Shown piece by piece: positions 1 through 64,000 of a DNA stretch of 64,000 nucleotides (its first letter is position 1; every line of letters begins with the position of its first letter). Position numbers and translations under genes: made by a program. The stretch is taken from NCBI GenBank assembly GCA_021799575.1, contig JAJZAD010000001.1, positions 62,001-126,000 of the forward strand. Reading direction: 5' to 3'. The notes beneath the pieces were generated by a model, which saw only the letters and a list, made by a program, of their open reading frames with translations, was not told where the DNA came from and did no database searches. Origin of the DNA: a bacterium (GTDB lineage Bacteria; Patescibacteriota; Saccharimonadia; Saccharimonadales; UBA4665).

Positions 1-1
1 G

Positions 2-1159
2 GCTCAAAGCCTGCGGGTTACTGAAATTAGAAAAGAAAGCCATTCGGCCAAGGATTCCGGTAAACGACCGGTCTTCAACCAGTTAATCGCTGATATTAAG
101 AACGGCTTATTTAATGGTCTACTAGCCTGGAACGCATCGCGGCTGTCGCGCTGCGGTGGCGACTTAGGGTCAATCATCGACCTTATGGACCAAGGTAAGC
201 TAGTGGAAATCAGAACTCATGGCCAGGTATTCACCAATTCGCCAAATGACAAGTTCTTGCTCATGATCTTATGCTCCCAAGCCAAATTCGAGAACGACAA
301 CTGGGGTATTAATGTCAAACGGGGCATGAAAACCAAGTGCGAACTGGGTTTTCGGCCAAACATGACGCCACTTGGTTACGTTAACGACTATCGTTCAGGC
401 AAAGGCCAAAAGAAAGTGTTCGTCGACAAGAAGCGAGCGCCTGTTATTAAGGAAGCCTTTGAGAAAGTAGCTTCCGGTGCTCCCGGCAGGGATATTTATA
501 ACTGGTTCGCCGAAGTTAGCTTTAAGACTAAGCGAGGTAAGCTAGTCACACTTAGTATGGCTTACCGAATGCTCAATAATCCGTATTACTGCGGTATCTT
601 CGAGTTTCCAGTCGGCAGCGGCAAATGGTACAAAGGTTTATATAAGCCGATTATTAACCGTGAGCTATTCGATGCCGTACAGCAAAAGATGGTGGTAGCA
701 CCAAAAAGCAAGCCGGGCACCAAGCAATTTGACTATACCAAGCTTCTAACCTGTGGTGGCTGTGGCTCGGGCATTACGGCTCAGGAAAAATATAAGCAAA
801 CCAAGAAGCATGGTCGGGTACGGTATGTGTATTATCATTGCACCCAATCCAGAAACTTTGACTGCCCCCAACCATACCTGCGGGAAGAAAAGCTGACGGA
901 AGTTTTTATCCGCCTGCTAGCGGGCATAACGGTACAAGAAATTCAGAATAAAGATACTCTACGGACTGAGTTGGATAGGTTTAGACGATTATCCGCAGCA
1001 GTACTAGGCGATGCCCAGAGTGATGGACTGGGCATAGATTTGCATAACTTTGCGAAGTACATTCTGACGCAAGGCACCAGAGCCGAGAAACGAGCCCTAA
1101 TAGCCTGCCTCGAGCAAACGATTTACCTGAAGAACAAAGAAGTTACGACCGAAATCTAA
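2..1159 (+). CDS. Large serine recombinase, 5' end outside the window
   Basis: The reading frame is open from base 2, so the gene starts before the window; about 385 residues are visible. The N-terminal part carries the end of a resolvase catalytic domain (WNASRLSR, then DLGSIIDLM). A Recombinase domain follows (GFRPNMTPLGY, then AYRMLNNPYYCGIF), and then a zinc-ribbon (LLTCGGCGSG ... YYHC ... CPQPYL). This is the architecture of phage/ICE integrases and cassette recombinases that cut with an N-terminal serine; that serine is not in view. The C-terminus is short, with no long coiled coil. It lies just upstream of two tRNA genes and a repeat-bounded gene array. Whether it mobilises that array is inference. 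Confidence 0.9.
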   Translation, partial: AQSLRVTEIRKESHSAKDSGKRPVFNQLIADIKNGLFNGLLAWNASRLSRCGGDLGSIIDLMDQGKLVEIRTHGQVFTNSPNDKFLLMILCSQAKFENDNWGINVKRGMKTKCELGFRPNMTPLGYVNDYRSGKGQKKVFVDKKRAPVIKEAFEKVASGAPGRDIYNWFAEVSFKTKRGKLVTLSMAYRMLNNPYYCGIFEFPVGSGKWYKGLYKPIINRELFDAVQQKMVVAPKSKPGTKQFDYTKLLTCGGCGSGITAQEKYKQTKKHGRVRYVYYHCTQSRNFDCPQPYLREEKLTEVFIRLLAGITVQEIQNKDTLRTELDRFRRLSAAVLGDAQSDGLGIDLHNFAKYILTQGTRAEKRALIACLEQTIYLKNKEVTTEI

Positions 1160-1269
1160 GCCAAAAACAGATGATCAGCCACAAGAGGCTGATTGTTCTT
1201 TGAGCCAGAATCAAAAAGCTCCATAATTTTATGCATTCAAGGAGTATTTAAGCAGTTCCAGTTTCTAGC

Positions 1270-1360
<91 letters not shown>

Positions 1361-1452
1361 ATTAACGTTTAAGATGTCTACATCATTGTAAGCTCTTAAT
1401 TTCCATTGTGGAAGCTATCATTAAAAGATGTTAAACTAACCTGTTGAAATGT

Positions 1453-1529
1453 GCGCGTGTAGCTCAGCTGGATAGAGCGTTGGCTTGCGGAGCCAAAGGT
1501 CGTAGGTTCGAATCCTGCCACGCGTACCA
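1453..1529 (+). tRNA. tRNA-Arg with anticodon GCG, encoded CCA
   Basis: Full cloverleaf: acceptor GCGCGTG/CACGCGT (one G-T end pair), D-stem GCTC/GAGC, anticodon stem TTGGC/GCCAA with loop TTGCGGA, T-arm GTAGG-TTCGAAT-CCTGC, discriminator A and encoded CCA. Anticodon 34-36 is GCG, which reads CGC and, by wobble, CGU. Most bacteria use ACG edited to ICG here. The tRNA's last bases (GCGTACCA) match the GTACCA core of the downstream island repeats, so it looks like the anchor site of the array. Confidence 0.93.
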
Positions 1530-1634
1530 TACAGGAATTTAGTTTCTAATACATCTTTCAGATTGGTTCTGATATTTTCGTAAGTTTTGGTTTAACTTTA
1601 CAAAAACAGATTAAAATCGTTTCTAATCCTGTTC
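1524..1634 (+). repeat. Island repeat site 1 (right arm fused to tRNA-Arg)
   Basis: The tRNA 3' end GTACCA is followed by a right arm (AGGAATTTAG, then TCTAATACATC). Two small hairpins follow: TCAGA-TTGGT-TCTGA, and AACAG-ATTA ... TAAT-C-CTGTT (1605-1633). The same arm occurs at 3231-3340 and 4323-4436, and in reverse at 5120-5187. The left arm seen at the other sites is replaced here by the tRNA gene itself, as expected of an attachment site. Confidence 0.7.
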
Positions 1635-1657
1635 AATTAATCTGTTAGTATAAATAT

Positions 1658-2053
1658 ATGTTAGGAATTAAAGACTTAAAGCAGACTTTACAGTCTATTA
1701 AGGTTATTTGTGATGATGTAGAGTACGGCTTTGCTAGTATTGAAGACGAAAAGCTAGTATCTAGAGATAAGGTCTTAGCCACATTTCATGAGAACGGAAG
1801 GCTAGCAGTTATCGCACCGAAATCATATCTTGATTCAATGAGTATCGATAACGAAGGCCCCTACGCAAAACTAACAATTGACGTCAATACATCACTAGAG
1901 CTAGTTGGACTAACAGCTGTAATGGCGACTAAACTTGCAGACCACGGTATATCAGCGAATTTTGTAGCTACTTTTTATCATGACCATGTTTTCGTTCAAT
2001 ATGATTTACGACAAAAAACAAAGGATTTGCTAGAGAGCTTAAAGAACGATTGA
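1658..2053 (+). CDS. ACT-domain protein (DUF2241-like), cassette gene
   Basis: 131 residues. The C-terminal half (GISANFVATFYHDHVFVQYD, then LLESL) resembles the small stand-alone ACT-like proteins (DUF2241 type), which are thought to bind amino acids or similar ligands; no enzymatic residues are known for the family. A -10-like TATAAA/TAGTAT lies right before the ATG, so the mRNA probably has little or no leader. It is the first gene after the tRNA-Arg in the repeat-bounded array and carries its own promoter, as cassette genes do. Its cellular role is unknown. Confidence 0.65.
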   Translation: MLGIKDLKQTLQSIKVICDDVEYGFASIEDEKLVSRDKVLATFHENGRLAVIAPKSYLDSMSIDNEGPYAKLTIDVNTSLELVGLTAVMATKLADHGISANFVATFYHDHVFVQYDLRQKTKDLLESLKND

Positions 2054-2099
2054 GCTTCTGGCTTCTCGGACTACGGTTTACCATAGTGACTATGGTAGG
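2054..2099 (+). repeat. Island repeat site 2 (left arm plus palindrome)
   Basis: The left arm (TTCTGGCTTCTCGGACTACG, then GTTTACC) begins directly after the stop codon of the preceding gene. It contains the short hairpin TCTGG-CTTC-TCGGA. It runs into a perfect palindrome, TACCATAG-TGA-CTATGGTA (2079-2097), which could also act as a terminator stem. Confidence 0.65.
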
Positions 2100-2113
2100 T
2101 TGTCGGTTATGTT

Positions 2114-2392
2114 CTATTCCTGCTTGGTCAATATTTCTGTGAACCTATCTACTTTTTTGTTATTCCACTCAACTTTTTCTAGCCAACTCTTTAAGGGGCG
2201 AACAAACACTATATTATCTCTGTATTGAGCTTCATAAATTACACAAATACTGTCGTCGGCTTCCATAACTGCTAGTTTTATAACTTTATAACTAAGCTCA
2301 GGTTTTTTGTAATGATAATAAAATTCTCCAACCTTTACTTTTTTATTAGCTTTTACTAGCTCATCAATTAGTATTTTGTGAGATTTGTGCAT
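2114..2392 (-). CDS. DUF1653 family protein, cassette gene
   Basis: 92 residues. The pattern GEFYYHYKKPELSYKVIKLA ... VIYEAQYRD ... VFVRPLKSWLE ... RFTEI is the DUF1653 signature, a small fold common in bacteria whose function is not established. It reads against the flanking genes. On its strand, -10 TACAAT (2399-2404) ends six bases before the ATG, so translation is probably leaderless. It sits between repeat sites 2 and 3. Cargo of unknown benefit. Confidence 0.75.
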   Translation of the reverse strand: MHKSHKILIDELVKANKKVKVGEFYYHYKKPELSYKVIKLAVMEADDSICVIYEAQYRDNIVFVRPLKSWLEKVEWNNKKVDRFTEILTKQE

Positions 2393-2401
2393 ATATTAAT
2401 T

Positions 2402-2484
2402 GTAGCAAACCATCTAGATAACAGATACAGCAAAGTCCAAATCATTAATAATAGCGGTTCTGGCTTCTCGGACTACGGTTTACC
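2402..2484 (+). repeat. Island repeat site 3 (long left arm)
   Basis: This 83-base unit aligns without gaps to 5953-6035. Shared blocks are GTAGCAAA, TAACAGATA, AAATC and AATAATAGCGGTTCTG, then TCTCGGACT. It ends with hairpin TCTGG-CTTC-TCGGA and GGTTTACC. In addition AGTCC (2434-2438) can pair with GGACT (2470-2474). Confidence 0.75.
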
Positions 2485-2495
2485 AGAAAAAGTAG

Positions 2496-2525
2496 TTGAC
2501 GTACTGGTATAACTTTTGTTATACT
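2496..2525 (+). promoter_or_regulatory. Promoter and operator of the mazEF-like pair
   Basis: The -35 TTGACG (2496-2501) and -10 TATACT (2520-2525) are 18 bp apart. A perfect inverted repeat, GTATAAC-TTTT-GTTATAC (2507-2524), covers the spacer and -10 and is well placed for autorepression by the antitoxin. The start codon follows 7 nt after the -10, so the transcript is predicted leaderless. Confidence 0.75.
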
Positions 2526-2532
2526 TATTTAT

Positions 2533-2769
2533 ATGAAAACAGCGGTTTCTATTCCAGATAACGTGTATACTTCTGCTGAAAAACTTGCTAGGCGCTTAGG
2601 CAAATCACGCAGCCAGCTTTACGCTCAGGCCTTAAGTAATTATTTATCTAAGCACCAAAAAGAAGGCATAACAACAAAATTGAACGAGGTTTATCTTAAT
2701 AATGACACAAAGATCGATCCACTACTTATAAGTCTGCAGGTCCAATCCCTATCAAAGGAAGATTGGTGA
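2533..2769 (+). CDS. Ribbon-helix-helix antitoxin (MazE/EndoAI type)
   Basis: 78 residues. The N-terminus MKTAVSIPDNVYTSAEKLAR followed by LGKSRSQLYAQAL is a ribbon-helix-helix DNA-binding fold, as in the EndoAI-type antitoxins that pair with MazF. The C-terminal third, ending SLSKEDW, should be the toxin-binding tail. It overlaps the toxin gene by 7 nt, so translation is coupled. The palindrome over its promoter is the expected operator. The pair lies between repeat sites 3 and 4. Confidence 0.85.
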   Translation: MKTAVSIPDNVYTSAEKLARRLGKSRSQLYAQALSNYLSKHQKEGITTKLNEVYLNNDTKIDPLLISLQVQSLSKEDW

Positions 2770-3104
2770 AACGTGGCCAGATCTGGTGGGCAGAATTACC
2801 AGAACCAAGTGCATCAGAGCCGGGTTATAAACGGCCAGTAGTTATTGTCCAAGCAGACGAGTTCAATAATAGTCGCATTGGTACAGTGATAGTAGTAGTA
2901 CTAACCTCTAACTTGAAGCTTGCCGATGCGCCTGGTAATTTACATCTTCCAAAATCGAAAACTGGGCTAGCAAAGGATTCAGTTGCCAATGTGTCTCAAA
3001 TACTTACTCTCGACAAGAGTTTCTTAACGGAACAAATCGGTCAGCTTGATAGAGTGGCCGTTCAGCAGCTAGATGAAGGCTTGCAGCTAGTTCTATCTTT
3101 ATAG
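2763..3104 (+). CDS. MazF/PemK-type mRNA interferase toxin
   Basis: 113 residues. The pattern KRGQIWWAELPEPSASEPGYKRPVVIVQ is the conserved start of the MazF/PemK fold, including the loop that contacts RNA. VVVLTSNL and the later SQILTLDKSFL ... IGQLD complete the family signature. These toxins cut mRNA at short motifs and are neutralised by the antitoxin encoded directly upstream. It starts with GTG inside the antitoxin gene. A toxin-antitoxin pair in a cassette array may stabilise the array against loss (inference). Confidence 0.9.
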   Translation: MVKRGQIWWAELPEPSASEPGYKRPVVIVQADEFNNSRIGTVIVVVLTSNLKLADAPGNLHLPKSKTGLAKDSVANVSQILTLDKSFLTEQIGQLDRVAVQQLDEGLQLVLSL

Positions 3105-3202
3105 AGTGGTAAGGTTCTAATCCAGTACGGTAGTTACTGTGCAAGACTTGGCAGAGGTGATACCTCAAAAGTTTCGTGCCAGCGCAGCAGCTCGCTCTTG
3201 AG
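3105..3202. other. Gene-less segment between mazF-like gene and repeat site 4
   Basis: No credible reading frame. GGTTCTAATCCAGTACGGTA at 3114-3133 resembles a decayed left arm, and ACCTCAAA/CTTGAGG can pair across the segment. It may be the remnant of a lost cassette. Confidence 0.35.
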
Positions 3203-3340
3203 GCGGTTCCAAGTAGAAACTGGAAGGTGTACCAAACAGGAATTTAGTCTTTAAAACACCTTTTAATTTAGTTCTGATATTTTTATAAGTTTTGAGTCCT
3301 ATTTTGTCCAACAGATTGAAATAGTTTCTAACCCCGCTTG
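3203..3340 (+). repeat. Island repeat site 4 (divergent left arm plus right arm)
   Basis: The left arm, GCGGTTCCAAGTAGAAACTG then GAAGGTGTACC, has lost the internal hairpin. The right arm (ACAGGAATTTAGTC ... GTTCTGATATTTTTATAAGT ... AACAGATTGAAATAGTTTCT) matches sites 1 and 6. Confidence 0.7.
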
Positions 3341-3376
3341 CCCTAAAAAACGGTACTGCTTGCATATATTTGTTGG

Positions 3377-3685
3377 ATGCAGATAATTAACTACACGAGT
3401 GAAACAGCACCAGTATTAGGTGGAACTTTTACTGATTTTAACGAGATGGGTTATGAACCTCGAGATGAGTTGAGGACTTGGGCAAGGTCTATATGGGAAG
3501 ATGAATTTGACGAATCCAATAATCCTAGGTGGTGGCACAAGTTATTTTGCCCTTGGCTCTGGGTAGTTAAAAGATTGCGTCGTATAGATTTAGTTTCTGA
3601 TGGAAGTGTATTGGTTAACACCCTGCTCTATAGTTCCACAAAAACTGGGCGATTAACATTTGGTGAACGCATCGTATTCTGGTAA
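3377..3685 (+). CDS. Hypothetical cassette protein, 102 aa
   Basis: I do not recognise this protein. It is rich in Trp and charged residues in the middle (WARSIWEDEFDE, WWHKLFCPWLWVVKRLRRID) and has no clear signal peptide. The WLWVV stretch is too short for a sure membrane span. -10 TATATT (3365-3370) ends 6 nt before the ATG, the same leaderless spacing as its neighbours, which supports the start and the idea that it is expressed. It sits alone between repeat sites 4 and 5. Confidence 0.5.
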   Translation: MQIINYTSETAPVLGGTFTDFNEMGYEPRDELRTWARSIWEDEFDESNNPRWWHKLFCPWLWVVKRLRRIDLVSDGSVLVNTLLYSSTKTGRLTFGERIVFW

Positions 3686-3700
3686 ATACCGTTCGATTAA

Positions 3701-3728
3701 CAGTCTCTGACTTATCAGACTATGGTAC
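3701..3728 (+). repeat. Island repeat site 5 (short left arm)
   Basis: The left-arm core AGTCTCTGACTTATCAGACT then ATGGTAC. The hairpin TCTGA-CTTA-TCAGA is kept with a changed loop base. No right arm follows. Confidence 0.6.
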
Positions 3729-3732
3729 TCTT

Positions 3733-4002
3733 TTAAAAACCTTTGTACGCATCTTTACGGTGACGAACTCTTATAACTATGATAATCAGTTCGCTTGTAT
3801 AAACTTGATATACAATTCTATAAGTTCCTTGCCTAATACGATAAACATTACTAGAACCTTTGATTTTTTTAGCGTCATCAGGAAGAGGGTTGTTATATAA
3901 GCTATCGATTATATCTACAATCTTGTCCCTTAACACCTTATTTGGCAGTTTTCGTATCTCTTTCTGTGCAGAGTTTTTAATCTCAACTTTATAGTAAGCC
4001 AT
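3733..4002 (-). CDS. RelE/ParE-family toxin
   Basis: 89 residues. YYKVEIKNSAQKEIRKLP, then NPLPDDAKKIKG, VYRIRQGTYRIVYQV and VIRVRHRKDAYK are the consecutive landmarks of RelE-type toxins, including the basic C-terminal segment used to cut ribosome-bound mRNA. The start overlaps the end of the antitoxin gene by 14 nt, so both come from one transcript. It lies between repeat sites 5 and 6, facing opposite to the mazEF-like pair. ParE-like action on gyrase cannot be excluded from sequence alone. Confidence 0.88.
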   Translation of the reverse strand: MAYYKVEIKNSAQKEIRKLPNKVLRDKIVDIIDSLYNNPLPDDAKKIKGSSNVYRIRQGTYRIVYQVYTSELIIIVIRVRHRKDAYKGF

Positions 4003-4207
4003 CAGCTTTAAGCTCTTTGACGAATGCTCTGAAGTCTAAAGTGGTTTCATTCTCGCGTTCTTTTACCGCCTGCAAGTCGTCTAAGTCTTCAAGTACCTGT
4101 TCTTTTAGAGCATCTTCTACTAGTGTTGACACGGTCACTCCACTTTCGGCTGCTCTTATTCTTAGAGCTTTGTATATGTTATCGTTTAAAGTAATTGTGG
4201 TTCGCAT
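3989..4207 (-). CDS. Ribbon-helix-helix antitoxin of the RelE-like pair
   Basis: 72 residues from the ATG preceded by AAAGGA seven bases upstream; an upstream in-frame ATG lacks a ribosome site and is less likely. MRTTITLNDNIYKALRIRAA, then SGVTVSTLVEDALKE, is a ribbon-helix-helix DNA-binding fold. The acidic tail (LEDLDDLQAVKERENETTLD) should wrap the toxin. Upstream there is a -10-like TATATT and repeated TATTGATG motifs that may be operators. Partner of the toxin gene that overlaps its 3' end. Confidence 0.8.
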   Translation of the reverse strand: MRTTITLNDNIYKALRIRAAESGVTVSTLVEDALKEQVLEDLDDLQAVKERENETTLDFRAFVKELKADGLL

Positions 4208-4297
4208 AACTATTCCTTTCTTAGCTAAATCCAATATAGCACATATTCATCAATACATCAATATGTAATGATGACAATGCTCACTTTGAGCATATAG

Positions 4298-4436
4298 AGT
4301 TTCTGACTTCTCAGACTGCGATGTACCACATCGGAATTTAGTCTGTAATACATCTCTCAGGTTGGTTCTGACATTTTCCTAAGCTTTTGAGCTAGTCACA
4401 GCTAACAGATTAAAATCGTTTCTAATCCCTGCTGCC
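4298..4436 (+). repeat. Island repeat site 6 (most complete copy)
   Basis: Left arm with hairpin TCTGA-CTTC-TCAGA (4302-4315), the core GATGTACCA, then the right arm GGAATTTAGTCTGTAATACA through AACAGATTAAAATCGTTTCT to GCTGCC. It gives the full plan: left hairpin, GTACCA junction, right arm. Confidence 0.75.
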
Positions 4437-4493
4437 TAGTCTTGCTTACAAGTTGATAGCCAACCCATTACAACAATACTTATAATTAAACAT

Positions 4494-5024
4494 ATGGAAC
4501 CTGCATTCCCCGAGTTTAAACAAGAGTCAATTGAGCTACTAAAAGAAGACCAAAAAGAAATTCGTAGTCACTACAAAAAACTTAAAACCCTAGGCTCTGA
4601 GGAAGAAAGAAGGATATAAAATCAACAGCTAAAGGAACACTGCCCTATTCTAGCCAAAAGAATGATGAAAATAATCGAGCTAATTAAAGAGCCAAGCATA
4701 TCAAATATTGGCAAAGAAGGCTCTGAGGCAGTTTCAGTGCTAGCGCTTCACTCCTATCTAGACGAGATGAAAAAAGTCTTAGCGGCCTACCAAAAAGTCT
4801 ATAAACGTAACCCTGATGATGTGAATAAAGAGTCAATTCCCTCGCTCACTGACCGTATAATGGTTCTTGAGCAAAGAACTCAACTTTTCGGTAATAATTG
4901 GATGTTAGATAAAAAAGGTAAGTATTTTCTCGTACCTGTTAAGGATTTTGAACATATGAATCAGCGCCGAGCAAAGTACGGGTTAAATCCCCCTGCATGC
5001 AACCGACTTTTTATGCCATGGTGA
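4494..5024 (+). pseudogene. Hypothetical gene broken by one in-frame TAA
   Basis: An ATG seven bases after -10 TATAAT (4481-4486) opens 41 codons (MEPAFPEFKQESIELLKEDQ ...) and stops at TAA 4617-4619. The same frame then continues without a break to the TGA at 5022-5024 (NQQLKEHCPILAKRMMKIIE ... YGLNPPACNRLFMPW). The simplest reading is one gene of about 176 codons with a single nonsense change. The downstream 120-residue part could still start at ATG 4662 or 4665. The product is charged and helical, and I do not recognise it. An alternative is two small real genes. It sits between repeat sites 6 and 7. Confidence 0.55.
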
Positions 5025-5119
5025 AAGAAAAACCTTCTAAGTAAGGGCTTAGCTGAAGTAAGTGACTAAAAAGAATTAACAGATGAAGAATATGCCGAGT
5101 TCTCCAAGGGTCATTGAGG

Positions 5120-5216
5120 GTAACATTTAGTCTGGTAGCTCAAAACCACTACGAAAAATATTGGTTACTAAATTTCTCTATTGGTACACAGTAGTCCGAG
5201 AAGTCAGAAACGCTAT
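5120..5216 (-). repeat. Island repeat site 7, inverted
   Basis: On the minus strand: AATAGCGTTTCTGACTTCTC, then GGACTACTGTGTACC (left arm 5183-5216), followed by AATAGAGAAATTTAGT (degenerate right arm). The hairpin TCTGA-CTTC-TCGGA is kept. The left arm overlaps the last four bases of the PIN toxin gene, so gene and repeat moved together or share an end. Confidence 0.65.
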
Positions 5217-5584
5217 TTTAAGGGATTGTGAAGCTTCAGGCCTTCAACACTAGAGAACTCTGAAGTATTAGCTGTCCATAATTCCGAATTACTAACTAGA
5301 GCTGTCGCTGCAATAATGGCATTAGGGGTTTTAATTCTGTATTTTTGCCGCAAATTGATGGTTTGTTGAGCTATACTATCATCAATATAGGCTAATTCAC
5401 CAGTATCTAGCATTTTATTAATGGCCCTAGTTTCGGCTTCCGTTATTTCTTGAAACCCTAGCGCTTCAATTTTAGTAATAATAGAAAAGACAGGAACTAT
5501 TTTATCTAAATCGTTATTATTAGATATAACTCCCACCTTATACCAACCTATCAGTATATTGGTATCAATGACTGCTCGGTTCAT
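5213..5584 (-). CDS. PIN-domain toxin (VapC-like), catalytic site altered
   Basis: 123 residues. RAVIDTNILIG supplies the first PIN acid, SIITKIEALG the second, and the C-terminal KTPNAIIAATAL and WTANTSEF align with the usual K.PDAIIAATA and T.D..DF segments. The third acid is Asn and the fourth segment has Ser-Glu, so metal binding and RNase activity may be weakened. It follows the AbrB-type antitoxin gene by 6 nt in one operon. PIN toxins usually cleave tRNA or rRNA. Confidence 0.82.
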   Translation of the reverse strand: MNRAVIDTNILIGWYKVGVISNNNDLDKIVPVFSIITKIEALGFQEITEAETRAINKMLDTGELAYIDDSIAQQTINLRQKYRIKTPNAIIAATALVSNSELWTANTSEFSSVEGLKLHNPLK

Positions 5585-5590
5585 TTCGTT

Positions 5591-5845
5591 TTAGTTCCAA
5601 CTGTCACGTTCGGCTCGTTGCCACCCAGACGGGTTTGTTATCTTATCCCAAACTCCTATGCCACCTTTCTTATGAGAAGCTTTGATGCTAGCCTGGAGGT
5701 CCGCAAGCGTTCCCCCTATAACTTGTGGGTCTTGAAGAATAACCTTTGCTCCTGGTCTAAGGTTATTGCGTTCAGCATAGGATTTAGGCACCCTTAATGC
5801 ATAGGAATTTCCAGTTTTTATAACGGTTGCTGTAGATGTATTCAT
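5591..5845 (-). CDS. AbrB/SpoVT-type antitoxin (VapB-like)
   Basis: 84 residues from the ATG that follows the promoter. MNTSTATVIKTGNSYALRVP then KSYAERNNLRPGAKVIL is a SpoVT/AbrB swapped-hairpin DNA-binding domain. The C-terminal half (HKKGGIGVWDKITNPSGWQR) should bind the PIN toxin. A longer frame extends upstream to 5896 but would cover the -35/-10 and operator, so I reject it. The pair lies between inverted site 7 and site 8. Confidence 0.8.
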   Translation of the reverse strand: MNTSTATVIKTGNSYALRVPKSYAERNNLRPGAKVILQDPQVIGGTLADLQASIKASHKKGGIGVWDKITNPSGWQRAERDSWN

Positions 5846-5854
5846 AATATATAT

Positions 5855-5884
5855 TATTGTATATACAATAGGCAGTCTTGTCAA
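5855..5884 (-). promoter_or_regulatory. Promoter and operator of the vapBC-like pair
   Basis: On the minus strand, TTGACA (5879-5884), a 17-bp spacer and TACAAT (5856-5861) form a near-consensus sigma70 promoter. A perfect 16-bp palindrome, TATTGTATATACAATA (5855-5870), covers the -10, as expected for antitoxin autoregulation. Confidence 0.8.
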
Positions 5885-5952
5885 TGCATATTGCATACTA
5901 AATAGTACTTAATTTTGTAAAATTAGAACGTAATGGGAACAGTTAGGGGGTA

Positions 5953-6036
5953 GTAGCAAAATACCTAACTAACAGATAAAACAAAATCTAAATCCCCAAT
6001 AATAGCGGTTCTGACCTCTCGGACTGTGGTGTACAT
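5953..6036 (+). repeat. Island repeat site 8 (right-most copy)
   Basis: An ungapped near-copy of site 3: GTAGCAAA, TAACAGATA, AATAATAGCGGTTCTG, then hairpin TCTGA-CCTC-TCGGA and GGTGTAC. It follows the vapB-like promoter region and is the last recognisable repeat before the chromosomal genes. Confidence 0.75.
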
Positions 6037-6376
6037 TAGTAAAATCAAAAGCCACTTAGAAGTTAAAAAAAGAGTATGAAGAATGAACGTATAAGTAGAC
6101 TAACATTTGGGCCAAAGAAGATATTGAACCGATAAAATGCATTGATTCAGTCGGCACCATACTGCCAGAAGACTAGTACTAGCCTTAGCTCTTATATTAT
6201 TAGATTAGTTTTTGGTTCCTGTTTCCCGCGGGAATTCTAATCCATAAGAAATGGCTAAAAATCAAATGATGATGCTATCTATTGTTTCGGTGTTCTTTTT
6301 CTTGGATGTCAGCGTTACTTAGCTCGACTTAACACGAATTATGTAGGTAAAACCCAAGACCTTTAGTAGCGATAGC
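6037..6376. other. Non-coding segment at the right edge of the island
   Basis: No credible gene on either strand. It contains an isolated 12-bp palindrome, TTCCCGCGGGAA (6223-6234), that fits no feature I know. AT-rich and probably decayed island sequence. Confidence 0.4.
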
Positions 6377-6405
6377 TTGCCGTTAAGATGTAGTCGACTT
6401 ACAAT
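6377..6405 (+). promoter_or_regulatory. Promoter of the membrane AAA+ operon
   Basis: -35 TTGCCG (6377-6382), 17-bp spacer, -10 TACAAT (6400-6405). The ATG of the next gene is six bases downstream, so the predicted transcript is leaderless. Confidence 0.6.
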
Positions 6406-6411
6406 TTGTTT

Positions 6412-6783
6412 ATGCTGGTTTTCTCGTTATTTGCTTGGTGGTACGGTCCGGGGTGGAAAAATGTAGTCTCAAGTTTTTCAAAACGTCTGTCTGGAGTAGC
6501 TGAAATATTTTCTGCCAATCAGTTGCTTAAAACAATTTTTGCGCCTTGGAGACGGATTATTACTTATCCGGGCGCCAGTTTAGCAGAACGCTGGAGAGCC
6601 TGGATAGACAATCTGTTCAGCAGACTAGTAGGTTTCGGAGTACGTATATTCGTGTTATTGGCGGCGCTAGTGGTGCTGATTATTACCTCGGTTGTTACCA
6701 TGATTGAAATTCTGGTCTGGCCTCTCCTACCCATAGGATTTCTGATCTGTTTAATTTTAGGTATCGGGCTATGGAACCGTTGA
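6412..6783 (+). CDS. Small membrane protein paired with ClpB/C-like ATPase
   Basis: 123 residues from ATG 6412. A TTG two codons upstream is possible but would lie at the predicted transcription start. The N-terminal LVFSLFAWWYGPGW is followed by an amphipathic segment with TIFAPWRRII and ERWRAWIDNL, then a long hydrophobic region (about residues 75-120) forming two membrane spans. I know no named family. The 3' end overlaps the start of the AAA+ gene by 13 nt, so the two are co-translated and likely act together at the membrane. Confidence 0.75.
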   Translation: MLVFSLFAWWYGPGWKNVVSSFSKRLSGVAEIFSANQLLKTIFAPWRRIITYPGASLAERWRAWIDNLFSRLVGFGVRIFVLLAALVVLIITSVVTMIEILVWPLLPIGFLICLILGIGLWNR

Positions 6784-9149
6784 TTAATCTAAAATCCAAA
6801 CGTGCTGCTGAAGCCAGATTGAGTGTAGCTTTAGGTAAAACCGGCTATGCCATGCTGATGCTGAGTGGCATTTTACTGGTCTTTATTAGCGTGGCAGTTG
6901 CAATTTTAGGCAAGCTGGGACCGGCTTTGCTTCTGGGAGCTGTTAGCAGCGTCTGCCTAACGTTTGCTATCTGGTGGAAAAACTACTTATCTCTGTTACC
7001 GGTTTCAGGTAAGGATATTCAGGACAGATTGTCCAAGGATATGCTGTCTCTTTTAAAACCCGGAATGGCCTTAAATCCGTTAAGTGTCTGGAAGTCCATT
7101 CACAATAACTGGCAGACGCTATTCATAACCAATCATCTGCTGATAGCCCACGATCTAATTGAGGCCTGTCTAAGCGAAGACGAGAACGATCTTACAGCAG
7201 TTTTAAGCAACGCTTCGGACTTGGCGGCCAGGGCAAATGTCGATCAAATTGAAATCGGTTTTATTGCCGGCTCCTTGATACTGACATCTCCTAAACTGCT
7301 TAACGAACTTACGAAACTAAAACTAAACCGGACAGACGTCATTGCTGTCGTTAACTGGTTGGGGCGTAACCTTGCACACGACAACTACAAAGCCAAATTC
7401 GGAGGTATTGGTCGCAACTGGGCTTTCGGGTTTACACCCTTATTGGATCGCATGGGGTTGAATATCAGCCAATCTATAATGCATTATCACTCAAATTTCA
7501 GCTGGTTGATTAACTCGAAAGGAGTAAAAGCTATCGAGGGAGCCTTTGCCAACCACGCGGCTGCGGTAGCGCTTATCGGACCAGACGGTATAGGTAAAAC
7601 CCAAAGCGTGCACGCTTTAGCCCAGAAATTGATTGAAGGAAGGACAGTTAAGGGACTGGCTTATCACGAAATAGTAGCTTTAAATGCTACAGATATCGTT
7701 TCGAGGGCGCGTCGTCCCGGAGAGCTGGAACACCTTATGGTAAGTTTACTAAACGAAGCTGCACACGCGGGTCATGTAATCTTGTTTTTAGATGACGCTC
7801 AACAGTTTCTCGGTAATGCGACCGGCTCATTTGACGCCAGCCAAATCCTATTATCAATTTTACAAGCCAGATCTGTCCCGATAATCATGGCTTTGACACC
7901 CGACAATTTCCAGCGACTGAAATCAATGAATCCCAGCATGGCAGGCATGCTCACTTCGGTCATTCTGCAAGAATTAGATCAGGAAGGAGTGATGCATGTG
8001 CTTGAAGATAATGCTCTGAGGTTACAGTATCAAAGCAAGCTCCTCATAACCTACCAGGCGCTTAAAGAAGCATATCGTTTAAGTGGTCGTTATGATCAGG
8101 ACGAAGCATATCCCGGAAAGGCCATAAAGCTTATGGAGCAATCGATACCCTACGCCAGCCAATCGCTGATAACTGAAACCAGCGTGCAGGCTGCAATCGA
8201 GCAAACTCGGGGAATTAAAGCTGCAGGTACTACCGTTTTGGAAGCAGACAAACTGCTTCATTTGGAAGCCGAAATCCATAAGCGCATGATTAACCAAAAC
8301 CATGCGGTAAGCGTGGTTGCGAATGCTCTTAGGCGGGCACGGGCCGGTGTAACCAATCCCGCCCGCCCGATAGGCAGTTTTCTGTTTCTCGGACCGACAG
8401 GCGTAGGCAAAACGGAATTGGCAAAATCTCTAGCAGCAACCTATTTTGGCAGCGAAGACGTTATGATTCGTTTGGATATGAGCGAATATAGCGACGAAAA
8501 AGACGTACAAAGATTTCTTGATAGCGGCCAGCATAAAACCGGCAGTTTATTAATGAGTGTACGTCAGCAACCGTTTTCGGTCGTCTTGCTGGACGAAATA
8601 GAAAAAGCTCATCCGAACATTTTAAATCTCCTGCTGCAAATGCTTGATGAGGGCAAGCTAACTGATACTAGCGGAAGAGCCGCTTCGTTTAAGGATTGTA
8701 TTATCATTGCAACCAGTAATGCGGGGGCGCAGTCTATAAGGGAAAGAGTAGCTAAAGGCGAAGATCTGGATAATGTTTCCGATCAGTTAACTGAGGAACT
8801 GATTTCAAGCGGTCAGTTTAAACCTGAGCTCTTAAACCGGTTTGACGATATGGTTTTCTTCCGACCTTTATCCGAAAACGAGTTATCACAAGTGGTCATC
8901 CTGATGGTCAATGAAGTAAACAGGGCTTTAAGTAATCAGAGCATTTCTATTGAACTAAGCCAGGATGCAGTCGCCAAAGTAGTAGCTGAAGGTAACGATC
9001 CACGTTTAGGTGCCAGACCAATGCGAAGGGTTTTGCAAAAAGCCGTGGAAAATGCCGTTGCGCAAAAGATTCTTACTGGAGAGGCTAAAGCTGGCGACCA
9101 CCTAGTTTTAGACAGTAACGATCTCTTAGATATTGAAGTCAAGTCTTAA
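6771..9149 (+). CDS. Membrane-anchored ClpB/ClpC-like AAA+ unfoldase
   Basis: 792 residues. Two membrane spans come first (about residues 25-70: MLMLSGILLVFISVAVAIL and LGAVSSVCLTFAIWW). AAA module 1 has Walker A GPDGIGKT and Walker B VILFLDDAQ. Module 2 has Walker A GPTGVGKTE, Walker B VVLLDEIEKAHP, sensor ATSNAGA and the ClpB C-domain (DPRLGARPMRRVLQKAVEN). The usual Clp N-domain is replaced by the membrane anchor, so it probably unfolds or extracts envelope proteins. No ClpP loop (IGF/IGL) is obvious, so a linked protease cannot be claimed. Operon with the small membrane protein before it. Confidence 0.9.
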   Translation: MEPLINLKSKRAAEARLSVALGKTGYAMLMLSGILLVFISVAVAILGKLGPALLLGAVSSVCLTFAIWWKNYLSLLPVSGKDIQDRLSKDMLSLLKPGMALNPLSVWKSIHNNWQTLFITNHLLIAHDLIEACLSEDENDLTAVLSNASDLAARANVDQIEIGFIAGSLILTSPKLLNELTKLKLNRTDVIAVVNWLGRNLAHDNYKAKFGGIGRNWAFGFTPLLDRMGLNISQSIMHYHSNFSWLINSKGVKAIEGAFANHAAAVALIGPDGIGKTQSVHALAQKLIEGRTVKGLAYHEIVALNATDIVSRARRPGELEHLMVSLLNEAAHAGHVILFLDDAQQFLGNATGSFDASQILLSILQARSVPIIMALTPDNFQRLKSMNPSMAGMLTSVILQELDQEGVMHVLEDNALRLQYQSKLLITYQALKEAYRLSGRYDQDEAYPGKAIKLMEQSIPYASQSLITETSVQAAIEQTRGIKAAGTTVLEADKLLHLEAEIHKRMINQNHAVSVVANALRRARAGVTNPARPIGSFLFLGPTGVGKTELAKSLAATYFGSEDVMIRLDMSEYSDEKDVQRFLDSGQHKTGSLLMSVRQQPFSVVLLDEIEKAHPNILNLLLQMLDEGKLTDTSGRAASFKDCIIIATSNAGAQSIRERVAKGEDLDNVSDQLTEELISSGQFKPELLNRFDDMVFFRPLSENELSQVVILMVNEVNRALSNQSISIELSQDAVAKVVAEGNDPRLGARPMRRVLQKAVENAVAQKILTGEAKAGDHLVLDSNDLLDIEVKS

Positions 9150-9549
9150 CCATTGGTTTTTATTACTGTACTGCATACACTTCTAATGTTTAACAAAACA
9201 ACAAACATAATATTGTCATCGGGGTTTTGTTGCCGCCTAGATTAACACCCCAATAGCAGAAGTTTTATGCTACTTTGATCACCTCACAAGATCAGAAAGA
9301 TCCAAATAGATTAATTAAAGACCAGATTAGTTTAAGTTTATTTAGTTTTTTTAATACCTTCGATTATCTGCCAACATAACGGCTATTTTAACGCTTAAAC
9401 TATAAATTAACTTTTGCGGTTTTAGCTAAGGTTTTTTAAACAGATGAAGCTTAATTTAAGCCTACAGAGGTAAATAATTTTAGATAGAACAATGTAATAA
9501 ATGTATACCAACTTTACATATAAGCAAAGTTATGCTATAGTCTAGTCAA
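9150..9549. promoter_or_regulatory. 400-bp AT-rich gap with promoter for the secreted protease
   Basis: No gene seen. Near the right end, an extended -10 TGCTATAGT (hexamer 9536-9541) lies eight bases before the ATG at 9550, again predicting a leaderless transcript. The rest is AT-rich without a clear terminator T-tract hairpin. Confidence 0.55.
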
Positions 9550-11262
9550 ATGTCAGAAATAAACACTCACCCTCAGAATTATAATAACCATTTGCGACTA
9601 GGCATGAGTACATTTGCGCTGCTTGCTAGCGGATTAACAATTACCGATGCTATGGCCATGCAAGATAGCCCTGCCGCAATTACTGCCGATACAATCAGCC
9701 ATCAGGTTAAAAATGACTTTTTCGAACCTGTCCCGGCTCAAAATTCAACTGTAGGCAATATAACCGTCAAGGTTGAGGGTTCAGCATCGAATTCAACTAA
9801 GGCTGGAGGTGAACTAATCTCATCGAGAATACATCATCACGTCGTTACGCCAGGGATAGTTTTTCCAGGTAAATCTGAACGACCCAATCTCGAACAAACT
9901 ACGCTAGCCAATTTCCCTCCTAAGAGCCAAATTATTCCCGAAAAAGTACAGGCAATCATCAAAGAAAACGTAGCCTATCTACCTTTTGCCGGCTGCTCGG
10001 GCTTCCTAATTCGTAATAACGCCGGAGAGGCAATCGGAGTACGAACGGCTCAACATTGCGATTTGTTGCCGATTTCCGGATCTTCTACACGGAAGATAGA
10101 CGGCGGCTACTATACGTTTTTAGATGGTCAGGAACCGGTTCAGGTGTATACCGGTGATAGTACCAATTCCTTGACCTTAGCCGGAACCGTCAGCAAGTTT
10201 TTAATTGACAGCGAGCCCAATTTTTCAACCGGCGGCCCGGATAAAGACTCGGCTATAGGGGTGTTCGAAGGTCAATCTCCCAAAGAAGTACTGGCTGCAA
10301 ATGACAATATGGTGATTAATCCCGATGAGCTGGTCCAAGGTGAAACAATATACAACGCCGGCTTTCCGATTGATCCGAAAAACCCAAACTCTCAGGATAA
10401 GCAGGAACCCATAAAGCGGCAATCTTTTGTGATGACCTACCTAGGACATGCTCGATGGGATCTGACTAACGGAGAAAACCTCGATCTCGCCATTGCAGCG
10501 ATGCCTGAAGCTAAAGACGGTTCGGAATGCAGTTGGGGTAACAGCGGATCAGCTGGATTTATCTTAGACCCCAACGGTCAAGTCAAAATTATAGGGTCTC
10601 AAACGGCATTTAACGACTTCGGCCACTTATTAAATCGATCCGGGTCGGCGGGAGAATATGCCAAGCTTACGGTACAAGATCAGTTCCATGTGAACATGAC
10701 CGGCTATAGTGCGGTCTGTGGTTTTGCCTATCAAATGCCATCGGCTAAAGATCGGGTTGTGTCAACACCTGAATTTATAGGGAACTTCGTGAACAGGGTA
10801 GAAAACCAGCCGTTGGTCGATCTATTAAAGATTAATATACAGAATCCCAACTATCAAAGACAGATAATTAACGGCATAGTTCAGCTGAATATTCCAGGTC
10901 AAGCCTTAATCGATATCGACAATCCCATCTATAGTTATGATCAAAACAGCCAAACGCTTGCTCTTGGCTGGTGGATACAAGCGAAAGAGGGAAACCCGTT
11001 ATACCAAACGATTAGTCTAAGCGGCAAGGTGGGCCTTTCGTTTCTAAACATTATCGCCAATAAAAACATGGAAACGCCGGATATATCTACGACTTCGAAC
11101 GGCCCAATGACCGTTTTGCCTAACCTGGGTGGTTATATGGATGCCAAGGGATTATTACTGGGAGAGAGCTACTCCCATACCTTATCACCGAGCTTATTCG
11201 AAAACAGCTACAGTGTAACAGATAATAACGGATCGTTAGTTCTGGTTCCTCCAAAGGCTTGA
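9550..11262 (+). CDS. Exported trypsin-like serine protease
   Basis: 570 residues. A hydrophobic stretch near the N-terminus (LGMSTFALLASGLTITDAMA) looks like a signal peptide with an extended n-region. The chymotrypsin-fold core shows GCSGFLIRN then RTAQHC (His), KDSAIGVF (Asp) and CSWGNSGSAGF (Ser). The oxyanion motif is GNSGSA rather than GDSGGP, close to V8/glutamyl endopeptidase-like variants. About 200 C-terminal residues of unknown fold follow. It could process surface proteins or attack host or prey proteins; the target is unknown. It stands alone between two long gaps. Confidence 0.75.
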   Translation: MSEINTHPQNYNNHLRLGMSTFALLASGLTITDAMAMQDSPAAITADTISHQVKNDFFEPVPAQNSTVGNITVKVEGSASNSTKAGGELISSRIHHHVVTPGIVFPGKSERPNLEQTTLANFPPKSQIIPEKVQAIIKENVAYLPFAGCSGFLIRNNAGEAIGVRTAQHCDLLPISGSSTRKIDGGYYTFLDGQEPVQVYTGDSTNSLTLAGTVSKFLIDSEPNFSTGGPDKDSAIGVFEGQSPKEVLAANDNMVINPDELVQGETIYNAGFPIDPKNPNSQDKQEPIKRQSFVMTYLGHARWDLTNGENLDLAIAAMPEAKDGSECSWGNSGSAGFILDPNGQVKIIGSQTAFNDFGHLLNRSGSAGEYAKLTVQDQFHVNMTGYSAVCGFAYQMPSAKDRVVSTPEFIGNFVNRVENQPLVDLLKINIQNPNYQRQIINGIVQLNIPGQALIDIDNPIYSYDQNSQTLALGWWIQAKEGNPLYQTISLSGKVGLSFLNIIANKNMETPDISTTSNGPMTVLPNLGGYMDAKGLLLGESYSHTLSPSLFENSYSVTDNNGSLVLVPPKA

Positions 11263-11950
11263 AAAAAACAGCGCTCACTCATGTAAGATCGAACTTAACG
11301 CTTATAATTATTCTCTTCTAGAAAGTAGGTGTAATAAACAAACTATGAAGTCCTTAGGATAGCTAACTAAATAAGTCGTTAAAACAGTCTGTCAGCTTTC
11401 ATTAATTGGTTGTTTGTATAGTACTATGATGCAAATGGCTTCCAATGGTTAGAGGTGATTAAAAAACCTGGACAACTATTTTAACGATTTCCTAGAAGTG
11501 TCCATAATAGTGCTGCCGTTAATGATACGTCAGCAAAGAACAGTTGCGGGATTAACGGCTCCACTCTGTATAGAGCGTCTGTTACCACAGGTAGCCTACA
11601 TTCCGGCACTATCGGTAAAGGATTTTAGTTTATCGATAGATTTGCCTATGTTTTCCAAAGATACACATGGGTCTATAGATAACTTCACCGTTCTAACGAT
11701 AGCTACCAATGTCGCTTCAGGCCTTACTACTAATCACCTAAAGAGTTTTGCAGTGGTCTGGTGTCTAATTCCTCTCTAGCCTGTTTAGCTCTTTTTACTT
11801 TACCGTTATCAGTCGTTAGTTAACTTAGTGCCGCCCAGGATAAACAGGCTGTCAAAGTTAGTTGTACCGGGACCTAACTATATATTTTGCCGGAGATAGA
11901 TGAGATAATACCTAGGTACGGCCTTTAGGATGGAAAGGTATTTCTAGATA
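11263..11950. other. 688-bp gap without a confident gene
   Basis: A 93-codon GTG frame at 11498-11779 has no ribosome site or recognisable family and reads like chance. A purine-rich GATGGAAAGG (11929-11938) lies upstream of the TTG start of the next gene. Nothing else stands out. Confidence 0.4.
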
Positions 11951-14587
11951 TTGGCAACCGAAAGTGAAGCTATAATCAACGATAATCAAAACACCGAAGG
12001 GGTGGTGTTACTGCTTCAAGTACCACGCACCAACGAAAAAAAAGAGTTAGCAGCCGAGCAGATGTTTGCATCACTGCACGGTTTACTTAATATGCCTTCT
12101 CAGAGGCTATTTACACCTGTTCACAGAGAACGGATAAGTTTTGAAATCGCCGTACTGAAAAAACGGATCGGTTTTTATGTCTGGGTTCCCGATTATTTGA
12201 AAAGTTTCGTCGAGGAACAAATATACGCTCAGTATCCTACGGTCAACATAACCGAAATCCCGGATTTTACAACCAGTCAAGAGCAAAGTTTTAGCACTTT
12301 GCTGACCACCGAGCTTAAGTTGTCTAATAACAACGCTTTGCCCATAAAAACATTCTTAAGTTTCGAAGTTGATCCGCTGGCGGCCATAACTGCCACCCTG
12401 GCTAAATTCGAAGATGACGAGGAAGCCTGGATCCAACTCCTAATCCGTCCAGCCCCGGCTAATTGGCATAAAAAGAACGAACGCTATATCGCCGCCCTCA
12501 AAAACCAATCCAAGACGTCAACTAAGGGATTATTATCTGCACTCTGGGCTCCGCCTGAAACTAAGAAGACAGAAGGAGTAAAACTGACCGATTACGAGCA
12601 AACCAGAGCATCGGCTGCAGAAGAAAAAAGTCATAAGCTGGCATTTGAATGTGCACTGCGTATAGTTTACAGGGGAAATCTGCCCGAATCGCAGGCTCTG
12701 CTCAGAGTACAATCCATTATAGCCAGTTACAAGCAGTTTAATACCACCTACCTTAACGGTTTTGAAGCTAAGCGACTGAGCATGGATAAACAGGCTCTGG
12801 AGTTATATACCACTAGACAGTTCGCCAAAGCCAATTTCATCTGTAATATAGAGGAAGTTGCCACATTATACCACCTGCCTCATACCAACGTGGAAACACC
12901 GTATATTCTCTGGGCATTAGCCCAGACAGCCGAACCCCCGGCTAATTTACCGATCGTGAGTGATGAATACCGAGAGGATGTCAGTCCGATAGCGGTAACT
13001 AATTTCCGCGGTCATAATACCCTCTTCGGATTGCCACGTATTGATAGAGGAAGACATCTGTATATTATCGGTCAGACCGGAGTCGGTAAATCAGGTCTTT
13101 TGGAACTGCTGACTATATCGGATATTAACAGTACTTTCGGCTTCGCAGTAATCGATCCTCACGGTGATTACGCCCAAAGCGTACTTAAGCGTATACCCCA
13201 ACACCGCGTATCTGATGTTATTTACTTTAACCCGGCAGACACCGATTTCCCTATTGCATTCAACCCCATGGAGGTTACCGACCAGAAACTGAAAACTCAT
13301 ACCGCATCCGAGCTCATTGGCGTATTAAAGCGGATGTTCGAATCCTGGGGGCCTAGATTGGAATACATCTTGCGCTACAGCCTATTGGCGCTATTAGATT
13401 ATCCTGAATCCACCATGTTGGACATCACCCGGATGTTAACAGATAAAAAGTTCAGGAAAGAAGTACTGGAGTATGTCATTGATCCGGTAGTGCGCAATTT
13501 CTGGCAGGTTGAATTTGCCAGCTGGAACGACAAATTCGCCGCCGAAGCCGTAGCGCCGGTACTGAATAAAGTTGGAGCGTTTACAGCTAACCCATTAGTT
13601 AGAAACATTATCGGCCAGCCTAAGAGCAGCTTCAATCTGCGCAAAATCATTGACGAGCATAAAATTTTAATAGTTAACCTCAGCCGCGGTTTGGTCGGTG
13701 AAGATAATGCGGCTTTACTAGGTGCGTTATTGGTTACCAAAATCCAGTTGGCGGCCATGAGCAGAGCGGATATCCCTGCCGAACACCGGACACCCTTCTA
13801 CTTATATGTAGACGAGTTTCAGAACTTTGCTACCGACAGTTTCGCCACGATTTTATCCGAGGCCCGTAAATACGGTCTGAACCTGACCGTAGCTAATCAG
13901 TATATTGCTCAGATGCCGATGGAAGTTAAAGATGCTGTGTTTGGTAATGTCGGTTCAATCGTAGCATTTAGAATGTCTGCCGATGATGCCAGAACCATGC
14001 AGCGCTATTTCGAACCCAAGTTCACCGAATATGACTTAGTGCACATGCATAACCGGCACTTCGTAATCAGTATGACTATTGAAGGCGAGAAAGTGCCCGC
14101 TTTCTCAGCTATAACTATAGATTTGCCGCCATTAAGCGACGGCTTCAGCGCCGCAATCATTCAGCATAGCCGTAAGCAATATGCAATCGAGAAGTTAAGC
14201 ATCGAAGAATATATAGGCGGCAGGTATTTAAGTGCCAGTGAAATTCAGAAAGCCGCGGCCAAGGCGGCAGAAAGCAATCGAGGTCGTGCCCAAAAAACAG
14301 ACGAAGAAAAAGCTAATAGCAACTCTTCTAAAGTCTCTGTAAAAGATATAGTACACACAATGGTAAACGGGATGATAGGTACACCGAATCCCTTGACCGG
14401 ATTACCTCCGGCTGAATCAACTGCCAAGAACGACATACCTGAACTTCCTAGAAGCCATAAACGCCGCCGCCGCCGACGCCGACATAGTAAAAAATCTGAA
14501 GAGAATAGCCCTATGACTATCAATACCGGCACTCGACGATCAGGTCCTGATGACTTAAATGAAGAACATATCATAAGACTGCACTGA
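11951..14587 (+). CDS. TraD/HerA-like conjugation-type ATPase
   Basis: 878 residues, TTG start. The N-terminal ~350 residues form an unassigned domain of the kind found in large CPR type IV secretion-like proteins. The ATPase core has Walker A GQTGVGKSG (near residue 375), AVIDPHGDYAQ, and the Walker B region LYVDEFQNFATDSF followed by SEARKYGLNLTVANQY, typical of the TraD/TraG/HerA family that pumps DNA or protein. A low-complexity tail ends in an Arg run (RRRRRRRHSKK). No VirB partners are in the window. Between a protease and surface proteins, it may serve pilus/T4SS-like export, which is inference. Confidence 0.85.
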   Translation: MATESEAIINDNQNTEGVVLLLQVPRTNEKKELAAEQMFASLHGLLNMPSQRLFTPVHRERISFEIAVLKKRIGFYVWVPDYLKSFVEEQIYAQYPTVNITEIPDFTTSQEQSFSTLLTTELKLSNNNALPIKTFLSFEVDPLAAITATLAKFEDDEEAWIQLLIRPAPANWHKKNERYIAALKNQSKTSTKGLLSALWAPPETKKTEGVKLTDYEQTRASAAEEKSHKLAFECALRIVYRGNLPESQALLRVQSIIASYKQFNTTYLNGFEAKRLSMDKQALELYTTRQFAKANFICNIEEVATLYHLPHTNVETPYILWALAQTAEPPANLPIVSDEYREDVSPIAVTNFRGHNTLFGLPRIDRGRHLYIIGQTGVGKSGLLELLTISDINSTFGFAVIDPHGDYAQSVLKRIPQHRVSDVIYFNPADTDFPIAFNPMEVTDQKLKTHTASELIGVLKRMFESWGPRLEYILRYSLLALLDYPESTMLDITRMLTDKKFRKEVLEYVIDPVVRNFWQVEFASWNDKFAAEAVAPVLNKVGAFTANPLVRNIIGQPKSSFNLRKIIDEHKILIVNLSRGLVGEDNAALLGALLVTKIQLAAMSRADIPAEHRTPFYLYVDEFQNFATDSFATILSEARKYGLNLTVANQYIAQMPMEVKDAVFGNVGSIVAFRMSADDARTMQRYFEPKFTEYDLVHMHNRHFVISMTIEGEKVPAFSAITIDLPPLSDGFSAAIIQHSRKQYAIEKLSIEEYIGGRYLSASEIQKAAAKAAESNRGRAQKTDEEKANSNSSKVSVKDIVHTMVNGMIGTPNPLTGLPPAESTAKNDIPELPRSHKRRRRRRRHSKKSEENSPMTINTGTRRSGPDDLNEEHIIRLH

Positions 14588-14669
14588 CCAATTTCCTAGT
14601 GCCGGTATGAGCTGTTTTTATCCATCTAGATTATGTGTTGAAAAAAGAGCAAAGAACTTATGTTAAATA

Positions 14670-14698
14670 TTGACAAAAATAGGCTTTAGTGGTATATA
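14670..14698 (+). promoter_or_regulatory. Promoter of the surface-protein gene
   Basis: Consensus -35 TTGACA (14670-14675), 17-bp spacer, -10 TATATA (14693-14698). It predicts a 5' leader of about 420 nt before the ATG at 15127, unlike the leaderless pattern nearby. Confidence 0.65.
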
Positions 14699-14856
14699 TA
14701 TTGTATCCTGACTCGAGGGTAGAGTGAAACGGATAAATCAGACTTTATTATACCGTTGTCCCTAGGAGTGCGGCGTTATTTAACAATTTGGCAACTGTTT
14801 GCAAAAAACAATAGTAAAACTAATGTTTTTAGCAAGCTAGATAGTTATGGGACTTT

Positions 14857-14920
14857 AATTCCTCGCTAGAGCAGTTGGTTCGTGAGCCATAATTCCTCGC
14901 TAGAGCCATCAGTTCGTGAG
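14857..14920 (+). repeat. Two tandem ~31-bp direct repeats in the leader
   Basis: TAATTCCTCGCTAGAGC, then AGTTGGTTCGTGAG (14857-14886), recurs as TAATTCCTCGCTAGAGCCAT then CAGTTCGTGAG (14890-14920). Each can fold CCTCGC against GTGAGG. Two copies only, so this is not a CRISPR array; it is more likely a duplicated RNA or protein-binding element. Confidence 0.6.
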
Positions 14921-14969
14921 GCTTAACCCTGTCCCATTCCGACTACAAAATCAGAAAATAGTTGTTTGC

Positions 14970-15074
14970 ATCCCGATTACGTAATGCTCCTCTTGAGTGA
15001 AGCGTTAAGCCGGTAATATATACTTGCCGCTTTAACGCTTCGCTCAACCTGAGTGAGCCTTCGTCGATCGGGAT
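14970..15074 (+). promoter_or_regulatory. Structured 5' leader, candidate cis-regulatory RNA
   Basis: Outer stem ATCCCGAT/ATCGGGAT (14970-14977 with 15067-15074). Inner 16-bp stem TTGAGTGAAGCGTTAA (14993-15008) pairs with TTAACGCTTCGCTCAA (15032-15047) with one G-U pair. The 3' strand can also fold as GCTCA-ACCTGAG-TGAGC, an alternative that would break the long stem. No U-tract follows. It matches no riboswitch class I can name. Confidence 0.5.
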
Positions 15075-15126
15075 TGGCCATAATCGATCGACGTAAGTCG
15101 CCACCACTATGAGGAGGTGGAAGTTA

Positions 15127-16788
15127 ATGGCTACTAAAGTGAAGAAATGCCTAACGGCCACCTTTACGGTGGTTGTTAGCCTGCTGGGGTTGCTTGGCGC
15201 ATTCAGTGCCATTGCACCATCCGCAACGGCTTCAAGCAGCGGTCCGGTACTTTATCGTCCATTCCCCGAAGGACTACCTTCTGACAACGCCAATCTGGCG
15301 TGGTCAATGATAGTACAACGAGCATCCTGGGATCCAGGATATGCCAACGTGATTGCGTCTCAAACCGGCGCAAAAACGTTTGTGCCTTTGGACTACAAGC
15401 CCAAAGGCTATGCCCCTCAGGCGATTCCAGGGACTACCAACAGCGGAATCACCGCTACCGGCAACATTGTTCCGCTTGCGGACCATGACGGTAGCCAGTA
15501 CGTTCGCGTACTGGAGGTCCTGAACTGGAAGACGATGAAAATCGTTGAATTCATGGTCCGGTGTGGCAATCCACGCCTATATAAGGTAGTACCGATACCT
15601 TGGAAGCCGTTTGCGAAAGGTACCGTTCTTGCCGTCCACAAGACGGTCAATGAGAACATAGTACACGTTTGTCCTTCGGGACAAACGGTGTATGTAGCAA
15701 TGACCACAACCCTCAACGGTATTGTCCACGCAAAAACATGGGGGCAAGTCCAGGGCAACCTAAATTCAAGACTGAAGGCTAGTGTCAACGCAGCTGTAAA
15801 ATCCGAGGCTACAATTACCTGCGGCAAGATCCCTACTAAGGAGGTCGTTCATGTAAAGGTGAAAGTGATTCCAGAGACAGAGACCGTAAAAAAATACAGA
15901 GTAGTAACTCTGTATCATGTGGTTACAATCTCTAGGCACATTACGTGCCCTAGCGGTACGAAGCTAAATGGCGCCGGCAACTGCGTAATTCTAAAGGTTA
16001 CGTGCCCCGCTGGGTTTGTTAAGAACAGCGCCGGCAACTGCGTCGTCAATCAGCAGAGTGCCCAGCAAAACTGCGAGTCCAAGGGAGGAACTTACAACTC
16101 CTCTGACGGCACCTGTACTATAGTTCAGGTCGTCGGCAACTGCTCAACTGTTACCGTAATTAACGGCAATAATGTCGTTATAAACGAAAACACGACAGGC
16201 AATTGCAACTCGTCGCCGACTCCGCCGCCGTCTACCACTCCACCATCGACTACCACCCCACCACCCCCGACGCCGGTATGTTATCTCAACGGAGTAGCTG
16301 AGTATACGTTACCTTCGGGATACCAAGTTCAGAACGGTCAATGTGTACCAATTCCTCCACCACCCCCGACGCCGGTATGTTATCTCAACGGAGTAGCTGA
16401 GTATACGTTACCTTCGGGATACCAAGTTCAGAACGGTCAATGTGTACCAATTCCTCCGCCGCCGACCACTACTACACCTCCCGCTCCGCCGACAGTATCT
16501 TTAAATCAACCGCAACACGCGATTGTTGGCGGCGAGACACAGGCAGTTTGTGCCACGGTTTCTGGGAGGACCGGAGATACATACATGGTAACGTTTAACG
16601 CTGCCTATGGTAGCTTAAATGTTGCCTCTGAGACAGATACGTTGAAGTGGTGTTCTACATACACTTCACCGGGGGAAATACCCAGTAGCGGTGTGGACAC
16701 TATAACAGTGTCTGTCTACGACCAGACAACCGGTCAAGCTGCTCAAGACTCGGTGTCTTTCCCGATCATATCCGCTAATATGCAGTAG
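15127..16788 (+). CDS. Secreted Cys- and Pro/Thr-rich surface protein
   Basis: 553 residues, start set by GAGGAGGT 11 bases upstream. A signal peptide (TATFTVVVSLLGLLGAFSAI, cleavage near ATA-SS) is followed by a globular region, then a Cys-repeat segment (CPSGTKLNGAGNC, CPAGFVKNSAGNC). Next come proline/threonine linkers (PPPSTTPPSTTTPPPPTP), two identical 33-residue units containing CYLNGVAEYTLPSGYQVQNG, and a C-terminal Ig-like domain (PPTVSLNQPQHAIVGGETQA). No sorting signal or C-terminal membrane span is seen. Likely a cell-surface adhesin or filament component. It is produced behind a long structured leader and followed by a sorted surface protein. Confidence 0.75.
   Translation: MATKVKKCLTATFTVVVSLLGLLGAFSAIAPSATASSSGPVLYRPFPEGLPSDNANLAWSMIVQRASWDPGYANVIASQTGAKTFVPLDYKPKGYAPQAIPGTTNSGITATGNIVPLADHDGSQYVRVLEVLNWKTMKIVEFMVRCGNPRLYKVVPIPWKPFAKGTVLAVHKTVNENIVHVCPSGQTVYVAMTTTLNGIVHAKTWGQVQGNLNSRLKASVNAAVKSEATITCGKIPTKEVVHVKVKVIPETETVKKYRVVTLYHVVTISRHITCPSGTKLNGAGNCVILKVTCPAGFVKNSAGNCVVNQQSAQQNCESKGGTYNSSDGTCTIVQVVGNCSTVTVINGNNVVINENTTGNCNSSPTPPPSTTPPSTTTPPPPTPVCYLNGVAEYTLPSGYQVQNGQCVPIPPPPPTPVCYLNGVAEYTLPSGYQVQNGQCVPIPPPPTTTTPPAPPTVSLNQPQHAIVGGETQAVCATVSGRTGDTYMVTFNAAYGSLNVASETDTLKWCSTYTSPGEIPSSGVDTITVSVYDQTTGQAAQDSVSFPIISANMQ
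16261..16458 (+). repeat. Perfect 99-bp tandem duplication inside a surface-protein gene
   Basis: Units 16261-16359 and 16360-16458 read as identical at the DNA level (CCACCCCCGACGCCGGTATG ... CCAATTCCTCC). 99 bp is 33 codons, so copy number can change without breaking the frame. Identity at silent positions points to a recent duplication. Confidence 0.9.
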
Positions 16789-16797
16789 TCGGAAACG

Positions 16798-16833
16798 GGG
16801 TGTCCGTGATTTCGCAAGATTTTGCGGACACCC
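16798..16833 (+). terminator. Strong hairpin after the surface-protein gene
   Basis: GGGGTGTCCG ... CGGACACCCC forms a perfect 10-bp stem just after the stop codon. No U-tract follows, so it may terminate weakly or protect the 3' end. Confidence 0.6.
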
Positions 16834-16840
16834 CACCGGC

Positions 16841-16889
16841 TGCCGGTATCTTCTCTCTAATTAAGAGAGTTTAAAAAGATATCGGCAGC
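16841..16889 (+). terminator. Second hairpin between the two surface-protein genes
   Basis: CTGCCGGTATCTT ... AAGATATCGGCAG with an inner CTCTC-TAATTAA-GAGAG stem. Together with the previous hairpin it may set differential expression or processing of the two genes. Confidence 0.5.
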
Positions 16890-16986
16890 ATTTTCCAAGT
16901 TTGAAGTTCAGTAACTATCTAGTTTGCAAATGGTCTTAAAGTCATTAATCTAATTAAGTAAAGAGTTTAAGGAGAGGAGATCGACT

Positions 16987-17964
16987 ATGAAAAAGAGTCT
17001 ATCCAAATTGGCCTTTGCGGCAACGGGTATCATAACCCTAGCAGCGATGGCTTTCACAGCGCTTCCTGCAATGGCTGATAGCCCAGGACAAATTGCCGGA
17101 GGCCCGATTTACCAAATAAAAAACTTAACTCAAAACACAGCTTTTGCAACCACTGCAACCGCAAACGCATGTGACAATCTGGAATACGCCATACAGCTAG
17201 ATAATCCGGATTACGGTATGTTAAATAACGTAGAAGTCAGTGTTAATTTGCCTTCTACTGTTGGCACTAGTAACGTTTCAACGATGACTGCCAGTTCCTC
17301 AAACGGAAGCCCGTCCACTACCACCGCTTCAGCCACTCTAAATTTAACATCGGCTCAGAGCGTAAGCTATGTTAGCGGCTCGACTAAATTACTAAACAGT
17401 ACGGGTGGACTGATTGAGAATTTGCCTGACGGTATTACCCAGAGCGGTGTTAATATCGGTTCCCTTGCTGGTTCCGCCCTGGAATACATTAACTTTGAAG
17501 TTAAAGTCAGCTGCCCACAGACTCCGCCCGCTCCGGTTTACACTTGTAATTTGTTAAATGTCAGCACTATAGCTGACCGCCAGGTCCAGGCAAACGTGCA
17601 GTATAGTGCCGCCAACGGTGCTACATTCCAGTCTGTTACCTATAACTTTGGTGACAACTCGACAGTAACCGTTGCCAACACCGGTAACGTAACCCACAGT
17701 TACACTAATTACGGCTCTTACAACATTACCGCTTCCGTACTATTTAGTGTGAACGGCAGTAATCAGACCGTAACCAGTGCCAACTGTGCTAAGACAGTCA
17801 GTTTTACAGCTCCGCCTACCACGCCTACTACTCCGTCGCAACTGGTTAATACCGGTCCGGGTAGTGTGGTCGGTATCTTTGCCGGAACGGCCGTACTAGC
17901 TACACTGGCTCACTATCTGTTCCGTCGGCAAATTGCCAAGCGAAGCTTACCCGGTAAGGAATAG
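16987..17964 (+). CDS. Cell-wall sorted surface protein with PKD-like domain
   Basis: 325 residues, start set by GGAGAGGAG nine bases upstream. The signal peptide is KKSLSKLAFAATGIITLAAM, with cleavage near AMA-DS. A DUF11-like N-terminal domain (NLEYAIQLDNPDYGMLNNVE) precedes a PKD-like domain (VTYNFGDNSTVTV ... THSYTNYGSYNITAS). The C-terminus has LVNTGPGS, a membrane span (VVGIFAGTAVLATLAHYLF) and a basic tail RRQIAKR, which is the plan of a sortase substrate with a variant LPXTG motif. No sortase lies in the window. Probably anchored beside the preceding surface protein. Confidence 0.8.
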   Translation: MKKSLSKLAFAATGIITLAAMAFTALPAMADSPGQIAGGPIYQIKNLTQNTAFATTATANACDNLEYAIQLDNPDYGMLNNVEVSVNLPSTVGTSNVSTMTASSSNGSPSTTTASATLNLTSAQSVSYVSGSTKLLNSTGGLIENLPDGITQSGVNIGSLAGSALEYINFEVKVSCPQTPPAPVYTCNLLNVSTIADRQVQANVQYSAANGATFQSVTYNFGDNSTVTVANTGNVTHSYTNYGSYNITASVLFSVNGSNQTVTSANCAKTVSFTAPPTTPTTPSQLVNTGPGSVVGIFAGTAVLATLAHYLFRRQIAKRSLPGKE

Positions 17965-18047
17965 ATAGCCTTAAAGCTAAAGGTATTTTTCCGCAAGGGT
18001 TATATCAAAACCATAACGGTTAAGTACTAAAAATTCGTTTTCTCTCA

Positions 18048-18086
18048 TGCGGAGCCTTAAAGATCTTCTTAAAGGCACCGCATGCT
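18048..18086 (+). terminator. Hairpin after the sorted surface protein
   Basis: CATGCGG ... CCGCATG encloses GCCTTAAAGATCTTCTTAAAGGC, together a long interrupted stem. No U-tract; possibly a 3' end stabiliser or part of a small RNA. Confidence 0.45.
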
Positions 18087-18181
18087 GAGGACAGCAAGCT
18101 GTTGCCTACGGTCTAAAAGTCAAATAATAACAGTATCCATATACTGTGTATTTGGCTTTAACAAAAGACTGACATTTAAAA

Positions 18182-18217
18182 AAGGTACCTATTCATATTT
18201 TTTAGGTACCTTTTTTT
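18182..18217. terminator. Bidirectional rho-independent terminator
   Basis: AAGGTACCTA ... TAGGTACCTT with a T-run of seven on the right and an A-run on the left (AAAAAAGG). A textbook intrinsic terminator that isolates the surface-protein genes from the Nudix gene. Confidence 0.88.
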
Positions 18218-18254
18218 ATGGATCCTGCTGACCTAGGTTAATATTAACTAGAAG

Positions 18255-18731
18255 ATGAACCACGCAGATTTCCCTTTAAGTAAAGCAGAATTTGACGCTA
18301 TCTATTCTAAAGTTCCAAGGCTAACGGTAGAAATTATCATCAAGAAAGACAATTCAATTTATCTTACTAAAAGAGCCATAGAACCTTGCCGAGGCCAGTG
18401 GCACTTACCCGGAGGAACGGTAGGTTTCGGTGAACCTGTGATCTCAGCCGTCAAACGTGTGGCTAAACGAGAACTGGGAATATCTGTCGATAGTGTTAGC
18501 AACAAAGGCTATATAGAATATCCCAGCCACTATTTGAACGGGTTGGACTCGCCGGTAGGTTTGGTATTTGAAGTTGAAAGCTATAGCGGACAAATCAAAC
18601 CAAACCGGGAAGCCGCTGGCCATGGTTGGTTTAAAACCGTACCTGAGAATATGCATGCCGACCAAGATCGATTTTTAATTGAAAACAATTATCTTATTGA
18701 AGACTTGAGCAGTCGTCTTAAAGATGCTTAA
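18255..18731 (+). CDS. Nudix hydrolase, GDP-mannose mannosyl hydrolase type
   Basis: 158 residues. WHLPGGTVGFGEPVISAVKR then VAKRELGI aligns with the Nudix box, but the first Glu pair is RV...RE instead of RE..EE. The same kind of loss is known in the Gmm/NudD group, which splits GDP-mannose by attack on sugar carbon. RAIEPCRGQWHLPGG is also typical of that group. An alternative is a Nudix protein with reduced activity. It may feed sugar-nucleotide balance; a PGI/PMI isomerase is encoded 11 kb away. -10-like TAATAT lies ten bases before the ATG. Confidence 0.75.
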   Translation: MNHADFPLSKAEFDAIYSKVPRLTVEIIIKKDNSIYLTKRAIEPCRGQWHLPGGTVGFGEPVISAVKRVAKRELGISVDSVSNKGYIEYPSHYLNGLDSPVGLVFEVESYSGQIKPNREAAGHGWFKTVPENMHADQDRFLIENNYLIEDLSSRLKDA

Positions 18732-18783
18732 TCATGCTTATGCTATACTAGACGCTATAATCTTTTCGAAAGTCACATAGATT

Positions 18784-19578
18784 ATGAAAAAACGAAATCC
18801 GGTTGGTGTATTTTTCCTGAGCTTAATCACGTTCGGTATTTACGATATTTATTGGCTGGTAGTAACCAAAAAAGTGCTTAATCAGAAAACCGATACTAAG
18901 ATCCCGACCATTTGGTTGATGTTCGGTCCAGCTTTAATAGCGATTGTCGTTTTGGTAGTACTTTTTTCTACGGATCGCAAGTTAATTAATACCGTACCAA
19001 CGACTACGACTACAACTACCGTTAATTCCATATCCACTATATCCATTCCTTCCAAACAGGTTTCATCTAATACGACTTTATTGTTAGCAGAAATTGTGAT
19101 CTGGATAGTAATACTGCCTATCTCCATTTATTGGCTTTGGAAATTCTCAAAAGCCGTTGATCAATACACAAACGGCAAAATGAATACGGCAGTCAGCTTC
19201 TTATTGTTATGGTTAGTTCAATTTATTGGCTTGGCCTTGATTCAAGATGCATTTAACGATATAGAAACGACCCCCGTTGGTATGACCAACTCACCCATGA
19301 TGCAGCCTACTCCGCAGCAAGCTATGGTACAGCCTACTCCGCAGCAAGCTATGGTACAGCCTACTCCGCAGCAAGGCTTAGTACAACCTCCTGTAGGCGT
19401 CGCGCCTTCAGGACCGTTCTTCCCTGCCCCGAACGTGATTAACCCTCAGCAACCGCCAACCAATCAAGTCATATACCCCAACCAGGAACCGATTTACCAT
19501 CCTATGCCTCCTCAAGGTGAAACACCCCAATCGTCATCTAATAATACGTTTCCAAATCAACAGCCTCCTGCTGGATAA
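18784..19578 (+). CDS. DUF4234 membrane protein with Gln/Pro-rich tail
   Basis: 264 residues. MKKRNPVGVFFLSLITFGIY then DIYWLV is the DUF4234 start; about four membrane spans follow (WLMFGPALIAIVVLVVLF, LLLAEIVIWIVILPISIYWL, FLLLWLVQFIGLALI). The C-terminal ~90 residues are disordered and rich in Pro and Gln, with three near-identical 9-residue repeats (MVQPTPQQA). A loop between spans is Thr-rich (TVPTTTTTTTVNS). Function unknown; the tail likely lies outside or inside the membrane as a flexible linker. Expressed from -10 TATAAT about 25 bases upstream. Confidence 0.7.
   Translation: MKKRNPVGVFFLSLITFGIYDIYWLVVTKKVLNQKTDTKIPTIWLMFGPALIAIVVLVVLFSTDRKLINTVPTTTTTTTVNSISTISIPSKQVSSNTTLLLAEIVIWIVILPISIYWLWKFSKAVDQYTNGKMNTAVSFLLLWLVQFIGLALIQDAFNDIETTPVGMTNSPMMQPTPQQAMVQPTPQQAMVQPTPQQGLVQPPVGVAPSGPFFPAPNVINPQQPPTNQVIYPNQEPIYHPMPPQGETPQSSSNNTFPNQQPPAG
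19303..19380 (+). repeat. 27-bp tandem repeats in the DUF4234 gene
   Basis: Unit CAGCCTACTCCGCAGCAAGC then TATGGTA, nearly three copies (starts 19303, 19330, 19357), in frame and almost identical. A candidate for copy-number variation between strains. Confidence 0.85.
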
Positions 19579-19646
19579 TCAGTAGACCGAGGTCAGTTTT
19601 TGAGGGGCTGTTTTGCTTGTTGCCCAAGTGGAGCATAATTAAGACA

Positions 19647-20039
19647 ATGGCGTCTATTTTTACTCGCATAGTTAACGGTGAAATTCCATCTGTAAAAGTC
19701 CATGAAGATGATAAGACCATGGCAATTATGGATATTAACCCTATTCAAAGGGGCCAAATACTGGTATTCCCAAAAGCCGAAGTCGGAACGGTTTGGGAGC
19801 TGGACGATGAAGACTATCTGGCGCTTATGGATACAGTAAAAAGAGCCGGTCGAAAATTACGCCAGCGGTTCCCCGACCGTAAAGTAGGGGTTATGATCGA
19901 AGGTCTTGAAGTTACCGATCATGCCCACGTAAAAATCTTTCCGTTTTCGAATTTGAGTGAATATCACAGCAAACCTGATCTATCCAAACCGCCGTCTAAA
20001 ACTGAGTTGGAGCAATTGGCTAACGAGCTTACGTTTTAG
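19647..20039 (+). CDS. HIT-family nucleotide-binding protein
   Basis: 130 residues. MASIFTRIVNGEIPSVKVHE then DINPIQRGQILVFPK and VTDHAHVKIFP follow the HIT family closely. The HxHxH triad reads HAHVK, so the third His is Lys while the central His, the nucleophile, is kept. HIT proteins hydrolyse or transfer nucleotides from substrates such as AppppA or AMP-lysine. -10 CATAAT (19634-19639) is seven bases before the ATG, predicting a leaderless mRNA; a longer frame from 19617 would start before the -10 and is rejected. Confidence 0.85.
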   Translation: MASIFTRIVNGEIPSVKVHEDDKTMAIMDINPIQRGQILVFPKAEVGTVWELDDEDYLALMDTVKRAGRKLRQRFPDRKVGVMIEGLEVTDHAHVKIFPFSNLSEYHSKPDLSKPPSKTELEQLANELTF

Positions 20040-20052
20040 TAAACTTAAACTG

Positions 20053-20223
20053 ATGTCCAAAAATTTAACCTCGGTCGTATTCGCAGTCGGGATTGCAACT
20101 TTCGTTTACTATGTTGTGGGCAAGCGTATCGGTTACGGGAATACCAAGAGGGTTTGGTTGACCACGATCTTAACCTTTATATTGGCCTACATAATTTTGC
20201 TTATTTCTTTTGAAACTTATTGA
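20053..20223 (+). CDS. Small two-span membrane protein, 56 aa
   Basis: The ATG at 20053, 13 bases after the HIT stop codon, opens SKNLTSVVFAVGIATFVYYV then VGKRIGYGNTKRVW and LTTILTFILAYIILLISF. This gives two membrane spans joined by a basic loop. No family recognised. A longer version starting within the HIT gene at 19957 is possible but would be a shadow frame. Likely co-transcribed with the HIT gene. Confidence 0.55.
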   Translation: MSKNLTSVVFAVGIATFVYYVVGKRIGYGNTKRVWLTTILTFILAYIILLISFETY

Positions 20224-20295
20224 CGATTTAAGACTTGTCTAAAAAAACCGTAACCCAAGGTTGGTGACCAAGTCTGGAACTGGTATTATATGGCT

Positions 20296-21168
20296 ATGGA
20301 TGAGAAGGGGTTGGGGAAGCGGCTGCAGGAAATGCGTCGCCGCGCCGGACTTACGCAACAGCAACTGTGCCAGGCCGCAAATTTAAGCTTTTCTACATTA
20401 ACGAAAATTGAACGCGGAGCAATCAAAGCCCCGTCCATTTTTACTATTAGTGCAATCGCCAAAGCCCTGGGAATGGGTTTGGACGAGTTAGTCGGAACCG
20501 GCTCAAACAGTAACGCTGCACAACAAAAGGCAACCCGGTCCGGTGTTAGGTTTATCTACTTCGATGTTAATGGTTGCCTGGTCCGTTTTTACCACCGGGC
20601 TTTCGCCAGAGTCGCCAAAGACTACAGCTTATCTCCCGATTTGGTTGAAATGGCTTTTTTACACTACAACGACGAAGTCTGTAAAGGTAATATAAATATG
20701 TCTGAATTTAATCGCATGATTGCCCGACGACTCGGAATCAATTCGTTGGACTGGCAGAGTTATTATCTGTCTGCCGTAGAACCCATGCCCGGAATGAGTC
20801 GTATAGTTACTTGGGCGGCGCAAAATTACCGAATCGGTTTAATGACTAATATTATGCCCGGATTACTAAATGAGCTGATCGCTAGAAATATAGTCCCAAA
20901 CTTACAGTATGACACCATTATCGACTCGTCCGAGGTTGGTATAATCAAGCCGGATCCGGCTATTTTCAAGTTAGCTCGGGACAGAGCGAGCTTGCCGGAA
21001 AGTCAACTGTTATTGGTTGATGACACCAGAGAAAATATTGCACAGGCCGAAAGCATGGGTTGGCACGTTCTCTGGTTCGATTATGCCCAACCCGATGAAT
21101 CCGTGGAACAAGTGGAGATGGCTTTGGATATGGATATATTAGCGACTGAACCGGTCTCTTTCGGCTAA
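20296..21168 (+). CDS. XRE-type HTH domain fused to a HAD-like hydrolase
   Basis: 290 residues. Residues ~4-65 form an XRE helix-turn-helix (LGKRLQEMRRRAGLTQQQLC then STLTKIERG). The rest is a HAD fold: motif I YFDVNGCLVRFY, motif II LMTNIMPG, motif III GIIKPDPAIFK, motif IV LLVDDTREN. Motif I reads DVN rather than DxD, removing the usual general acid. It may be a metabolite-sensing regulator rather than an active phosphatase (inference). The second ATG is chosen because -10 TATTAT (20284-20289) ends six bases before it. Its 3' end overlaps valS tail to tail. Confidence 0.85.
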   Translation: MDEKGLGKRLQEMRRRAGLTQQQLCQAANLSFSTLTKIERGAIKAPSIFTISAIAKALGMGLDELVGTGSNSNAAQQKATRSGVRFIYFDVNGCLVRFYHRAFARVAKDYSLSPDLVEMAFLHYNDEVCKGNINMSEFNRMIARRLGINSLDWQSYYLSAVEPMPGMSRIVTWAAQNYRIGLMTNIMPGLLNELIARNIVPNLQYDTIIDSSEVGIIKPDPAIFKLARDRASLPESQLLLVDDTRENIAQAESMGWHVLWFDYAQPDESVEQVEMALDMDILATEPVSFG

Positions 21169-23691
21169 ATAGTCCTTTAACTGTTGTTTGGCTTCAGTTA
21201 GTTGTTGGCGGCTTTGTTGAACCAGTTCCGCCGGAGCTTTTTTGACATAGTCCCGATTTGCCAGACGTGCTTTCAGTTGTCTAATCTGACTTTGTTTACC
21301 TAAGATTTCTTTTTCGATGCGCTGCAAATAATTAGCTACCTGTTCGTCGTTTATATCCAACCAGCAACTTAATCGGGTTTTAGTAATCGCAACCCCCTGC
21401 CCTTCTAATACTTTTTCCACACCGGAGATGGTAGTTAACCGCTTAATAAGTGTTGCATAATCCTCAACGATTCGTTCGTTGCTGTATAGCAGTTTGACAT
21501 TGTCAACCGCCATTAGTTTTAAAAGCGAACGGATTTCTGTTATCAGTCCGATTATTTCATTAAAGCGTTTAGCACGCTGTTTGTCACTCTCCGGCAAATC
21601 GACAATTGTTTTTCCAGATAGCAACGAATTTCGCTCTATGCCTAAGGACTGCCAGATGGTTTCACTGACAAACGGCGCGAAAGGATGGACCAGTACTAAA
21701 ACCGCTTTTAAAAGTGCACCCAGCAATCCCGGATTGACATCATGTTTGCTGGTTTCAATATACCAGTCGGCAAAGTCATTCCATATGAAATGATAGATGT
21801 TATCATAGGCTTCGGAAAACCGGAAGTCCTGCATTAACTTAAGGTGTCGTTCTTTGGTTTTACGATAATGGTCTACAATCCAGTGGTCGCTATCGCTCTT
21901 CATAACCGCATTGCGATCGTCGAAAGAATCCGTCCTGTTCGCAATAAAACGGGCGATATTCCATAGCTTATTGCAGAAATTGCGTGCCTCTACGATGTTC
22001 CTGGTATCGAAATTGCGATTGGCGGCCGGAGCTTGGCCGATTATAACCCCCATTCTGACCGCGTCCGAACCGTATTGATCTATCAGGGGCATCGGGTCGA
22101 CTACGTTGCCAAGCGACTTACTCATCTTAGATCCGTCTTCAGAACGGATATATCCATGCAGATAGACAGTCTTAAACGGCGGTTTGCCGGTGACGTATAT
22201 ACCCAACATTATCATGCGGCTAACCCACTGGTATAGGATGTCGCTGCCGGTTTCCATGACACTCAACGGGTAAAAGCGTTTAAAGCTTTCTCCGTTCGGA
22301 TAGTCCAGAGTAGCATACGGCCAGGAGCTGCTGCTAAACCAGGTATCGAACGTGTCGGGGTCACGGTGGTATTCTTCACCGTTTACGTTAATCACTTCCT
22401 GATCGACCCGTTCGTCATAAATCCATTTTTCAGGATCGTTTAAACTCCGGAAAGCCGGTATTGGTATGCCCCAGGCAATTTGTCGGCTGATATTCCAATC
22501 TTTAAGACCTTTTAAGTAACGCAGCAACTCGATTCGTTTACTGTCCGGATAAAAAATAATGTTTTTGGCTTCAAGTATGCCAATTGCCCTTTCCGCCAGA
22601 GGTTGCATTTTTACGAACCATTGATCCTTAAGCAATGGTTCGATTACAGTGTCACACTTGTAACAGTGGCCCACGTTATGAACTATCACTTCCCTTTTAA
22701 TGAGAAAACCGTGCCGTTTAAGATCGGCGACTAGCTTTTTGCGTGCTTCCGTTACTTTAAGTCCGCGATACGCTTCCGGAGCTTGGTCACTAATTTTTCC
22801 CTCATGGGTGATTATGCTGATAAAAGGCAGGTCATGGCGTTTTCCTACCTCAAAGTCGTCAGGATCATGGGCCGGGGTTATTTTGACCGCTCCTGTCCCG
22901 AAGTTCATATCTACGAAATCGTCCGCTATCACTGGTACTTCCCGGTTTGTTAAGGGTAGTTTAACCGTTTTACCAACAAACTTTGCATAACGTTTATCGG
23001 CTGGATGCACTGCCACGGCGGTATCGCCGAGCATGGTTTCCGGTCTGGTAGTGGCAATTACCAGATCGCCGCTTCCGTCGACCAACGGATACCTGATGTA
23101 CCAGAGACTTCCCTGCTCTTCCCTATGGACAACCTCAACGTCGGCAAAGGCGGTGCCGTGGAAGGTGCAGAAATTCACTAACCTCTCACCTCTGTAGATT
23201 AAACCATCGTCCCACATTTTCTTAAATGTGGCGTAGGCGCGTTTAACTATCTTATCGTCCAGCGTAAAAGCAAATTTACCCCAGTCGCAGCTGATGCCCA
23301 TTCGGCGGAACATGGTTTCAAAGTTACTCCGGTTTTGAGCTACAAAGTCCCATATCAGTTGGTACAGACGTTCACGTGAATACAGAAACCGGCTTTTACC
23401 TTCACTGGCCAAATGCTTTTCGTACACCGACTGGGTTTCAAAACCGGCATGATCGGCTCCGGGTATCAGTAACACGCTGTTGCCCAACGACCGCTGGTAT
23501 CTGGCTAGAATATCCTCTAGTGATGCTGTCAGCTGATAACCGATGTGTAAATTCGCGTTGGCATTAGGTGGCGGCATGACTATGGAGAAAGGTGCACCGT
23601 CTTTTGCCGGTATAAACGCCGCCTTTTGTTCCCAAAGACGGTAAATCTCGGCTTCATGCAGTTGCGGTTGATAACTCTTGGCTAATCCCAT
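21139..23691 (-). CDS. valS: Valyl-tRNA synthetase
   Basis: 850 residues, a normal length. PPPNANANLHIGYQLTAS carries the HIGH-type motif and DGSKMSKSLGNVVDP the KMSKS motif. The CP1 editing domain (ATTRPETMLGDTAVAVHP) and a CxxC metal site (HCYKCDTVIEPLLKDQWFVK) are present, and the C-terminus is a coiled coil (KEILGKQSQIRQLKARLANR). It charges tRNA-Val and clears mischarged Thr. -10-like TATATT lies six bases before the ATG. Convergent with the HTH-HAD gene, sharing 30 bp. Confidence 0.97.
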   Translation of the reverse strand: MGLAKSYQPQLHEAEIYRLWEQKAAFIPAKDGAPFSIVMPPPNANANLHIGYQLTASLEDILARYQRSLGNSVLLIPGADHAGFETQSVYEKHLASEGKSRFLYSRERLYQLIWDFVAQNRSNFETMFRRMGISCDWGKFAFTLDDKIVKRAYATFKKMWDDGLIYRGERLVNFCTFHGTAFADVEVVHREEQGSLWYIRYPLVDGSGDLVIATTRPETMLGDTAVAVHPADKRYAKFVGKTVKLPLTNREVPVIADDFVDMNFGTGAVKITPAHDPDDFEVGKRHDLPFISIITHEGKISDQAPEAYRGLKVTEARKKLVADLKRHGFLIKREVIVHNVGHCYKCDTVIEPLLKDQWFVKMQPLAERAIGILEAKNIIFYPDSKRIELLRYLKGLKDWNISRQIAWGIPIPAFRSLNDPEKWIYDERVDQEVINVNGEEYHRDPDTFDTWFSSSSWPYATLDYPNGESFKRFYPLSVMETGSDILYQWVSRMIMLGIYVTGKPPFKTVYLHGYIRSEDGSKMSKSLGNVVDPMPLIDQYGSDAVRMGVIIGQAPAANRNFDTRNIVEARNFCNKLWNIARFIANRTDSFDDRNAVMKSDSDHWIVDHYRKTKERHLKLMQDFRFSEAYDNIYHFIWNDFADWYIETSKHDVNPGLLGALLKAVLVLVHPFAPFVSETIWQSLGIERNSLLSGKTIVDLPESDKQRAKRFNEIIGLITEIRSLLKLMAVDNVKLLYSNERIVEDYATLIKRLTTISGVEKVLEGQGVAITKTRLSCWLDINDEQVANYLQRIEKEILGKQSQIRQLKARLANRDYVKKAPAELVQQSRQQLTEAKQQLKDYLAERDRFSR

Positions 23692-23719
23692 TGTTTTAAT
23701 ATACCCCTATACCACAAGA

Positions 23720-24778
23720 TTACATTGATAAATTTGGCGCGATCGTTAATGAATAGGGGTCCGACGGAAGCGATTCAAGCATCAGCTGCCAACACCCAAG
23801 CGTAGCTATCATAGCGCCGTTATCTGTACACAGTTTCGGATCCGGCATCAATAACGGACAAGGCAGGGAATCGGTTAAAGATCGTCTAAGTAGAGCATTG
23901 GCAGCTACGCCTCCGGCCAACAGTACGCAGCTGGGCTTATATTCAAATACGGCCGATTTGACCTTCTCAACAATAGTTTCGATTGCCACCGATTCAAAAC
24001 TGGCGGCTATATCAGCCTTCTGAGCCTCAGACAGCCTATCTGACAGCTTAAATGAGGGAAAGTCGTATGTTTCACCGATTTGTTCCTGAGCTAGCCTTAA
24101 AACGGCCGTTTTTAAGCCGGAAAAGCTAAAATCGTACTTGGAAACACTGGCTTTGGGCAGTTTGAACCGCTCGGGGTTGCCGCTTTTAGCCAGAGCGGAT
24201 ATGCTCGGACCACCGGGGTAGGGAAGACCTAGTATTTTAGCTACCTTATCGAAAGCTTCGCCTACGGCATCGTCCTGGGTACGCCCCAATAAGCGATATT
24301 GCAAATAATCGTCGAATAATACCAGTTGCGTGTGACCGCCTGACAGAATGACAGCTAAGAAAGGGAGGGTTACCTTTTCTTCAGAAACTTTGTATCCGGG
24401 TAGGTGGGTGCTTCTAAGGAAGTTGGCATAGACATGTCCCATAACGTGATTAACCGCTGTCAGCGGTTTTTGAAGTGCGATTGACAGCGTCTTAGCGGTC
24501 ATTACTCCTATCAATAAACTGCCGCCTAACCCGGCTCCATAGGTGACGGCTATGGCATCTATATCTTTCCAGCTGCACTTTGCTTGCCTGAGTGCGCGAT
24601 CCGTAACTGGGATAATGGTTTCAAGTTGCATTCTGGCCGCAATCTCCGGCACCACACCTCCGTATTTGGCATGCAAATCCATGCTCGAGGCAATGCAATT
24701 GCTTAGCATTACCGTACCGTTTTCCACTACGGCCGCGGCCGTTTCGTCACAACTGGTCTCAATACCTAGAACGCGCAT
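23720..24778 (-). CDS. tsaD: tRNA t6A37 synthesis protein TsaD
   Basis: 352 residues. VLGIETSCDETAAAVVE, the metal-binding HVMGHVYANFL, FLAVILSGGHTQLVLF and LAGGVAANALLR are the landmarks of the ASKHA-fold TsaD/Gcp family. With TsaB, TsaC and TsaE it places threonylcarbamoyl on A37 of tRNAs reading ANN codons; the partners are not in the window. The ATG at 24778 is preferred over an in-frame TTG one codon earlier. It follows valS's start by 28 bases on the same strand, so the two may share a transcript (tsaD upstream). Confidence 0.96.
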   Translation of the reverse strand: MRVLGIETSCDETAAAVVENGTVMLSNCIASSMDLHAKYGGVVPEIAARMQLETIIPVTDRALRQAKCSWKDIDAIAVTYGAGLGGSLLIGVMTAKTLSIALQKPLTAVNHVMGHVYANFLRSTHLPGYKVSEEKVTLPFLAVILSGGHTQLVLFDDYLQYRLLGRTQDDAVGEAFDKVAKILGLPYPGGPSISALAKSGNPERFKLPKASVSKYDFSFSGLKTAVLRLAQEQIGETYDFPSFKLSDRLSEAQKADIAASFESVAIETIVEKVKSAVFEYKPSCVLLAGGVAANALLRRSLTDSLPCPLLMPDPKLCTDNGAMIATLGCWQLMLESLPSDPYSLTIAPNLSM

Positions 24779-24957
24779 CAATATTAAACTACCATATCTT
24801 AAGTGATTGTATCTTATGGGTTTTCTTCAGGTTTAGCAAACATACAAAAGAATCATTAGCTAGTCTAAAAAAACGTACTTTAGTCAAAAACCTCAGCCTA
24901 AGTTATAATCTAACCTAAAGATCCTAAATTATTTTTTTAAGTTAAACTTAAGTAGCC

Positions 24958-26271
24958 GTGAACATCCGCTCAACCGTTAAACGCCTGCTGCCTAAATCCT
25001 TGTTTAGGAGCATAGAACCATACGGTCATTTAACAGAGGCGGTTTTATACCAATCTATTAACGGATTTCCGGCAAAAGGGCTGAAAGTTATCGGCGTGAC
25101 CGGCACGAACGGTAAGACCACCACTTGTTACTTAATTCAGCGGATGCTGCACGAAGCCGGTTTCAAAGTTGGATTAATGACCACGGTAGGTTACGGGGTT
25201 GGATCGGATATTAAACCCCAAATTGAGCACATGACTACGGTGGCCGTTCCTGAGTTGATCAGACGCATCAAAAAGATGCGCGAATCAGGGATTGAATGGT
25301 TGGTGTTAGAGACTACATCACACGCGCTGGCCCAACACCGGGTATGGGGTATTCCCTACGAAATTGCCGTCATGACCAACGTGACTCATGAGCATCTCGA
25401 TTACCACGGTACCTTCGAGCGTTACAGGGATGCGAAGAGAATGCTGTTCAAGCAGACAAACCGCTATAACGGAATGCGCTCAGGAGTTATAAACGCTGAC
25501 GATCCAAGCGCAGATTTGTTTCAGCAAGATATTGCCAACCCGATTCTTTACGGTATAAAACGTGGAGATTTCCGTGCCGAAGCTGTTAAACTGACCCCCG
25601 GAGGAGTTACTTACAACCTTAGCTACAATCATACGGATTATAGTATTAAATGCCGTTTGCCGGGGAGCTTTAACGTCTATAATTCAATGGCTGCGGTATG
25701 TGTCGGTCAGCTATTGGGCTTAAGTAAAGAACAAATTGAACGTGGTATTGCGGCTCTGGACAGTGTTGAAGGTCGTATGACCACTATCAACGAAGGTCAG
25801 GAATTTAGCGTGATTGTCGACTTTGCACATACACCGGATAGTTTTGAAAAGCTGTTTACCGACATCCGACCGACGGTTAGCGGCAAGCTGATTGTTATGT
25901 TCGGCAGCGCCGGCAGACGCGACGAAGTCAAACGCGCAGTGCAGGGAAGACTGGCCGGCCAATACGCCGATGAAGTTATAATTACTGAAGAAGACGACCG
26001 TGACGTTGACGGGCTAACGATTATGGATCAGATTGCCCAAGGTGCATCAGACAGCGGCAAAGTTAAGGATAAAAACCTTTTTCTAGTCCACGACCGGAAA
26101 CAGGCAATCAAGTTTGCATTAAAGCGGGCTAAACATAAAAATGATACGGTTTTACTGTTAGGCAAAGGGCACGAAAAAACCATTGAACGAGCCGATGGCG
26201 AGCATCCGTGGAATGAGATTGAGACTACAAAAGCCGCATTAAGAGAATTAGTTAACTCTAATCGAGAGTAA
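24958..26271 (+). CDS. MurE-like Mur ligase (UDP-MurNAc-tripeptide synthetase type)
   Basis: 437 residues, GTG start. Walker-type GVTGTNGKTTTCYLIQRML, then GLMTTVGYG, LETTSHAL, MTNVTHEHLDYHGTFERYRD and the C-domain LLLGKGHEKTIER fit the MurE group. MurE adds the third amino acid of the peptidoglycan stem. The residue-selecting motif (DNPR for meso-DAP enzymes) reads DDRD here (IITEEDDRDVDG, near residue 346), so the amino acid used cannot be told. The protein is short at the N-terminus, with only a trimmed domain 1. Its 3' end overlaps the facing amidinotransferase-like gene by 14 bp. Confidence 0.85.
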   Translation: MNIRSTVKRLLPKSLFRSIEPYGHLTEAVLYQSINGFPAKGLKVIGVTGTNGKTTTCYLIQRMLHEAGFKVGLMTTVGYGVGSDIKPQIEHMTTVAVPELIRRIKKMRESGIEWLVLETTSHALAQHRVWGIPYEIAVMTNVTHEHLDYHGTFERYRDAKRMLFKQTNRYNGMRSGVINADDPSADLFQQDIANPILYGIKRGDFRAEAVKLTPGGVTYNLSYNHTDYSIKCRLPGSFNVYNSMAAVCVGQLLGLSKEQIERGIAALDSVEGRMTTINEGQEFSVIVDFAHTPDSFEKLFTDIRPTVSGKLIVMFGSAGRRDEVKRAVQGRLAGQYADEVIITEEDDRDVDGLTIMDQIAQGASDSGKVKDKNLFLVHDRKQAIKFALKRAKHKNDTVLLLGKGHEKTIERADGEHPWNEIETTKAALRELVNSNRE

Positions 26272-27109
26272 GCGTGCAACAGCGTATATAACCACCACCC
26301 TTGTTGAGTTCGGTGATATGCGGAGTGATGGTTTTTAAACCGTATTTTTCAATCGCCGACTGTAAACGCGGCGCGCGGTCACTCATGATCACTTCTTCGC
26401 CCGTAGATAACAGATTGCAGGCAAAACTGCCCTCAGCCTCCTGCAAGCTAACGGTAATTTTATCCAACGCTAAAGAATCGATTTTAGCTCTACTCTCAGG
26501 AGTAAATGCCTCAGGGCACCAGGCTATGAGATCCGGCGTAATTACCGCCAGGGCTAAATCCAAGTCGTAAAAATAACTGTCGGGCCAATGGGTCACGCGA
26601 TTAATAATCGGTTTGCCGGACGTATCTAAAGCCGGGATAGTCTCAACGCCTATTACTTTACAACCGTACAGTTTTTCTAAAAAGTCGTGCATTTGCGTGT
26701 CCGTACGGTAATGACTGCCAACGAACAGATAATCACCGCACGGTAAGCAATCGCCTTGGCCGCTAAAACGAAACTCCGTTTTTATTGGTTCGTAACCCAG
26801 TGATTCTAATATTTGTTTGGCGTACGGCTCTTCAGCTTTCCTCATGTTCGGCAAGGAGGACAATACGGCTTTTGCCCGCCAGCACAGTCCCCAGTTGGCG
26901 GTGTATATTCCGTCCTGGCAGTTTTGGGGAGCCGGGACCTTAATAACTTCAACTCCGGTGTTCCTAAGTGCCGCTTCCAATTGTCTATGTTCGTCGATTG
27001 CCAGCTCTACGTCGGGCTGTAAATCCAAATGTTCATACGGATTTAACTCCTGTACACTGAAGTATTCGGCACCTGACATCAGTACTCTTTGGTTTATTAT
27101 TTTCGGCAT
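26258..27109 (-). CDS. Amidinotransferase-fold enzyme (DDAH/arginine deiminase-like)
   Basis: 283 residues. DGIYTANWGL, the GxGD segment FSGQGDCLPCGDYLFVGSHY then RTD, and the C-terminal NKGGGYIRCCTLTL (catalytic Cys) are the guanidino-modifying enzyme landmarks; HWPDSYFYDLDLALAVI supplies the catalytic His region. Members hydrolyse or transfer the amidino group of arginine, methylarginine or ornithine derivatives. The exact substrate cannot be read here. It could contribute to arginine breakdown, a trait reported in some host-associated Saccharibacteria. It is divergent from groES. Confidence 0.8.
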   Translation of the reverse strand: MPKIINQRVLMSGAEYFSVQELNPYEHLDLQPDVELAIDEHRQLEAALRNTGVEVIKVPAPQNCQDGIYTANWGLCWRAKAVLSSLPNMRKAEEPYAKQILESLGYEPIKTEFRFSGQGDCLPCGDYLFVGSHYRTDTQMHDFLEKLYGCKVIGVETIPALDTSGKPIINRVTHWPDSYFYDLDLALAVITPDLIAWCPEAFTPESRAKIDSLALDKITVSLQEAEGSFACNLLSTGEEVIMSDRAPRLQSAIEKYGLKTITPHITELNKGGGYIRCCTLTLD

Positions 27110-27155
27110 ATATGCCAGTTTAACAAACCTAAGTTAAAATAAACCAATTTGCCTC

Positions 27156-27224
27156 TTGACAGATTTTTTAGCGCTTAGCTATAGTGAGTGCTGAAAGTTA
27201 GCACTCTAATTAAGTTAGTGCTAA
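27156..27224 (+). promoter_or_regulatory. groESL promoter with CIRCE operator
   Basis: -35 TTGACA (27156-27161), 18-bp spacer, -10 TATAGT (27180-27185). CIRCE TTAGCACTC-N9-TAGTGCTAA (27198-27224) has one change from consensus and lies over the transcription start. GAGTGCT upstream also pairs with AGCACTC, giving overlapping half-sites. It predicts HrcA repression relieved on heat or folding stress; hrcA is not in the window. Confidence 0.93.
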
Positions 27225-27258
27225 CGACTAATACAAGTTTTATAGGAGGATTACACCG

Positions 27259-27525
27259 ATGAATTCACCATTGCAACCGCTTGCCGACTACGTAGTCGCT
27301 CAAGAAGAAGAGGCCAGCGTTAAGACTGCCAGCGGACTTTATTTGCCGGACAACGCGGCCGAAAAACCCAAAACTGCCAAAGTAATAGCTGTCGGTAAAG
27401 AAGTAAAGCAAGTTAAGACGGGTGACCGGGTGGTTTATAAAAGCTACAGTACTACCGAAGTTAAAGTAGGCAATGAAGAGTACATCTTAATTAAAGAAGA
27501 AGACATATTAGCAACCGTAAAATAG
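27259..27525 (+). CDS. groES: Co-chaperonin GroES
   Basis: 88 residues, slightly shorter than the usual ~95. PLADYVVAQEEEASVKTASG then LYLPDNAAEKPK includes the mobile loop, and GDRVVYKSYSTTEV ... EYILIKEEDILATV ends the family pattern. The start is set by TAGGAGG eleven bases upstream. It caps the GroEL ring. It shares a CIRCE-controlled transcript with groEL, nine bases downstream. Confidence 0.96.
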   Translation: MNSPLQPLADYVVAQEEEASVKTASGLYLPDNAAEKPKTAKVIAVGKEVKQVKTGDRVVYKSYSTTEVKVGNEEYILIKEEDILATVK

Positions 27526-27534
27526 GAGGAGACT

Positions 27535-29184
27535 ATGGCAAAGAAAGTTTTTTATGACGATGATGCCCGTAAAAGGGTACTTTTAGGGGCTGAAATTTTA
27601 TATAACGCAGTTAAGACCACCATGGGACCTAGAGGTAGAAACGTGGTGATCAGTAAGTCCTATGGCAACCCTACGGTTACCCATGACGGGGTCGCGGTTG
27701 CTAAAGGAGTCGAATTGGCAGACGTTGACGATGAGACTTTAGGCCAGAAAGTAGGCGCCGAGCTGATCAAACAGGCAGCGAGCAAGATGAACGATGTGGC
27801 CGGGGACGGCACAACAACCGTAACCGTGTTGACTTATCACATTCTCAATGAAGCTAATAAACTGATTGCAGCCGGCCACAACCCGATGCTTTTAAGAAAA
27901 GGTCTTGAATCAGCTTCGCATGACGTGATCAACAAATTGCCGTCTTTAGTTGAAGACATTGCCGGCAAAAAGAGCAGGGTAGCGGAAGTAGCTACTATCT
28001 CTGCAGGCGACTCGGAAATCGGTTCGTTGATTGCAGACGTTATGGAGACGGTAGGCAAGGACGGTGTGGTAACCGTTGAAGAGGGACAGGGTCTGGCTCT
28101 CGAAAAAGAAGTTGTAGAAGGATTTACTTTTGACCGCGGTTTTGTCAGCGCTTATATGGTGACTGATGCGACCAGGATGGAGGCCGTATATGACAAACCG
28201 TCTATCGTCATCACAGATAAGAAGATCAGCTCGATTCAGGAGTTTTTGCCCCTACTTGAGAAACTAGCACAGAGCGGTAAGAAAGATCTGGTCTTAATCG
28301 CTGAAGACGTGGAAGGTGAAGCGTTAGCAACGTTCGTCCTAAATCGCTTAAAAGGGGTATTTAATACCGTTGCAATCAAGGCTCCGGCATTCGGTGACCG
28401 ACGCAAGGATATCCTAAACGATATTGCCATCTTAACCGGTGCTCAAGTCATAACCGAAGACCGGGGAATGACATTTGAAAATGTAGATCTTGATGTTGTC
28501 GGCAGAGCACGCAAGGTCATTGTTACCAAAGACGACACGACCATTATTGAGGGAGGAGGCAGCTCTAAAGAAGTGGAAGAGCGGATCAAACAAATTAGTG
28601 CCCAGATTGCCCAATCCACCAGCGAGTACGACCGTGAAAACCTGGAAAAACGGTCTGCGGCTTTATCCGGCAAGGTTGCTGTGATAAAAGTCGGCGGTGC
28701 GACGGAAACCGAAATTGAAGAAAAAAAGTTTAGGGTCGATGACGCGGTTGCCGCCGTTAAGGCTGCACTGGGAGACGGTATTGTTCCCGGAGGCGGGGTA
28801 ACTCTGATCAATTTGCAGTCAGCAATCACAATTTCTCAGGACGACGACGATTCGGTCAATGCCGGAAAGCAGATACTGTTAAGATCGTTAGAACAACCGT
28901 TTAGGATACTATTAACCAACGCGGCATTAAACGCCGATGAATGGCTTCCTAAAGTTAAGGCCTCCAAAAACGGAATTGGCATTGATGTTAACCACCCGAC
29001 AAAACTGGTCGATTTGAAAGCCAACGGCATAATCGATCCTGCCCGTGTAACTAGAGAAGTGCTGCAAAATGCCGTTAGCGTGGCCGGAACGGCTATGACT
29101 ATGGGTGCGTTGGTAGTCGATGTACCAGAGCCGAAATCTACTCAGGCAGCCGCTCCTGACATGGGCGGTATGGGGATGATGTAA
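27535..29184 (+). CDS. groEL: Chaperonin GroEL
   Basis: 549 residues. TMGPRGRNVVISKSYGNPTV, GDGTTTVTVLTYHIL (ATP site), and the Gly-Met tail PDMGGMGMM are intact, so it is a typical 60-kDa chaperonin rather than a degenerate copy. Preceded by GGAGGAG. It folds client proteins inside the double ring with GroES. Many CPR lineages lack GroEL, so its presence fits Saccharibacteria better than most Parcubacteria or Microgenomates. Confidence 0.98.
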   Translation: MAKKVFYDDDARKRVLLGAEILYNAVKTTMGPRGRNVVISKSYGNPTVTHDGVAVAKGVELADVDDETLGQKVGAELIKQAASKMNDVAGDGTTTVTVLTYHILNEANKLIAAGHNPMLLRKGLESASHDVINKLPSLVEDIAGKKSRVAEVATISAGDSEIGSLIADVMETVGKDGVVTVEEGQGLALEKEVVEGFTFDRGFVSAYMVTDATRMEAVYDKPSIVITDKKISSIQEFLPLLEKLAQSGKKDLVLIAEDVEGEALATFVLNRLKGVFNTVAIKAPAFGDRRKDILNDIAILTGAQVITEDRGMTFENVDLDVVGRARKVIVTKDDTTIIEGGGSSKEVEERIKQISAQIAQSTSEYDRENLEKRSAALSGKVAVIKVGGATETEIEEKKFRVDDAVAAVKAALGDGIVPGGGVTLINLQSAITISQDDDDSVNAGKQILLRSLEQPFRILLTNAALNADEWLPKVKASKNGIGIDVNHPTKLVDLKANGIIDPARVTREVLQNAVSVAGTAMTMGALVVDVPEPKSTQAAAPDMGGMGMM

Positions 29185-29339
29185 TAAATTTCCAAAAACC
29201 GCTACAGCTGCTATTGCCTAAAAAACCTAAACTCGCGTTTAGATTGGCTAAGCAGTTTCTAAAACCATCAAACAGTTTTAATTCCAAATGAATAGCACTT
29301 AACTTAAGCAAGCTATTAGATAGCAGTCAGGCTAAGTTG

Positions 29340-29789
29340 TTAATTGTCTTCGTGAGGATGCGTAAAGTAGTTAATTTCGTTGACTATATCCAGTAAGGCT
29401 TGAGCTTTTTGTTTCTCGTCAGGAATACTAGCAGCGACCGTGTAGGCTTCTTTAATCAGTGACTGATTGTCGCTGGCTTGGATCATCATCATTAAGGTGT
29501 GAAACTTTTCAATCGGGTCCTGATCGAGGTGCCCTACCAGTGGGGACAGTTGGGATAGCGCCTGTTGCTTGATCTGTAGCAGATCATTGTCGTTATCGTC
29601 GACGGCCGTCGGTGCCGTAGATGAGGGCATGCTCATGTCATCGTCTACGGACTGAACCGAAGTATCGTCAGGCTCGTCCATAGCTGCATCATTAGTTGGA
29701 GACGAATTTATCACCGAGTCGTGTTGTGTATCGGCTGCCATAGTCGGCTGCTCGTCAAAAGTTTGATTATCATCTTGGTGCCCAAACAT
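29340..29789 (-). CDS. Acidic hypothetical protein with helical C-terminus
   Basis: 149 residues from the ATG preceded by GGGGGA; an in-frame ATG six codons upstream would place this ribosome site inside the gene. The first ~85 residues are disordered and rich in Asp, Ser and Thr (MDEPDDTSVQSVDDDMSMPS). The rest is helical (LLQIKQQALSQLSPLVGHLD, QKAQALLDIVNEINYF) and resembles short helical-repeat domains. No family known to me. It faces away from the PGI/PMI gene. Probably a soluble adaptor; function unknown. Confidence 0.6.
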   Translation of the reverse strand: MFGHQDDNQTFDEQPTMAADTQHDSVINSSPTNDAAMDEPDDTSVQSVDDDMSMPSSTAPTAVDDNDNDLLQIKQQALSQLSPLVGHLDQDPIEKFHTLMMMIQASDNQSLIKEAYTVAASIPDEKQKAQALLDIVNEINYFTHPHEDN

Positions 29790-29861
29790 TAGTTTTCCCC
29801 CGATCATATTGCTTTAGGTTATACTATACTACAGCATATCAAGACCAACCAAGGAGATTTT

Positions 29862-30908
29862 ATGTTAGACGATCTAGCTTATATTCACAAGATAGACAAA
29901 TCGGATGCGTTAGGCATAGCCATTAAGGAACCTGACCAGCTTGATTACGCTTTTAACTTAAATCTGAAAACCTTTTCAAATATCCAAAACGTCGTTTACG
30001 CCGGCATGGGAGGTTCGGCACTGGCGGCCAGTCTTAGTTTGTCATGGCCAGGTTACAAACTGCCGTTTGAAGTAATCAGGAACTATGATTTGCCAGCATA
30101 CGTTAATGGGCAGACGCTATGCATCATAGCTAGTTATTCCGGCAATACCGAAGAGACACTAAGTGCGCTCACCCAAGCGGAGCAGAAACGTGCTCAAATT
30201 GTAATTATCGCGAGTGGCGGCAAACTGAAAGCCCAAGCCGAGGAAAAAGGGTACCCGATTGCCGTTATACCTGTGGCAAAGCAGCCACGCTACGCTGTAT
30301 TCTATAACTTTAAAGCTCTGTACCAGATCATTACCAGCATCGGAGTCGCCACTAACGAAGACAACGAGGCTATCAATCGGGCGGCGGAGTTTTTAAGAGG
30401 CCAGGTGCAGCTATGGAAACCAGATATTCCTACCAAAGACAATTTGGCAAAACAAATCGCCTTAGACGCCTTAGGCAAGTCCGTAGTAATTTACGGCGGT
30501 CCTTTATTAGCTCCGGCGGCATACAAATGGAAAATCAGCTTTAATGAAAACGCAAAGCAAGTGGCATGGACGGGTGTATATTCTGAATTTAATCACAACG
30601 AGTTTATTGGTTGGAGCAACCAGCCAGTAGATAAACCCTATTGCATTATCGATTTACGTTCGCAATTTGAACATCCGAGAATCAGTCAGAGATTCGTTTT
30701 AAGCAGCAAGCTGTTAAGCGGTAAGCGCCCATCTCCTATCGTTGTCGATGCCTCGGGTAATAATTTACTAGAGCATTTGCTATACTCCGTGCTACTCGGT
30801 GACTTCGTTACCCTTTATTGCTCGATTGCCGCCGGCACCGACCCGGAACCGGTGGATTTGGTAGAGAAGTTTAAAGTTATGCTCGCTCAAGAGTCGGTAA
30901 ATGATTAA
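29862..30908 (+). CDS. Bifunctional phosphoglucose/phosphomannose isomerase
   Basis: 348 residues. VVYAGMGGSALAASL, IASYSGNTEETLSAL and the catalytic segment SFNENAKQVAWTGVYSEFNH then NEFIGW mark the archaeal/bacterial dual PGI/PMI family (SIS domains). It interconverts glucose-6-P and fructose-6-P, and mannose-6-P, linking glycolysis with mannose and GDP-mannose use. Strong ribosome site AAGGAGAT. Its end overlaps the next membrane-protein gene by 8 nt. Confidence 0.92.
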   Translation: MLDDLAYIHKIDKSDALGIAIKEPDQLDYAFNLNLKTFSNIQNVVYAGMGGSALAASLSLSWPGYKLPFEVIRNYDLPAYVNGQTLCIIASYSGNTEETLSALTQAEQKRAQIVIIASGGKLKAQAEEKGYPIAVIPVAKQPRYAVFYNFKALYQIITSIGVATNEDNEAINRAAEFLRGQVQLWKPDIPTKDNLAKQIALDALGKSVVIYGGPLLAPAAYKWKISFNENAKQVAWTGVYSEFNHNEFIGWSNQPVDKPYCIIDLRSQFEHPRISQRFVLSSKLLSGKRPSPIVVDASGNNLLEHLLYSVLLGDFVTLYCSIAAGTDPEPVDLVEKFKVMLAQESVND

Positions 30909-31623
30909 GCTCGGGTTTAAACATCCCTGGGTAGAGTTCGGCACTTATTTAACTCTCGGTTTTGCCGTTTGTTTCGCGCTGTATCTCTATTCGATCGTGC
31001 TTGAGCACGGTATAGATTATCCTTTCCTGGTAGTTAATTTATTTTTAGCCTTAATCCCGCTGCTGTTATCCTGGAGGCTGAGCGTTGTTCTTAAGACCAA
31101 ACTCTGGTCAGCCTGGGAACCCTTGATAATTACTTTTCTGTGGCTGCTGTTTTTACCCAACAGCTTTTATATGATCAGTGACTACATACATTTGCAGGCT
31201 TTGCCAAACAACACCATTCTCTATAATGCAATCCTTTTTTCAGCTTTTATTTATTTAGCACTGTTTATCGGTATAGCCAGTTTATATCAGGTGCATACGG
31301 AACTGAAAAAGCGGATCAGCTCCATAAGCGCGGCGGCTGTAATAACCATCGTTATTATCGGGTGCAGCTTTGCAATCTACTTGGGCAGGGATTTGCGCTG
31401 GGACAGCTGGGATATTGTGCTGAATCCCGGCGGTTTATTGTTCGATATCTCAAACCTACTGTTAAAACCAAGTACCTATCCCGATATGGGACGTACCATT
31501 TCCGGATTTTTCGTCCTAATTGGTTTCAGTTACACACTAGCGTTTAAAACCGGCCGTTTATTATGGAAGCGCGGCGCTGCCGATTTGGCTAAGCGTCTTA
31601 AAAACGACATCAGGACCCAATAA
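30901..31623 (+). CDS. DUF1361 membrane protein
   Basis: 240 residues with about six membrane spans. LWLLFLPNSFYMISDYIHLQ and YLGRDLRWDSWDIVLNPGGL are the two signature segments of DUF1361, an integral membrane family of unknown role, often next to cell-wall or sugar genes. Translation is coupled to the upstream isomerase gene through an 8-nt overlap. Whether it transports or modifies envelope material is not known. Confidence 0.88.
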   Translation: MIKLGFKHPWVEFGTYLTLGFAVCFALYLYSIVLEHGIDYPFLVVNLFLALIPLLLSWRLSVVLKTKLWSAWEPLIITFLWLLFLPNSFYMISDYIHLQALPNNTILYNAILFSAFIYLALFIGIASLYQVHTELKKRISSISAAAVITIVIIGCSFAIYLGRDLRWDSWDIVLNPGGLLFDISNLLLKPSTYPDMGRTISGFFVLIGFSYTLAFKTGRLLWKRGAADLAKRLKNDIRTQ

Positions 31624-31640
31624 GTTATACTTATACCGAT

Positions 31641-33311
31641 ATGGAAGAAACGCTTAAATCGGCTATTGCTGAGTTGGTATTTGCTAAATACGGCCTTAAA
31701 ACCGACGTGGAACTGGATTATCCGGATGAACGTTTTGGCGATTTTTCAACCAATATCGCCTTAAAGTTGGCTCAACAGAACCAATTAAACCCCCTTGAGT
31801 TAGCCGCCGATTTGGCTAAGGCGATAAACGATCGGCTGCTGGGAGAAGTTAAGACGGCCGGAGTAGCCGGACCGGGCTTCGTTAACATTACCCTTACCGA
31901 CGCACAGCTGATTAAAATGATGCAGGAACAACCTAAGCAGCCGCTAATAAACCAAGTCGCGGTTGTAGAATTTTCCGATCCCAATCCGTTTAAGATCCTT
32001 CATGTCGGACACCTGTATACGTCGGTCATAGGAGACTCTATAGCCAATCTGCTGTCTTTGGCCGGAGCAAAGGTCTACAGAGTTAATTATGGTGGAGATG
32101 TCGGTCTTCACGTGGCAAAATCGATGTGGGCGATACTGAAGGAATTAGGCGGCAGCAATCCGGAGCGGCTTAACGAAGTCCCTCAACCGAAGCGGATGGA
32201 GTGGATGAGCGATGCCTATATCAACGGCAATACGGCTTATGAAAACGACCCGGACTCCAAGCGGGAAATAACCGAACTGAATAAAAGGATATATAAAATT
32301 CAGTCCGACGCCGATCACGAATCACCGCTGGCAAGGATATATTGGATCACGAGGCAATGGAGTTATGACGAATTCGATCGGTTCTACGGTGAATTAAATA
32401 TTTACTTCGATAAATATTATCCTGAAAGTGAAGCTGCTCCAATCGGGCTCAAAATAGTTAACGAACAGTTGGAAAAAGGAGTGTTCGAAAAAAGCAGCGG
32501 CGCTGTAATTTTTAACGGCGAACGGTTCGGGTTGCATACCAGGGTATTTATAAACAGTCAGGGCTTACCGACGTATGAAGCCAAAGAAATCGGATTGGCT
32601 ATACTGAAAAAAACCGATTTCAATTATGACCGTTCGGTAATTATCACTGGCAACGATATCGAGCAGTATATGGCGGTAGTATCTAAGGCTCTCGAACAAT
32701 TTGCGCCCGAATTAGTCAGTAACACGACTCATCTTACCCACGGCTTGGTACGCATGGAGGGAGGTAGAAAAATGAGCAGCCGGATTGGTAACTATCTTAA
32801 AGCGGAGGATTTGTTATCCGCTACGGAGCAGGCTCTAATAGCGGAAAAGCTGACTCCGAACCGTAGTACGGTACTTGCCGCGGTCAAATACTCCTTCCTT
32901 AAACAACGGCTTGGCCCGGATGTCGTCTATAACCCTTCAGAATCGGTAAGTCTTCTTGGTAACAGCGGACTGTACCTGCAATACGCTCACGCTAGGGCAC
33001 GGAGTATATTGGCAAAAATATCCACACCTAAGAAAGCCGTTGCCGATAATTTCACTCCATCGGAGCGCCGGTTAGCATTAAAGCTGTCCCGTTTTAATCC
33101 TGTTGTTACGGCAGCTTCGGCATCACTTAGCCCGCATTTGCTTTGTACCTATATTTACGACCTAAGCCAGGTTTTCAGCCAATTTTATGAAAGTAATCGG
33201 GTTATAGGTGATCAGAGGCAAGCGATCAGAGCAAACTTAATATCCGTCTATGCCGATAGGCTGGAGCAATCTCTTAAACTTTTGGGCATAGATGCACCAC
33301 ACCGCCTTTAG
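31641..33311 (+). CDS. argS: Arginyl-tRNA synthetase
   Basis: 556 residues. The N-terminal Arg-tRNA recognition domain (DYPDERFGDFSTNIALKLAQ) is followed by EFSDPNPFKILHVGHLYTS (HIGH motif) and GGRKMSSRIGNYLK (KMSKS variant). The C-terminal DALR anticodon-binding domain ends DRLEQSLKLLGIDAPHRL. It charges tRNA-Arg, including the GCG isoacceptor of this window. -10 TATACT lies nine bases before the ATG, so the leader is at most two or three bases. Confidence 0.96.
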   Translation: MEETLKSAIAELVFAKYGLKTDVELDYPDERFGDFSTNIALKLAQQNQLNPLELAADLAKAINDRLLGEVKTAGVAGPGFVNITLTDAQLIKMMQEQPKQPLINQVAVVEFSDPNPFKILHVGHLYTSVIGDSIANLLSLAGAKVYRVNYGGDVGLHVAKSMWAILKELGGSNPERLNEVPQPKRMEWMSDAYINGNTAYENDPDSKREITELNKRIYKIQSDADHESPLARIYWITRQWSYDEFDRFYGELNIYFDKYYPESEAAPIGLKIVNEQLEKGVFEKSSGAVIFNGERFGLHTRVFINSQGLPTYEAKEIGLAILKKTDFNYDRSVIITGNDIEQYMAVVSKALEQFAPELVSNTTHLTHGLVRMEGGRKMSSRIGNYLKAEDLLSATEQALIAEKLTPNRSTVLAAVKYSFLKQRLGPDVVYNPSESVSLLGNSGLYLQYAHARARSILAKISTPKKAVADNFTPSERRLALKLSRFNPVVTAASASLSPHLLCTYIYDLSQVFSQFYESNRVIGDQRQAIRANLISVYADRLEQSLKLLGIDAPHRL

Positions 33312-33351
33312 TAGTCTGGGAAACTCAAAAAAACATAAATCAAGGAACCGA

Positions 33352-33666
33352 TCACTGAGGAGTGGGGTACTTTATTCCCCAATCCGCCATTTGCTTAATG
33401 ACCGGCATCAGGCTTAGACCTTTTTCTGTGAGCTCATAATGGCCGTTTCGGTTGAGTATTATAGCTTGTTTTTCCAGACAGCTTAAACGCTGGGACAAGG
33501 TCCTGGGGTTGATTTTCCCGACCGACCGCTCTAATTCACAGAAATGTTTCGGACCATCTAAAAGATCTCGTAGTATAAGGGCTGTCCATTTCTTGCCCAA
33601 AACATTAACAGCGCTGGCTATACAGCCGGGGGTAGATTCAATTGGTACTTGACTAGAGCTACGCAT
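33352..33666 (-). CDS. HxlR-family winged-helix regulator
   Basis: 104 residues. GCIASAVNVLGKKWTALILR then DLLDGPKHFCELERSVGKIN PRTLSQRLSCLEKQ is a typical HxlR winged helix (split here by a space only for length). Members sense redox or electrophile stress, often through an N-terminal Cys; Cys17-like CIAS is present. It is divergent from an NADPH-dependent flavin reductase gene, and palindromes fill the shared intergenic region, so it likely controls both. Confidence 0.9.
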   Translation of the reverse strand: MRSSSQVPIESTPGCIASAVNVLGKKWTALILRDLLDGPKHFCELERSVGKINPRTLSQRLSCLEKQAIILNRNGHYELTEKGLSLMPVIKQMADWGIKYPTPQ

Positions 33667-33667
33667 T

Positions 33668-33707
33668 ACTATACTTTGTATAGTACATATATACTATTTA
33701 AAGTATA
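33668..33707. promoter_or_regulatory. Operator palindromes between hxlR-like and reductase genes
   Basis: Perfect 17-bp palindrome ACTATAC-TTT-GTATAGT (33668-33684) starts right after the regulator's ATG. A second, TATACT-ATTTAA-AGTATA (33690-33707), lies nearer the reductase gene. Both fit HxlR sites (paired GTATAC-like halves) and double as -10-like elements. Confidence 0.75.
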
Positions 33708-33729
33708 GCATAAAGGAGAACTAAAACCT

Positions 33730-34311
33730 ATGAAACTAGCTGTAGTCGTCGGTTCCACCCGGCCAAACCGCCAAACTTTAAAAGAGGTTAAATGGGTTGC
33801 AGCCCAGGCTTCGTTAATTGAAGGCATAGAAGCCGAAACGGTAGACCTTAAAGACTATCCCATGCCGTTTTTCAATGAACCTCTCAGCCCGCGTGCTAAT
33901 CCTAACCGCGAGATAGATCCTCAAGTTAAAAAGTGGCTGGATAAAATCAGCAGCTTTGATGCATACGTGTTCGTTACGGCCGAGTATAACCATTCCATAC
34001 CGGCGGTACTAAAAAACGCAATCGATTACCTAACAACGGAAATAACTCGTAAACCGTCCGCTGTGGCGGGTCACGGCACAGTCGGTGGCGCTCGTGCGAT
34101 GATGCACCTTAAGGAAATTTTGAGCGAGAGCCGTTCGGTGGTGATTCCTCAACAGGTGGCATTTATTGGCCTAAGCGAAGGTCTAGACGACGATGGCAAT
34201 CTGAGCCAAACGCTTAAAGACAACCCGTATAACCCGGAAGTGGCGTTGAAAGCCATGTTAGAAGAACTTAAGTGGTACAGTGACGCTCTTTCCCGGGCCA
34301 GGAACAGTTAG
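33730..34311 (+). CDS. NADPH-dependent FMN reductase-like flavoprotein
   Basis: 193 residues. MKLAVVVGSTRPNRQTLKEV is the flavodoxin-like phosphate loop, and FVTAEYNHSIPAVLKNAIDY is the FMN_red family signature. VAGHGTVGGARAMMHLKEIL follows. Such enzymes reduce flavins, quinones or azo compounds with NAD(P)H. Good ribosome site AAAGGAGAA. Likely induced by the divergent HxlR regulator under reactive electrophile or redox stress. Confidence 0.9.
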   Translation: MKLAVVVGSTRPNRQTLKEVKWVAAQASLIEGIEAETVDLKDYPMPFFNEPLSPRANPNREIDPQVKKWLDKISSFDAYVFVTAEYNHSIPAVLKNAIDYLTTEITRKPSAVAGHGTVGGARAMMHLKEILSESRSVVIPQQVAFIGLSEGLDDDGNLSQTLKDNPYNPEVALKAMLEELKWYSDALSRARNS

Positions 34312-34355
34312 GACGACTTTAACCTGAGCCAGACGGTTGGGATATAATGTCTGGC

Positions 34356-34907
34356 ATGGACAAGGATCTAAAAAACCTAGTTCCGTCTAAACTGCTTTGG
34401 GTGGATTTGGAAATGACCGGTCTCGATATTGCCAAAGATGTGATTTTGGAGGTTGCGGCCGAAGTAACGGATTTTGAGTTTACTACACTTGCCAGTTTTG
34501 AAGCGTGTATTCAACACGACGAAGAAACTCTCGGCGGGATGAATGGCTGGGCGATGTCCCAGCATACTCAGAGCGGTTTAGTAGAACGGATTAGACACGA
34601 AGGACGTGATGAAAACACAGTCAGACAGGATCTGGTAGGCTTTATCGACAGTCAGTTTATGGGAGCGCCTGCCATTCTAGCCGGAAACAGTATCCATACC
34701 GATCGCAACTTCATTAAAAAATGGTGGCCCGAAGTTGACGCCTTATTGCACTATCGTATGCTTGATGTTTCCTCGTTTAAGATAGTCATGCAGGCGAAGT
34801 ATGGTGTGTTTTTCGATAAGAAAGAGGTACACCGTGCCTTTGACGATATCCAGGCTTCGATTGCCGAGCTGCACTACTATCTCGAATGGTTTAAACGGCA
34901 TGCTTAA
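34356..34907 (+). CDS. orn: Oligoribonuclease (DnaQ-fold 3'-5' exonuclease)
   Basis: 183 residues. LLWVDLEMTGLDIAKDVILE gives the DEDD first motif, NSIHTDRNFIKKWWP the second, and HYRMLDVSSFKIVM plus the HRAFDDIQASIAEL segment the last. Orn degrades 2-5 nt RNA remnants. The ATG at 34356 is preferred: -10 TATAAT (34343-34348) ends seven bases before it, while an upstream ATG overlaps the -10 itself. It is the first gene of a pair with the YjbR-like gene. Confidence 0.93.
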   Translation: MDKDLKNLVPSKLLWVDLEMTGLDIAKDVILEVAAEVTDFEFTTLASFEACIQHDEETLGGMNGWAMSQHTQSGLVERIRHEGRDENTVRQDLVGFIDSQFMGAPAILAGNSIHTDRNFIKKWWPEVDALLHYRMLDVSSFKIVMQAKYGVFFDKKEVHRAFDDIQASIAELHYYLEWFKRHA

Positions 34908-35241
34908 GCCAAGTGAAACTACAGCCATAAAACGTTACCTAGATAAAATTAAGGGCGCAACCAAGAGCTATCCCTATCAGAAAACGTTGGCTGTTTATTC
35001 CGTCAACGGAACGCCGTTTGCTTTTTTAGAAACAGACAAGCAACCCCTAAGATTAAGCTTGAGATCGGATCCGGAGCTGTCTAAACTGCTGCGTGCAAAA
35101 TACGAAGAAGTCACGCCCGGCCATAAATTGGATCAAAGATATTGGAACACCATAATTTTGAGCGGACAATTAAGTCCGGATGAAGTCCTAGCCTTAATCG
35201 ACCACAGCTACCAGCTGGCTTTAAAAGAGGTCTATACGTAA
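34900..35241 (+). CDS. MmcQ/YjbR-family protein
   Basis: 113 residues starting at an ATG that overlaps the end of orn by 8 nt. TLAVYSVNGTPFAFLETDKQ, LRLSLRSDPELSKLLRAKY and GHKLDQRYWNTIILSGQLSP then DEVLALIDHSYQL are the MmcQ/YjbR pattern, a small double-wing fold of unknown biochemical role, possibly DNA- or ligand-binding. A frame beginning earlier, inside orn, is a shadow. Its end overlaps the next gene, on the other strand, by 10 bp. Confidence 0.85.
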   Translation: MLKPSETTAIKRYLDKIKGATKSYPYQKTLAVYSVNGTPFAFLETDKQPLRLSLRSDPELSKLLRAKYEEVTPGHKLDQRYWNTIILSGQLSPDEVLALIDHSYQLALKEVYT

Positions 35242-35864
35242 GCGTTATTAAGCATCTTGAGCAGCAGCACAGCGGTGTTATAATCCTGCTTGAAATAGCT
35301 TTTTAGTAACGCCGAATTGGAAAGCGCGTAGGCGTTAGATAAGTCGGTCTCATACAGTTTCAATTGATTCTGCATAATGTTGACATAGACCGTATCGAAA
35401 TCACCGCTTGATTGGGACTGATTGAGCTCGGCATCGGCACTGGGCTGTAACACCATTTGTTGTTGCGATACCGAAATGCCATTATTCTTTAACAAATTAA
35501 TTAAAGACGATTGGTCGGTTATAAGCGACCCTAAGGCAGTATAACTAAAGTTAAGATTGGCCTGATTGGAAGATTGCTGTCCGGCCTGAGACAAATTAAT
35601 TATTTCTTGCTCTTCTCCTAATACGGCGTAAAGACTGGGCATATTAATATTACCGCCACTGCCGACAACGGCTTTCAAGATGAGAATAAACACGATTATA
35701 ATTACGGTCCCTACGCCGACTAATAGCAGCTTCCGGCTAAACGAACCGCTGCCGGCGCTAAATAGCTTCCTTAGCGGATTATTGGTGTAACCCGTTCGTC
35801 CGGCTTGGTTTAGAAAGGCATACGGATCATTTTCAGGCGTGTATAGGTTTTGACTCGGCTGCAT
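35232..35864 (-). CDS. Membrane-anchored hypothetical protein, 210 aa
   Basis: An N-terminal ~45-residue cytoplasmic, Asn/Pro-rich part is followed by one membrane span (LLLVGVGTVIIIVFILILKA). An extracytoplasmic, Gln/Ser-rich helical domain comes next (EEQEIINLSQAGQQSSNQAN ... LLKSYFKQDYNTAVLLLKML). No family is known to me; related proteins are probably restricted to Saccharibacteria. It is divergent from dnaG, with 72 bp between the two starts. Likely a surface or envelope component. Confidence 0.7.
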   Translation of the reverse strand: MQPSQNLYTPENDPYAFLNQAGRTGYTNNPLRKLFSAGSGSFSRKLLLVGVGTVIIIVFILILKAVVGSGGNINMPSLYAVLGEEQEIINLSQAGQQSSNQANLNFSYTALGSLITDQSSLINLLKNNGISVSQQQMVLQPSADAELNQSQSSGDFDTVYVNIMQNQLKLYETDLSNAYALSNSALLKSYFKQDYNTAVLLLKMLNNAYV

Positions 35865-35936
35865 CAGCTATATTTAACCATAAGAGAGAAAGTTGTTACA
35901 GTTGACAATCTTTAAAAGTGTAAAATAGTAATCACA

Positions 35937-37718
35937 GTGGATGCCGCAAGCGAGGTTAAAAACCGGTTGTCGATAGAGGACGTAATAGGGGAATACGTCC
36001 AACTTAAGCGTTCCGGTCATAACTTCAAAGGTCTTAGCCCGTTTACCAACGAAAAGACTCCTAGCTTTATGGTTAGTCCGGACAAACAGATATGGCATGA
36101 CTTCAGTTCGGGCAAGGGCGGTAACATGTTCAGCTTTGTCATGGAAATGGAAGGCGTGGATTTTAAGGGCGCATTGGAATTGCTAGCCAGAAGGGCAGGT
36201 GTCGACCTTGAGCAATATCGTAATCGGCATGGTTATTTTAAAGGACCGGATAAAGAACGTTTAATTTCTTTAAACGAGGACGCAGCCAGGTTTTATCAGG
36301 CTCAACTTGTAGCCAACCGGGCAGCCTGGACATATGTTTATTCCGAACGCGGGTTTAGCAAAAACACCATTGCCGCGTTTAAATTAGGCTATTCCCCGAA
36401 TACGGATACGGCATTGAGGGATTATCTTAAAAAACGAGGCTATAGCGAAGCCGAAATCAGAACCGCCGGTTTAAGCACTAACCATTACCGCGGTCCAAGG
36501 GACATGTTTAGGGGCAGAATAATGATTCCGCTTATGGACCCTCAGGGTAGGGTAATCGGATTTACCGCCAGATTGCTTAGAGCGGACGACAGGGGACCCA
36601 AATACATTAATACGCCCCAAACCGTGCTTTATGACAAGAGCCGGCATATTTACGGCCTACATTTAGCAAAACAAGCCATCAGGGAAAATAAATTCGTGGT
36701 TATTGCTGAAGGCAATTTAGATGTTATCATGAGTCACCAGGCCGGAGTTAGACAAACAGTTGCCACCGCAGGTACGGCTTTAACCGAAGCGCATCTTAAA
36801 ACCTTATCCCGATTCACCACCGATATTAGACTTTGTTTCGATAGCGATAAAGCCGGCATTGCTGCGACCGAGAGGGCGGTGGTTTTAGCGAGTCAGAAAC
36901 ACGTATCGCTAAACATCATTGAAATATCTGACGGTAAGGATCCCGATGAATTGATTAAAAAAAGTCCTTCACTCTGGGAACAGGCGATCCATAACTACAC
37001 TTACGCTATCGACTGGCTGATCGCAACCGTCGCAAGCAGGTACGATTTGTCGTCTGCCGCCGGTAAAAGGGAATTTAGTGATATGCTTTTGCCGACAATA
37101 TCAAGATTAGACGATCCCGTTGAACAGGACCACTTCCTGAACCTGATCGCAAACCGGTTGCAGGTTTCCAGGACTTCTCTGGACGAAAAACTGCACAAAA
37201 CCGTACCTGAAGAACGACCCGTAAGCCGTCAACGGATCAAGACTGAGGTTAAACCGTTAGACGGCGAACAGGTGGAAATCATCAAAGGAGAGGACCATTT
37301 GCTCTGTCTGATGCTTAAACGCCGTACCTTGAGGAGTCAGTTAGCCAATTTAGAACCCGATATGTTAAGTCGGGTTTCAGCTGCCGAATTATTGCGTAAT
37401 CTTAAACAAGCTCCTTTAGCTACGGCTTCCGAGCTGCTCAAACAAGCCGAGGATCAGGAATATGTTAAAATATTACTGTTAGAATATGAAGAACTTTATC
37501 AGGGTCTCGAGCCAAGCGAATTAAAATACGAAGCGGCTCGGTTGCAGACTCGTTTGATAGAGAATTATGTAAAACGTAAAAAATCGGATATTGCCAAACA
37601 ACTTCGTCTAGCCGACGAAACTACCGGTCGAACCTTACTGGAAAAAGTTCGCAAGCTGGACGAATTATTAAGGATTAATCTGGAGGAGAATATTAATGCC
37701 CAAGAAAACAGCGGATAA
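35937..37718 (+). CDS. dnaG: DNA primase lacking the zinc-ribbon ligands
   Basis: 593 residues, GTG start. The N-terminal domain keeps [18 protein letters not shown] and [18 protein letters not shown], but the four zinc ligands (C, H, C, C) are Ser34, Thr37, Asp55 and Ser58. The TOPRIM core is intact ([40 protein letters not shown]). The C-terminal helicase-binding part is present but divergent. It makes RNA primers for replication. TTGACA (35902-35907) lies upstream and the leader is very short. Its 3' end overlaps rpoD by 23 nt. Confidence 0.95.
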
Positions 37719-38823
37719 AGAGCTGATGTCCGGAGATATCAACACCCGCAAGGACGCACTTTTAGCCAAAGCCAAAAAAGACGGCCAAATATCACAACAG
37801 GAGATTTTCGAGCTTATTCCGGACGAACCTGCCAATACCGAACTACTAGATGCCCTGTACACTGAGCTGGCGGATTCTAACATCGATATCACAGCCGCGG
37901 ATCAGCCCGATCCTGCCAGCTTTACTGACGAGTGGGCTGAAGAAGAAATAGCTGAGGATCCGGAAACGGCGACCATTTATCTGGATGACGATATCGCCGA
38001 TGACTCGGTTCGCCTTTATTTAAGAGAAATCGGCAAGATACCGTTGTTGACTGCGGAAGAAGAACTCGCCTTGGCAAAACGGGTAGTAGCAGGCGATAAA
38101 ACGGCCAAAGATAAGATGGCGGAAGCCAACATGCGCTTAGTGGTGTCGATAGCCAAACGCTACGTGGGGAGGGGGCTTGATCTACTTGACCTGATCCAAG
38201 AAGGCAATACCGGTTTACTCAGAGCGGTCGAGAAATTCGATCCGGATAAAGGCTTTAAGTTCTCGACTTACGCTACCTGGTGGATTCGTCAGGCTATAAC
38301 CCGAGCTATCGCTGATCAGGCCAGAACCATTCGGATACCGGTACATATGGTGGAGACGATTAACAAATTACTTCGTACCCAAAGGCGCTTAACCCAAGAA
38401 TTAAACCGCGAACCGACTAATGAAGAAATTGCCCAAGCCATGGAGATAGACGTCGATAAAGTCGAACACATCATGAAGATCAAGCAGGATATTTCCAGTC
38501 TTGACGCATCGATCAGAGATGACGAAGAGGACTCGGTGCTTGCAGATTTTATAGAGGACGAAGATACTATTAGTCCCGAAGAATCCGCCACCAGCCAGTT
38601 ACTCAAAGAACAGGTTAAAGATATGCTGGGCGCGCTAACTGAAAGAGAGCAGAAGATACTTAAACTACGTTTCGGACTGGAAGACGGCAAAAGCCATACT
38701 CTTGAAGAAGTCGGACAAGAGTTTAGCGTTACCCGGGAGAGAATCCGGCAAATCGAAGCTAAAGCCTTAGCCAAACTTAGAAAACACCGCGACGCTAAAA
38801 AACTGCACGACTATATCAAATAG
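37696..38823 (+). CDS. rpoD: Primary sigma factor
   Basis: 375 residues. A short region 1.1 ([17 protein letters not shown]), region 1.2 ([20 protein letters not shown]), region 2 ([20 protein letters not shown]), region 3 and region 4.2 ([20 protein letters not shown]) are all present. It lacks the large non-conserved insert of E. coli sigma70. GGAGGAGAATATTA precedes the ATG, within the end of dnaG, so the dnaG-rpoD pair is translationally coupled, the classic macromolecular synthesis order. The TTGACA/TATAAT promoters in this window fit this factor. Confidence 0.97.
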
Positions 38824-38856
38824 CATGTTCAATAACCGAAAGAACGGTTAAACTTG

Positions 38857-39450
38857 ATGAAAATGCCACCGAAAATAATCGGAATTTCCGGAACCAACGG
38901 ATCGGGCAAAGACAGCGTCGGCAAACTGCTTGAGAATAAACACAACTATTTGTTCGTTTCGGTAACGGATATATTGCGCCAGGATCTCGTATCCAGAGGC
39001 TTACCCACATCAAGAGAAAACATGCGCTCCTTAAGCGCTAAGTGGCGACGGGAATCGGGTTTGGGAGTACTGGTCGACAAAGCAAAAACCATATTTGACG
39101 CTCAACCAGGTAAATATGCCGGGCTGGCTATCGCCTCGTTGCGTAACCCGGGCGAGGCAGATAGCGTACACGGTTACGGAGGCCTGGTATTATGGGTCGA
39201 TGCCGATCCCAAACTGCGTTATAAACGCGTCGCCTCAGCCCAACGCGGTGAACAAAGAGCGGTTGACGACAATAAAACGTTTGCGGAATTCCTGGCAGAC
39301 GAGGCAGCCGAAATGTATCGGCCCGAAGGCGGAGACTCGGCTACTCTATCTTTATCTGACGTTAAAGATAAGAGTGATTTGTTTTTGACCAATGACGGCT
39401 CCAATCTTGATGAGCTGAAACATCAGCTGGACGAACTGCTGGGATTTTAG
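38857..39450 (+). CDS. P-loop nucleotide kinase-like protein
   Basis: 197 residues. IIGISGTNGSGKDSVGKLLE is a Walker A of the nucleoside/dephospho-CoA kinase type; GLAIASLRNPGEADSVHGYG then GLVLWVDADPKLRYKRVASA is the Walker B/lid region, and the lid is charged (QRGEQRAVDDN). It may be a nucleotide kinase or dephospho-CoA kinase-like enzyme; the substrate is not readable. It follows rpoD, after a small hairpin (AACCG-AAAGAA-CGGTT), and precedes polA. Confidence 0.75.
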   Translation: MKMPPKIIGISGTNGSGKDSVGKLLENKHNYLFVSVTDILRQDLVSRGLPTSRENMRSLSAKWRRESGLGVLVDKAKTIFDAQPGKYAGLAIASLRNPGEADSVHGYGGLVLWVDADPKLRYKRVASAQRGEQRAVDDNKTFAEFLADEAAEMYRPEGGDSATLSLSDVKDKSDLFLTNDGSNLDELKHQLDELLGF

Positions 39451-39476
39451 GATATGCGGCTATACTAGATTTAGCT

Positions 39477-42122
39477 ATGGCGGTCAAAAAACTGGCTATT
39501 ATCGATGGCAAAAGCGTGTTTTACCGCGGATATTACGCGATGCCCAATCTAGCCACTGCGGACGGCAAACCAACCGGAGGAGTCTTCGGATTTGCCACCA
39601 TGGCTCTGGAGGTCATCAAGCGTCTTAAACCGGATTATGTCGCGGTTGCCTGGGATAAACCAAAAACCAATATTCGCAAACGATTAAAACTTTATCCAGA
39701 ATATAAAGCTGGACGGAAACCGGCACCGGCGGATTTCTATGACCAGGTGAATATATTACTGGAGCTGCTAAAAGCTTTCGGTTGGCCGCTTTACGAGCTG
39801 GATGATTATGAAGCCGACGACATTATGGGATCGTTAGCACTCCAGGCATCTAAAAAGGGAATTGAAACTATGCTTATTACTTCCGACTTGGACATGCTAC
39901 AGCTGGTAGATCCCAAAATCCACGTATATGCTCTGAAGCGCGGCTTAAGCGAGGTTGAACTTTATTCACCTAAATCTTTCGAAGCCAAATATGGCATTTC
40001 GGTTTCGCAGTTCCTAGACCTAAAAGCTCTTAAAGGCGACTCTTCGGATAATGTTCCGGGTGTGCCCGGTATCGGTGAGAAAACAGCAATCGAGTTGTTA
40101 AAAGCCTACGGCACGATCGATAACATATACGAAAATATTGAGTTAATCTCCCCGCAGAGCTTAAGAAACAAACTGATTGCCGGCAAAGACAAAGCTTATT
40201 TAAGTAAACAACTATGCGCCATTTGGACGGATGCACCGGTCAAACTCAACCTCGAAGCCATGGACATTAACCGGGCGGACGCAGGTGAAGTGGCGGCTAT
40301 GTTAGCCAAACTGCAGTTTAGAAGCTTGCTTAGACAACTGCCCGAAACACTGATCGCCAAAATCGCCGCTTCCCGCAGCGAATATTCCAATTCACACATC
40401 CTACCGGGAAAATACCTGCTTATCGATACGCTCACCAAGCTTAAAAATGTAGTTATCGAGGGACAAGAGCAGGTATATATAACCAGCCGGGCTGCCAAGC
40501 CCCACGGGGTAGAACCCAAAGTGATTGTTATCAGCTGCGACGGTCAGGATACTTATGTTCTTGACGTTGCTAAATTGCCGCTCGAAGATCTGAAACGCTT
40601 TTTGTCCGATCTGCCTCCTCTGATCGGGTATGATTTAAAGTCCACTTTGGAGCTAATGCTTAATTTAGGTATAGACCGTTTGCCGCCGGTCAAACACGAT
40701 ATATTGATTGCCGCGTTCGTACTAAGCAGTTTAAGGCGCGACCAGAACCTGACGGAAATGGCCCGTACGGATTTAAATTATGAGGGATCTTCCTTAGACG
40801 ATTTGGATGATGAAGAGTTGACTATAAACACTCCGGTAATCATTTCTACCATAAGATCGCTTTATGAACTGCAAAAGCAGAAACTTAGCTCGGTCAAAGC
40901 CTTCCCTTGGCTTGTGAGGCATGTTGAATGGCCGTTAATCCCGGTGCTGGCTCGTATGGAAGTAGCCGGCATTGAACTTGACACCGGCTATCTTAAGATT
41001 TTCGGAGAGCAGATAGATGACATGTTGTCTGACGTCGAACAACAAATATACGGCTATGCGGATACCGAGTTTAATATAGCCAGTCCCAGCCAGTTAGCTG
41101 ATATATTATTCTCGAAACTAAAACTGAGTACGAACGGCATCAAGAAAGGTAAGAACGGTTACTCGACAGCTATAACCGAATTGGCAAAACTGATCGATTT
41201 ACATCCGATCATCGAACTTATAATCCGCTATCGAGAGATAGCAAAACTTAAAAGTACTTATGTTGATACGCTTCCTCACCAAGTCGACGAGCACAACCGT
41301 GTCCACACGACGTTTAATATCACAATCGCTCAAACCGGGCGGCTGAGCAGCACCGATCCCAATTTGCAGAATATTCCTATCAGAACCGAGCTTGGGCGTA
41401 AGATACGCACCGCGTTTATTGCCGGCGAAGGAAAAAAGTTAATCAGCGCCGATTATTCACAGTTCGAGCTTAGACTGGCGGCGGTATTGGCAAATGATCA
41501 AGGTATGATCGAGATGTTCAACCGAGGTGCGGACATACATCTGATGACCGCAGCCGAAATATACGGACGCAGTCCTGATGAAGTAACCGCATCGATGCGG
41601 TCTGCGGCTAAAGCTATCAACTTCGGTATTTTATACGGAATGAGTCCCCACGGGCTCAGCGTAGCTACGGGAATGAGCCGAGAGGCTGCTGCCAACTTTA
41701 TCGATAGGTACAAAAGCCTGCGCAAACCGCTGTTTAAATATATGGACGAGGTTTTAATTCGGGCCAGAGAGCAAGGTTATGTTGAAACGTTGTTCGGACG
41801 TCGTCGCCCTATGCCGGATATCCACTCCAGTAATTTCGCGGTTAGGACGGCAGCCGAAAGAGCGGCGATCAATATGCCGATTCAAGGCACCGAGGCCGAC
41901 CTGATGAAATTGGCTATGATTAAGTGCGAAGACCATCTTAGAAGTCAGCACAATCATTGCCGACAATTACTGCAGATCCATGATTCTATTCTGGTCGAAT
42001 GCCCATGGGAAATAGCCGAACGGCTGGCAAAGGAGCTACAAGACATTATGCAAAACGTCTATGACTTACCGGTACGGCTTGATGTCGACGTTAAGATAGG
42101 CGATAACTGGGGTCAGCTTTGA
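39477..42122 (+). CDS. polA: DNA polymerase I with probably inactive proofreading domain
   Basis: 881 residues. The 5' nuclease domain (1-~290: AWDKPKTNIRKRLKLYPEYK, DLKALKGDSSDNVPGVPGIG) is intact. The middle 3'-5' exonuclease-fold domain reads LLIDTLTKL where DTET would be (near residue 316), and IGYDLKSTLEL lacks the next Asp, so proofreading is likely lost as in Taq-type enzymes. The polymerase core is intact: motif A SADYSQFELRLAAV, motif B RSAAKAINFGILYGMS, motif C QIHDSILVE. It repairs DNA and removes primers. -10 TATACT (39461-39466) lies ten bases before the ATG. Confidence 0.96.
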   Translation: MAVKKLAIIDGKSVFYRGYYAMPNLATADGKPTGGVFGFATMALEVIKRLKPDYVAVAWDKPKTNIRKRLKLYPEYKAGRKPAPADFYDQVNILLELLKAFGWPLYELDDYEADDIMGSLALQASKKGIETMLITSDLDMLQLVDPKIHVYALKRGLSEVELYSPKSFEAKYGISVSQFLDLKALKGDSSDNVPGVPGIGEKTAIELLKAYGTIDNIYENIELISPQSLRNKLIAGKDKAYLSKQLCAIWTDAPVKLNLEAMDINRADAGEVAAMLAKLQFRSLLRQLPETLIAKIAASRSEYSNSHILPGKYLLIDTLTKLKNVVIEGQEQVYITSRAAKPHGVEPKVIVISCDGQDTYVLDVAKLPLEDLKRFLSDLPPLIGYDLKSTLELMLNLGIDRLPPVKHDILIAAFVLSSLRRDQNLTEMARTDLNYEGSSLDDLDDEELTINTPVIISTIRSLYELQKQKLSSVKAFPWLVRHVEWPLIPVLARMEVAGIELDTGYLKIFGEQIDDMLSDVEQQIYGYADTEFNIASPSQLADILFSKLKLSTNGIKKGKNGYSTAITELAKLIDLHPIIELIIRYREIAKLKSTYVDTLPHQVDEHNRVHTTFNITIAQTGRLSSTDPNLQNIPIRTELGRKIRTAFIAGEGKKLISADYSQFELRLAAVLANDQGMIEMFNRGADIHLMTAAEIYGRSPDEVTASMRSAAKAINFGILYGMSPHGLSVATGMSREAAANFIDRYKSLRKPLFKYMDEVLIRAREQGYVETLFGRRRPMPDIHSSNFAVRTAAERAAINMPIQGTEADLMKLAMIKCEDHLRSQHNHCRQLLQIHDSILVECPWEIAERLAKELQDIMQNVYDLPVRLDVDVKIGDNWGQL

Positions 42123-42568
42123 GAGCGGGGCTGACGATGTCGAGGTACATGATAGCTTCTAACCCGGCCGCCCTTTGCCCGCATCAGTCTGAACGCCAGC
42201 CAGGCTATCCAGACCGAGGTTAGCATTTCAACTATCGCAATCAACCCTGAAAGAACTGTAAATTTATGCTTGGTAAGATCATATAGACCGACTATAAAAA
42301 CCAATCCTTCAGCTAAGATTAACATTTGAGCAATTCGACGACTGCGTCTGTCCTGAGCCGCAAATCCGGTTAACCATAGGATACCAAACCAAATAGTTAC
42401 CACTAAAAAATACATAATGGATAACACAACATTTCCCACGCAACTGCCGCTACCTTTACTGCACTGACTAACGGTGCCGGATACACCGCTAATAAAATTC
42501 AGCAGCGTTAAGGATATAAACTGCACAGTTGCTGCTATACCGGTTTCATACTTGAGTTTTATTGTCAT
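42113..42568 (-). CDS. Four-span membrane protein, 151 aa
   Basis: Four hydrophobic segments (ATVQFISLTLLNFISGV, VLSIMYFLVVTIWFGILWLT, QMLILAEGLVFIVGL, LIAIVEMLTSVWIAWLAF) with a basic, Arg-rich C-terminus (RVRSYHVPRHRQPRSQS). Two Cys in the first loop could form a disulfide. No named family recognised. Its 3' end overlaps polA by 10 bp on the other strand. A palindromic operator sits over its promoter. Confidence 0.7.
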   Translation of the reverse strand: MTIKLKYETGIAATVQFISLTLLNFISGVSGTVSQCSKGSGSCVGNVVLSIMYFLVVTIWFGILWLTGFAAQDRRSRRIAQMLILAEGLVFIVGLYDLTKHKFTVLSGLIAIVEMLTSVWIAWLAFRLMRAKGGRVRSYHVPRHRQPRSQS

Positions 42569-42582
42569 TTAAAATCTCGTTG

Positions 42583-42605
42583 AACGAACATTCGTTTTTA
42601 TTATA
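42583..42605 (-). promoter_or_regulatory. Promoter with 14-bp palindromic operator
   Basis: On the minus strand, -10 TATAAT (42600-42605) is followed by the perfect palindrome AACGAA-TG-TTCGTT (42583-42596) across the expected start. CGAA/TTCG halves recall LexA-type boxes but the spacing does not match the known Gram-positive site. The regulator is unknown. Confidence 0.6.
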
Positions 42606-42720
42606 CGCGACCCTAAAAACGGATAGCTTAAATCTTGGAGAATACTAGCGCAGAAGGCGACTATACCCTCAAAGCAAGTAAAGTGTTACTGTAATAGATA
42701 GATAGTTGTAGAAGAAGAAT

Positions 42721-42960
42721 ATGAAGAAGATCATGGTATTTGGTGTATTTATCGTTATAGCTATTGGGATAGTGCTTATCATTATTCACAATAATCACCT
42801 TAAACAACAGAAGGCAGCAGCTGTTTTTAGTTGCATAAGCCAAAATAATAAATACTATGGATCAATAATCTATTATGAGGAAAGCTCTCCGCTGACTTTC
42901 TCGCAGGTTGGCCAAACACTACAAGAGGAACAAGCAGCCAATAGCCAGTGCAGTAAATAG
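42721..42960 (+). CDS. Small membrane-anchored passenger protein, 79 aa
   Basis: A single N-terminal span (KIMVFGVFIVIAIGIVLIII) then a short extracytoplasmic domain with two Cys (FSCISQNNKYYGS, ANSQCSK). No family recognised. It lies just inside the left end of the transposon and ends before an intrinsic terminator, so it forms its own unit. Function unknown. Confidence 0.5.
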   Translation: MKKIMVFGVFIVIAIGIVLIIIHNNHLKQQKAAAVFSCISQNNKYYGSIIYYEESSPLTFSQVGQTLQEEQAANSQCSK

Positions 42961-43020
42961 ACTCAAACTACTGCACTCCTTGCACCAAATCAGTTAACAG
43001 AGTAGAATATAACCTAATTA

Positions 43021-43055
43021 GACCCAGAGTCTGTAAAAAGGCTTTGGGTCTTTTT
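43021..43055 (+). terminator. Intrinsic terminator inside the transposon
   Basis: GACCCAGAGTC ... GGCTTTGGGTC followed by TTTTT. The stem is AGACCCA..TGGGTCT-like with a T-tract. It ends the transcript of the small membrane-protein gene. Confidence 0.85.
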
Positions 43056-43108
43056 GTATTTTAAATCCCAATCCAAAAAATTAAGGGGCGTTCGTAATAA
43101 GGGTAATA

Positions 43109-43208
43109 CGGGTACCTGTCACGTACTAGATCGGAGCTCGACTCTCCGGCGTTCCACCAAAATAAATAAAATGAGAGCGGAATTGACCGCTCTCTCGGGT
43201 ACCTGTCA
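43109..43208 (+). other. tRNA-like 3' fragment between 13-bp direct repeats
   Basis: CGGAG-CTCGACT-CTCCG (43132-43148) is a T-arm, followed by GCGTTCC, A and CCA (43149-43159), exactly the order of a tRNA or tmRNA 3' end. No matching 5' acceptor (GGAACGC) is visible nearby. A perfect 8-bp hairpin, GAGAGCGG-AATTGA-CCGCTCTC, follows (43173-43194). The unit is bracketed by CGGGTACCTGTCA at 43109-43121 and 43196-43208. It may be a captured attachment site. Confidence 0.5.
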
Positions 43209-43347
43209 GCTTTAATTATACAGGTATCACTTAAGGACGTCCACTACTCATGCGGACGATATATTAAAGATGTCTAAAAATACTTGCTCTAATAGGAAAG
43301 ACTACTCCTTGACAAGCGTACTTCTAAAGAGTATACTTATAGGTAAT

Positions 43348-44193
43348 ATGAGGTACACTAAGAAGCAATTTGAAGCTGAATATCCAAATGATGACGCTTG
43401 TCTAGAAGCGGTCTTTCAGGATAGGTTCGGTAATGTTAAGTTTTGTCCATCTTGCGGTGCTGAAACTAAGTTTTATCGGGTTCATGGTAGACAATGTTAT
43501 GCCTGTAAATGGTGTTCATACCAATTATTCCCTCTAGCCAACACTATCTTTAGAAAAACTACTACTCCACTAACTGACTGGTTCTATGCCATCTATATGT
43601 TTTCAACACACAAGAATGGCGTATCAGCTAAGACCCTCGAGCGTGAACTAGGAGTAACCTATAAAACTGCATGGAGAATGTGTAAGCAAATAAGACTACT
43701 TATGCAACAAGAGAATGAGAAGCTATCCGGTGAAGTTGAGTTAGATGAAACATATATCGGTGGACGCCATAAACAGAGCGATAAGTTTGATAAAAAACAA
43801 CCTGTATTTGGCATTGTTGAGAGGGGCGGTAGAGTAAAGGCTCAACACGTTAGAGCTACTGGGGCTAGAGTACTACTACCAATTATTGAAGCTAATCTAG
43901 AGCTTAATAGCATAGTTAACAGTGATGAATATAGGGCTTATAGTTCTTTAACTATACGAGGCTATACTCACACTACCGTCAATCACTCAACCTTAGAGTA
44001 TGTTAGAGGTAATGCCCACACCAATACTATTGAAGGCTTTTGGTCTCAGTTGAAACGTTCGATTGACGGGACTTACCACGCTGTTTCGCCGAAGTACTTA
44101 CAGTCCTATGTTGACGAGTTCGTTTTCCGTTATAACTTTCGGGGTGTAGCTGTGGGTCGAGTTCTGCTGGAACTGGCGTCGAAGCCCGTTTGA
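43348..44193 (+). CDS. IS1595-family transposase
   Basis: 281 residues from ATG 43348, set by a consensus promoter TTGACA (43309-43314), 17 bp, TATACT (43332-43337) that lies inside the longer frame starting at 43270. An N-terminal zinc ribbon (KFCPSCGAETKFYRVHGRQC then YACKWC) is followed by the DDE-type core: VELDETYIGGRHK, VNSDEYRAYSSL and HTNTIEGFWSQLKR. This is the ISXO2-like layout typical of IS1595. It moves the element bounded by the inverted repeats at 42657 and 44930. Confidence 0.93.
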   Translation: MRYTKKQFEAEYPNDDACLEAVFQDRFGNVKFCPSCGAETKFYRVHGRQCYACKWCSYQLFPLANTIFRKTTTPLTDWFYAIYMFSTHKNGVSAKTLERELGVTYKTAWRMCKQIRLLMQQENEKLSGEVELDETYIGGRHKQSDKFDKKQPVFGIVERGGRVKAQHVRATGARVLLPIIEANLELNSIVNSDEYRAYSSLTIRGYTHTTVNHSTLEYVRGNAHTNTIEGFWSQLKRSIDGTYHAVSPKYLQSYVDEFVFRYNFRGVAVGRVLLELASKPV

Positions 44194-44201
44194 TTAGTCG
44201 T

Positions 44202-44894
44202 TTAAATAGTTTTTTGCTCATACTTATATTTTATCTCAGAGATTAGTTTTTTAATTCTACTTTTGCTAAGTTTATTTATCTTACCTGGTTTTATGTTCCA
44301 TAAGGCAATATCTCCGGCGACCTCATAAGGGTGCGCAGTCATGGTCTTGAGCATTGCTTTCAAGACCAAACTGTTGGTCCTTGTTAAATTGCTCATCGAA
44401 AACTCTTGGTCAAAAACTTCATTAGCTTTGTCATCTAATCCACCGGTAGCACGAATTTCTTGCGGCACAAGTGACCAAGTGGCACTATCGGTCTTCCATA
44501 TCTTAGGCTGTAGCAAGCCATTAGCTATGTCATAGCCAGCAAAAATAAGTCCCCACTCGTTATCGCCCGACTCTGTGCCACATATCTTTTTAAGACCATC
44601 TGTCATATTCATTGCTACGTCAGTAACGTGTTTAACGCCCGATTTGGCGTAGTCAGTCTTAAGACGCCCTAATACTTCTGGACCGTTAGCAAAAAATCCG
44701 CCATCTGGCATAATCACACAAAAGTCCGAAAAGTCGAAAAGTTTAACAGCATGGTCACCTGGCACAATGTTACCGTGCTCATCAAATCCTCTTCCGTCAC
44801 CTATGCAGGCGATTCCATCTTTAGCAAGAACGGCTGCAACCATAGTCATGCCATTATAGTAGCTCATAAATGGTCTTCTAATCCAAACCATCAC
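44202..44894 (-). CDS. Proteasome-fold Ntn hydrolase-like passenger protein
   Basis: If translation starts at the internal Met (M16), the product begins MTMVAAVLAKDGIACIGDGR. After Met removal Thr is residue 1, Asp falls at 17 and Arg at 19, the same spacing as T1, D17 and R19 in proteasome beta subunits and HslV; a Lys follows at 35 (33 in the family). PDGGFFANGPEVLGRL and WGLIFAGYD fit the fold. About 215 residues. It may be a stand-alone peptidase or amidohydrolase. It lies inside the transposon, facing the transposase. The start is uncertain: M1, M10 and M16 are all possible. Confidence 0.65.
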   Translation of the reverse strand: MMVWIRRPFMSYYNGMTMVAAVLAKDGIACIGDGRGFDEHGNIVPGDHAVKLFDFSDFCVIMPDGGFFANGPEVLGRLKTDYAKSGVKHVTDVAMNMTDGLKKICGTESGDNEWGLIFAGYDIANGLLQPKIWKTDSATWSLVPQEIRATGGLDDKANEVFDQEFSMSNLTRTNSLVLKAMLKTMTAHPYEVAGDIALWNIKPGKINKLSKSRIKKLISEIKYKYEQKTI

Positions 44895-44977
44895 TCACCC
44901 CTTACTTCCTTGCTTTGAGGGGATAGTCGCCGCGCAGAAGCCTTGCAAAACTGTCAAGATATGATACAATATGAAAT

Positions 44978-45568
44978 ATGTTTCGGAGTCGTCAGTTACG
45001 TTTCTTATTCGGGGTTATACTTGCTGTTGCGCTGCTGGTAGTAGCCATAATCTTGATTTTTATTCATGGTCCATCCACGCCTACATCACCTTCACACCCT
45101 AAGACGCCCGCGGCACCCATGGCATCCTATGCCAATGACCCGACGGCACAGGTTGCCATGTTAATTGACGGTCCGACCAGCGCTCCATCATTACACAACC
45201 AGGTGCTAATAACCATTACCAATTCTGTAACCAAGATGTTGATCTTTCAGGGATATAACGACCAGGTTAAGGCCAGCTATGCCTTTCCGATGACCGATGC
45301 GGCATTCCATGTCTTCCTTAGATCCTTAGAGTATGCAGGTTATAACAGCGGCTCAAATAATCCGGCGCTGTCTCAGGCAAGCGGCTACTGTCCGACGGGA
45401 GATAGATATATCTTCACTTTCGATGCCGATGGCGTTCAAAAACAGCGTTACTGGGCTACCAACTGTGGCGGTCCCGGGACTTATGAAGGTAACTTAGATT
45501 TAACCATCCAACTGTTTGAGGCCCAGGTACCTAATTATTCAAACCTGACGGGTAACCTTAATATTTAA
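44978..45568 (+). CDS. Exported or membrane-anchored hypothetical protein, 196 aa
   Basis: An N-terminal span (LRFLFGVILAVALLVVAIIL) precedes a Pro/Ser/Thr linker (HGPSTPTSPSHPKTPAAPMA) and a globular domain of about 140 residues (VAMLIDGPTSAPSLHNQVLI ... YCPTGDRYIFTFDADGVQKQ ... ATNCGGPGTYEG) with two Cys that could pair. No family recognised. -10 TACAAT (44965-44970) ends seven bases before the ATG, and its -35 TTGCAA lies just outside the transposon end. Confidence 0.7.
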   Translation: MFRSRQLRFLFGVILAVALLVVAIILIFIHGPSTPTSPSHPKTPAAPMASYANDPTAQVAMLIDGPTSAPSLHNQVLITITNSVTKMLIFQGYNDQVKASYAFPMTDAAFHVFLRSLEYAGYNSGSNNPALSQASGYCPTGDRYIFTFDADGVQKQRYWATNCGGPGTYEGNLDLTIQLFEAQVPNYSNLTGNLNI

Positions 45569-45801
45569 GCAACCAAAAATCTGATTTTTTTGTTAGTACC
45601 TGCAGCCTTTTCCAGGTCCGGAGCATTGGCCCGCAAATTGCCGATTAAACCGGCACTCCGGCTCATTACTATGATTTCCTTCGGGGTTATTTTAACCGAC
45701 ACGTCGCAACCGTACCGGTCGGCAACGAAGGTTTTAATTGCCTTGACTTCGTCAGGAAGGGAATAGTCTTTATTTGCTAAAATGTCAGCCAATGAATCCA
45801 C
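45565..45801 (-). CDS. Small DUF721/DciA-like protein
   Basis: 78 residues. VSVKITPKEIIVMSRSAGLI then GNLRANAPDLEKAAGTNKKI RFLVA (continuous in the protein) resembles the conserved end of DUF721/DciA, in which a strand, a helix and a final I.F.V strand form a KH-like fold. DciA loads the replicative helicase in bacteria lacking DnaC. This copy is short and the assignment is tentative. It is divergent from mutM with 42 bp between the starts, and near holA and polA, a fitting neighbourhood. Confidence 0.45.
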   Translation of the reverse strand: MDSLADILANKDYSLPDEVKAIKTFVADRYGCDVSVKITPKEIIVMSRSAGLIGNLRANAPDLEKAAGTNKKIRFLVA

Positions 45802-45843
45802 GACAAACTTCCATTCAATTAAAGTATACTTAAACTTAAGTAT

Positions 45844-46743
45844 ATGCCAGAACTGCCCGAGGTAGAGACGATTAAATTGGGTTTAGCCCGTCTGATTACC
45901 GGAAAAACCATATCCAAAGTCAGATCAAATAACCCCAAGAGTTTCCCGAATACGGACGTAGACGTTAAACGGTTTTTACTCGGCAGCAAAATTAGGGTGG
46001 TAGACCGGCGAGGCAAAGCCTTAATTATCGATCTTGACAGCGGATACAGCTTGCTAATTCATCTGAAAATGACCGGACAATTAGTGTATGACGACAACCA
46101 TGTGCATTTCGGTGCCGGTCACCCTACAGACTCTCTAATCAGTAAATTGCCAGACAAATCAACCCGTGTAGTAATTGGCTTTAGCGACAAGAGCAAGCTG
46201 TATTTTAACGATCAACGCAAGTTCGGTTGGATGCGTCTCCATCCTAGTGCGGCAATCGGTGACCTGAGTTTTTTTAAACGGCTCGGACCCGAACCGTTGA
46301 GTACAGATTTTAGCTGGCAAGAACTGCGGGACAGATTAAGCTTGCGTCCGCGTTCTCCTATAAAAGCGGTGCTGCTTGACCAAGGAATCATCGCCGGTAT
46401 AGGTAACATATATGCTGATGAAAGCCTCTGGGGAGCTAAGATACATCCTGCAACTCCGGTAAGTGCTTTGAAAGATAGTGATTATAAAAGACTGCATAAG
46501 TCGCTGCTGGAAATCCTTAAATTAAGCCTTGATCAAGGGGGTTCAACCGACCGAACGTACGTTGACGCGGAAGGAAAAAAGGGTAACTATTTGCAATTCG
46601 CTAGAGTCTTTCGGCGTCAAGGAAAGCCTTGTCCGCGTTGCGGCAGGGCGATTATAAAAATCCGACTTGCGGGACGTGGAACTCATCTTTGCCCGAACTG
46701 TCAAAAACCGAAGTCCACGAAGCCAGGAGGGGCATATAATTAA
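45844..46743 (+). CDS. mutM: Formamidopyrimidine-DNA glycosylase
   Basis: 299 residues. PELPEVETIKLGLARLI gives catalytic Pro1 and Glu2; LLIHLKMTGQL, GIGNIYADESLWGAKIHP (helix-two-turns-helix) and the C-terminal zinc finger CPRCGRAIIKIRLAGRGTHL then CPNC are all intact. It excises 8-oxoguanine and formamidopyrimidines. The finger keeps its four Cys, unlike the metal sites of DnaG and UDG in this window. -10-like TATACT about 15 bases upstream gives a very short leader. holA follows ten bases downstream. Confidence 0.96.
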   Translation: MPELPEVETIKLGLARLITGKTISKVRSNNPKSFPNTDVDVKRFLLGSKIRVVDRRGKALIIDLDSGYSLLIHLKMTGQLVYDDNHVHFGAGHPTDSLISKLPDKSTRVVIGFSDKSKLYFNDQRKFGWMRLHPSAAIGDLSFFKRLGPEPLSTDFSWQELRDRLSLRPRSPIKAVLLDQGIIAGIGNIYADESLWGAKIHPATPVSALKDSDYKRLHKSLLEILKLSLDQGGSTDRTYVDAEGKKGNYLQFARVFRRQGKPCPRCGRAIIKIRLAGRGTHLCPNCQKPKSTKPGGAYN

Positions 46744-46752
46744 GACCATAAG

Positions 46753-47670
46753 ATGAGCGTAACTACTCTAGTCGGAAATAATGCCTATGGCATTGAGCAG
46801 GAAATCAAGTCTCTTAGTGCCACTTTCTTGCAAACCAACGATAAACTAGGGATCGAGCGAATAAATAGCGAAGAAGCAGACCCGGAAGCGGTCATGTCTG
46901 CTATCCTTTCGGCACCACTGTTTACGGCCAAAAAGCTAATTTTAATTCACGACTTAAGCAGTAACCCGGAACTAAGCGCGGAAATTATTAGCCTGCTAGA
47001 TCAACCGCCCGAAACTGCCGATATTGTAATTATCGATCCGGGAATAGACATGCGCAGCAAACTGTATAAGGCACTGAAAACGAAAACTGATTTTATCGAC
47101 TGCACGGCCCTTAAGTTGCCGCAGCTTGAACAATGGGTCGAGTCATACATCAAAGCAAATTCGGGTAATATCTCCAGGGCGGATGCTAAATATCTGGTCG
47201 ATCTTGTCGGCCCGGATCAACTGCGATTAAAACAGGAGTTAGACAAGCTGATATTGTTTGATCAGAACGTCAGCAAGACCTCAATTGATCTATTGGTTGC
47301 AGCGGGGATTGAGAGCACCACTTTTAATCTGGCGGACGCTGTGTTTAGCCGCCACAAAGCACAAGCGCTAAAACTGTACTCTGAGCAGCGTCAACTCGAA
47401 GTCGATCCGGCGATTATTATCGGCGCACTTGCCTGGCAGCTGCACTTGCTGACACTAGTAAAAACGGCCCAGGGGAAAAGTGCTGAACAAATAGCATCTG
47501 AAACCAAGCTTAATCCCTGGTCCGTCTCTAAAGCCAAACAGTTAGCTGTACAGCTTTCACTTCAGGAGCTGACGGCCGCGGTGGATAAACTGCTACAAGC
47601 GGACATTAAAATCAAGAAAAATTATACAGATCCGGATGAGACGCTGCTATATTTTCTGCTCAGTGTTTAA
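46753..47670 (+). CDS. holA: DNA polymerase III delta subunit
   Basis: 305 residues. VTTLVGNNAYGIEQEIKSLS, ILSAPLFTAKKLILIHDLSS, DIVIIDPGIDMRSKLYKALK and the C-terminal EVDPAIIIGALAWQLHLLTL follow HolA of other bacteria. The delta subunit opens the sliding clamp in the clamp loader. -10 TATAAT lies 12 bases before the ATG, inside the end of mutM, so it probably has its own promoter. Its stop overlaps rpsT, on the other strand, by 4 bp. Confidence 0.9.
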   Translation: MSVTTLVGNNAYGIEQEIKSLSATFLQTNDKLGIERINSEEADPEAVMSAILSAPLFTAKKLILIHDLSSNPELSAEIISLLDQPPETADIVIIDPGIDMRSKLYKALKTKTDFIDCTALKLPQLEQWVESYIKANSGNISRADAKYLVDLVGPDQLRLKQELDKLILFDQNVSKTSIDLLVAAGIESTTFNLADAVFSRHKAQALKLYSEQRQLEVDPAIIIGALAWQLHLLTLVKTAQGKSAEQIASETKLNPWSVSKAKQLAVQLSLQELTAAVDKLLQADIKIKKNYTDPDETLLYFLLSV

Positions 47671-47990
47671 GCTTTTTTCTTAGCCGTACGTTTAGCACCC
47701 GACTTTTTAGCCGCAGCTTTAACAGCGGCGCTTTTAACTGCTAGTTTTACTTTTGCAGACTTGGCTTGAGCCGAAACGCGTTTTTTAAGACGTGAAGCTT
47801 TACGTTTGCTGACCAGTCCTTTTTTAACCGCCGTATCAATACGGCTTTGTGCTATTGCATGAGTTGAACTGCTCGGTTTGGCGTTAAAAGCCTTAAGCGA
47901 ATTTTTTAAACTCCGTTTTACTTTAACGTTTCTGGCTGTGGCTTTACGCGCGGTTTTGGCTCTTTTTTTAGCTGATTTAATAATAGGCAT
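47667..47990 (-). CDS. rpsT: Ribosomal protein bS20 with extended basic tail
   Basis: 107 residues against the usual ~87. MPIIKSAKKRAKTARKATAR and the helical core (SLKNSLKAFNAKPSSSTHAI) match bS20. The last ~25 residues are an added Lys/Ala repeat (KLAVKSAAVKAAAKKSGAKR), likely disordered and RNA-binding. It binds 16S rRNA in the body of the 30S subunit. It is convergent with holA, as in many bacteria where rpsT neighbours holA. Confidence 0.93.
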   Translation of the reverse strand: MPIIKSAKKRAKTARKATARNVKVKRSLKNSLKAFNAKPSSSTHAIAQSRIDTAVKKGLVSKRKASRLKKRVSAQAKSAKVKLAVKSAAVKAAAKKSGAKRTAKKKA

Positions 47991-48134
47991 GGTTGTTATT
48001 AATCCCGTTTCAGTTAAATTAACTACGGATTATAACTATACAAGAGGGTACATTAATGATGCAACCGGATAAATGGACAGCGCAATGCATAACGTGATAG
48101 TATTGGCATTAAATCACCCCAAAAGCAAACAGTA

Positions 48135-49607
48135 ATGGACGCCAAATTGCAATTAGTCGAAAAGTTACGTTCAGCTACCAATATCTTGGTAACCGTCAGT
48201 AATAATCCGAGCGTTGATCAGCTATCGGCCTGTATCGGTATGACGCTTTGGCTCAATAAACTCGGTAAACATTCTACGGCCGTGTTTAGCGGGAATATAC
48301 CTAATACGCTTGAATTCTTACAGCCCGAATCGACGATTGAAAAAAACACCGATTCTTTGCGTGACTTTATTATCGCCCTGGATAGAAGCAAGGCTGATAA
48401 ACTTAGGTATAAAGTTGAGGATCGGGTGGTCAAAATATTTATTACCCCCTATAGAACCAGTCTAAGCGCCGATGACTTGGAATTCAGCCAAGGAGATTTT
48501 AATGTCGATGCGATAGTAGCGCTCGGTGTCAACAAGCAATCAGATTTGGATCAGGCCATAACGGCACATGGGAGGATATTGCACGATGCCGTGGTCACTT
48601 CCATTAATACTACTGATGAAGAAGGTTTAGGATCCATTAATTATCACGATTCAACCGCTAGTAGTTTGTCCGAAATGGTTTACGATGTTTGCAAACAATT
48701 GGATGCTAAACAAATTGATCCGCAGATTGCTACGGCACTGTTAACCGGAGTAGTTGCGGCGACTGACCGTTTCAGTAATCAAAAGACTACCCCTACAGCC
48801 ATGAGTATTTCGGCCGAGTTGATGGGTGCAGGAGCAAACCAACAGCTAGTAGCCAATAAGTTAGAGGGAGACGGATCTGTTAATCCCGGACCAAAGCTGG
48901 ACAGCAACATTGGTCAAACCGGAGTTTCAACAGATAAACCGGTCGAAAATAATGGCGACGGTAGACTGGTGATTGAACACGAAGATGCTAAACCGGCCAA
49001 CGAACCCGCTAAAGTCCCAACGCCAAACGTAGCACCGCCTACGGCCGCCACCGAAGATAATCAACCACCTAAACCGGATAATCCTAGCGGCAGAATGGTT
49101 ATGACACCCCCTACCATAGACGGTACTTTTAACGCTAACACCCAGCCCGAAGAAACCGCAATAAAACCTTTGAGCAACGATCAAAGCGATCAACCTCAGG
49201 AATCGGCGGATCTGTTGAGCCACCAGCCGCTAACGCCTATTACTAATGAAACTCAACCCGACTCCGCGGCGGCATCAGTACCGCAACCGCCTCCGGGACC
49301 CGGCTTTAGCCCACAACAGACGACGGATAATTCAAATACGGCTGATACGCAGACTTTAAGTGAAATTGAACAGGCCGTAGACAGCCCGCATCTTAAGGAA
49401 CTGAAAGACAGGGTTGACGAAGCGTTAAATTCCGCTGCAGAAACCCAATCGCCACAGTCGCAAAACGGCAGCACTTCTCAGTCCGAATCGACACAATTTA
49501 ACCCTGCGAATTTCGGGTTGGATCAATCAGAGGCTGAAGACGTGCCTCCCGAAGTTCCTCCGCCGATAGTACCGCCGAACTTCTTACCGCCGAACCCGCC
49601 CAGTTAA
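48135..49607 (+). CDS. Degenerate DHH-family (NrnA-position) protein with Pro-rich tail
   Basis: 490 residues. The first ~230 residues resemble a DHH/DHHA1 phosphoesterase fold (ATNILVTVSNNPSVDQLSAC then IGMTLWLNKLGK, DAIVALGVNKQSDLDQAITA, ATALLTGVVAATDRFSNQKT), but neither the DHD nor the DHH metal motif is present. The rest is a disordered Pro/Gln/Ser tail (VPPEVPPPIVPPNFLPPNPP). It sits just before truB, where other bacteria encode NrnA, supporting common origin. Probably not an active nuclease; perhaps a scaffold or RNA-binding protein. Confidence 0.65.
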   Translation: MDAKLQLVEKLRSATNILVTVSNNPSVDQLSACIGMTLWLNKLGKHSTAVFSGNIPNTLEFLQPESTIEKNTDSLRDFIIALDRSKADKLRYKVEDRVVKIFITPYRTSLSADDLEFSQGDFNVDAIVALGVNKQSDLDQAITAHGRILHDAVVTSINTTDEEGLGSINYHDSTASSLSEMVYDVCKQLDAKQIDPQIATALLTGVVAATDRFSNQKTTPTAMSISAELMGAGANQQLVANKLEGDGSVNPGPKLDSNIGQTGVSTDKPVENNGDGRLVIEHEDAKPANEPAKVPTPNVAPPTAATEDNQPPKPDNPSGRMVMTPPTIDGTFNANTQPEETAIKPLSNDQSDQPQESADLLSHQPLTPITNETQPDSAAASVPQPPPGPGFSPQQTTDNSNTADTQTLSEIEQAVDSPHLKELKDRVDEALNSAAETQSPQSQNGSTSQSESTQFNPANFGLDQSEAEDVPPEVPPPIVPPNFLPPNPPS

Positions 49608-49626
49608 CTTGGATTAGTGGGTTTAT

Positions 49627-50325
49627 ATGGAAGGAGCCTTACTACTGGACAAACCTGCAAATTGGACCAGTTTTGACGCGGTTAATTATATCCGCGGCGT
49701 AATCAGCCGGCAACTAAGGTTGCCTAAAAGACAAATCAAGGTTGGACATAGCGGAACACTGGATCCGTTCGCGACCGGCTTGCTTATCATATTGATCGGT
49801 AAAAACTATACCCGCCAAGCTAATAAATTACTGAAACTGGATAAGACTTACCTGGCAAAAGCCCAGTTTGGTGCAGTAAGCAGTACCGGCGATCCCGAAG
49901 GAGTCATTAGACCGTTTGCGCCTACAATACCTAAACCAGATACAACTGAGTTAATTAATACCCTTAATTTGTTCAAGGGCCGGCTTGAACAGATACCACC
50001 GGCTTTTTCAGCAGTCAAAGTTAACGGAAGAAGAGCATATCAGTTGTCTAGAAAAGGGCATAGCTTCGAACTAAAACCACGACCAATTACCGTTAAAGAT
50101 ATACACCTGGTAAGATATGGTTATCCCGAGGCCGAAATCGAACTGACGGTATCCAGTGGTACATACATACGAACTTTAATTGAAGATATTGGCCGGGAAT
50201 TGGGGTGCGGAGCGTACACAACCGTTTTAAAACGCCTGTCCATAGGGGATTATTCTCTTAGTGATGCCGTAAAGATTGAACAAATATCCGAACGATCAAT
50301 TGCCGACTGCTTAATTAGGCTTTAG
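49627..50325 (+). CDS. truB: tRNA pseudouridine-55 synthase
   Basis: 232 residues. GALLLDKPANWTSFDAVNYI, then KVGHSGTLDPFATGLLIILI with the catalytic Asp, PPAFSAVKVNGRRAYQLSRK and SSGTYIRTLIEDIGRELGCG are typical. It lacks the C-terminal PUA domain of longer TruB proteins. It makes psi55 in the T-loop of tRNAs such as those encoded at 1.27 and 1.45 kb. It lies before rpsO and pnp in the conserved bacterial order. Confidence 0.96.
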   Translation: MEGALLLDKPANWTSFDAVNYIRGVISRQLRLPKRQIKVGHSGTLDPFATGLLIILIGKNYTRQANKLLKLDKTYLAKAQFGAVSSTGDPEGVIRPFAPTIPKPDTTELINTLNLFKGRLEQIPPAFSAVKVNGRRAYQLSRKGHSFELKPRPITVKDIHLVRYGYPEAEIELTVSSGTYIRTLIEDIGRELGCGAYTTVLKRLSIGDYSLSDAVKIEQISERSIADCLIRL

Positions 50326-50383
50326 CTCTGCCTGGATAAACATCTATTGCAAAATTGGTCAAGTTTTGTTAGATTAAAGTTAG

Positions 50384-50650
50384 ATGATAACTAGTGAGCA
50401 AAAAGCTGCCGTCATAAAAGGCGTGCAAGCTAACAGTAAGGATACCGGTGGATCAAGTGTCCAGGTGGCTATTTTAAGTGAACGCATTAAGCAATTAACT
50501 GAGCACCTTAAGAATAATCAGCACGATTTTATGGCTCGGCGCGGCTTATTGCAATTAGTAGGCAAGCGCAGGAGATTGCTGCGCTATATAGCGGACAGGA
50601 ACAGCCAGCAATACCTGGAACTTATTCAGAAACTGGGTATCCGTCACTAG
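50384..50650 (+). CDS. rpsO: Ribosomal protein uS15
   Basis: 88 residues, standard length. DTGGSSVQVAILSERIKQLT, LKNNQHDFMARRGLLQLVGK and RRRLLRYI match uS15 throughout. It binds the 16S rRNA three-way junction. The 58-bp gap upstream is AT-rich with no clear ribosome site, and may hold its promoter. pnp follows, as in most bacteria. Confidence 0.97.
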   Translation: MITSEQKAAVIKGVQANSKDTGGSSVQVAILSERIKQLTEHLKNNQHDFMARRGLLQLVGKRRRLLRYIADRNSQQYLELIQKLGIRH

Positions 50651-50864
50651 TAGGTGATGTGCTTAAACTTATTCTTCTTAGAAACAACAATCAGAAGAAG
50701 CGCTTGTGCACATTAAATAAATGTACTTTAGGCATCTGAGGCATCGTTGCAGATATATATTGCAAGCAAGACATTAAGGCACAAGAGGCAATATATTTGC
50801 TCCATGCTTTGCTGAATTACAGTCGGAGCTTAACACTTACCGATTGCGTAGAGAAAGGAACACC
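50651..50864 (+). promoter_or_regulatory. pnp leader region with stem-loop
   Basis: TTCTTCT-TAGAAACAACAATC-AGAAGAA (50680-50704) can form a stem right after rpsO, and AGAAAGGA (50852-50859) is the ribosome site of pnp. In several bacteria the rpsO-pnp spacer is a processed, autoregulated hairpin; the same could apply here (inference). A second inverted pair, ATATATTGC/GCAATATAT, spans 50754-50800. Confidence 0.45.
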
Positions 50865-53015
50865 TTGTCAGACATTATTAATCCGTTCGGCAAACCGATA
50901 GTATCGGTCGAAACAGAATTTTACGGGCGCCGTCTAAGCCTGGAAGTTAACCGTGTAGGTTTTCGTTCATCGGCTTCGGTTCTAGCCCGCTACGGAGATA
51001 CCGTAGTCCTGGGTACCGCCATGCTGTCTCCGGACATCGCCGTCGGACTCGATTATTTTCCCTTAAGCATTGATTATGAAGAAAAGTTTTATGCGGCAGG
51101 CAAGATAAGCGGCTCACGCTATATTAAGCGTGAAGGCCGGCCGAGTGATGAGGCGGTTCTAATCGGTAGGATTATAGACCGGCCTATCCGTCCGCTTTGG
51201 CCCAAGGGCTATAGGCATGAAGTCCAAGGTATAGCTACGGTTTTGTCTATGGATCCGTCGTTTCGTCCTGACATGGTGGCATTAATTGCCACCAGTATGG
51301 CTTTTTTACTGACGGGAGCTCCGTTTGACGGTCCGGTAGCCGGTCTAAGAGTCGGCTTAGATGTCAACGGCCAATTGGCGGCCTTTTTATCTCCGGAGCA
51401 ACAAGATGCCGGCGGATTGGACTTAGTGGTGGCGGGAACCGGTGACGGTGTGATGATGGTGGAAGCCGGAGCCAACGAAGTGAGCGAAGATAAAATCGCC
51501 GAAGCAATTAAGTATGCCCACGCCGCTATGCAACCGGCGATAGAGTTACAGAAAAAGTTACTGGATAAGGTTAAGCCGGAAAAACAGGAATTTACCTTGG
51601 TTTTACCCAATCAGGACATTCAGTCTACGGTGGATAAGTGGGTTGAAGGTAAACTGGGAGCCAATTTACGCGCTGCTTACCCAGAACGCAACGACTTAGT
51701 TCAGAGTTTACGTGAAGCGATGCATGAGGAATTAGCTTCAAACCAAACGGATTACGAGGACCGCAAACACGAATATGACGACGCGTTTACGTTGGCGATC
51801 CATAGGGACGTTAGAGAGGGGATTATTAAGGAACGGATTCGCCCCGACGGCAGGAAACTGACCGAGATTAGACCCCTAAGCAGTCAAGTCGGTTTTTTAC
51901 CCAGGGCCCACGGCTCCAGTTTGTTTACCCGGGGGGTTACCCAGGCGATGAACATTGTTACCCTGGCCCCATTAAGTTACGCACAGGCAATCGATACCAT
52001 GGAAACCAACGGCGAAAAACGATATATGCACCACTATAATGCTCCAGGATGGACGGTTGGAGAAGTCCGTCGTTTGGGCAGTCCAGGGAGACGGGAGATA
52101 GGACATTCCTATTTAGCGGAGAGAGCGCTTACGGCCGTTCTACCCGATGAGTCTGTTTTTCCGTATGCCATTCGTTCGGTTACGGAAATTATGAGCCAGA
52201 ACGGTTCTACTTCAATGGCGGCCACCTGTTCGAGTTGTTTGGCTCTTATGGATGCCGGAGTACCGATCAGTGCTCCTGTCAGCGGCATTGCCATGGGATT
52301 AATTATTGATGGTAACCGATCATATATCTTAAGTGACATTGCCGATGCCGAAGATTTTGCCGGCGATATGGATTTTAAAGTGGCGGGAACGGCAAAGGGT
52401 ATTACCGCGCTGCAATTGGATATGAAGGTGCACGGTCTTAAAGCCGACATCTTAAAAGACGCTCTTTTACAAGCCAAAGAAGGCAGGGCTTTAATTTTAG
52501 AGCACATGCTTAAAACATTACCAGCACCGCGCAAAGAGTTGAGTGTATACGCGCCGAGAGTTGAGTCGATCCAAATTAACCCTGACAAAATTCGTGAAGT
52601 TATAGGTAAGGGCGGTGAGACTATCCAGAAAATCACCGCTGAAACCGGTGCGGAAGTGGATATAGAAGACGACGGAACGATTCGTATCGCTAGTCCGGAT
52701 TTATCCAGCATAAAAGCTGCCAAACAATGGATCTTGAGTATAACCGCGGAGCCGGAAGTCGGTAAAATATATACTGACGTACCGGTAGTTAGCGTGCTTG
52801 ATTTCGGAGCTTTCGTACAAATACTTCCGGGTAAAGACGGGTTAGTACATGTGTCCGAAATGAGTGAAGAAAGAGTGAAAAGTCCGAATGACGTGGTTAA
52901 AGAGGGCGATAGGGTAACAGTTAAGCTGGTGGCGATTGACGACCGCGGTAGACTCCAATTGTCGATGAAAGCCGCCCAGCGCGAGCTTAAAAATAAAGCC
53001 GGTAAGAAGCAATAG
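50865..53015 (+). CDS. pnp: Polynucleotide phosphorylase
   Basis: 716 residues from a TTG start with AGAAAGGA six bases upstream; a TTG seven codons earlier is less likely. Two RNase PH domains (RYGDTVVLGTAMLSPD; FTRGVTQAMNIVTLAPLSYA), the catalytic segment SDIADAEDFAGDMDFKVAGT, a KH domain (INPDKIREVIGKGGETIQKI) and an S1 domain (DFGAFVQILPGKDGLVHVSE) are complete. It degrades RNA 3' to 5' by phosphorolysis. With RNase J encoded 0.9 kb downstream it forms a local RNA-decay cluster. Confidence 0.97.
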   Translation: MSDIINPFGKPIVSVETEFYGRRLSLEVNRVGFRSSASVLARYGDTVVLGTAMLSPDIAVGLDYFPLSIDYEEKFYAAGKISGSRYIKREGRPSDEAVLIGRIIDRPIRPLWPKGYRHEVQGIATVLSMDPSFRPDMVALIATSMAFLLTGAPFDGPVAGLRVGLDVNGQLAAFLSPEQQDAGGLDLVVAGTGDGVMMVEAGANEVSEDKIAEAIKYAHAAMQPAIELQKKLLDKVKPEKQEFTLVLPNQDIQSTVDKWVEGKLGANLRAAYPERNDLVQSLREAMHEELASNQTDYEDRKHEYDDAFTLAIHRDVREGIIKERIRPDGRKLTEIRPLSSQVGFLPRAHGSSLFTRGVTQAMNIVTLAPLSYAQAIDTMETNGEKRYMHHYNAPGWTVGEVRRLGSPGRREIGHSYLAERALTAVLPDESVFPYAIRSVTEIMSQNGSTSMAATCSSCLALMDAGVPISAPVSGIAMGLIIDGNRSYILSDIADAEDFAGDMDFKVAGTAKGITALQLDMKVHGLKADILKDALLQAKEGRALILEHMLKTLPAPRKELSVYAPRVESIQINPDKIREVIGKGGETIQKITAETGAEVDIEDDGTIRIASPDLSSIKAAKQWILSITAEPEVGKIYTDVPVVSVLDFGAFVQILPGKDGLVHVSEMSEERVKSPNDVVKEGDRVTVKLVAIDDRGRLQLSMKAAQRELKNKAGKKQ

Positions 53016-53028
53016 TGAAAGATGCCTT

Positions 53029-53238
53029 ATGCAACGGAAATCCGTTAACTGGTTGCAAAAGAAACGCGGTAAGCTGACGGTGATGTTAATCTGTTTCGGT
53101 TTAGCCTATCTTTTTGCATCCTTGAGTATTGATCGCGGCAACCTATGGTATTACTTGCTCACTCTCATCTTTCTAGTTTATGGCTTAAAGTTTGGCTTTA
53201 AATTAATCGGAGAGCTTTTTCATGCCGTCCGCCACTAA
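53029..53238 (+). CDS. Small two-span membrane protein, 69 aa
   Basis: A basic N-terminus (MQRKSVNWLQKKRGK) is followed by two membrane spans (LTVMLICFGLAYLFASLSI; NLWYYLLTLIFLVYGLKFGF) and an amphipathic end. It begins 13 bases after pnp and overlaps the UDG gene by 17 nt, so all three may share a transcript. No family recognised. Confidence 0.6.
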   Translation: MQRKSVNWLQKKRGKLTVMLICFGLAYLFASLSIDRGNLWYYLLTLIFLVYGLKFGFKLIGELFHAVRH

Positions 53239-53851
53239 AGAAGAACTGTTGGAAAAGATCAGACAAAATATATTGCTGTCTCAGGTTTGCCCAGAGCTTG
53301 CCAAAGGAGCCACGCAATTGGTTTTCGGCGACGGTAATCCCGAATCGGCTATCGTGTTCATAGGTGAAGCACCGGGCAAGAAAGAAGATGAAACCGGATT
53401 GCCGTTTGTCGGTGCCGCCGGAAAGTTCTTAAACGAAATGCTTAAAACTATAGGACTGATCCGTTCCGACGTTTATATAACCAATATCGTTAAATACCGT
53501 CCTCCCAATAACCGTGATCCGCTACCCGAAGAGAAGAAAGCCTTTTTACCGTATCTACAACGTCAGTTAGAGGTTATCCGTCCGCAGTTGGTAGTGACCC
53601 TAGGCAGGCACGCAGCCAGCTGTTTCTTGCCTGGCCTGAGCATAAGCAGCGAGCATGGCAAGGCAAAACGTCTGACACTGGCTTTTGATAACGATAAGTT
53701 AAGTATTGTCCTGCTGCCGCTGTTTCATCCCGCGGCGGCACTTTATAACGGATCAATGAGACAAACTTTAATTGATGACTTCAGCCGTATCCCGATGATC
53801 ATTAAAGCCAGTGCCGCGAAACCAAATTATGAACAATTAACACTTCAATAA
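53222..53851 (+). CDS. Family 4-type uracil-DNA glycosylase without most Fe-S ligands
   Basis: 209 residues. IVFIGEAPGKKEDETGLPFV then GAAGKFLNEML, ITNIVKYRPPNNRDP and LFHPAAAL are the family 4 motifs, with catalytic GEAPG and HPxxx. The [4Fe-4S] cysteines are mostly gone: Ser20 in place of the first, Cys23 kept, Tyr92 in VKYRPP (usually VKCRPP), Phe108 in KAFLPYL (usually a Cys). It should still remove uracil from DNA if the fold is stable. It may be metal-free. Operon with the small membrane protein. Confidence 0.9.
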   Translation: MPSATKEELLEKIRQNILLSQVCPELAKGATQLVFGDGNPESAIVFIGEAPGKKEDETGLPFVGAAGKFLNEMLKTIGLIRSDVYITNIVKYRPPNNRDPLPEEKKAFLPYLQRQLEVIRPQLVVTLGRHAASCFLPGLSISSEHGKAKRLTLAFDNDKLSIVLLPLFHPAAALYNGSMRQTLIDDFSRIPMIIKASAAKPNYEQLTLQ

Positions 53852-53879
53852 TTTAAGAAAGGAATTGTAAAAAATAACT

Positions 53880-55904
53880 ATGGATCAAAACCGTAACTCC
53901 AATAACACGCAAAGAAAGCAAAGTCAGAAACGCAGGGTACCGGACCGATCGGATCTGGGCAGTTCTTTAAATGTGCCGCGTTCGGCGGCGGTACGGGCCT
54001 CCAAACGATCGCAAATGGATGCTCAGAAAATCGCTAACCAATACCTGGCGACCGAAGTTCCAAAACCGAGGGCAAACGTCATTAAAGACGATAGCGGCAA
54101 GCTCAGAATCAGCTTTCTGGGCGGGCAGGAAGCAATTGGCGAAAAAAACATGCAGGTTTTGGAGTGGGAAAACGATGCGTTGATTCTTGACTGCGGCAAC
54201 CACTTGGGGATAGAAATTCCCGGTGTCAACTACACTATTGCCGACACCACCTACCTTGAGTCGATTAAACACAAAATCCGTGGCTATATTATTAGCCATG
54301 GTCACCTGGATCACCTAGGAGGGCTTAAACACATAGTTCCCAAATACCCGGCTCCCATTTACGGTTCTCGCTTCACTCTTGGGGTTGTTGCCAAGACGTT
54401 TGAAGACGCTTTTGCGGAATCCGGACTGGAATACAGCCCTGAACTAGTGATTATGAACATGGATAACCATGAGCGATTGAAACTGGGAGTCTTTTTCGTC
54501 GAACTGGTCAGGATTACCCATTCGGTGCCGGAATCATCCTTGATAGTGGTGGATACTCCAGTAGGCAGAGTAATCAACACCGGCGACTGGCGCCTGGATC
54601 CCGAACCTCTGGATGAGAAACCTACTGATGCGGCCCGACTAAAGGAGTTAGGGGATCAAGGAGTTTTACTGCTGATGAGCGACAGCTGCAATACTCCCTT
54701 GCCGGGTCGTACACCTACCGAACATACCTTACAACAAAGTTTTCACGACATTATCGGCAACGCCGAAGGCAGGGTCTTTGTGGCAATCTTTTCTTCCAAT
54801 ATGAACCGTGTGCAGATGATCGTAAATGCCGCCGCCGCCAGCGGACGACGCGTGGCACTTGACGGCCGCAGCATGATTGCTTATGCGGAAATTGCAGTCA
54901 GACAGGGGATATTAAAAATACCTAAAGGAACGGTACTGCCGATGCGCGAGATGCCGAACATTCCTGACAGACAGGTGTTGGTTATTTGTACCGGAGGCCA
55001 AGGAGAACCCGGTGCCGCTTTGCAACGAATGGCGGAAGGACAGCATAAGCACATTAAGCTTAAAGAAGGTGATACGGTTGTGGTAAGTTCTACGCCAATT
55101 CCGGGAAACGAAGTCCGTTACGAAGAGATCGGCAACGAGCTGGTGAAAAAGGGAGTACACCTCTATCGCCACCCTACGCACGAAGTGGATAATGTCGGAC
55201 CGCTGCACGTTTCCGGCCACGCCAGGCGTGATGAATATAGAGAAATGCTGCACATTGTAAAACCGAAGTTTTTTCTGCCGATTTATGCCGGAGCATTGAA
55301 TCGTAAATATTATGCCGAAATGGCGGTCGAAGAGGGCTGGAAGAGAGAAAACGTAATTATGGCCAACAACGGCGATTCGGTCTTTCTAACCCAGGATTCA
55401 TGGCAAATGGCACCTCCGGTACCAGCCGGCAGTTTATTAGTCGACCAGACCGGATCGCTTGTCAGCAACGTAGTGGTTAAAGACCGTATCATGTTAAGCG
55501 AAGAAGGGTTGGTGGCGGTTGTTTTGACGATTGACCGTAAAAGTGGCGCACTGCTTACCTCACCGGATATTATCAGCCGCGGTTTCATTTACATGCGTGA
55601 CAACGAAGAAATCATGAACGGGCTGAGACAGGAACTTAAACGCGCTGTGAGTCAACGTTTTAAACGCGTTGACCTGGACCGTTTTAAAGCCGAGCTAAAA
55701 GATCATGTATCGCATTATCTGTTTGAAAAGACGCAACTAAGCCCGATAGTGATTCCGGTGGTTAACGTCATATCTGGCAAAATCGGAGAAGCCAAGACGG
55801 TTCATCAAGCACCGACAAAATCCGAAGAGGAGCTTGCGCTCGAACAACAGCGCCGGTTCCAAGAAATGAGAGCCCGTTTGCTCGGCCAAGACCAACCGGA
55901 TTAA
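53880..55904 (+). CDS. rnj: Ribonuclease J
   Basis: 674 residues. A ~60-residue basic, disordered N-terminus precedes the metallo-beta-lactamase core: RISFLGGQEAIGEKNMQVLE, YIISHGHLDHLGGLKHIVPK (HxHxDH), VINTGDWRLDPEP, the beta-CASP part VICTGGQGEPGAALQRMAEG, and PLHVSGHARRDEYREMLHIV. A C-terminal multimerisation domain follows. RNase J acts as an endonuclease and 5'-3' exonuclease in mRNA decay and rRNA maturation, replacing RNase E. AAGAAAGGAATTG upstream is the ribosome site. Confidence 0.96.
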   Translation: MDQNRNSNNTQRKQSQKRRVPDRSDLGSSLNVPRSAAVRASKRSQMDAQKIANQYLATEVPKPRANVIKDDSGKLRISFLGGQEAIGEKNMQVLEWENDALILDCGNHLGIEIPGVNYTIADTTYLESIKHKIRGYIISHGHLDHLGGLKHIVPKYPAPIYGSRFTLGVVAKTFEDAFAESGLEYSPELVIMNMDNHERLKLGVFFVELVRITHSVPESSLIVVDTPVGRVINTGDWRLDPEPLDEKPTDAARLKELGDQGVLLLMSDSCNTPLPGRTPTEHTLQQSFHDIIGNAEGRVFVAIFSSNMNRVQMIVNAAAASGRRVALDGRSMIAYAEIAVRQGILKIPKGTVLPMREMPNIPDRQVLVICTGGQGEPGAALQRMAEGQHKHIKLKEGDTVVVSSTPIPGNEVRYEEIGNELVKKGVHLYRHPTHEVDNVGPLHVSGHARRDEYREMLHIVKPKFFLPIYAGALNRKYYAEMAVEEGWKRENVIMANNGDSVFLTQDSWQMAPPVPAGSLLVDQTGSLVSNVVVKDRIMLSEEGLVAVVLTIDRKSGALLTSPDIISRGFIYMRDNEEIMNGLRQELKRAVSQRFKRVDLDRFKAELKDHVSHYLFEKTQLSPIVIPVVNVISGKIGEAKTVHQAPTKSEEELALEQQRRFQEMRARLLGQDQPD

Positions 55905-56084
55905 ACCAGTACCGGAATATTAACCCTAGATACTCTGACCATTTAAAACCGTTCAGCAGATACCCTTACAGTAGCGTACAAAACAGCGGTTGAATAAGCA
56001 GATCATATAGCCTATTGTTTAAGAGGCTAAAAGGGTACTACACCCTTAAGCAGTTAGGTGATTTTTAAGTGTATAATTAGATAA
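55905..56084 (+). promoter_or_regulatory. ftsK promoter region
   Basis: A 180-bp gap. TACCCTTACAGTAGCGTA ... is unremarkable; GCTAAAAGGGT ... ACCCTTAAGC may form a weak stem. -10 TATAAT (56072-56077) ends seven bases before the ftsK ATG, predicting a leaderless mRNA. Confidence 0.6.
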
Positions 56085-58307
56085 ATGCCGAAAAAGAAAA
56101 AAGCTGTTAAAAAAAAGCAGTCAGCTAAGCCAGAACCCGTAAAAGAAAGCACCGGCTTCGGTCTTTATGCAGTGGCCGTATTACTGCTGCTGATTGCCGT
56201 TCTATTGTTAATCGGGGCATTCGGTACAGGCGGAAAACTGCCGGTTTCGTTATACCATTTCTTCTATTGGCTGTTCGGTTGGGCCGCATTAAGCGTACCT
56301 CTAGCCGGCATTGTCGCCGCCGTACTGATTTTTAAGCAGGAAAAGCATGAATTACCAACCGGCAAAATTATCAGTCTAATCATTGCCGTTTTGGCTCTAA
56401 GCGGGCTAGGTTATGTCGCAAGTGCCAATAGGCTAACCGACGGCAGCTGGAACGGAGGGCATGGCGGGCATGTCGGCAGCATAGTGGGAGGGGCCATACT
56501 ATCCGCCTTAGATAAAATACCCGCAGTGTTGGTCTTCTTCATCCTGGCACTATTGGCTATTTGTTACGCGTTCGGTATTACCGCTAAGGATCTGATTCAG
56601 TTATTTAAGAAGAAACGGGTTAATCCGGATGAGGATACCGATTTAGCAGAGCTTAAAGCCAAGGCTGAAAGTACGTTTAAGTTGAACGAAGGCGTACCGA
56701 TTGAACATCACAGTTCGGGAGAAAACCCGCTTGAACCGGTTCGAACGGCGAATTTTAGAAATACCGCTCAAAAATTATCCAAAGATGAACGGCACGCGGC
56801 ACTTACTATGGCCAGCGATCCTGACTGGAAATTCCCCCCGGTTAACTTGTTGAATCAAAAACAGGATAAGGCTGACCCCGGCGATGTCAATGCTAACGCC
56901 CGGATTATCCACGATACTCTGGCTAACTTCAATATAGAGGTGCAAATGGAAGGGGCAAATATCGGGCCACGCGTGACCCAATATTCCTTAAGACCGCCTT
57001 CCTCTACTAAGCTGACCAAAATCACCGCCCTGGAAAGCAACTTAGCGCTGGACTTGGCGGCGCAATCAATTCGTATCGAAGCTCCGATTCCCGGTAAGCG
57101 AGCCGTCGGAATTGAGGTACCAAACGTTAAACCGGCAATCGTTAGGATCAGTTCTATTTTGGAGTCTCCGGAATGGAGTTCCCTAGACAGTAGTTTGGGC
57201 TTCGTTATCGGGAAGGATATTGCTGGTAAGTCAGTCGTGGCCGACCTTAAACGGATGCCGCACATGTTAATTGCCGGACAGACCGGTTCCGGTAAGTCGG
57301 TGATGATCAACACCTTTATCACCAGTCTCCTGTATCGCAATACACCGTCGGATTTGAAGTTGATCCTGGTTGATCCAAAACAGGTTGAGCTTACGCTCTA
57401 TAATGATATACCGCACCTGCTAACGCCGGTGATAAATGAACCGGAAAAGTGTATTAGTGCTCTTAAGTGGGCGGTTGCCGAGATGGAGAGACGGTTAAGA
57501 ACCATGGCTGAAGTCGGTAAAAGGGATATTGAGCAATACAACCTGGCAGAAACCGAAGCCAGTATGCCATATATCATCATAGTGATCGACGAGCTGGCCG
57601 ATTTAATGATGATGGCGGCCAGAGACGTAGAAGCGTTAATTGTAAGGTTGGCCCAAAAATCCCGTGCTGCCGGCATTCATTTAGTGATCGCTACGCAACG
57701 GCCTTCCGTGGATGTTATTACCGGTCTAATTAAGGCTAACGTCCCTTCACGCATCGCCTTTACGGTTAACAGCCAAGTGGATAGCCGGACGATCATCGAT
57801 CAATCCGGTGCTGAAAAATTACTCGGTCGAGGCGATATGTTATTTTTGACTTCCGATATGCCCAAACCCAGACGCGTTCAGGCTGCACTGATCGAAGAGG
57901 AAGAAACCAAAAAAGTCGTGGAGTTTATCCGTATGCAACGTCCGCCCCAGTACGACGACGAAGTGGTGAGCCAGCCAGTTCAATTATCCGGTAAAGGCAG
58001 CACCGTTGCTGAGTACGGTACCGGTAGCGATATAGATGATGACATGTGGCGCGACGCGGTTCATGTAGTGCTGGAAAACCGCAAGGCTTCTACCAGCTTA
58101 CTGCAGAGGCGTCTGCGTATCGGCTACGGCAGGGCGGCTAGACTGATTGAAACTATGGAGGAACAGGGGATAGTTGGCCCGGCCGACGGCTCCAGACCTA
58201 GAGAGGTTTTGGTAAGTTCGATGGATGAAGTATTCGGGATCGATAACGGCGAAGACTCTCAATCGGAAACCGACGACTCCGGCTCAGAAGCATATTTAAA
58301 CCAGTAA
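56085..58307 (+). CDS. ftsK: DNA translocase FtsK/SpoIIIE
   Basis: 740 residues. Four N-terminal membrane spans (LYAVAVLLLLIAVLLLIGAF; LVFFILALLAICYAFGI) precede a short linker and the motor: MPHMLIAGQTGSGKSVMINT (Walker A), YIIIVIDELADLMMMAARDV (Walker B), HLVIATQRPSVDVITGLIKA. A C-terminal winged-helix gamma domain (DMWRDAVHVVLENRKASTSL then LQRRL) reads polar DNA motifs. It pumps chromosome ends through the division septum. The linker is much shorter than in E. coli. Confidence 0.97.
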   Translation: MPKKKKAVKKKQSAKPEPVKESTGFGLYAVAVLLLLIAVLLLIGAFGTGGKLPVSLYHFFYWLFGWAALSVPLAGIVAAVLIFKQEKHELPTGKIISLIIAVLALSGLGYVASANRLTDGSWNGGHGGHVGSIVGGAILSALDKIPAVLVFFILALLAICYAFGITAKDLIQLFKKKRVNPDEDTDLAELKAKAESTFKLNEGVPIEHHSSGENPLEPVRTANFRNTAQKLSKDERHAALTMASDPDWKFPPVNLLNQKQDKADPGDVNANARIIHDTLANFNIEVQMEGANIGPRVTQYSLRPPSSTKLTKITALESNLALDLAAQSIRIEAPIPGKRAVGIEVPNVKPAIVRISSILESPEWSSLDSSLGFVIGKDIAGKSVVADLKRMPHMLIAGQTGSGKSVMINTFITSLLYRNTPSDLKLILVDPKQVELTLYNDIPHLLTPVINEPEKCISALKWAVAEMERRLRTMAEVGKRDIEQYNLAETEASMPYIIIVIDELADLMMMAARDVEALIVRLAQKSRAAGIHLVIATQRPSVDVITGLIKANVPSRIAFTVNSQVDSRTIIDQSGAEKLLGRGDMLFLTSDMPKPRRVQAALIEEEETKKVVEFIRMQRPPQYDDEVVSQPVQLSGKGSTVAEYGTGSDIDDDMWRDAVHVVLENRKASTSLLQRRLRIGYGRAARLIETMEEQGIVGPADGSRPREVLVSSMDEVFGIDNGEDSQSETDDSGSEAYLNQ

Positions 58308-58494
58308 AACGTATCCACCAGTCTAACCTTATGCAGGTTAACATACCGTTAAGCTCTAACTTACATTGAAGCCTGATCTAACTAAAATCCGCAAGAACCA
58401 TAGCTTGAATAAATATCCTCCCTAAAATCGGCACATATCCCATAAAGGTAGGTAGATTGGTGTAATGTCTTTCTATAAGGAAGATTTAATAGAC
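58308..58494. other. Spacer between ftsK and the rpsF promoters
   Basis: No gene seen. GTCTAACCTTATGCAGGTTA contains a small inverted pair, TAACCT/AGGTTA, just after ftsK that may help terminate its mRNA; there is no T-tract. Confidence 0.35.
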
Positions 58495-58584
58495 TTGACA
58501 GCCTGTTTATCTACGGTTATATGGGATAATTGTTCTAAAATCTATTGACTTAATCAGATTAAAACTGATATATTACAACAACTC
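58495..58584 (+). promoter_or_regulatory. Tandem promoters of the rpsF-ssb-rpsR operon
   Basis: Promoter 1: TTGACA (58495-58500), 17 bp, TATATG (58518-58523). Promoter 2: TTGACT (58555-58560), 18 bp, TATATT (58579-58584). Two strong sites fit growth-rate control of a ribosomal operon. Confidence 0.65.
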
Positions 58585-58591
58585 ATAAACT

Positions 58592-58658
58592 TCAGTTCGC
58601 GGCTTCTGATGCGCGCGGGCTGACCGCTTTAAGGTAGGGAGCGGTAACCGAAGGAAGG
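58592..58658 (+). promoter_or_regulatory. rpsF leader hairpin, candidate S6:S18 control site
   Basis: ACCGCT-TTAAGGTAGGG-AGCGGT (58623-58645) forms a stem followed by AACCG and the ribosome site GGAAGG. Many bacteria have an S6:S18-binding hairpin in this leader. The characteristic bulged CCG is not clearly placed here, so the assignment is a suggestion. Confidence 0.4.
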
Positions 58659-58665
58659 AAAAAAC

Positions 58666-59046
58666 GTGGCTGAGTATGAGATAGCTGTACTTTATCACCC
58701 TAGTCTGGAAGTTGATTTAAGCAAGGCAGAAGACAGGGTGGTTAAAATATTTTCAGATAATGGGGGCAAGGTGGTTGCTTCGGACAACTGGGGCAAACGC
58801 GCTTTAGCATATCCGATCAAGAAAAACGAGCATGCAATTTACGTGTTCTATAAGGTAGAAATGCCGCCTGCCGGCGTAGCCAAAGTGGAAGCAACGCTTA
58901 ATATAACCGATGAAGTGATCAGGTTCCTAATCACCAAGCCCGATCTTAAGGCCATCGTTAAAGCGGAAGCCGAAAAGAAACTTAAAGCCGAACAAGCCGC
59001 CGCAAGAGGCGATCAATCTGAAGAGGAGAAAGACCCTGAGAATTAA
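58666..59046 (+). CDS. rpsF: Ribosomal protein bS6
   Basis: 126 residues, GTG start with GGAAGGAAAAAAC upstream. AEYEIAVLYHPSLEVDLSKA, DNWGKRALAYPIKKNEHAIY and VFYKVEMPP are the bS6 fold; the C-terminus adds an acidic helical tail (EKKLKAEQAAARGDQSEEEK). It pairs with bS18, encoded in the same operon, on the 30S platform. The first gene of rpsF-ssb-rpsR. Confidence 0.96.
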   Translation: MAEYEIAVLYHPSLEVDLSKAEDRVVKIFSDNGGKVVASDNWGKRALAYPIKKNEHAIYVFYKVEMPPAGVAKVEATLNITDEVIRFLITKPDLKAIVKAEAEKKLKAEQAAARGDQSEEEKDPEN

Positions 59047-59151
59047 ACTTTTCTTAAACTGCTGCTTGACTAGGTTAGGATATCAAGCGTAGCGTATGCT
59101 TAAAAGGAAGCTTAAAGAAACTTTATTGAGAGTAGAGTAAGGAGTGTCAAT

Positions 59152-59613
59152 ATGGCGCGGAGTGTAAATCAGGTTATACTGATGGGAAATCTAACCAGAG
59201 ATCCCGAATTAAGACAAACCCCTAACGGACAAAACGTATGCAGTTTTTCAATTGCCCTAAACCGTAGTTATCGTGATAGCAACGGCGAATGGCAAGAGGC
59301 GACCGATTATGTTGATATTGTAGCCTGGGGACCTTTGGGAGAGAGGGTTGCCCAGTACTTAAGTAAAGGTCGCCGGGTGCTGGTGCAAGGCAGGTTACAA
59401 AGTCGTAGCTGGGAGCAGGAAGGCCAAAAACGGAGTAAAGTCGAAGTATTGGCTAACGACGTAACTTTCCTAGACGGCAGAGGTGAAGCTCCAAGCGAGG
59501 ATACTACGACGACGAGTAAGACCGAAGTGACTAAAAAAGCAGACAGTAATGAAGATGTGGTTATCGAGGATGTCAGTGATGAACCGATTAATCTCGATGA
59601 CATCCCATTTTAA
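59152..59613 (+). CDS. ssb: Single-stranded DNA-binding protein
   Basis: 153 residues. SVNQVILMGNLTRDPELRQT, NRSYRDSNGEWQEATDYVDI then VAWGPLGERVAQYLSKGRRV is the OB fold; a Ser/Thr/Asp-rich linker leads to the tail ISDDIPF-like end INLDDIPF, which docks replication and repair partners. AAGGAGTG sets the start. It coats single-stranded DNA in replication, repair and natural uptake of DNA. Confidence 0.97.
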   Translation: MARSVNQVILMGNLTRDPELRQTPNGQNVCSFSIALNRSYRDSNGEWQEATDYVDIVAWGPLGERVAQYLSKGRRVLVQGRLQSRSWEQEGQKRSKVEVLANDVTFLDGRGEAPSEDTTTTSKTEVTKKADSNEDVVIEDVSDEPINLDDIPF

Positions 59614-59642
59614 AGTTAATAAGGAGCGAGATAATAAAGTAT

Positions 59643-59846
59643 ATGGCCAAAATATTTAAACACCGAACGGATGTAGCTTACTTTGATTACAAAGACTTTA
59701 AGACTCTACAACGCTACATCAATACTTACGGTCAAATTGAGACACGCAAAAAAACCGGATTAAGCGAATCGCAACAGAGACATTTAGCGCGAGCCATCAA
59801 AAGAGCCAGGCACATCGCCCTGCTTCCGTTTGTAGCTAATAACTGA
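59643..59846 (+). CDS. rpsR: Ribosomal protein bS18
   Basis: 67 residues. FDYKDFKTLQRYINTYGQIE then TRKKTGLSESQQRHLARAIK RARHIALLPFV is a complete bS18 (continuous in the protein; separated only for length). No Cys ligands are seen, so it is a zinc-free form. In most bacteria rplI (bL9) follows; here efp follows instead, 14 bases downstream. Confidence 0.96.
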   Translation: MAKIFKHRTDVAYFDYKDFKTLQRYINTYGQIETRKKTGLSESQQRHLARAIKRARHIALLPFVANN

Positions 59847-59860
59847 TAACTCAATAGTCG

Positions 59861-60424
59861 ATGCTTAACATTACCGATCTAAAAAAGGGCACTGTCTTCG
59901 TATTGAATGATGAACCGTTTAAAGTTGTAAACTATGCTCAAAAAGTTATGGGCAGAGGCGGTTCAATCGTTAACGTCAAGATTAAATCACTTGCTAACGG
60001 CCGGGTATTGGAAAAAACTTTTAAAGGCAATGAGCAAGTGGAAAGCGGGGATCTTACGATCCAAACTGTCCAATACCTGTATAACGACGGCGATAGTTAT
60101 TACTTTATGAATCCTGACAATTTCGAACAATTTGTCGTAACCAAAGCCTTGATCGAAGACGCTGTCAGTTACATTAAAGACGGAGATTTAGTCCAGCTGC
60201 AATTTTTTAAAGGTAATCCAATTAGTCTGGATTTGCCTAAGAATGTCAACTTGAGGGTGGATTACACTGAAATTGCAGTCAAAGGAGACACCTCCACTGC
60301 TATTACTAAAGACGCTCTGTTAGAAACCGGTCTGACAGTCAAAGTACCGGCGTTTATAAAACAGGGTGACTTAATATCCATTGACACCGCTACGGGAGCG
60401 TACCGTGAACGGGTTAAAGAATAG
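59861..60424 (+). CDS. efp: Elongation factor P with Arg at the modification position
   Basis: 187 residues. ITDLKKGTVFVLNDEPFKVV then NYAQKVMGRGGSIVNVKIKS contains the loop that enters the ribosomal P site. The tip residue is Arg32 (GRGG), where many EF-Ps carry Lys (GKGG). YFMNPDNFEQFVVTKALIED and the C-terminal KVPAFIKQGDLISIDTATG then AYRERV complete three domains. It relieves stalling at polyproline, useful for the Pro-rich surface proteins encoded here. Neither an epmA/B-like nor an earP-like gene is visible nearby. Confidence 0.96.
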   Translation: MLNITDLKKGTVFVLNDEPFKVVNYAQKVMGRGGSIVNVKIKSLANGRVLEKTFKGNEQVESGDLTIQTVQYLYNDGDSYYFMNPDNFEQFVVTKALIEDAVSYIKDGDLVQLQFFKGNPISLDLPKNVNLRVDYTEIAVKGDTSTAITKDALLETGLTVKVPAFIKQGDLISIDTATGAYRERVKE

Positions 60425-60452
60425 ACTTTTTGCAGGTTTTTAACGGCTTTTT

Positions 60453-61070
60453 ATGCATCACGCGCATAAATCAGGTCATAGAAACAACGGCACTGTCATC
60501 GGAGACAGTCTGACATATGTTAGCCGAGGAGCATACAAACTGGATTCGGTCGCCGCAAAGCTGAATTTACACTTCAAGGGGAAAACGGTTTTAGATGTCG
60601 GTGCCAGCACCGGAGGGTTCAGCGATTATGCGCTTAAACACGGGGCCATTAAGGTGATTGCGGTGGATAAAGGTACGAAACAGATTAATCCGTTATTGGC
60701 AACCGATCCTGCGCTAGAAATTCATGAAAAAACCGACATCCGGGATTTTAAACCTGAAAAGGCCCCGGATCTTATACTGGCCGACGTTTCATTTATGTCC
60801 TTAACGGAAATTTTACCGGCAATTGCCCAATTGGCAAATGCCGATACCGAAATAATTGTGCTGGCTAAACCACAGTTTGAAACCCGTGACGTTGTCTTAA
60901 AACACAAAGGCGTGATTAAAAACGAGCGTATTAGGCGTCAGATCCTGTCTGGCCTTGAGATGTGGTTTAAACGGTCTTTTGTGATTAAGGCCAAAGCCGA
61001 TTCCGGTATCGTCGGAACTCACGGCAATAAAGAACGTTTTTACCTACTTAAACTTAAGCAAATAACTTGA
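60453..61070 (+). CDS. TlyA/FtsJ-type rRNA methyltransferase, no S4 domain
   Basis: 205 residues. YVSRGAYKLDSVAAKLNLHF then KGKTVLDVGASTGGFSDYAL (SAM-binding), VIAVDKGTKQINPLL, DLILADVSFMSLTEILPAIA and IIVLAKPQFE follow the FtsJ/TlyA methyltransferase domain. TlyA normally begins with an S4 RNA-binding domain; here only about 20 residues precede the catalytic part. It probably 2'-O-methylates rRNA, with specificity supplied otherwise. Confidence 0.85.
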   Translation: MHHAHKSGHRNNGTVIGDSLTYVSRGAYKLDSVAAKLNLHFKGKTVLDVGASTGGFSDYALKHGAIKVIAVDKGTKQINPLLATDPALEIHEKTDIRDFKPEKAPDLILADVSFMSLTEILPAIAQLANADTEIIVLAKPQFETRDVVLKHKGVIKNERIRRQILSGLEMWFKRSFVIKAKADSGIVGTHGNKERFYLLKLKQIT

Positions 61071-61106
61071 GCTTTTTTAACAGCGAGACTACACTCGGTC
61101 TTAACA

Positions 61107-61766
61107 ATGTACTTTTATTCCAGAATGCAGGCGGGCAGAATGTTGGCCGCCCAGATGGTTCCAAAATATCGCTATGAAAACTGTGCCGTTGTGGCATTGG
61201 ATGACGGCGGTGTAATGGTCGGCACACAGATTGCCATCCAGCTGCACTGTATCATTACGCTTTTACAGCTTGAAGAAGTAATGTTGCCTAGGGAGCCTAA
61301 GGCTATTGCCGGAATGACAGACGGAGGCAAGTTTGTGTACAACAAAGATTATACGGATGCCGAAATAGACGAAATAACCGGCGAATATCACGGTTTGATC
61401 GACCAAGAACGCCTGGAAAAACTACACAGACTTAACAGCATGACCGGCAGGGGGAGTTTAATTCACCAGCGGTTCTTAAGACACATGAATGTGATTCTGG
61501 TGTCTGACGGTCTGGACAACACGCTTAAGCTCGATTTGGCAGCGGAATATTTAAAACCGATTGCAATTGAGAGTTTAACCGTTGCGACACCCATTGCCAC
61601 TGTTCCGGTGATAGATAAAATTCACGTTATGGCCGATGCGGTTTATTGCCTAAGCGTTACTGATGACTTTTTAGGAACTGATCATTACTACGAGATTCGT
61701 GATATACCTGACCATGCGAAAATTGTCGACACTATAGAAAATATTGTCTTGCATTGGAAGAACTAA
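61107..61766 (+). CDS. Phosphoribosyltransferase-like protein
   Basis: 219 residues. RMQAGRMLAAQMVPKYRYEN then CAVVALDDGGVMVGTQIAIQ is the start of the predicted PRTase family (PRPP-binding fold). The later segment MNVILVSDGLDNTLKLDLAA occupies the PRPP-loop place, usually VILVDDGLATG, but is divergent, so binding of PRPP is uncertain. It could be a regulator or a salvage enzyme. The frame ends six bases before the facing Crp/Fnr gene's stop. Confidence 0.7.
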   Translation: MYFYSRMQAGRMLAAQMVPKYRYENCAVVALDDGGVMVGTQIAIQLHCIITLLQLEEVMLPREPKAIAGMTDGGKFVYNKDYTDAEIDEITGEYHGLIDQERLEKLHRLNSMTGRGSLIHQRFLRHMNVILVSDGLDNTLKLDLAAEYLKPIAIESLTVATPIATVPVIDKIHVMADAVYCLSVTDDFLGTDHYYEIRDIPDHAKIVDTIENIVLHWKN

Positions 61767-61772
61767 ACTTAA

Positions 61773-62426
61773 TTAGCTTAACATGCTTCTAAGAACGGAT
61801 ACGTTACTTAAAATGTAAAAACCGTTGGTCTTAGTAATCAGACCTTTTTTCATCAGTGAGGACAGCTCTCTGGAGGTAGTTTCGCGGGTCGCATTAATCG
61901 AACTGGCTATGTCCTGGTGTCTTAAAGGAGCTTCGATTACCAAGCCTTCGTTAGATCTAGCACCGAAACGTGCCCCCATGGTTAACAGGAATGATATCAG
62001 ACGCTCTCTTACCGTTCGATACTCAAGATTTAAAATTCGTTCACTATGCAGCCGGTACATTTCAATCGTCATATCCAGGAGCGGCGCGATAGCGTCGGTA
62101 TGTCTGGTGATTTCTTGTTCAAATTTCTGTCTGGTAATTTCCAGGGTAGTAGTTGATGCCAGGGCCTGGTAAGTAATGCGCCGTTCCTGCCCGGTCAAAG
62201 CCCATATAAGCGGGAAGATTTCATCTTGCTTACGGATAATCAGTAAATTTTCTTCACCATAGCGGGAAACGTCGTATGCCTTGACTAACCCGTGAATGAT
62301 ATAAAAAACCCCGGGCGGTTGTTCCCCGGGGCGTATGATGAAATCACCTTTTTTATATGTCTTTTTAGTGCCATTCCTAGAAAAGACGTCCACCAATTCA
62401 GCCATTTGCTTTAAATTGGCTAACAT
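61773..62426 (-). CDS. Crp/Fnr-family transcription regulator
   Basis: 217 residues. An N-terminal cyclic-nucleotide-binding-like barrel (DFIIRPGEQPPGVFYIIHGL then VKAYDVSRYGEENLLIIRKQ) lacks Fnr Fe-S cysteines and the full cAMP phosphate cassette, so the ligand is unknown. A long dimer helix and a winged-helix HTH (LRHQDIASSINATRETTSRE then LSSLMKKGLI) complete it. It is divergent from the PH-like gene at 62581, which it may control together with itself. Confidence 0.9.
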   Translation of the reverse strand: MLANLKQMAELVDVFSRNGTKKTYKKGDFIIRPGEQPPGVFYIIHGLVKAYDVSRYGEENLLIIRKQDEIFPLIWALTGQERRITYQALASTTTLEITRQKFEQEITRHTDAIAPLLDMTIEMYRLHSERILNLEYRTVRERLISFLLTMGARFGARSNEGLVIEAPLRHQDIASSINATRETTSRELSSLMKKGLITKTNGFYILSNVSVLRSMLS

Positions 62427-62580
62427 ACCTTAATTTAATACAAATAATGACTTTCATGCAAGCATAACTTCTTAAAACGAGTTCCTGTGATAAACATCAA
62501 CGTATAAGGGTAAACATTTTTACGGCCGGTTGGCAGGCTGTATGTATATGATAGAGAGTATCAACCAGTAAGGAGGCGCT
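62427..62580. promoter_or_regulatory. Divergent promoter region of the Crp/Fnr-like gene
   Basis: 154 bp between divergent genes. It contains GTGATAAACATCAACGTATA and a strong ribosome site AAGGAGGC for the + gene. No perfect Crp-type palindrome (TGTGA-N6-TCACA) is seen. Confidence 0.4.
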
Positions 62581-63477
62581 ATGGTTGAGAGGGAGTATGT
62601 AGAAAGTCAACTGAGAAAGATAGGCTTTTTAGGAAGCCGATTCAATAGGCCTGAAATTGCGGAACTTGAAAATATACTCTTAGAAGAAGAGACAATCTAC
62701 GAATGTGTGAACGGATATTACGAAGGTGGAGTGGCATTGCTAGTAGCTACCGACGTTAGGGTACTGTTAATCGATAAAAAACCGATGGGGTTTTTAAACG
62801 TCGATGATATGCGTTTCGACATGATAAGCGATCTTGATTATAGCCATCAGATAATTAGTGCGCAAATCAACATTAACTGCGGATCAAGAAGTTTGATGTT
62901 TAAGAGTTACAACCAGTCCAGACTGCGTAAGGCTATCAGTCACATCCAAGCAAGAATGAGAGAGATCAAAAGAGAACAATTCGAGCATTCCAATATTCAA
63001 AAACAACACTTAGAGGACATCAATAAACAATTACAGATATACTTATTGGCCCAACATCAACAACTGGAAAGGCAACTGGCATTAGGTCAGCAGGTAAATT
63101 TACCTAAGCCCGATCCACAATTAGCGGATTACCTGTTTGCACAACGCTTAATTGAAGAATTTGAAAACAAGACCAAGACAATAGAGAACGTAAGCAAGGC
63201 TTCAAATAACCGGGATAATCCGGCTTCTGAACAAGCGGTCCAAGACTTTAGCGACACCAAACTTCTAAAAGAAATGGAAGAAGCCGGTAGACAAGAGGTA
63301 TTGGGAACACCTCCAATGAAAAAGTTGAATGGCCTTTCGCAGTCTAAACCTGCCGTGCCTACTAAGGATAAAGATGAAAAGTCGGAAGTTGATATCACTG
63401 CGTTTAAAATCGCATATGCCAAACTACCGTACCTGCTTCGAAGCCGCCGTTACAACCCCGGTAACTCCGGTTACTAA
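62581..63477 (+). CDS. PH-like (YokE/bPH type) domain protein with coiled-coil tail
   Basis: 298 residues. Residues ~25-125 look like a bacterial PH domain (EEETIYECVNGYYEGGVALL then VATDVRVLLIDKKPMGFLN and IISAQININCGSRSLMFKSY). The rest is a Gln-rich coiled coil (IQARMREIKREQFEHSNIQK; INKQLQIYLLAQHQQLERQL) and a Lys/Pro-rich linker. It is likely a cytosolic scaffold or lipid-associated protein. AAGGAGG sets the start. The stop overlaps ychF, on the other strand, by 4 bp. Confidence 0.65.
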   Translation: MVEREYVESQLRKIGFLGSRFNRPEIAELENILLEEETIYECVNGYYEGGVALLVATDVRVLLIDKKPMGFLNVDDMRFDMISDLDYSHQIISAQININCGSRSLMFKSYNQSRLRKAISHIQARMREIKREQFEHSNIQKQHLEDINKQLQIYLLAQHQQLERQLALGQQVNLPKPDPQLADYLFAQRLIEEFENKTKTIENVSKASNNRDNPASEQAVQDFSDTKLLKEMEEAGRQEVLGTPPMKKLNGLSQSKPAVPTKDKDEKSEVDITAFKIAYAKLPYLLRSRRYNPGNSGY

Positions 63478-64000
63478 ACGTTAAATTTAAATTCAACCAC
63501 GTCGTCGGGTTGCATAATATAGTCTTTACCCTCAGTCCTTACTTTACCCTGTGCCCGACAGGCCGTCAGAGAACCGGTCTTAACCAGATCGTTATAACTT
63601 ACGACTTCAGCTGCAATAAAGCCGCGTTGCATATCCCCGTGAATAACTCCTGCAGCTTCAGAGGCGGAAGATCCTTGTTTTATTGTCCACGCCCGAACTT
63701 CTTTTTGGCCTGCGGTCAGAAAGCTCTGCAACCCCAAGGTTTGGTAGGTGCTAACTACTAACGATTCCAGTCCGGACTGATGAAACCCGTAACTTTCACG
63801 CAGCTCTTTTGCGTCGTAGTCCTCCAAGTTAGATAATTCACTTTCCAATTTTGCAGGAATAAATAGTGCTGCTGCAGGATGAACCAAATCGGAGAGATGC
63901 TTAAGTTCGGTCTGATCCTTCAAACTATCCTCATCAACGTTGAATACGTAAACAATTGGTTTAGCAGTTAATAGTTGCAAGTCTCCTAACTGGTTAATAG
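63474..64000 (-). CDS. ychF: YchF/OLA1-type GTPase, C-terminal part only
   Basis: The frame is open to the window edge (upstream codons read INQLGD), so the gene continues beyond base 64000. LLTAKPIVYVFNVDED is the end of the G domain with the noncanonical NVxE-type specificity motif; the coiled-coil region and the TGS domain (VRAWTIKQGSSASEAAGVIH then GDMQRGFIAAEVV ... YIMQPDDVVEFKFNV) follow. YchF hydrolyses ATP or GTP and associates with ribosomes. The C-terminal 175 residues are visible. Confidence 0.95.
   Translation of the reverse strand, partial: INQLGDLQLLTAKPIVYVFNVDEDSLKDQTELKHLSDLVHPAAALFIPAKLESELSNLEDYDAKELRESYGFHQSGLESLVVSTYQTLGLQSFLTAGQKEVRAWTIKQGSSASEAAGVIHGDMQRGFIAAEVVSYNDLVKTGSLTACRAQGKVRTEGKDYIMQPDDVVEFKFNV

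Follow-up and report, generated by a model that had tools for sequence, protein, structure and literature searches.

Compensatory base changes point to long-range pairing between the leader and the intercistronic region of a surface-protein operon in Saccharimonadia

Results

Genes A and B and their genomic context

The window, a 64,000-nucleotide stretch of DNA on contig C2 of an 805-kb Saccharimonadales genome, carries two neighbouring genes, here called A and B, which are preceded by a leader of about 422 nt. The features of the locus are as follows.

14670..14704, +: promoter, with the predicted transcript start at about 14705
14705..14831, +: leader 5' domain, with motifs TTTAACAA and GTTTG conserved in the alignment of relatives
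14832..14858, +: 5' strand of helix PA (site5), GCAARCTAGATAGTYAT-GGGN-CTTTAA, the most conserved motif of the leader
14856..14923, +: tandem 34-nt repeat, a duplicated small hairpin in the interval between PA and PB
14938..14946, +: 5' strand of helix PB, TCCGACTAC
14993..15047, +: long leader hairpin, found by complementarity and folding
15062..15093, +: hairpin CGTCGATCG/CGATCGACG, competitor of the outer stem 14969-14977/15067-15074
15101..15120, +: Shine-Dalgarno (SD) region, AGGAGG inside the small hairpin CCACC/GGTGG
15127..16788, +: gene A, secreted or surface protein of 553 aa with a signal peptide at its start
16785..16793, +: 3' strand of PB, GTAGTCGGA, including the TAG stop codon of gene A
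16797..16834, +: intercistronic hairpin 1
16839..16889, +: intercistronic hairpin 2
16901..16927, +: 3' strand of PA (site3), of the reverse complement type to site5, between genes A and B
16987..17964, +: gene B, with a PKD domain and a C-terminal LVNTG (LPxTG-type) anchor

Gene A has no match in Pfam or NCBIfam, and a single-sequence protein search with it against the genome contigs returned none. Positions 16261-16456 of the gene hold a tandem duplication of about 95 nt, the near-identical copies of which encode a CYLNGVAEYTLPSGYQVQNGQCVPI unit. The product of gene B ends in the motif, hydrophobic stretch and basic tail that define an LPxTG anchor, the motif taking the variant form LVNTG in the window, and the same genome encodes a sortase (PF04203); in G146, matches to the LPXTG anchor were weak and below the cut-off. 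An RNase III gene is present. A TraD/VirD4-like ATPase gene lies upstream of the leader, as it does in much of the window's family, and in several relatives (L143, L148, L149, L151 and L154) a gene near the leader has a GSTFGF-type ending, which we take to be sensor-kinase-like. Because the 32-77 nt ahead of gene B show no evident promoter, and because the intercistronic hairpins have no good U-run and thus form no convincing terminator between the two genes, A and B probably share one transcript.

The leader is unusually structured

From the letters alone, the initial annotation had described a structured leader behind a consensus promoter, and its parts are all present. The promoter consists of TTGACA (14670-14675) and TATATA (14693-14698) separated by a 17-nt spacer; our consensus promoter scan required T at the last -10 position, and so did not list it. 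In 28 aligned relatives a TTGACA-like element and an extended -10 are followed by an ATCC-like start at the equivalent position, with the same spacing and start context. This alignment omits G202 and G186 (contig end; no recognisable 5' domain), and it was too poor for RNAalifold, which found zero consensus pairs in the 5' domain. The proposed long stem is present at 14993-15016/15024-15047 (24 nt, 83% complementarity), as are the outer stem ATCCCGAT/ATCGGGAT, its competing hairpin CGTCGATCG/CGATCGACG and the strong ribosome site, AGGAGG ahead of the ATG at 15127. The direct repeats are indeed two in number, although the 31-bp length given for them needs correction to a 34-nt unit at 34-nt spacing, with copies 82% alike. 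Since relatives carry one hairpin at this place, with no duplication even in the closest of them, G008, the repeat is probably a local, recent tandem duplication.

The leader (14709-15160) folds at -154.8 kcal/mol, compared with -114.3 +- 5.0 for 100 shuffled sequences (z -8.06). A DNA search within the genus found one close leader, that of G008, at 70% identity, and diverged leaders ahead of other surface genes. In the 30 genomes that we studied in detail, every leader beats its shuffles over the region from PA/PB to gene A (z -3.4 to -8.9). It had been suggested to ask whether hairpins are kept while sequence changes, and this is what we observe: deep hairpins recur between PB and gene A in 30/30 leaders, with windows of -28.6 to -49.8 kcal/mol in unlike sequences.

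Such structure would be expected of a self-contained regulatory leader, be it a riboswitch, a thermometer or an attenuator, acting on gene A alone, and the SD of gene A often lies within a small hairpin. We nevertheless find this improbable. The accessibility of the SD is the same for gene A as for gene B (0.41 vs 0.40), and SD hairpins are about as frequent (25/29 vs 23/29; n=29, with G436 left out and the start codon of gene A uncertain in G203 and G436). We accordingly rejected the idea that gene A is distinguished by a hairpin sequestering its SD, gene B being no different. Nor did Rfam offer a match: at gathering thresholds only tRNA was found in the whole window and in eight relatives, and a relaxed search of 14600-15150 gave two matches, both far below threshold, so that a known Rfam riboswitch was rejected as well. 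Above all, the strongest conservation in the leader involves a partner between genes A and B, as described below.

Group II introns and HEARO RNAs, too, are RNAs of several helices with an open reading frame in a loop, and gene A might on that pattern be the internal reading frame of an intron-like or ribozyme element. The same Rfam searches of the window and eight relatives found no intron of group I or group II, nor anything else besides tRNA, the product of gene A opens with a signal peptide and belongs to none of the known maturase or nuclease families, and the locus has no interrupted exon, all of which leaves this reading with only a very slight probability.

A conserved leader motif has its complement beyond gene A

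Site5, the leader segment with the strongest conservation, recurs in reverse-complement form between genes A and B as site3, and together the two would form a helix, PA, of about 17+6 bp. A pattern search across the order found the site5 motif in 22/392 genomes, and none with the reversed-pattern control; in 21 of these 22, the two copies share a contig and flank gene A. Further searches brought the number of genomes with both sites on one contig to 32, from four families (f1, f34, f36 and f43) and two orders, f43 (G590) representing a different order of the same class. Records with the core motif (22 stretches) are labelled Candidatus Saccharibacteria, Saccharimonadia or Saccharimonadales in all but two cases, and the core pattern had 0 matches in viral contigs. 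Several genomes stand outside these counts: G192, in which the sites are split over contigs L146 and L180 and which enters no pair count; G287, where gene B lies at the contig start; G050, G317 and G498, whose single matches are partnerless in the DNA examined; and other single matches with one or two mismatches, apart from G033, which was retrieved via gene B.

In the 30 main genomes the layout and the orientation of gene A are constant. Site5 and site3 are 1,445-2,303 nt apart, and site3 lies 49-299 nt past the stop codon of gene A, with gene B starting 32-77 nt further on. These genomes were retrieved by core searches, which inflates the conservation of the core and leaves the direction of differences unaffected; G590 was found with a looser core.

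Differences between the PA strands follow the sense RNA

An inverted pair of sites flanking a variable gene at a distance of 1.4-2.3 kb invites another explanation, namely DNA inverted repeats that serve as recombination sites and invert or exchange a gene A cassette, as in phase variation. This was our initial reading of the inverted copies. The core, ACTA-GA-TAGT, is partly palindromic, and G045 carries a resolvase-like gene downstream. At that locus (L044:11605-13213), a tRNA and an opposite-strand ORF, the latter presumably resolvase-like, lie directly downstream of gene B in an arrangement that resembles an integrated element. We abandoned the reading on the direction of the differences between the copies. 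Among 736 cells in 32 genomes, 33 transitions keep G-U pairing in the sense RNA and 2, in G033 and G590, are incompatible with it, next to 11 transversions; the first 30 genomes gave a tally of 30 to 0, which became 32 to 1 with G033 and 33 to 2 with G590. DNA repeats predict no such bias, and the one-directional G-U differences therefore point to pairing in the sense RNA. In addition, gene A has a single orientation in the assemblies of 30/30 genomes, and covariation extends to PB, whose two strands are distinct from those of PA. We now consider DNA inversion very unlikely.

Covariation supports the pairing in its own right. Native PA partners leave 11/690 cells unpaired, compared with 29.4 +- 1.9 when partners are permuted (0/20,000 permutations as few); with one genome per genus the numbers are 7 and 18.8 (0/20,000). 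Permutation inside single families (6 genus representatives each) matched the native count in 158, 192 and 995 of 20,000 cases, and thus a good part of the test's power lies between families. Counted over 26 distinct rows, 98.2% of cells are paired, and 8 pairs, in 23 cells, have changed on both sides (0/500 shuffles as high), while the count of pair types is no higher than expected by chance (259/500 shuffles). Shifting the strands by 1-3 columns lowers pairing to 30-44%. The sequences are related by descent, so the shuffles overstate significance, and double changes in separate lineages provide the sturdier argument. These include CTAGGTAG, present on both strands in G186, G403 and G418 (families f36 and f34), as well as CGAA in G220 and G445, CCTCAA in G072, CTTTGA in G027 and ATCAAG in G590.

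Eight of the 23 PA pairs are invariant. The core is thus stricter in sequence than pairing needs, in part owing to selection by the search pattern, and since its conservation exceeds what pairing alone would require, a bound protein or a second partner of the core is a likely candidate.

A second helix, PB, is nested within the first

Helix PB, of about 8-10 bp, would lie within PA, so that the two form one nested stem enclosing gene A. Its 5' strand, CCGACTAC or a variant of it, follows the small hairpin of the leader, and its 3' strand, GTAGTCGG or the matching variant, follows gene A. Variants changed on both sides are TCAACTAC/GTAGTTGA in much of f34, CACCAATTACTAC/GTAGTAATTGGTG in G229, GCTCACTC/GAGTGAGC in G310 and TTGATACC/GGTATCAA in G590; G403 is, with G229, G310 and G590, a further example of a PB that has turned over. 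Across leaders and intercistronic regions, the best ungapped complementarity is 840.8 for native partners, compared with 747.5 +- 23.7 for swapped ones (4/20,000 as good; per genus, 0/20,000). The best match is the PB motif in 18/30 genomes, the other PB sequence in G310 and something else in 11/30; in G033, too, the best matches differ from the PB motif. RNAduplex on long segments also favoured native partners (30/20,000 as good, 8/20,000 per genus), but this version is noisy and we take the PB statistic from the ungapped test.

Folding models are consistent with both helices. When a linker connects the window's leader to its intercistronic region, the probability of each helix is near 1. With gene A kept, in folds of the whole transcript from its start to gene B, the mean probability of PA is 0.79-0.998 in 30/30 genomes and that of PB in the window is 0.97-1.0, values from nearest-neighbour folding, which treats the closing cost of a 1.5-2 kb loop poorly.

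Folded by itself, the window's leader pairs the PA strand locally, and this raises a variant of the model in which the pairing is conditional. The PA strand would pair in alternation with site3 and with GTTTGY, a 5'-domain motif about 31-40 nt upstream of it, GTAGTCGG would likewise pair now with the leader and now with a CCGRCTGC arm close by, and the whole would act as a switch or timer for transcription or translation of B after A. Complementarity of PA to the 5' domain is 444.8, compared with 408.2 +- 12.0 for shuffled sequences (2/300 as high), GTTTG occurs in 22/28 5' domains, competing arms are present in the intercistronic sequences, and alternation would explain why the sequence of PA is conserved beyond the needs of pairing. 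Against this, taken one by one, only 3/28 genomes have p of 0.05 or less, the position of the best local match is not constant among genomes, and we found neither a ligand nor a clear terminator nor a match in Rfam. We regard the conditional form as rather unlikely.

Gene A varies more than the RNA around it, and some operons lack the element

Gene A is similar in 61/435 protein pairs and gene B in 378/435 (BLAST), and by this measure the RNA element appears better conserved than the gene that it encloses. Among the results of a profile search with gene B, we examined eight related gene B loci beyond the set of pairs. One of them, G033, has both halves of the element with a diverged core. The other seven, L223 (G006:C41), L225 (G072:C2), L222, L224, L226, L227 and L228, are A-B pairs with short spacers in which the element was not found; G006 and G072 each carry one operon with it and one without. 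The element is therefore an option of this operon type and not a universal need.

Discussion

In this study, we examined a leader for which RNA-level control of a surface protein had been proposed. One part of that proposal stands: a conserved element does lie upstream of a surface gene, and we infer that control acts on the RNA. The other part, a leader sufficient to itself, is incomplete: the key partner, that of the leader's best conserved segment, lies past the end of gene A, and the unit would comprise the leader, gene A and the intercistronic region, also involving gene B. That the leader and the region between A and B are two halves of one cis-acting bipartite RNA element, which we call the clasp, is well supported by comparison of genomes: both helices are conserved by compensatory change, and PA also by G-U changes compatible with the sense strand only. 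We consider it very probable that the pairing exists.

The model that we favour is as follows. Transcription would start from the promoter at 14670 and proceed through A and B. PA and the nested PB would join the two halves, with gene A held in the loop. The message of gene A would thereby become a closed unit with base-paired ends, leaving the AU-rich start site of gene B just outside. The double-stranded clasp may be cleaved, with RNase III a candidate, or may be protective, and either could set the lifetimes of A and B and the ratio between them. As PB spans or follows the stop codon of gene A, terminating ribosomes could open it, coupling translation of A to the state of the clasp. We have moderate confidence that the transcript is divided into an A unit and a B unit with altered decay or processing. 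That cleavage or protection at the clasp sets separate lifetimes and the A:B ratio is plausible, though we would put it somewhat short of probable, and with lower confidence we suggest that the clasp is switchable through local alternatives for both strands. The explanation as a whole, pairing and mechanism together, seems to us slightly more probable than its opposite.

The clasp belongs with long-range cis pairing in mRNA, a known phenomenon that in bacteria is represented mostly by single cases. In the IF3-L35-L20 operon of E. coli, distant segments of one polycistronic mRNA pair in a pseudoknot through which a cistron is controlled by ribosomal protein L20; its span is far shorter than that of the clasp, for which we know of no L20-like protein. 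In rRNA processing, complementary flanks enclose more than 1 kb and the stems are cut by RNase III. The flank pairing of the clasp is similar, except that it encloses a coding gene. The closest published case that we found is the icaR mRNA of Staphylococcus aureus, in which the 5'-UTR and 3'-UTR pair in cis and the duplex is a substrate of RNase III (PMC3868564). In icaR the SD region is paired by a single short motif, UCCCCUG, and the partner of the leader is a 3'-UTR (PMC3868564). The likeness is that the leader of the clasp also pairs downstream of the same gene, by the computed PA and PB. The differences are that the clasp has two nested helices and an intercistronic partner, leaves out the SD of gene A, and has been retained across families as genes change. 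In the window, PA (14832-14858) and PB (14938-14946) lie at least 165 nt upstream of the SD near 15112. Gene-sized folding units, like that of the clasp, are also a feature of the ORF-centred structure of operon mRNAs, which is reported as a general tendency (eLife, PMC5318159), whereas the clasp has specific, conserved boundary helices. A literature search of open-licence papers returned no description of the element. We know of no counterpart to this architecture elsewhere.

Altogether, covariation provides evolutionary evidence, drawn from several families and two orders, for pairing of a leader with a site on the far side of an entire gene, and makes the clasp a testable system for the folding and division of polycistronic mRNAs. 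We raise, as a tentative and on balance unlikely extension, that the clasp represents a new bipartite class of cis-acting RNA that senses whether transcription and translation of the enclosed gene run to completion and sets the fate of both cistrons. If so, halves that meet across 1.4-2.3 kb would form one compact RNA domain, and an RNA that is kept while the protein is freely replaced could serve episymbiotic bacteria as a standard socket into which variable surface proteins are fitted. The hosts of the clasp are tiny parasitic bacteria, and the element offers a handle on surface-protein control in Patescibacteria, in which regulation has been little studied. Given that pairing has been kept despite changes of letters, the clasp probably matters for expression of two neighbouring surface genes.
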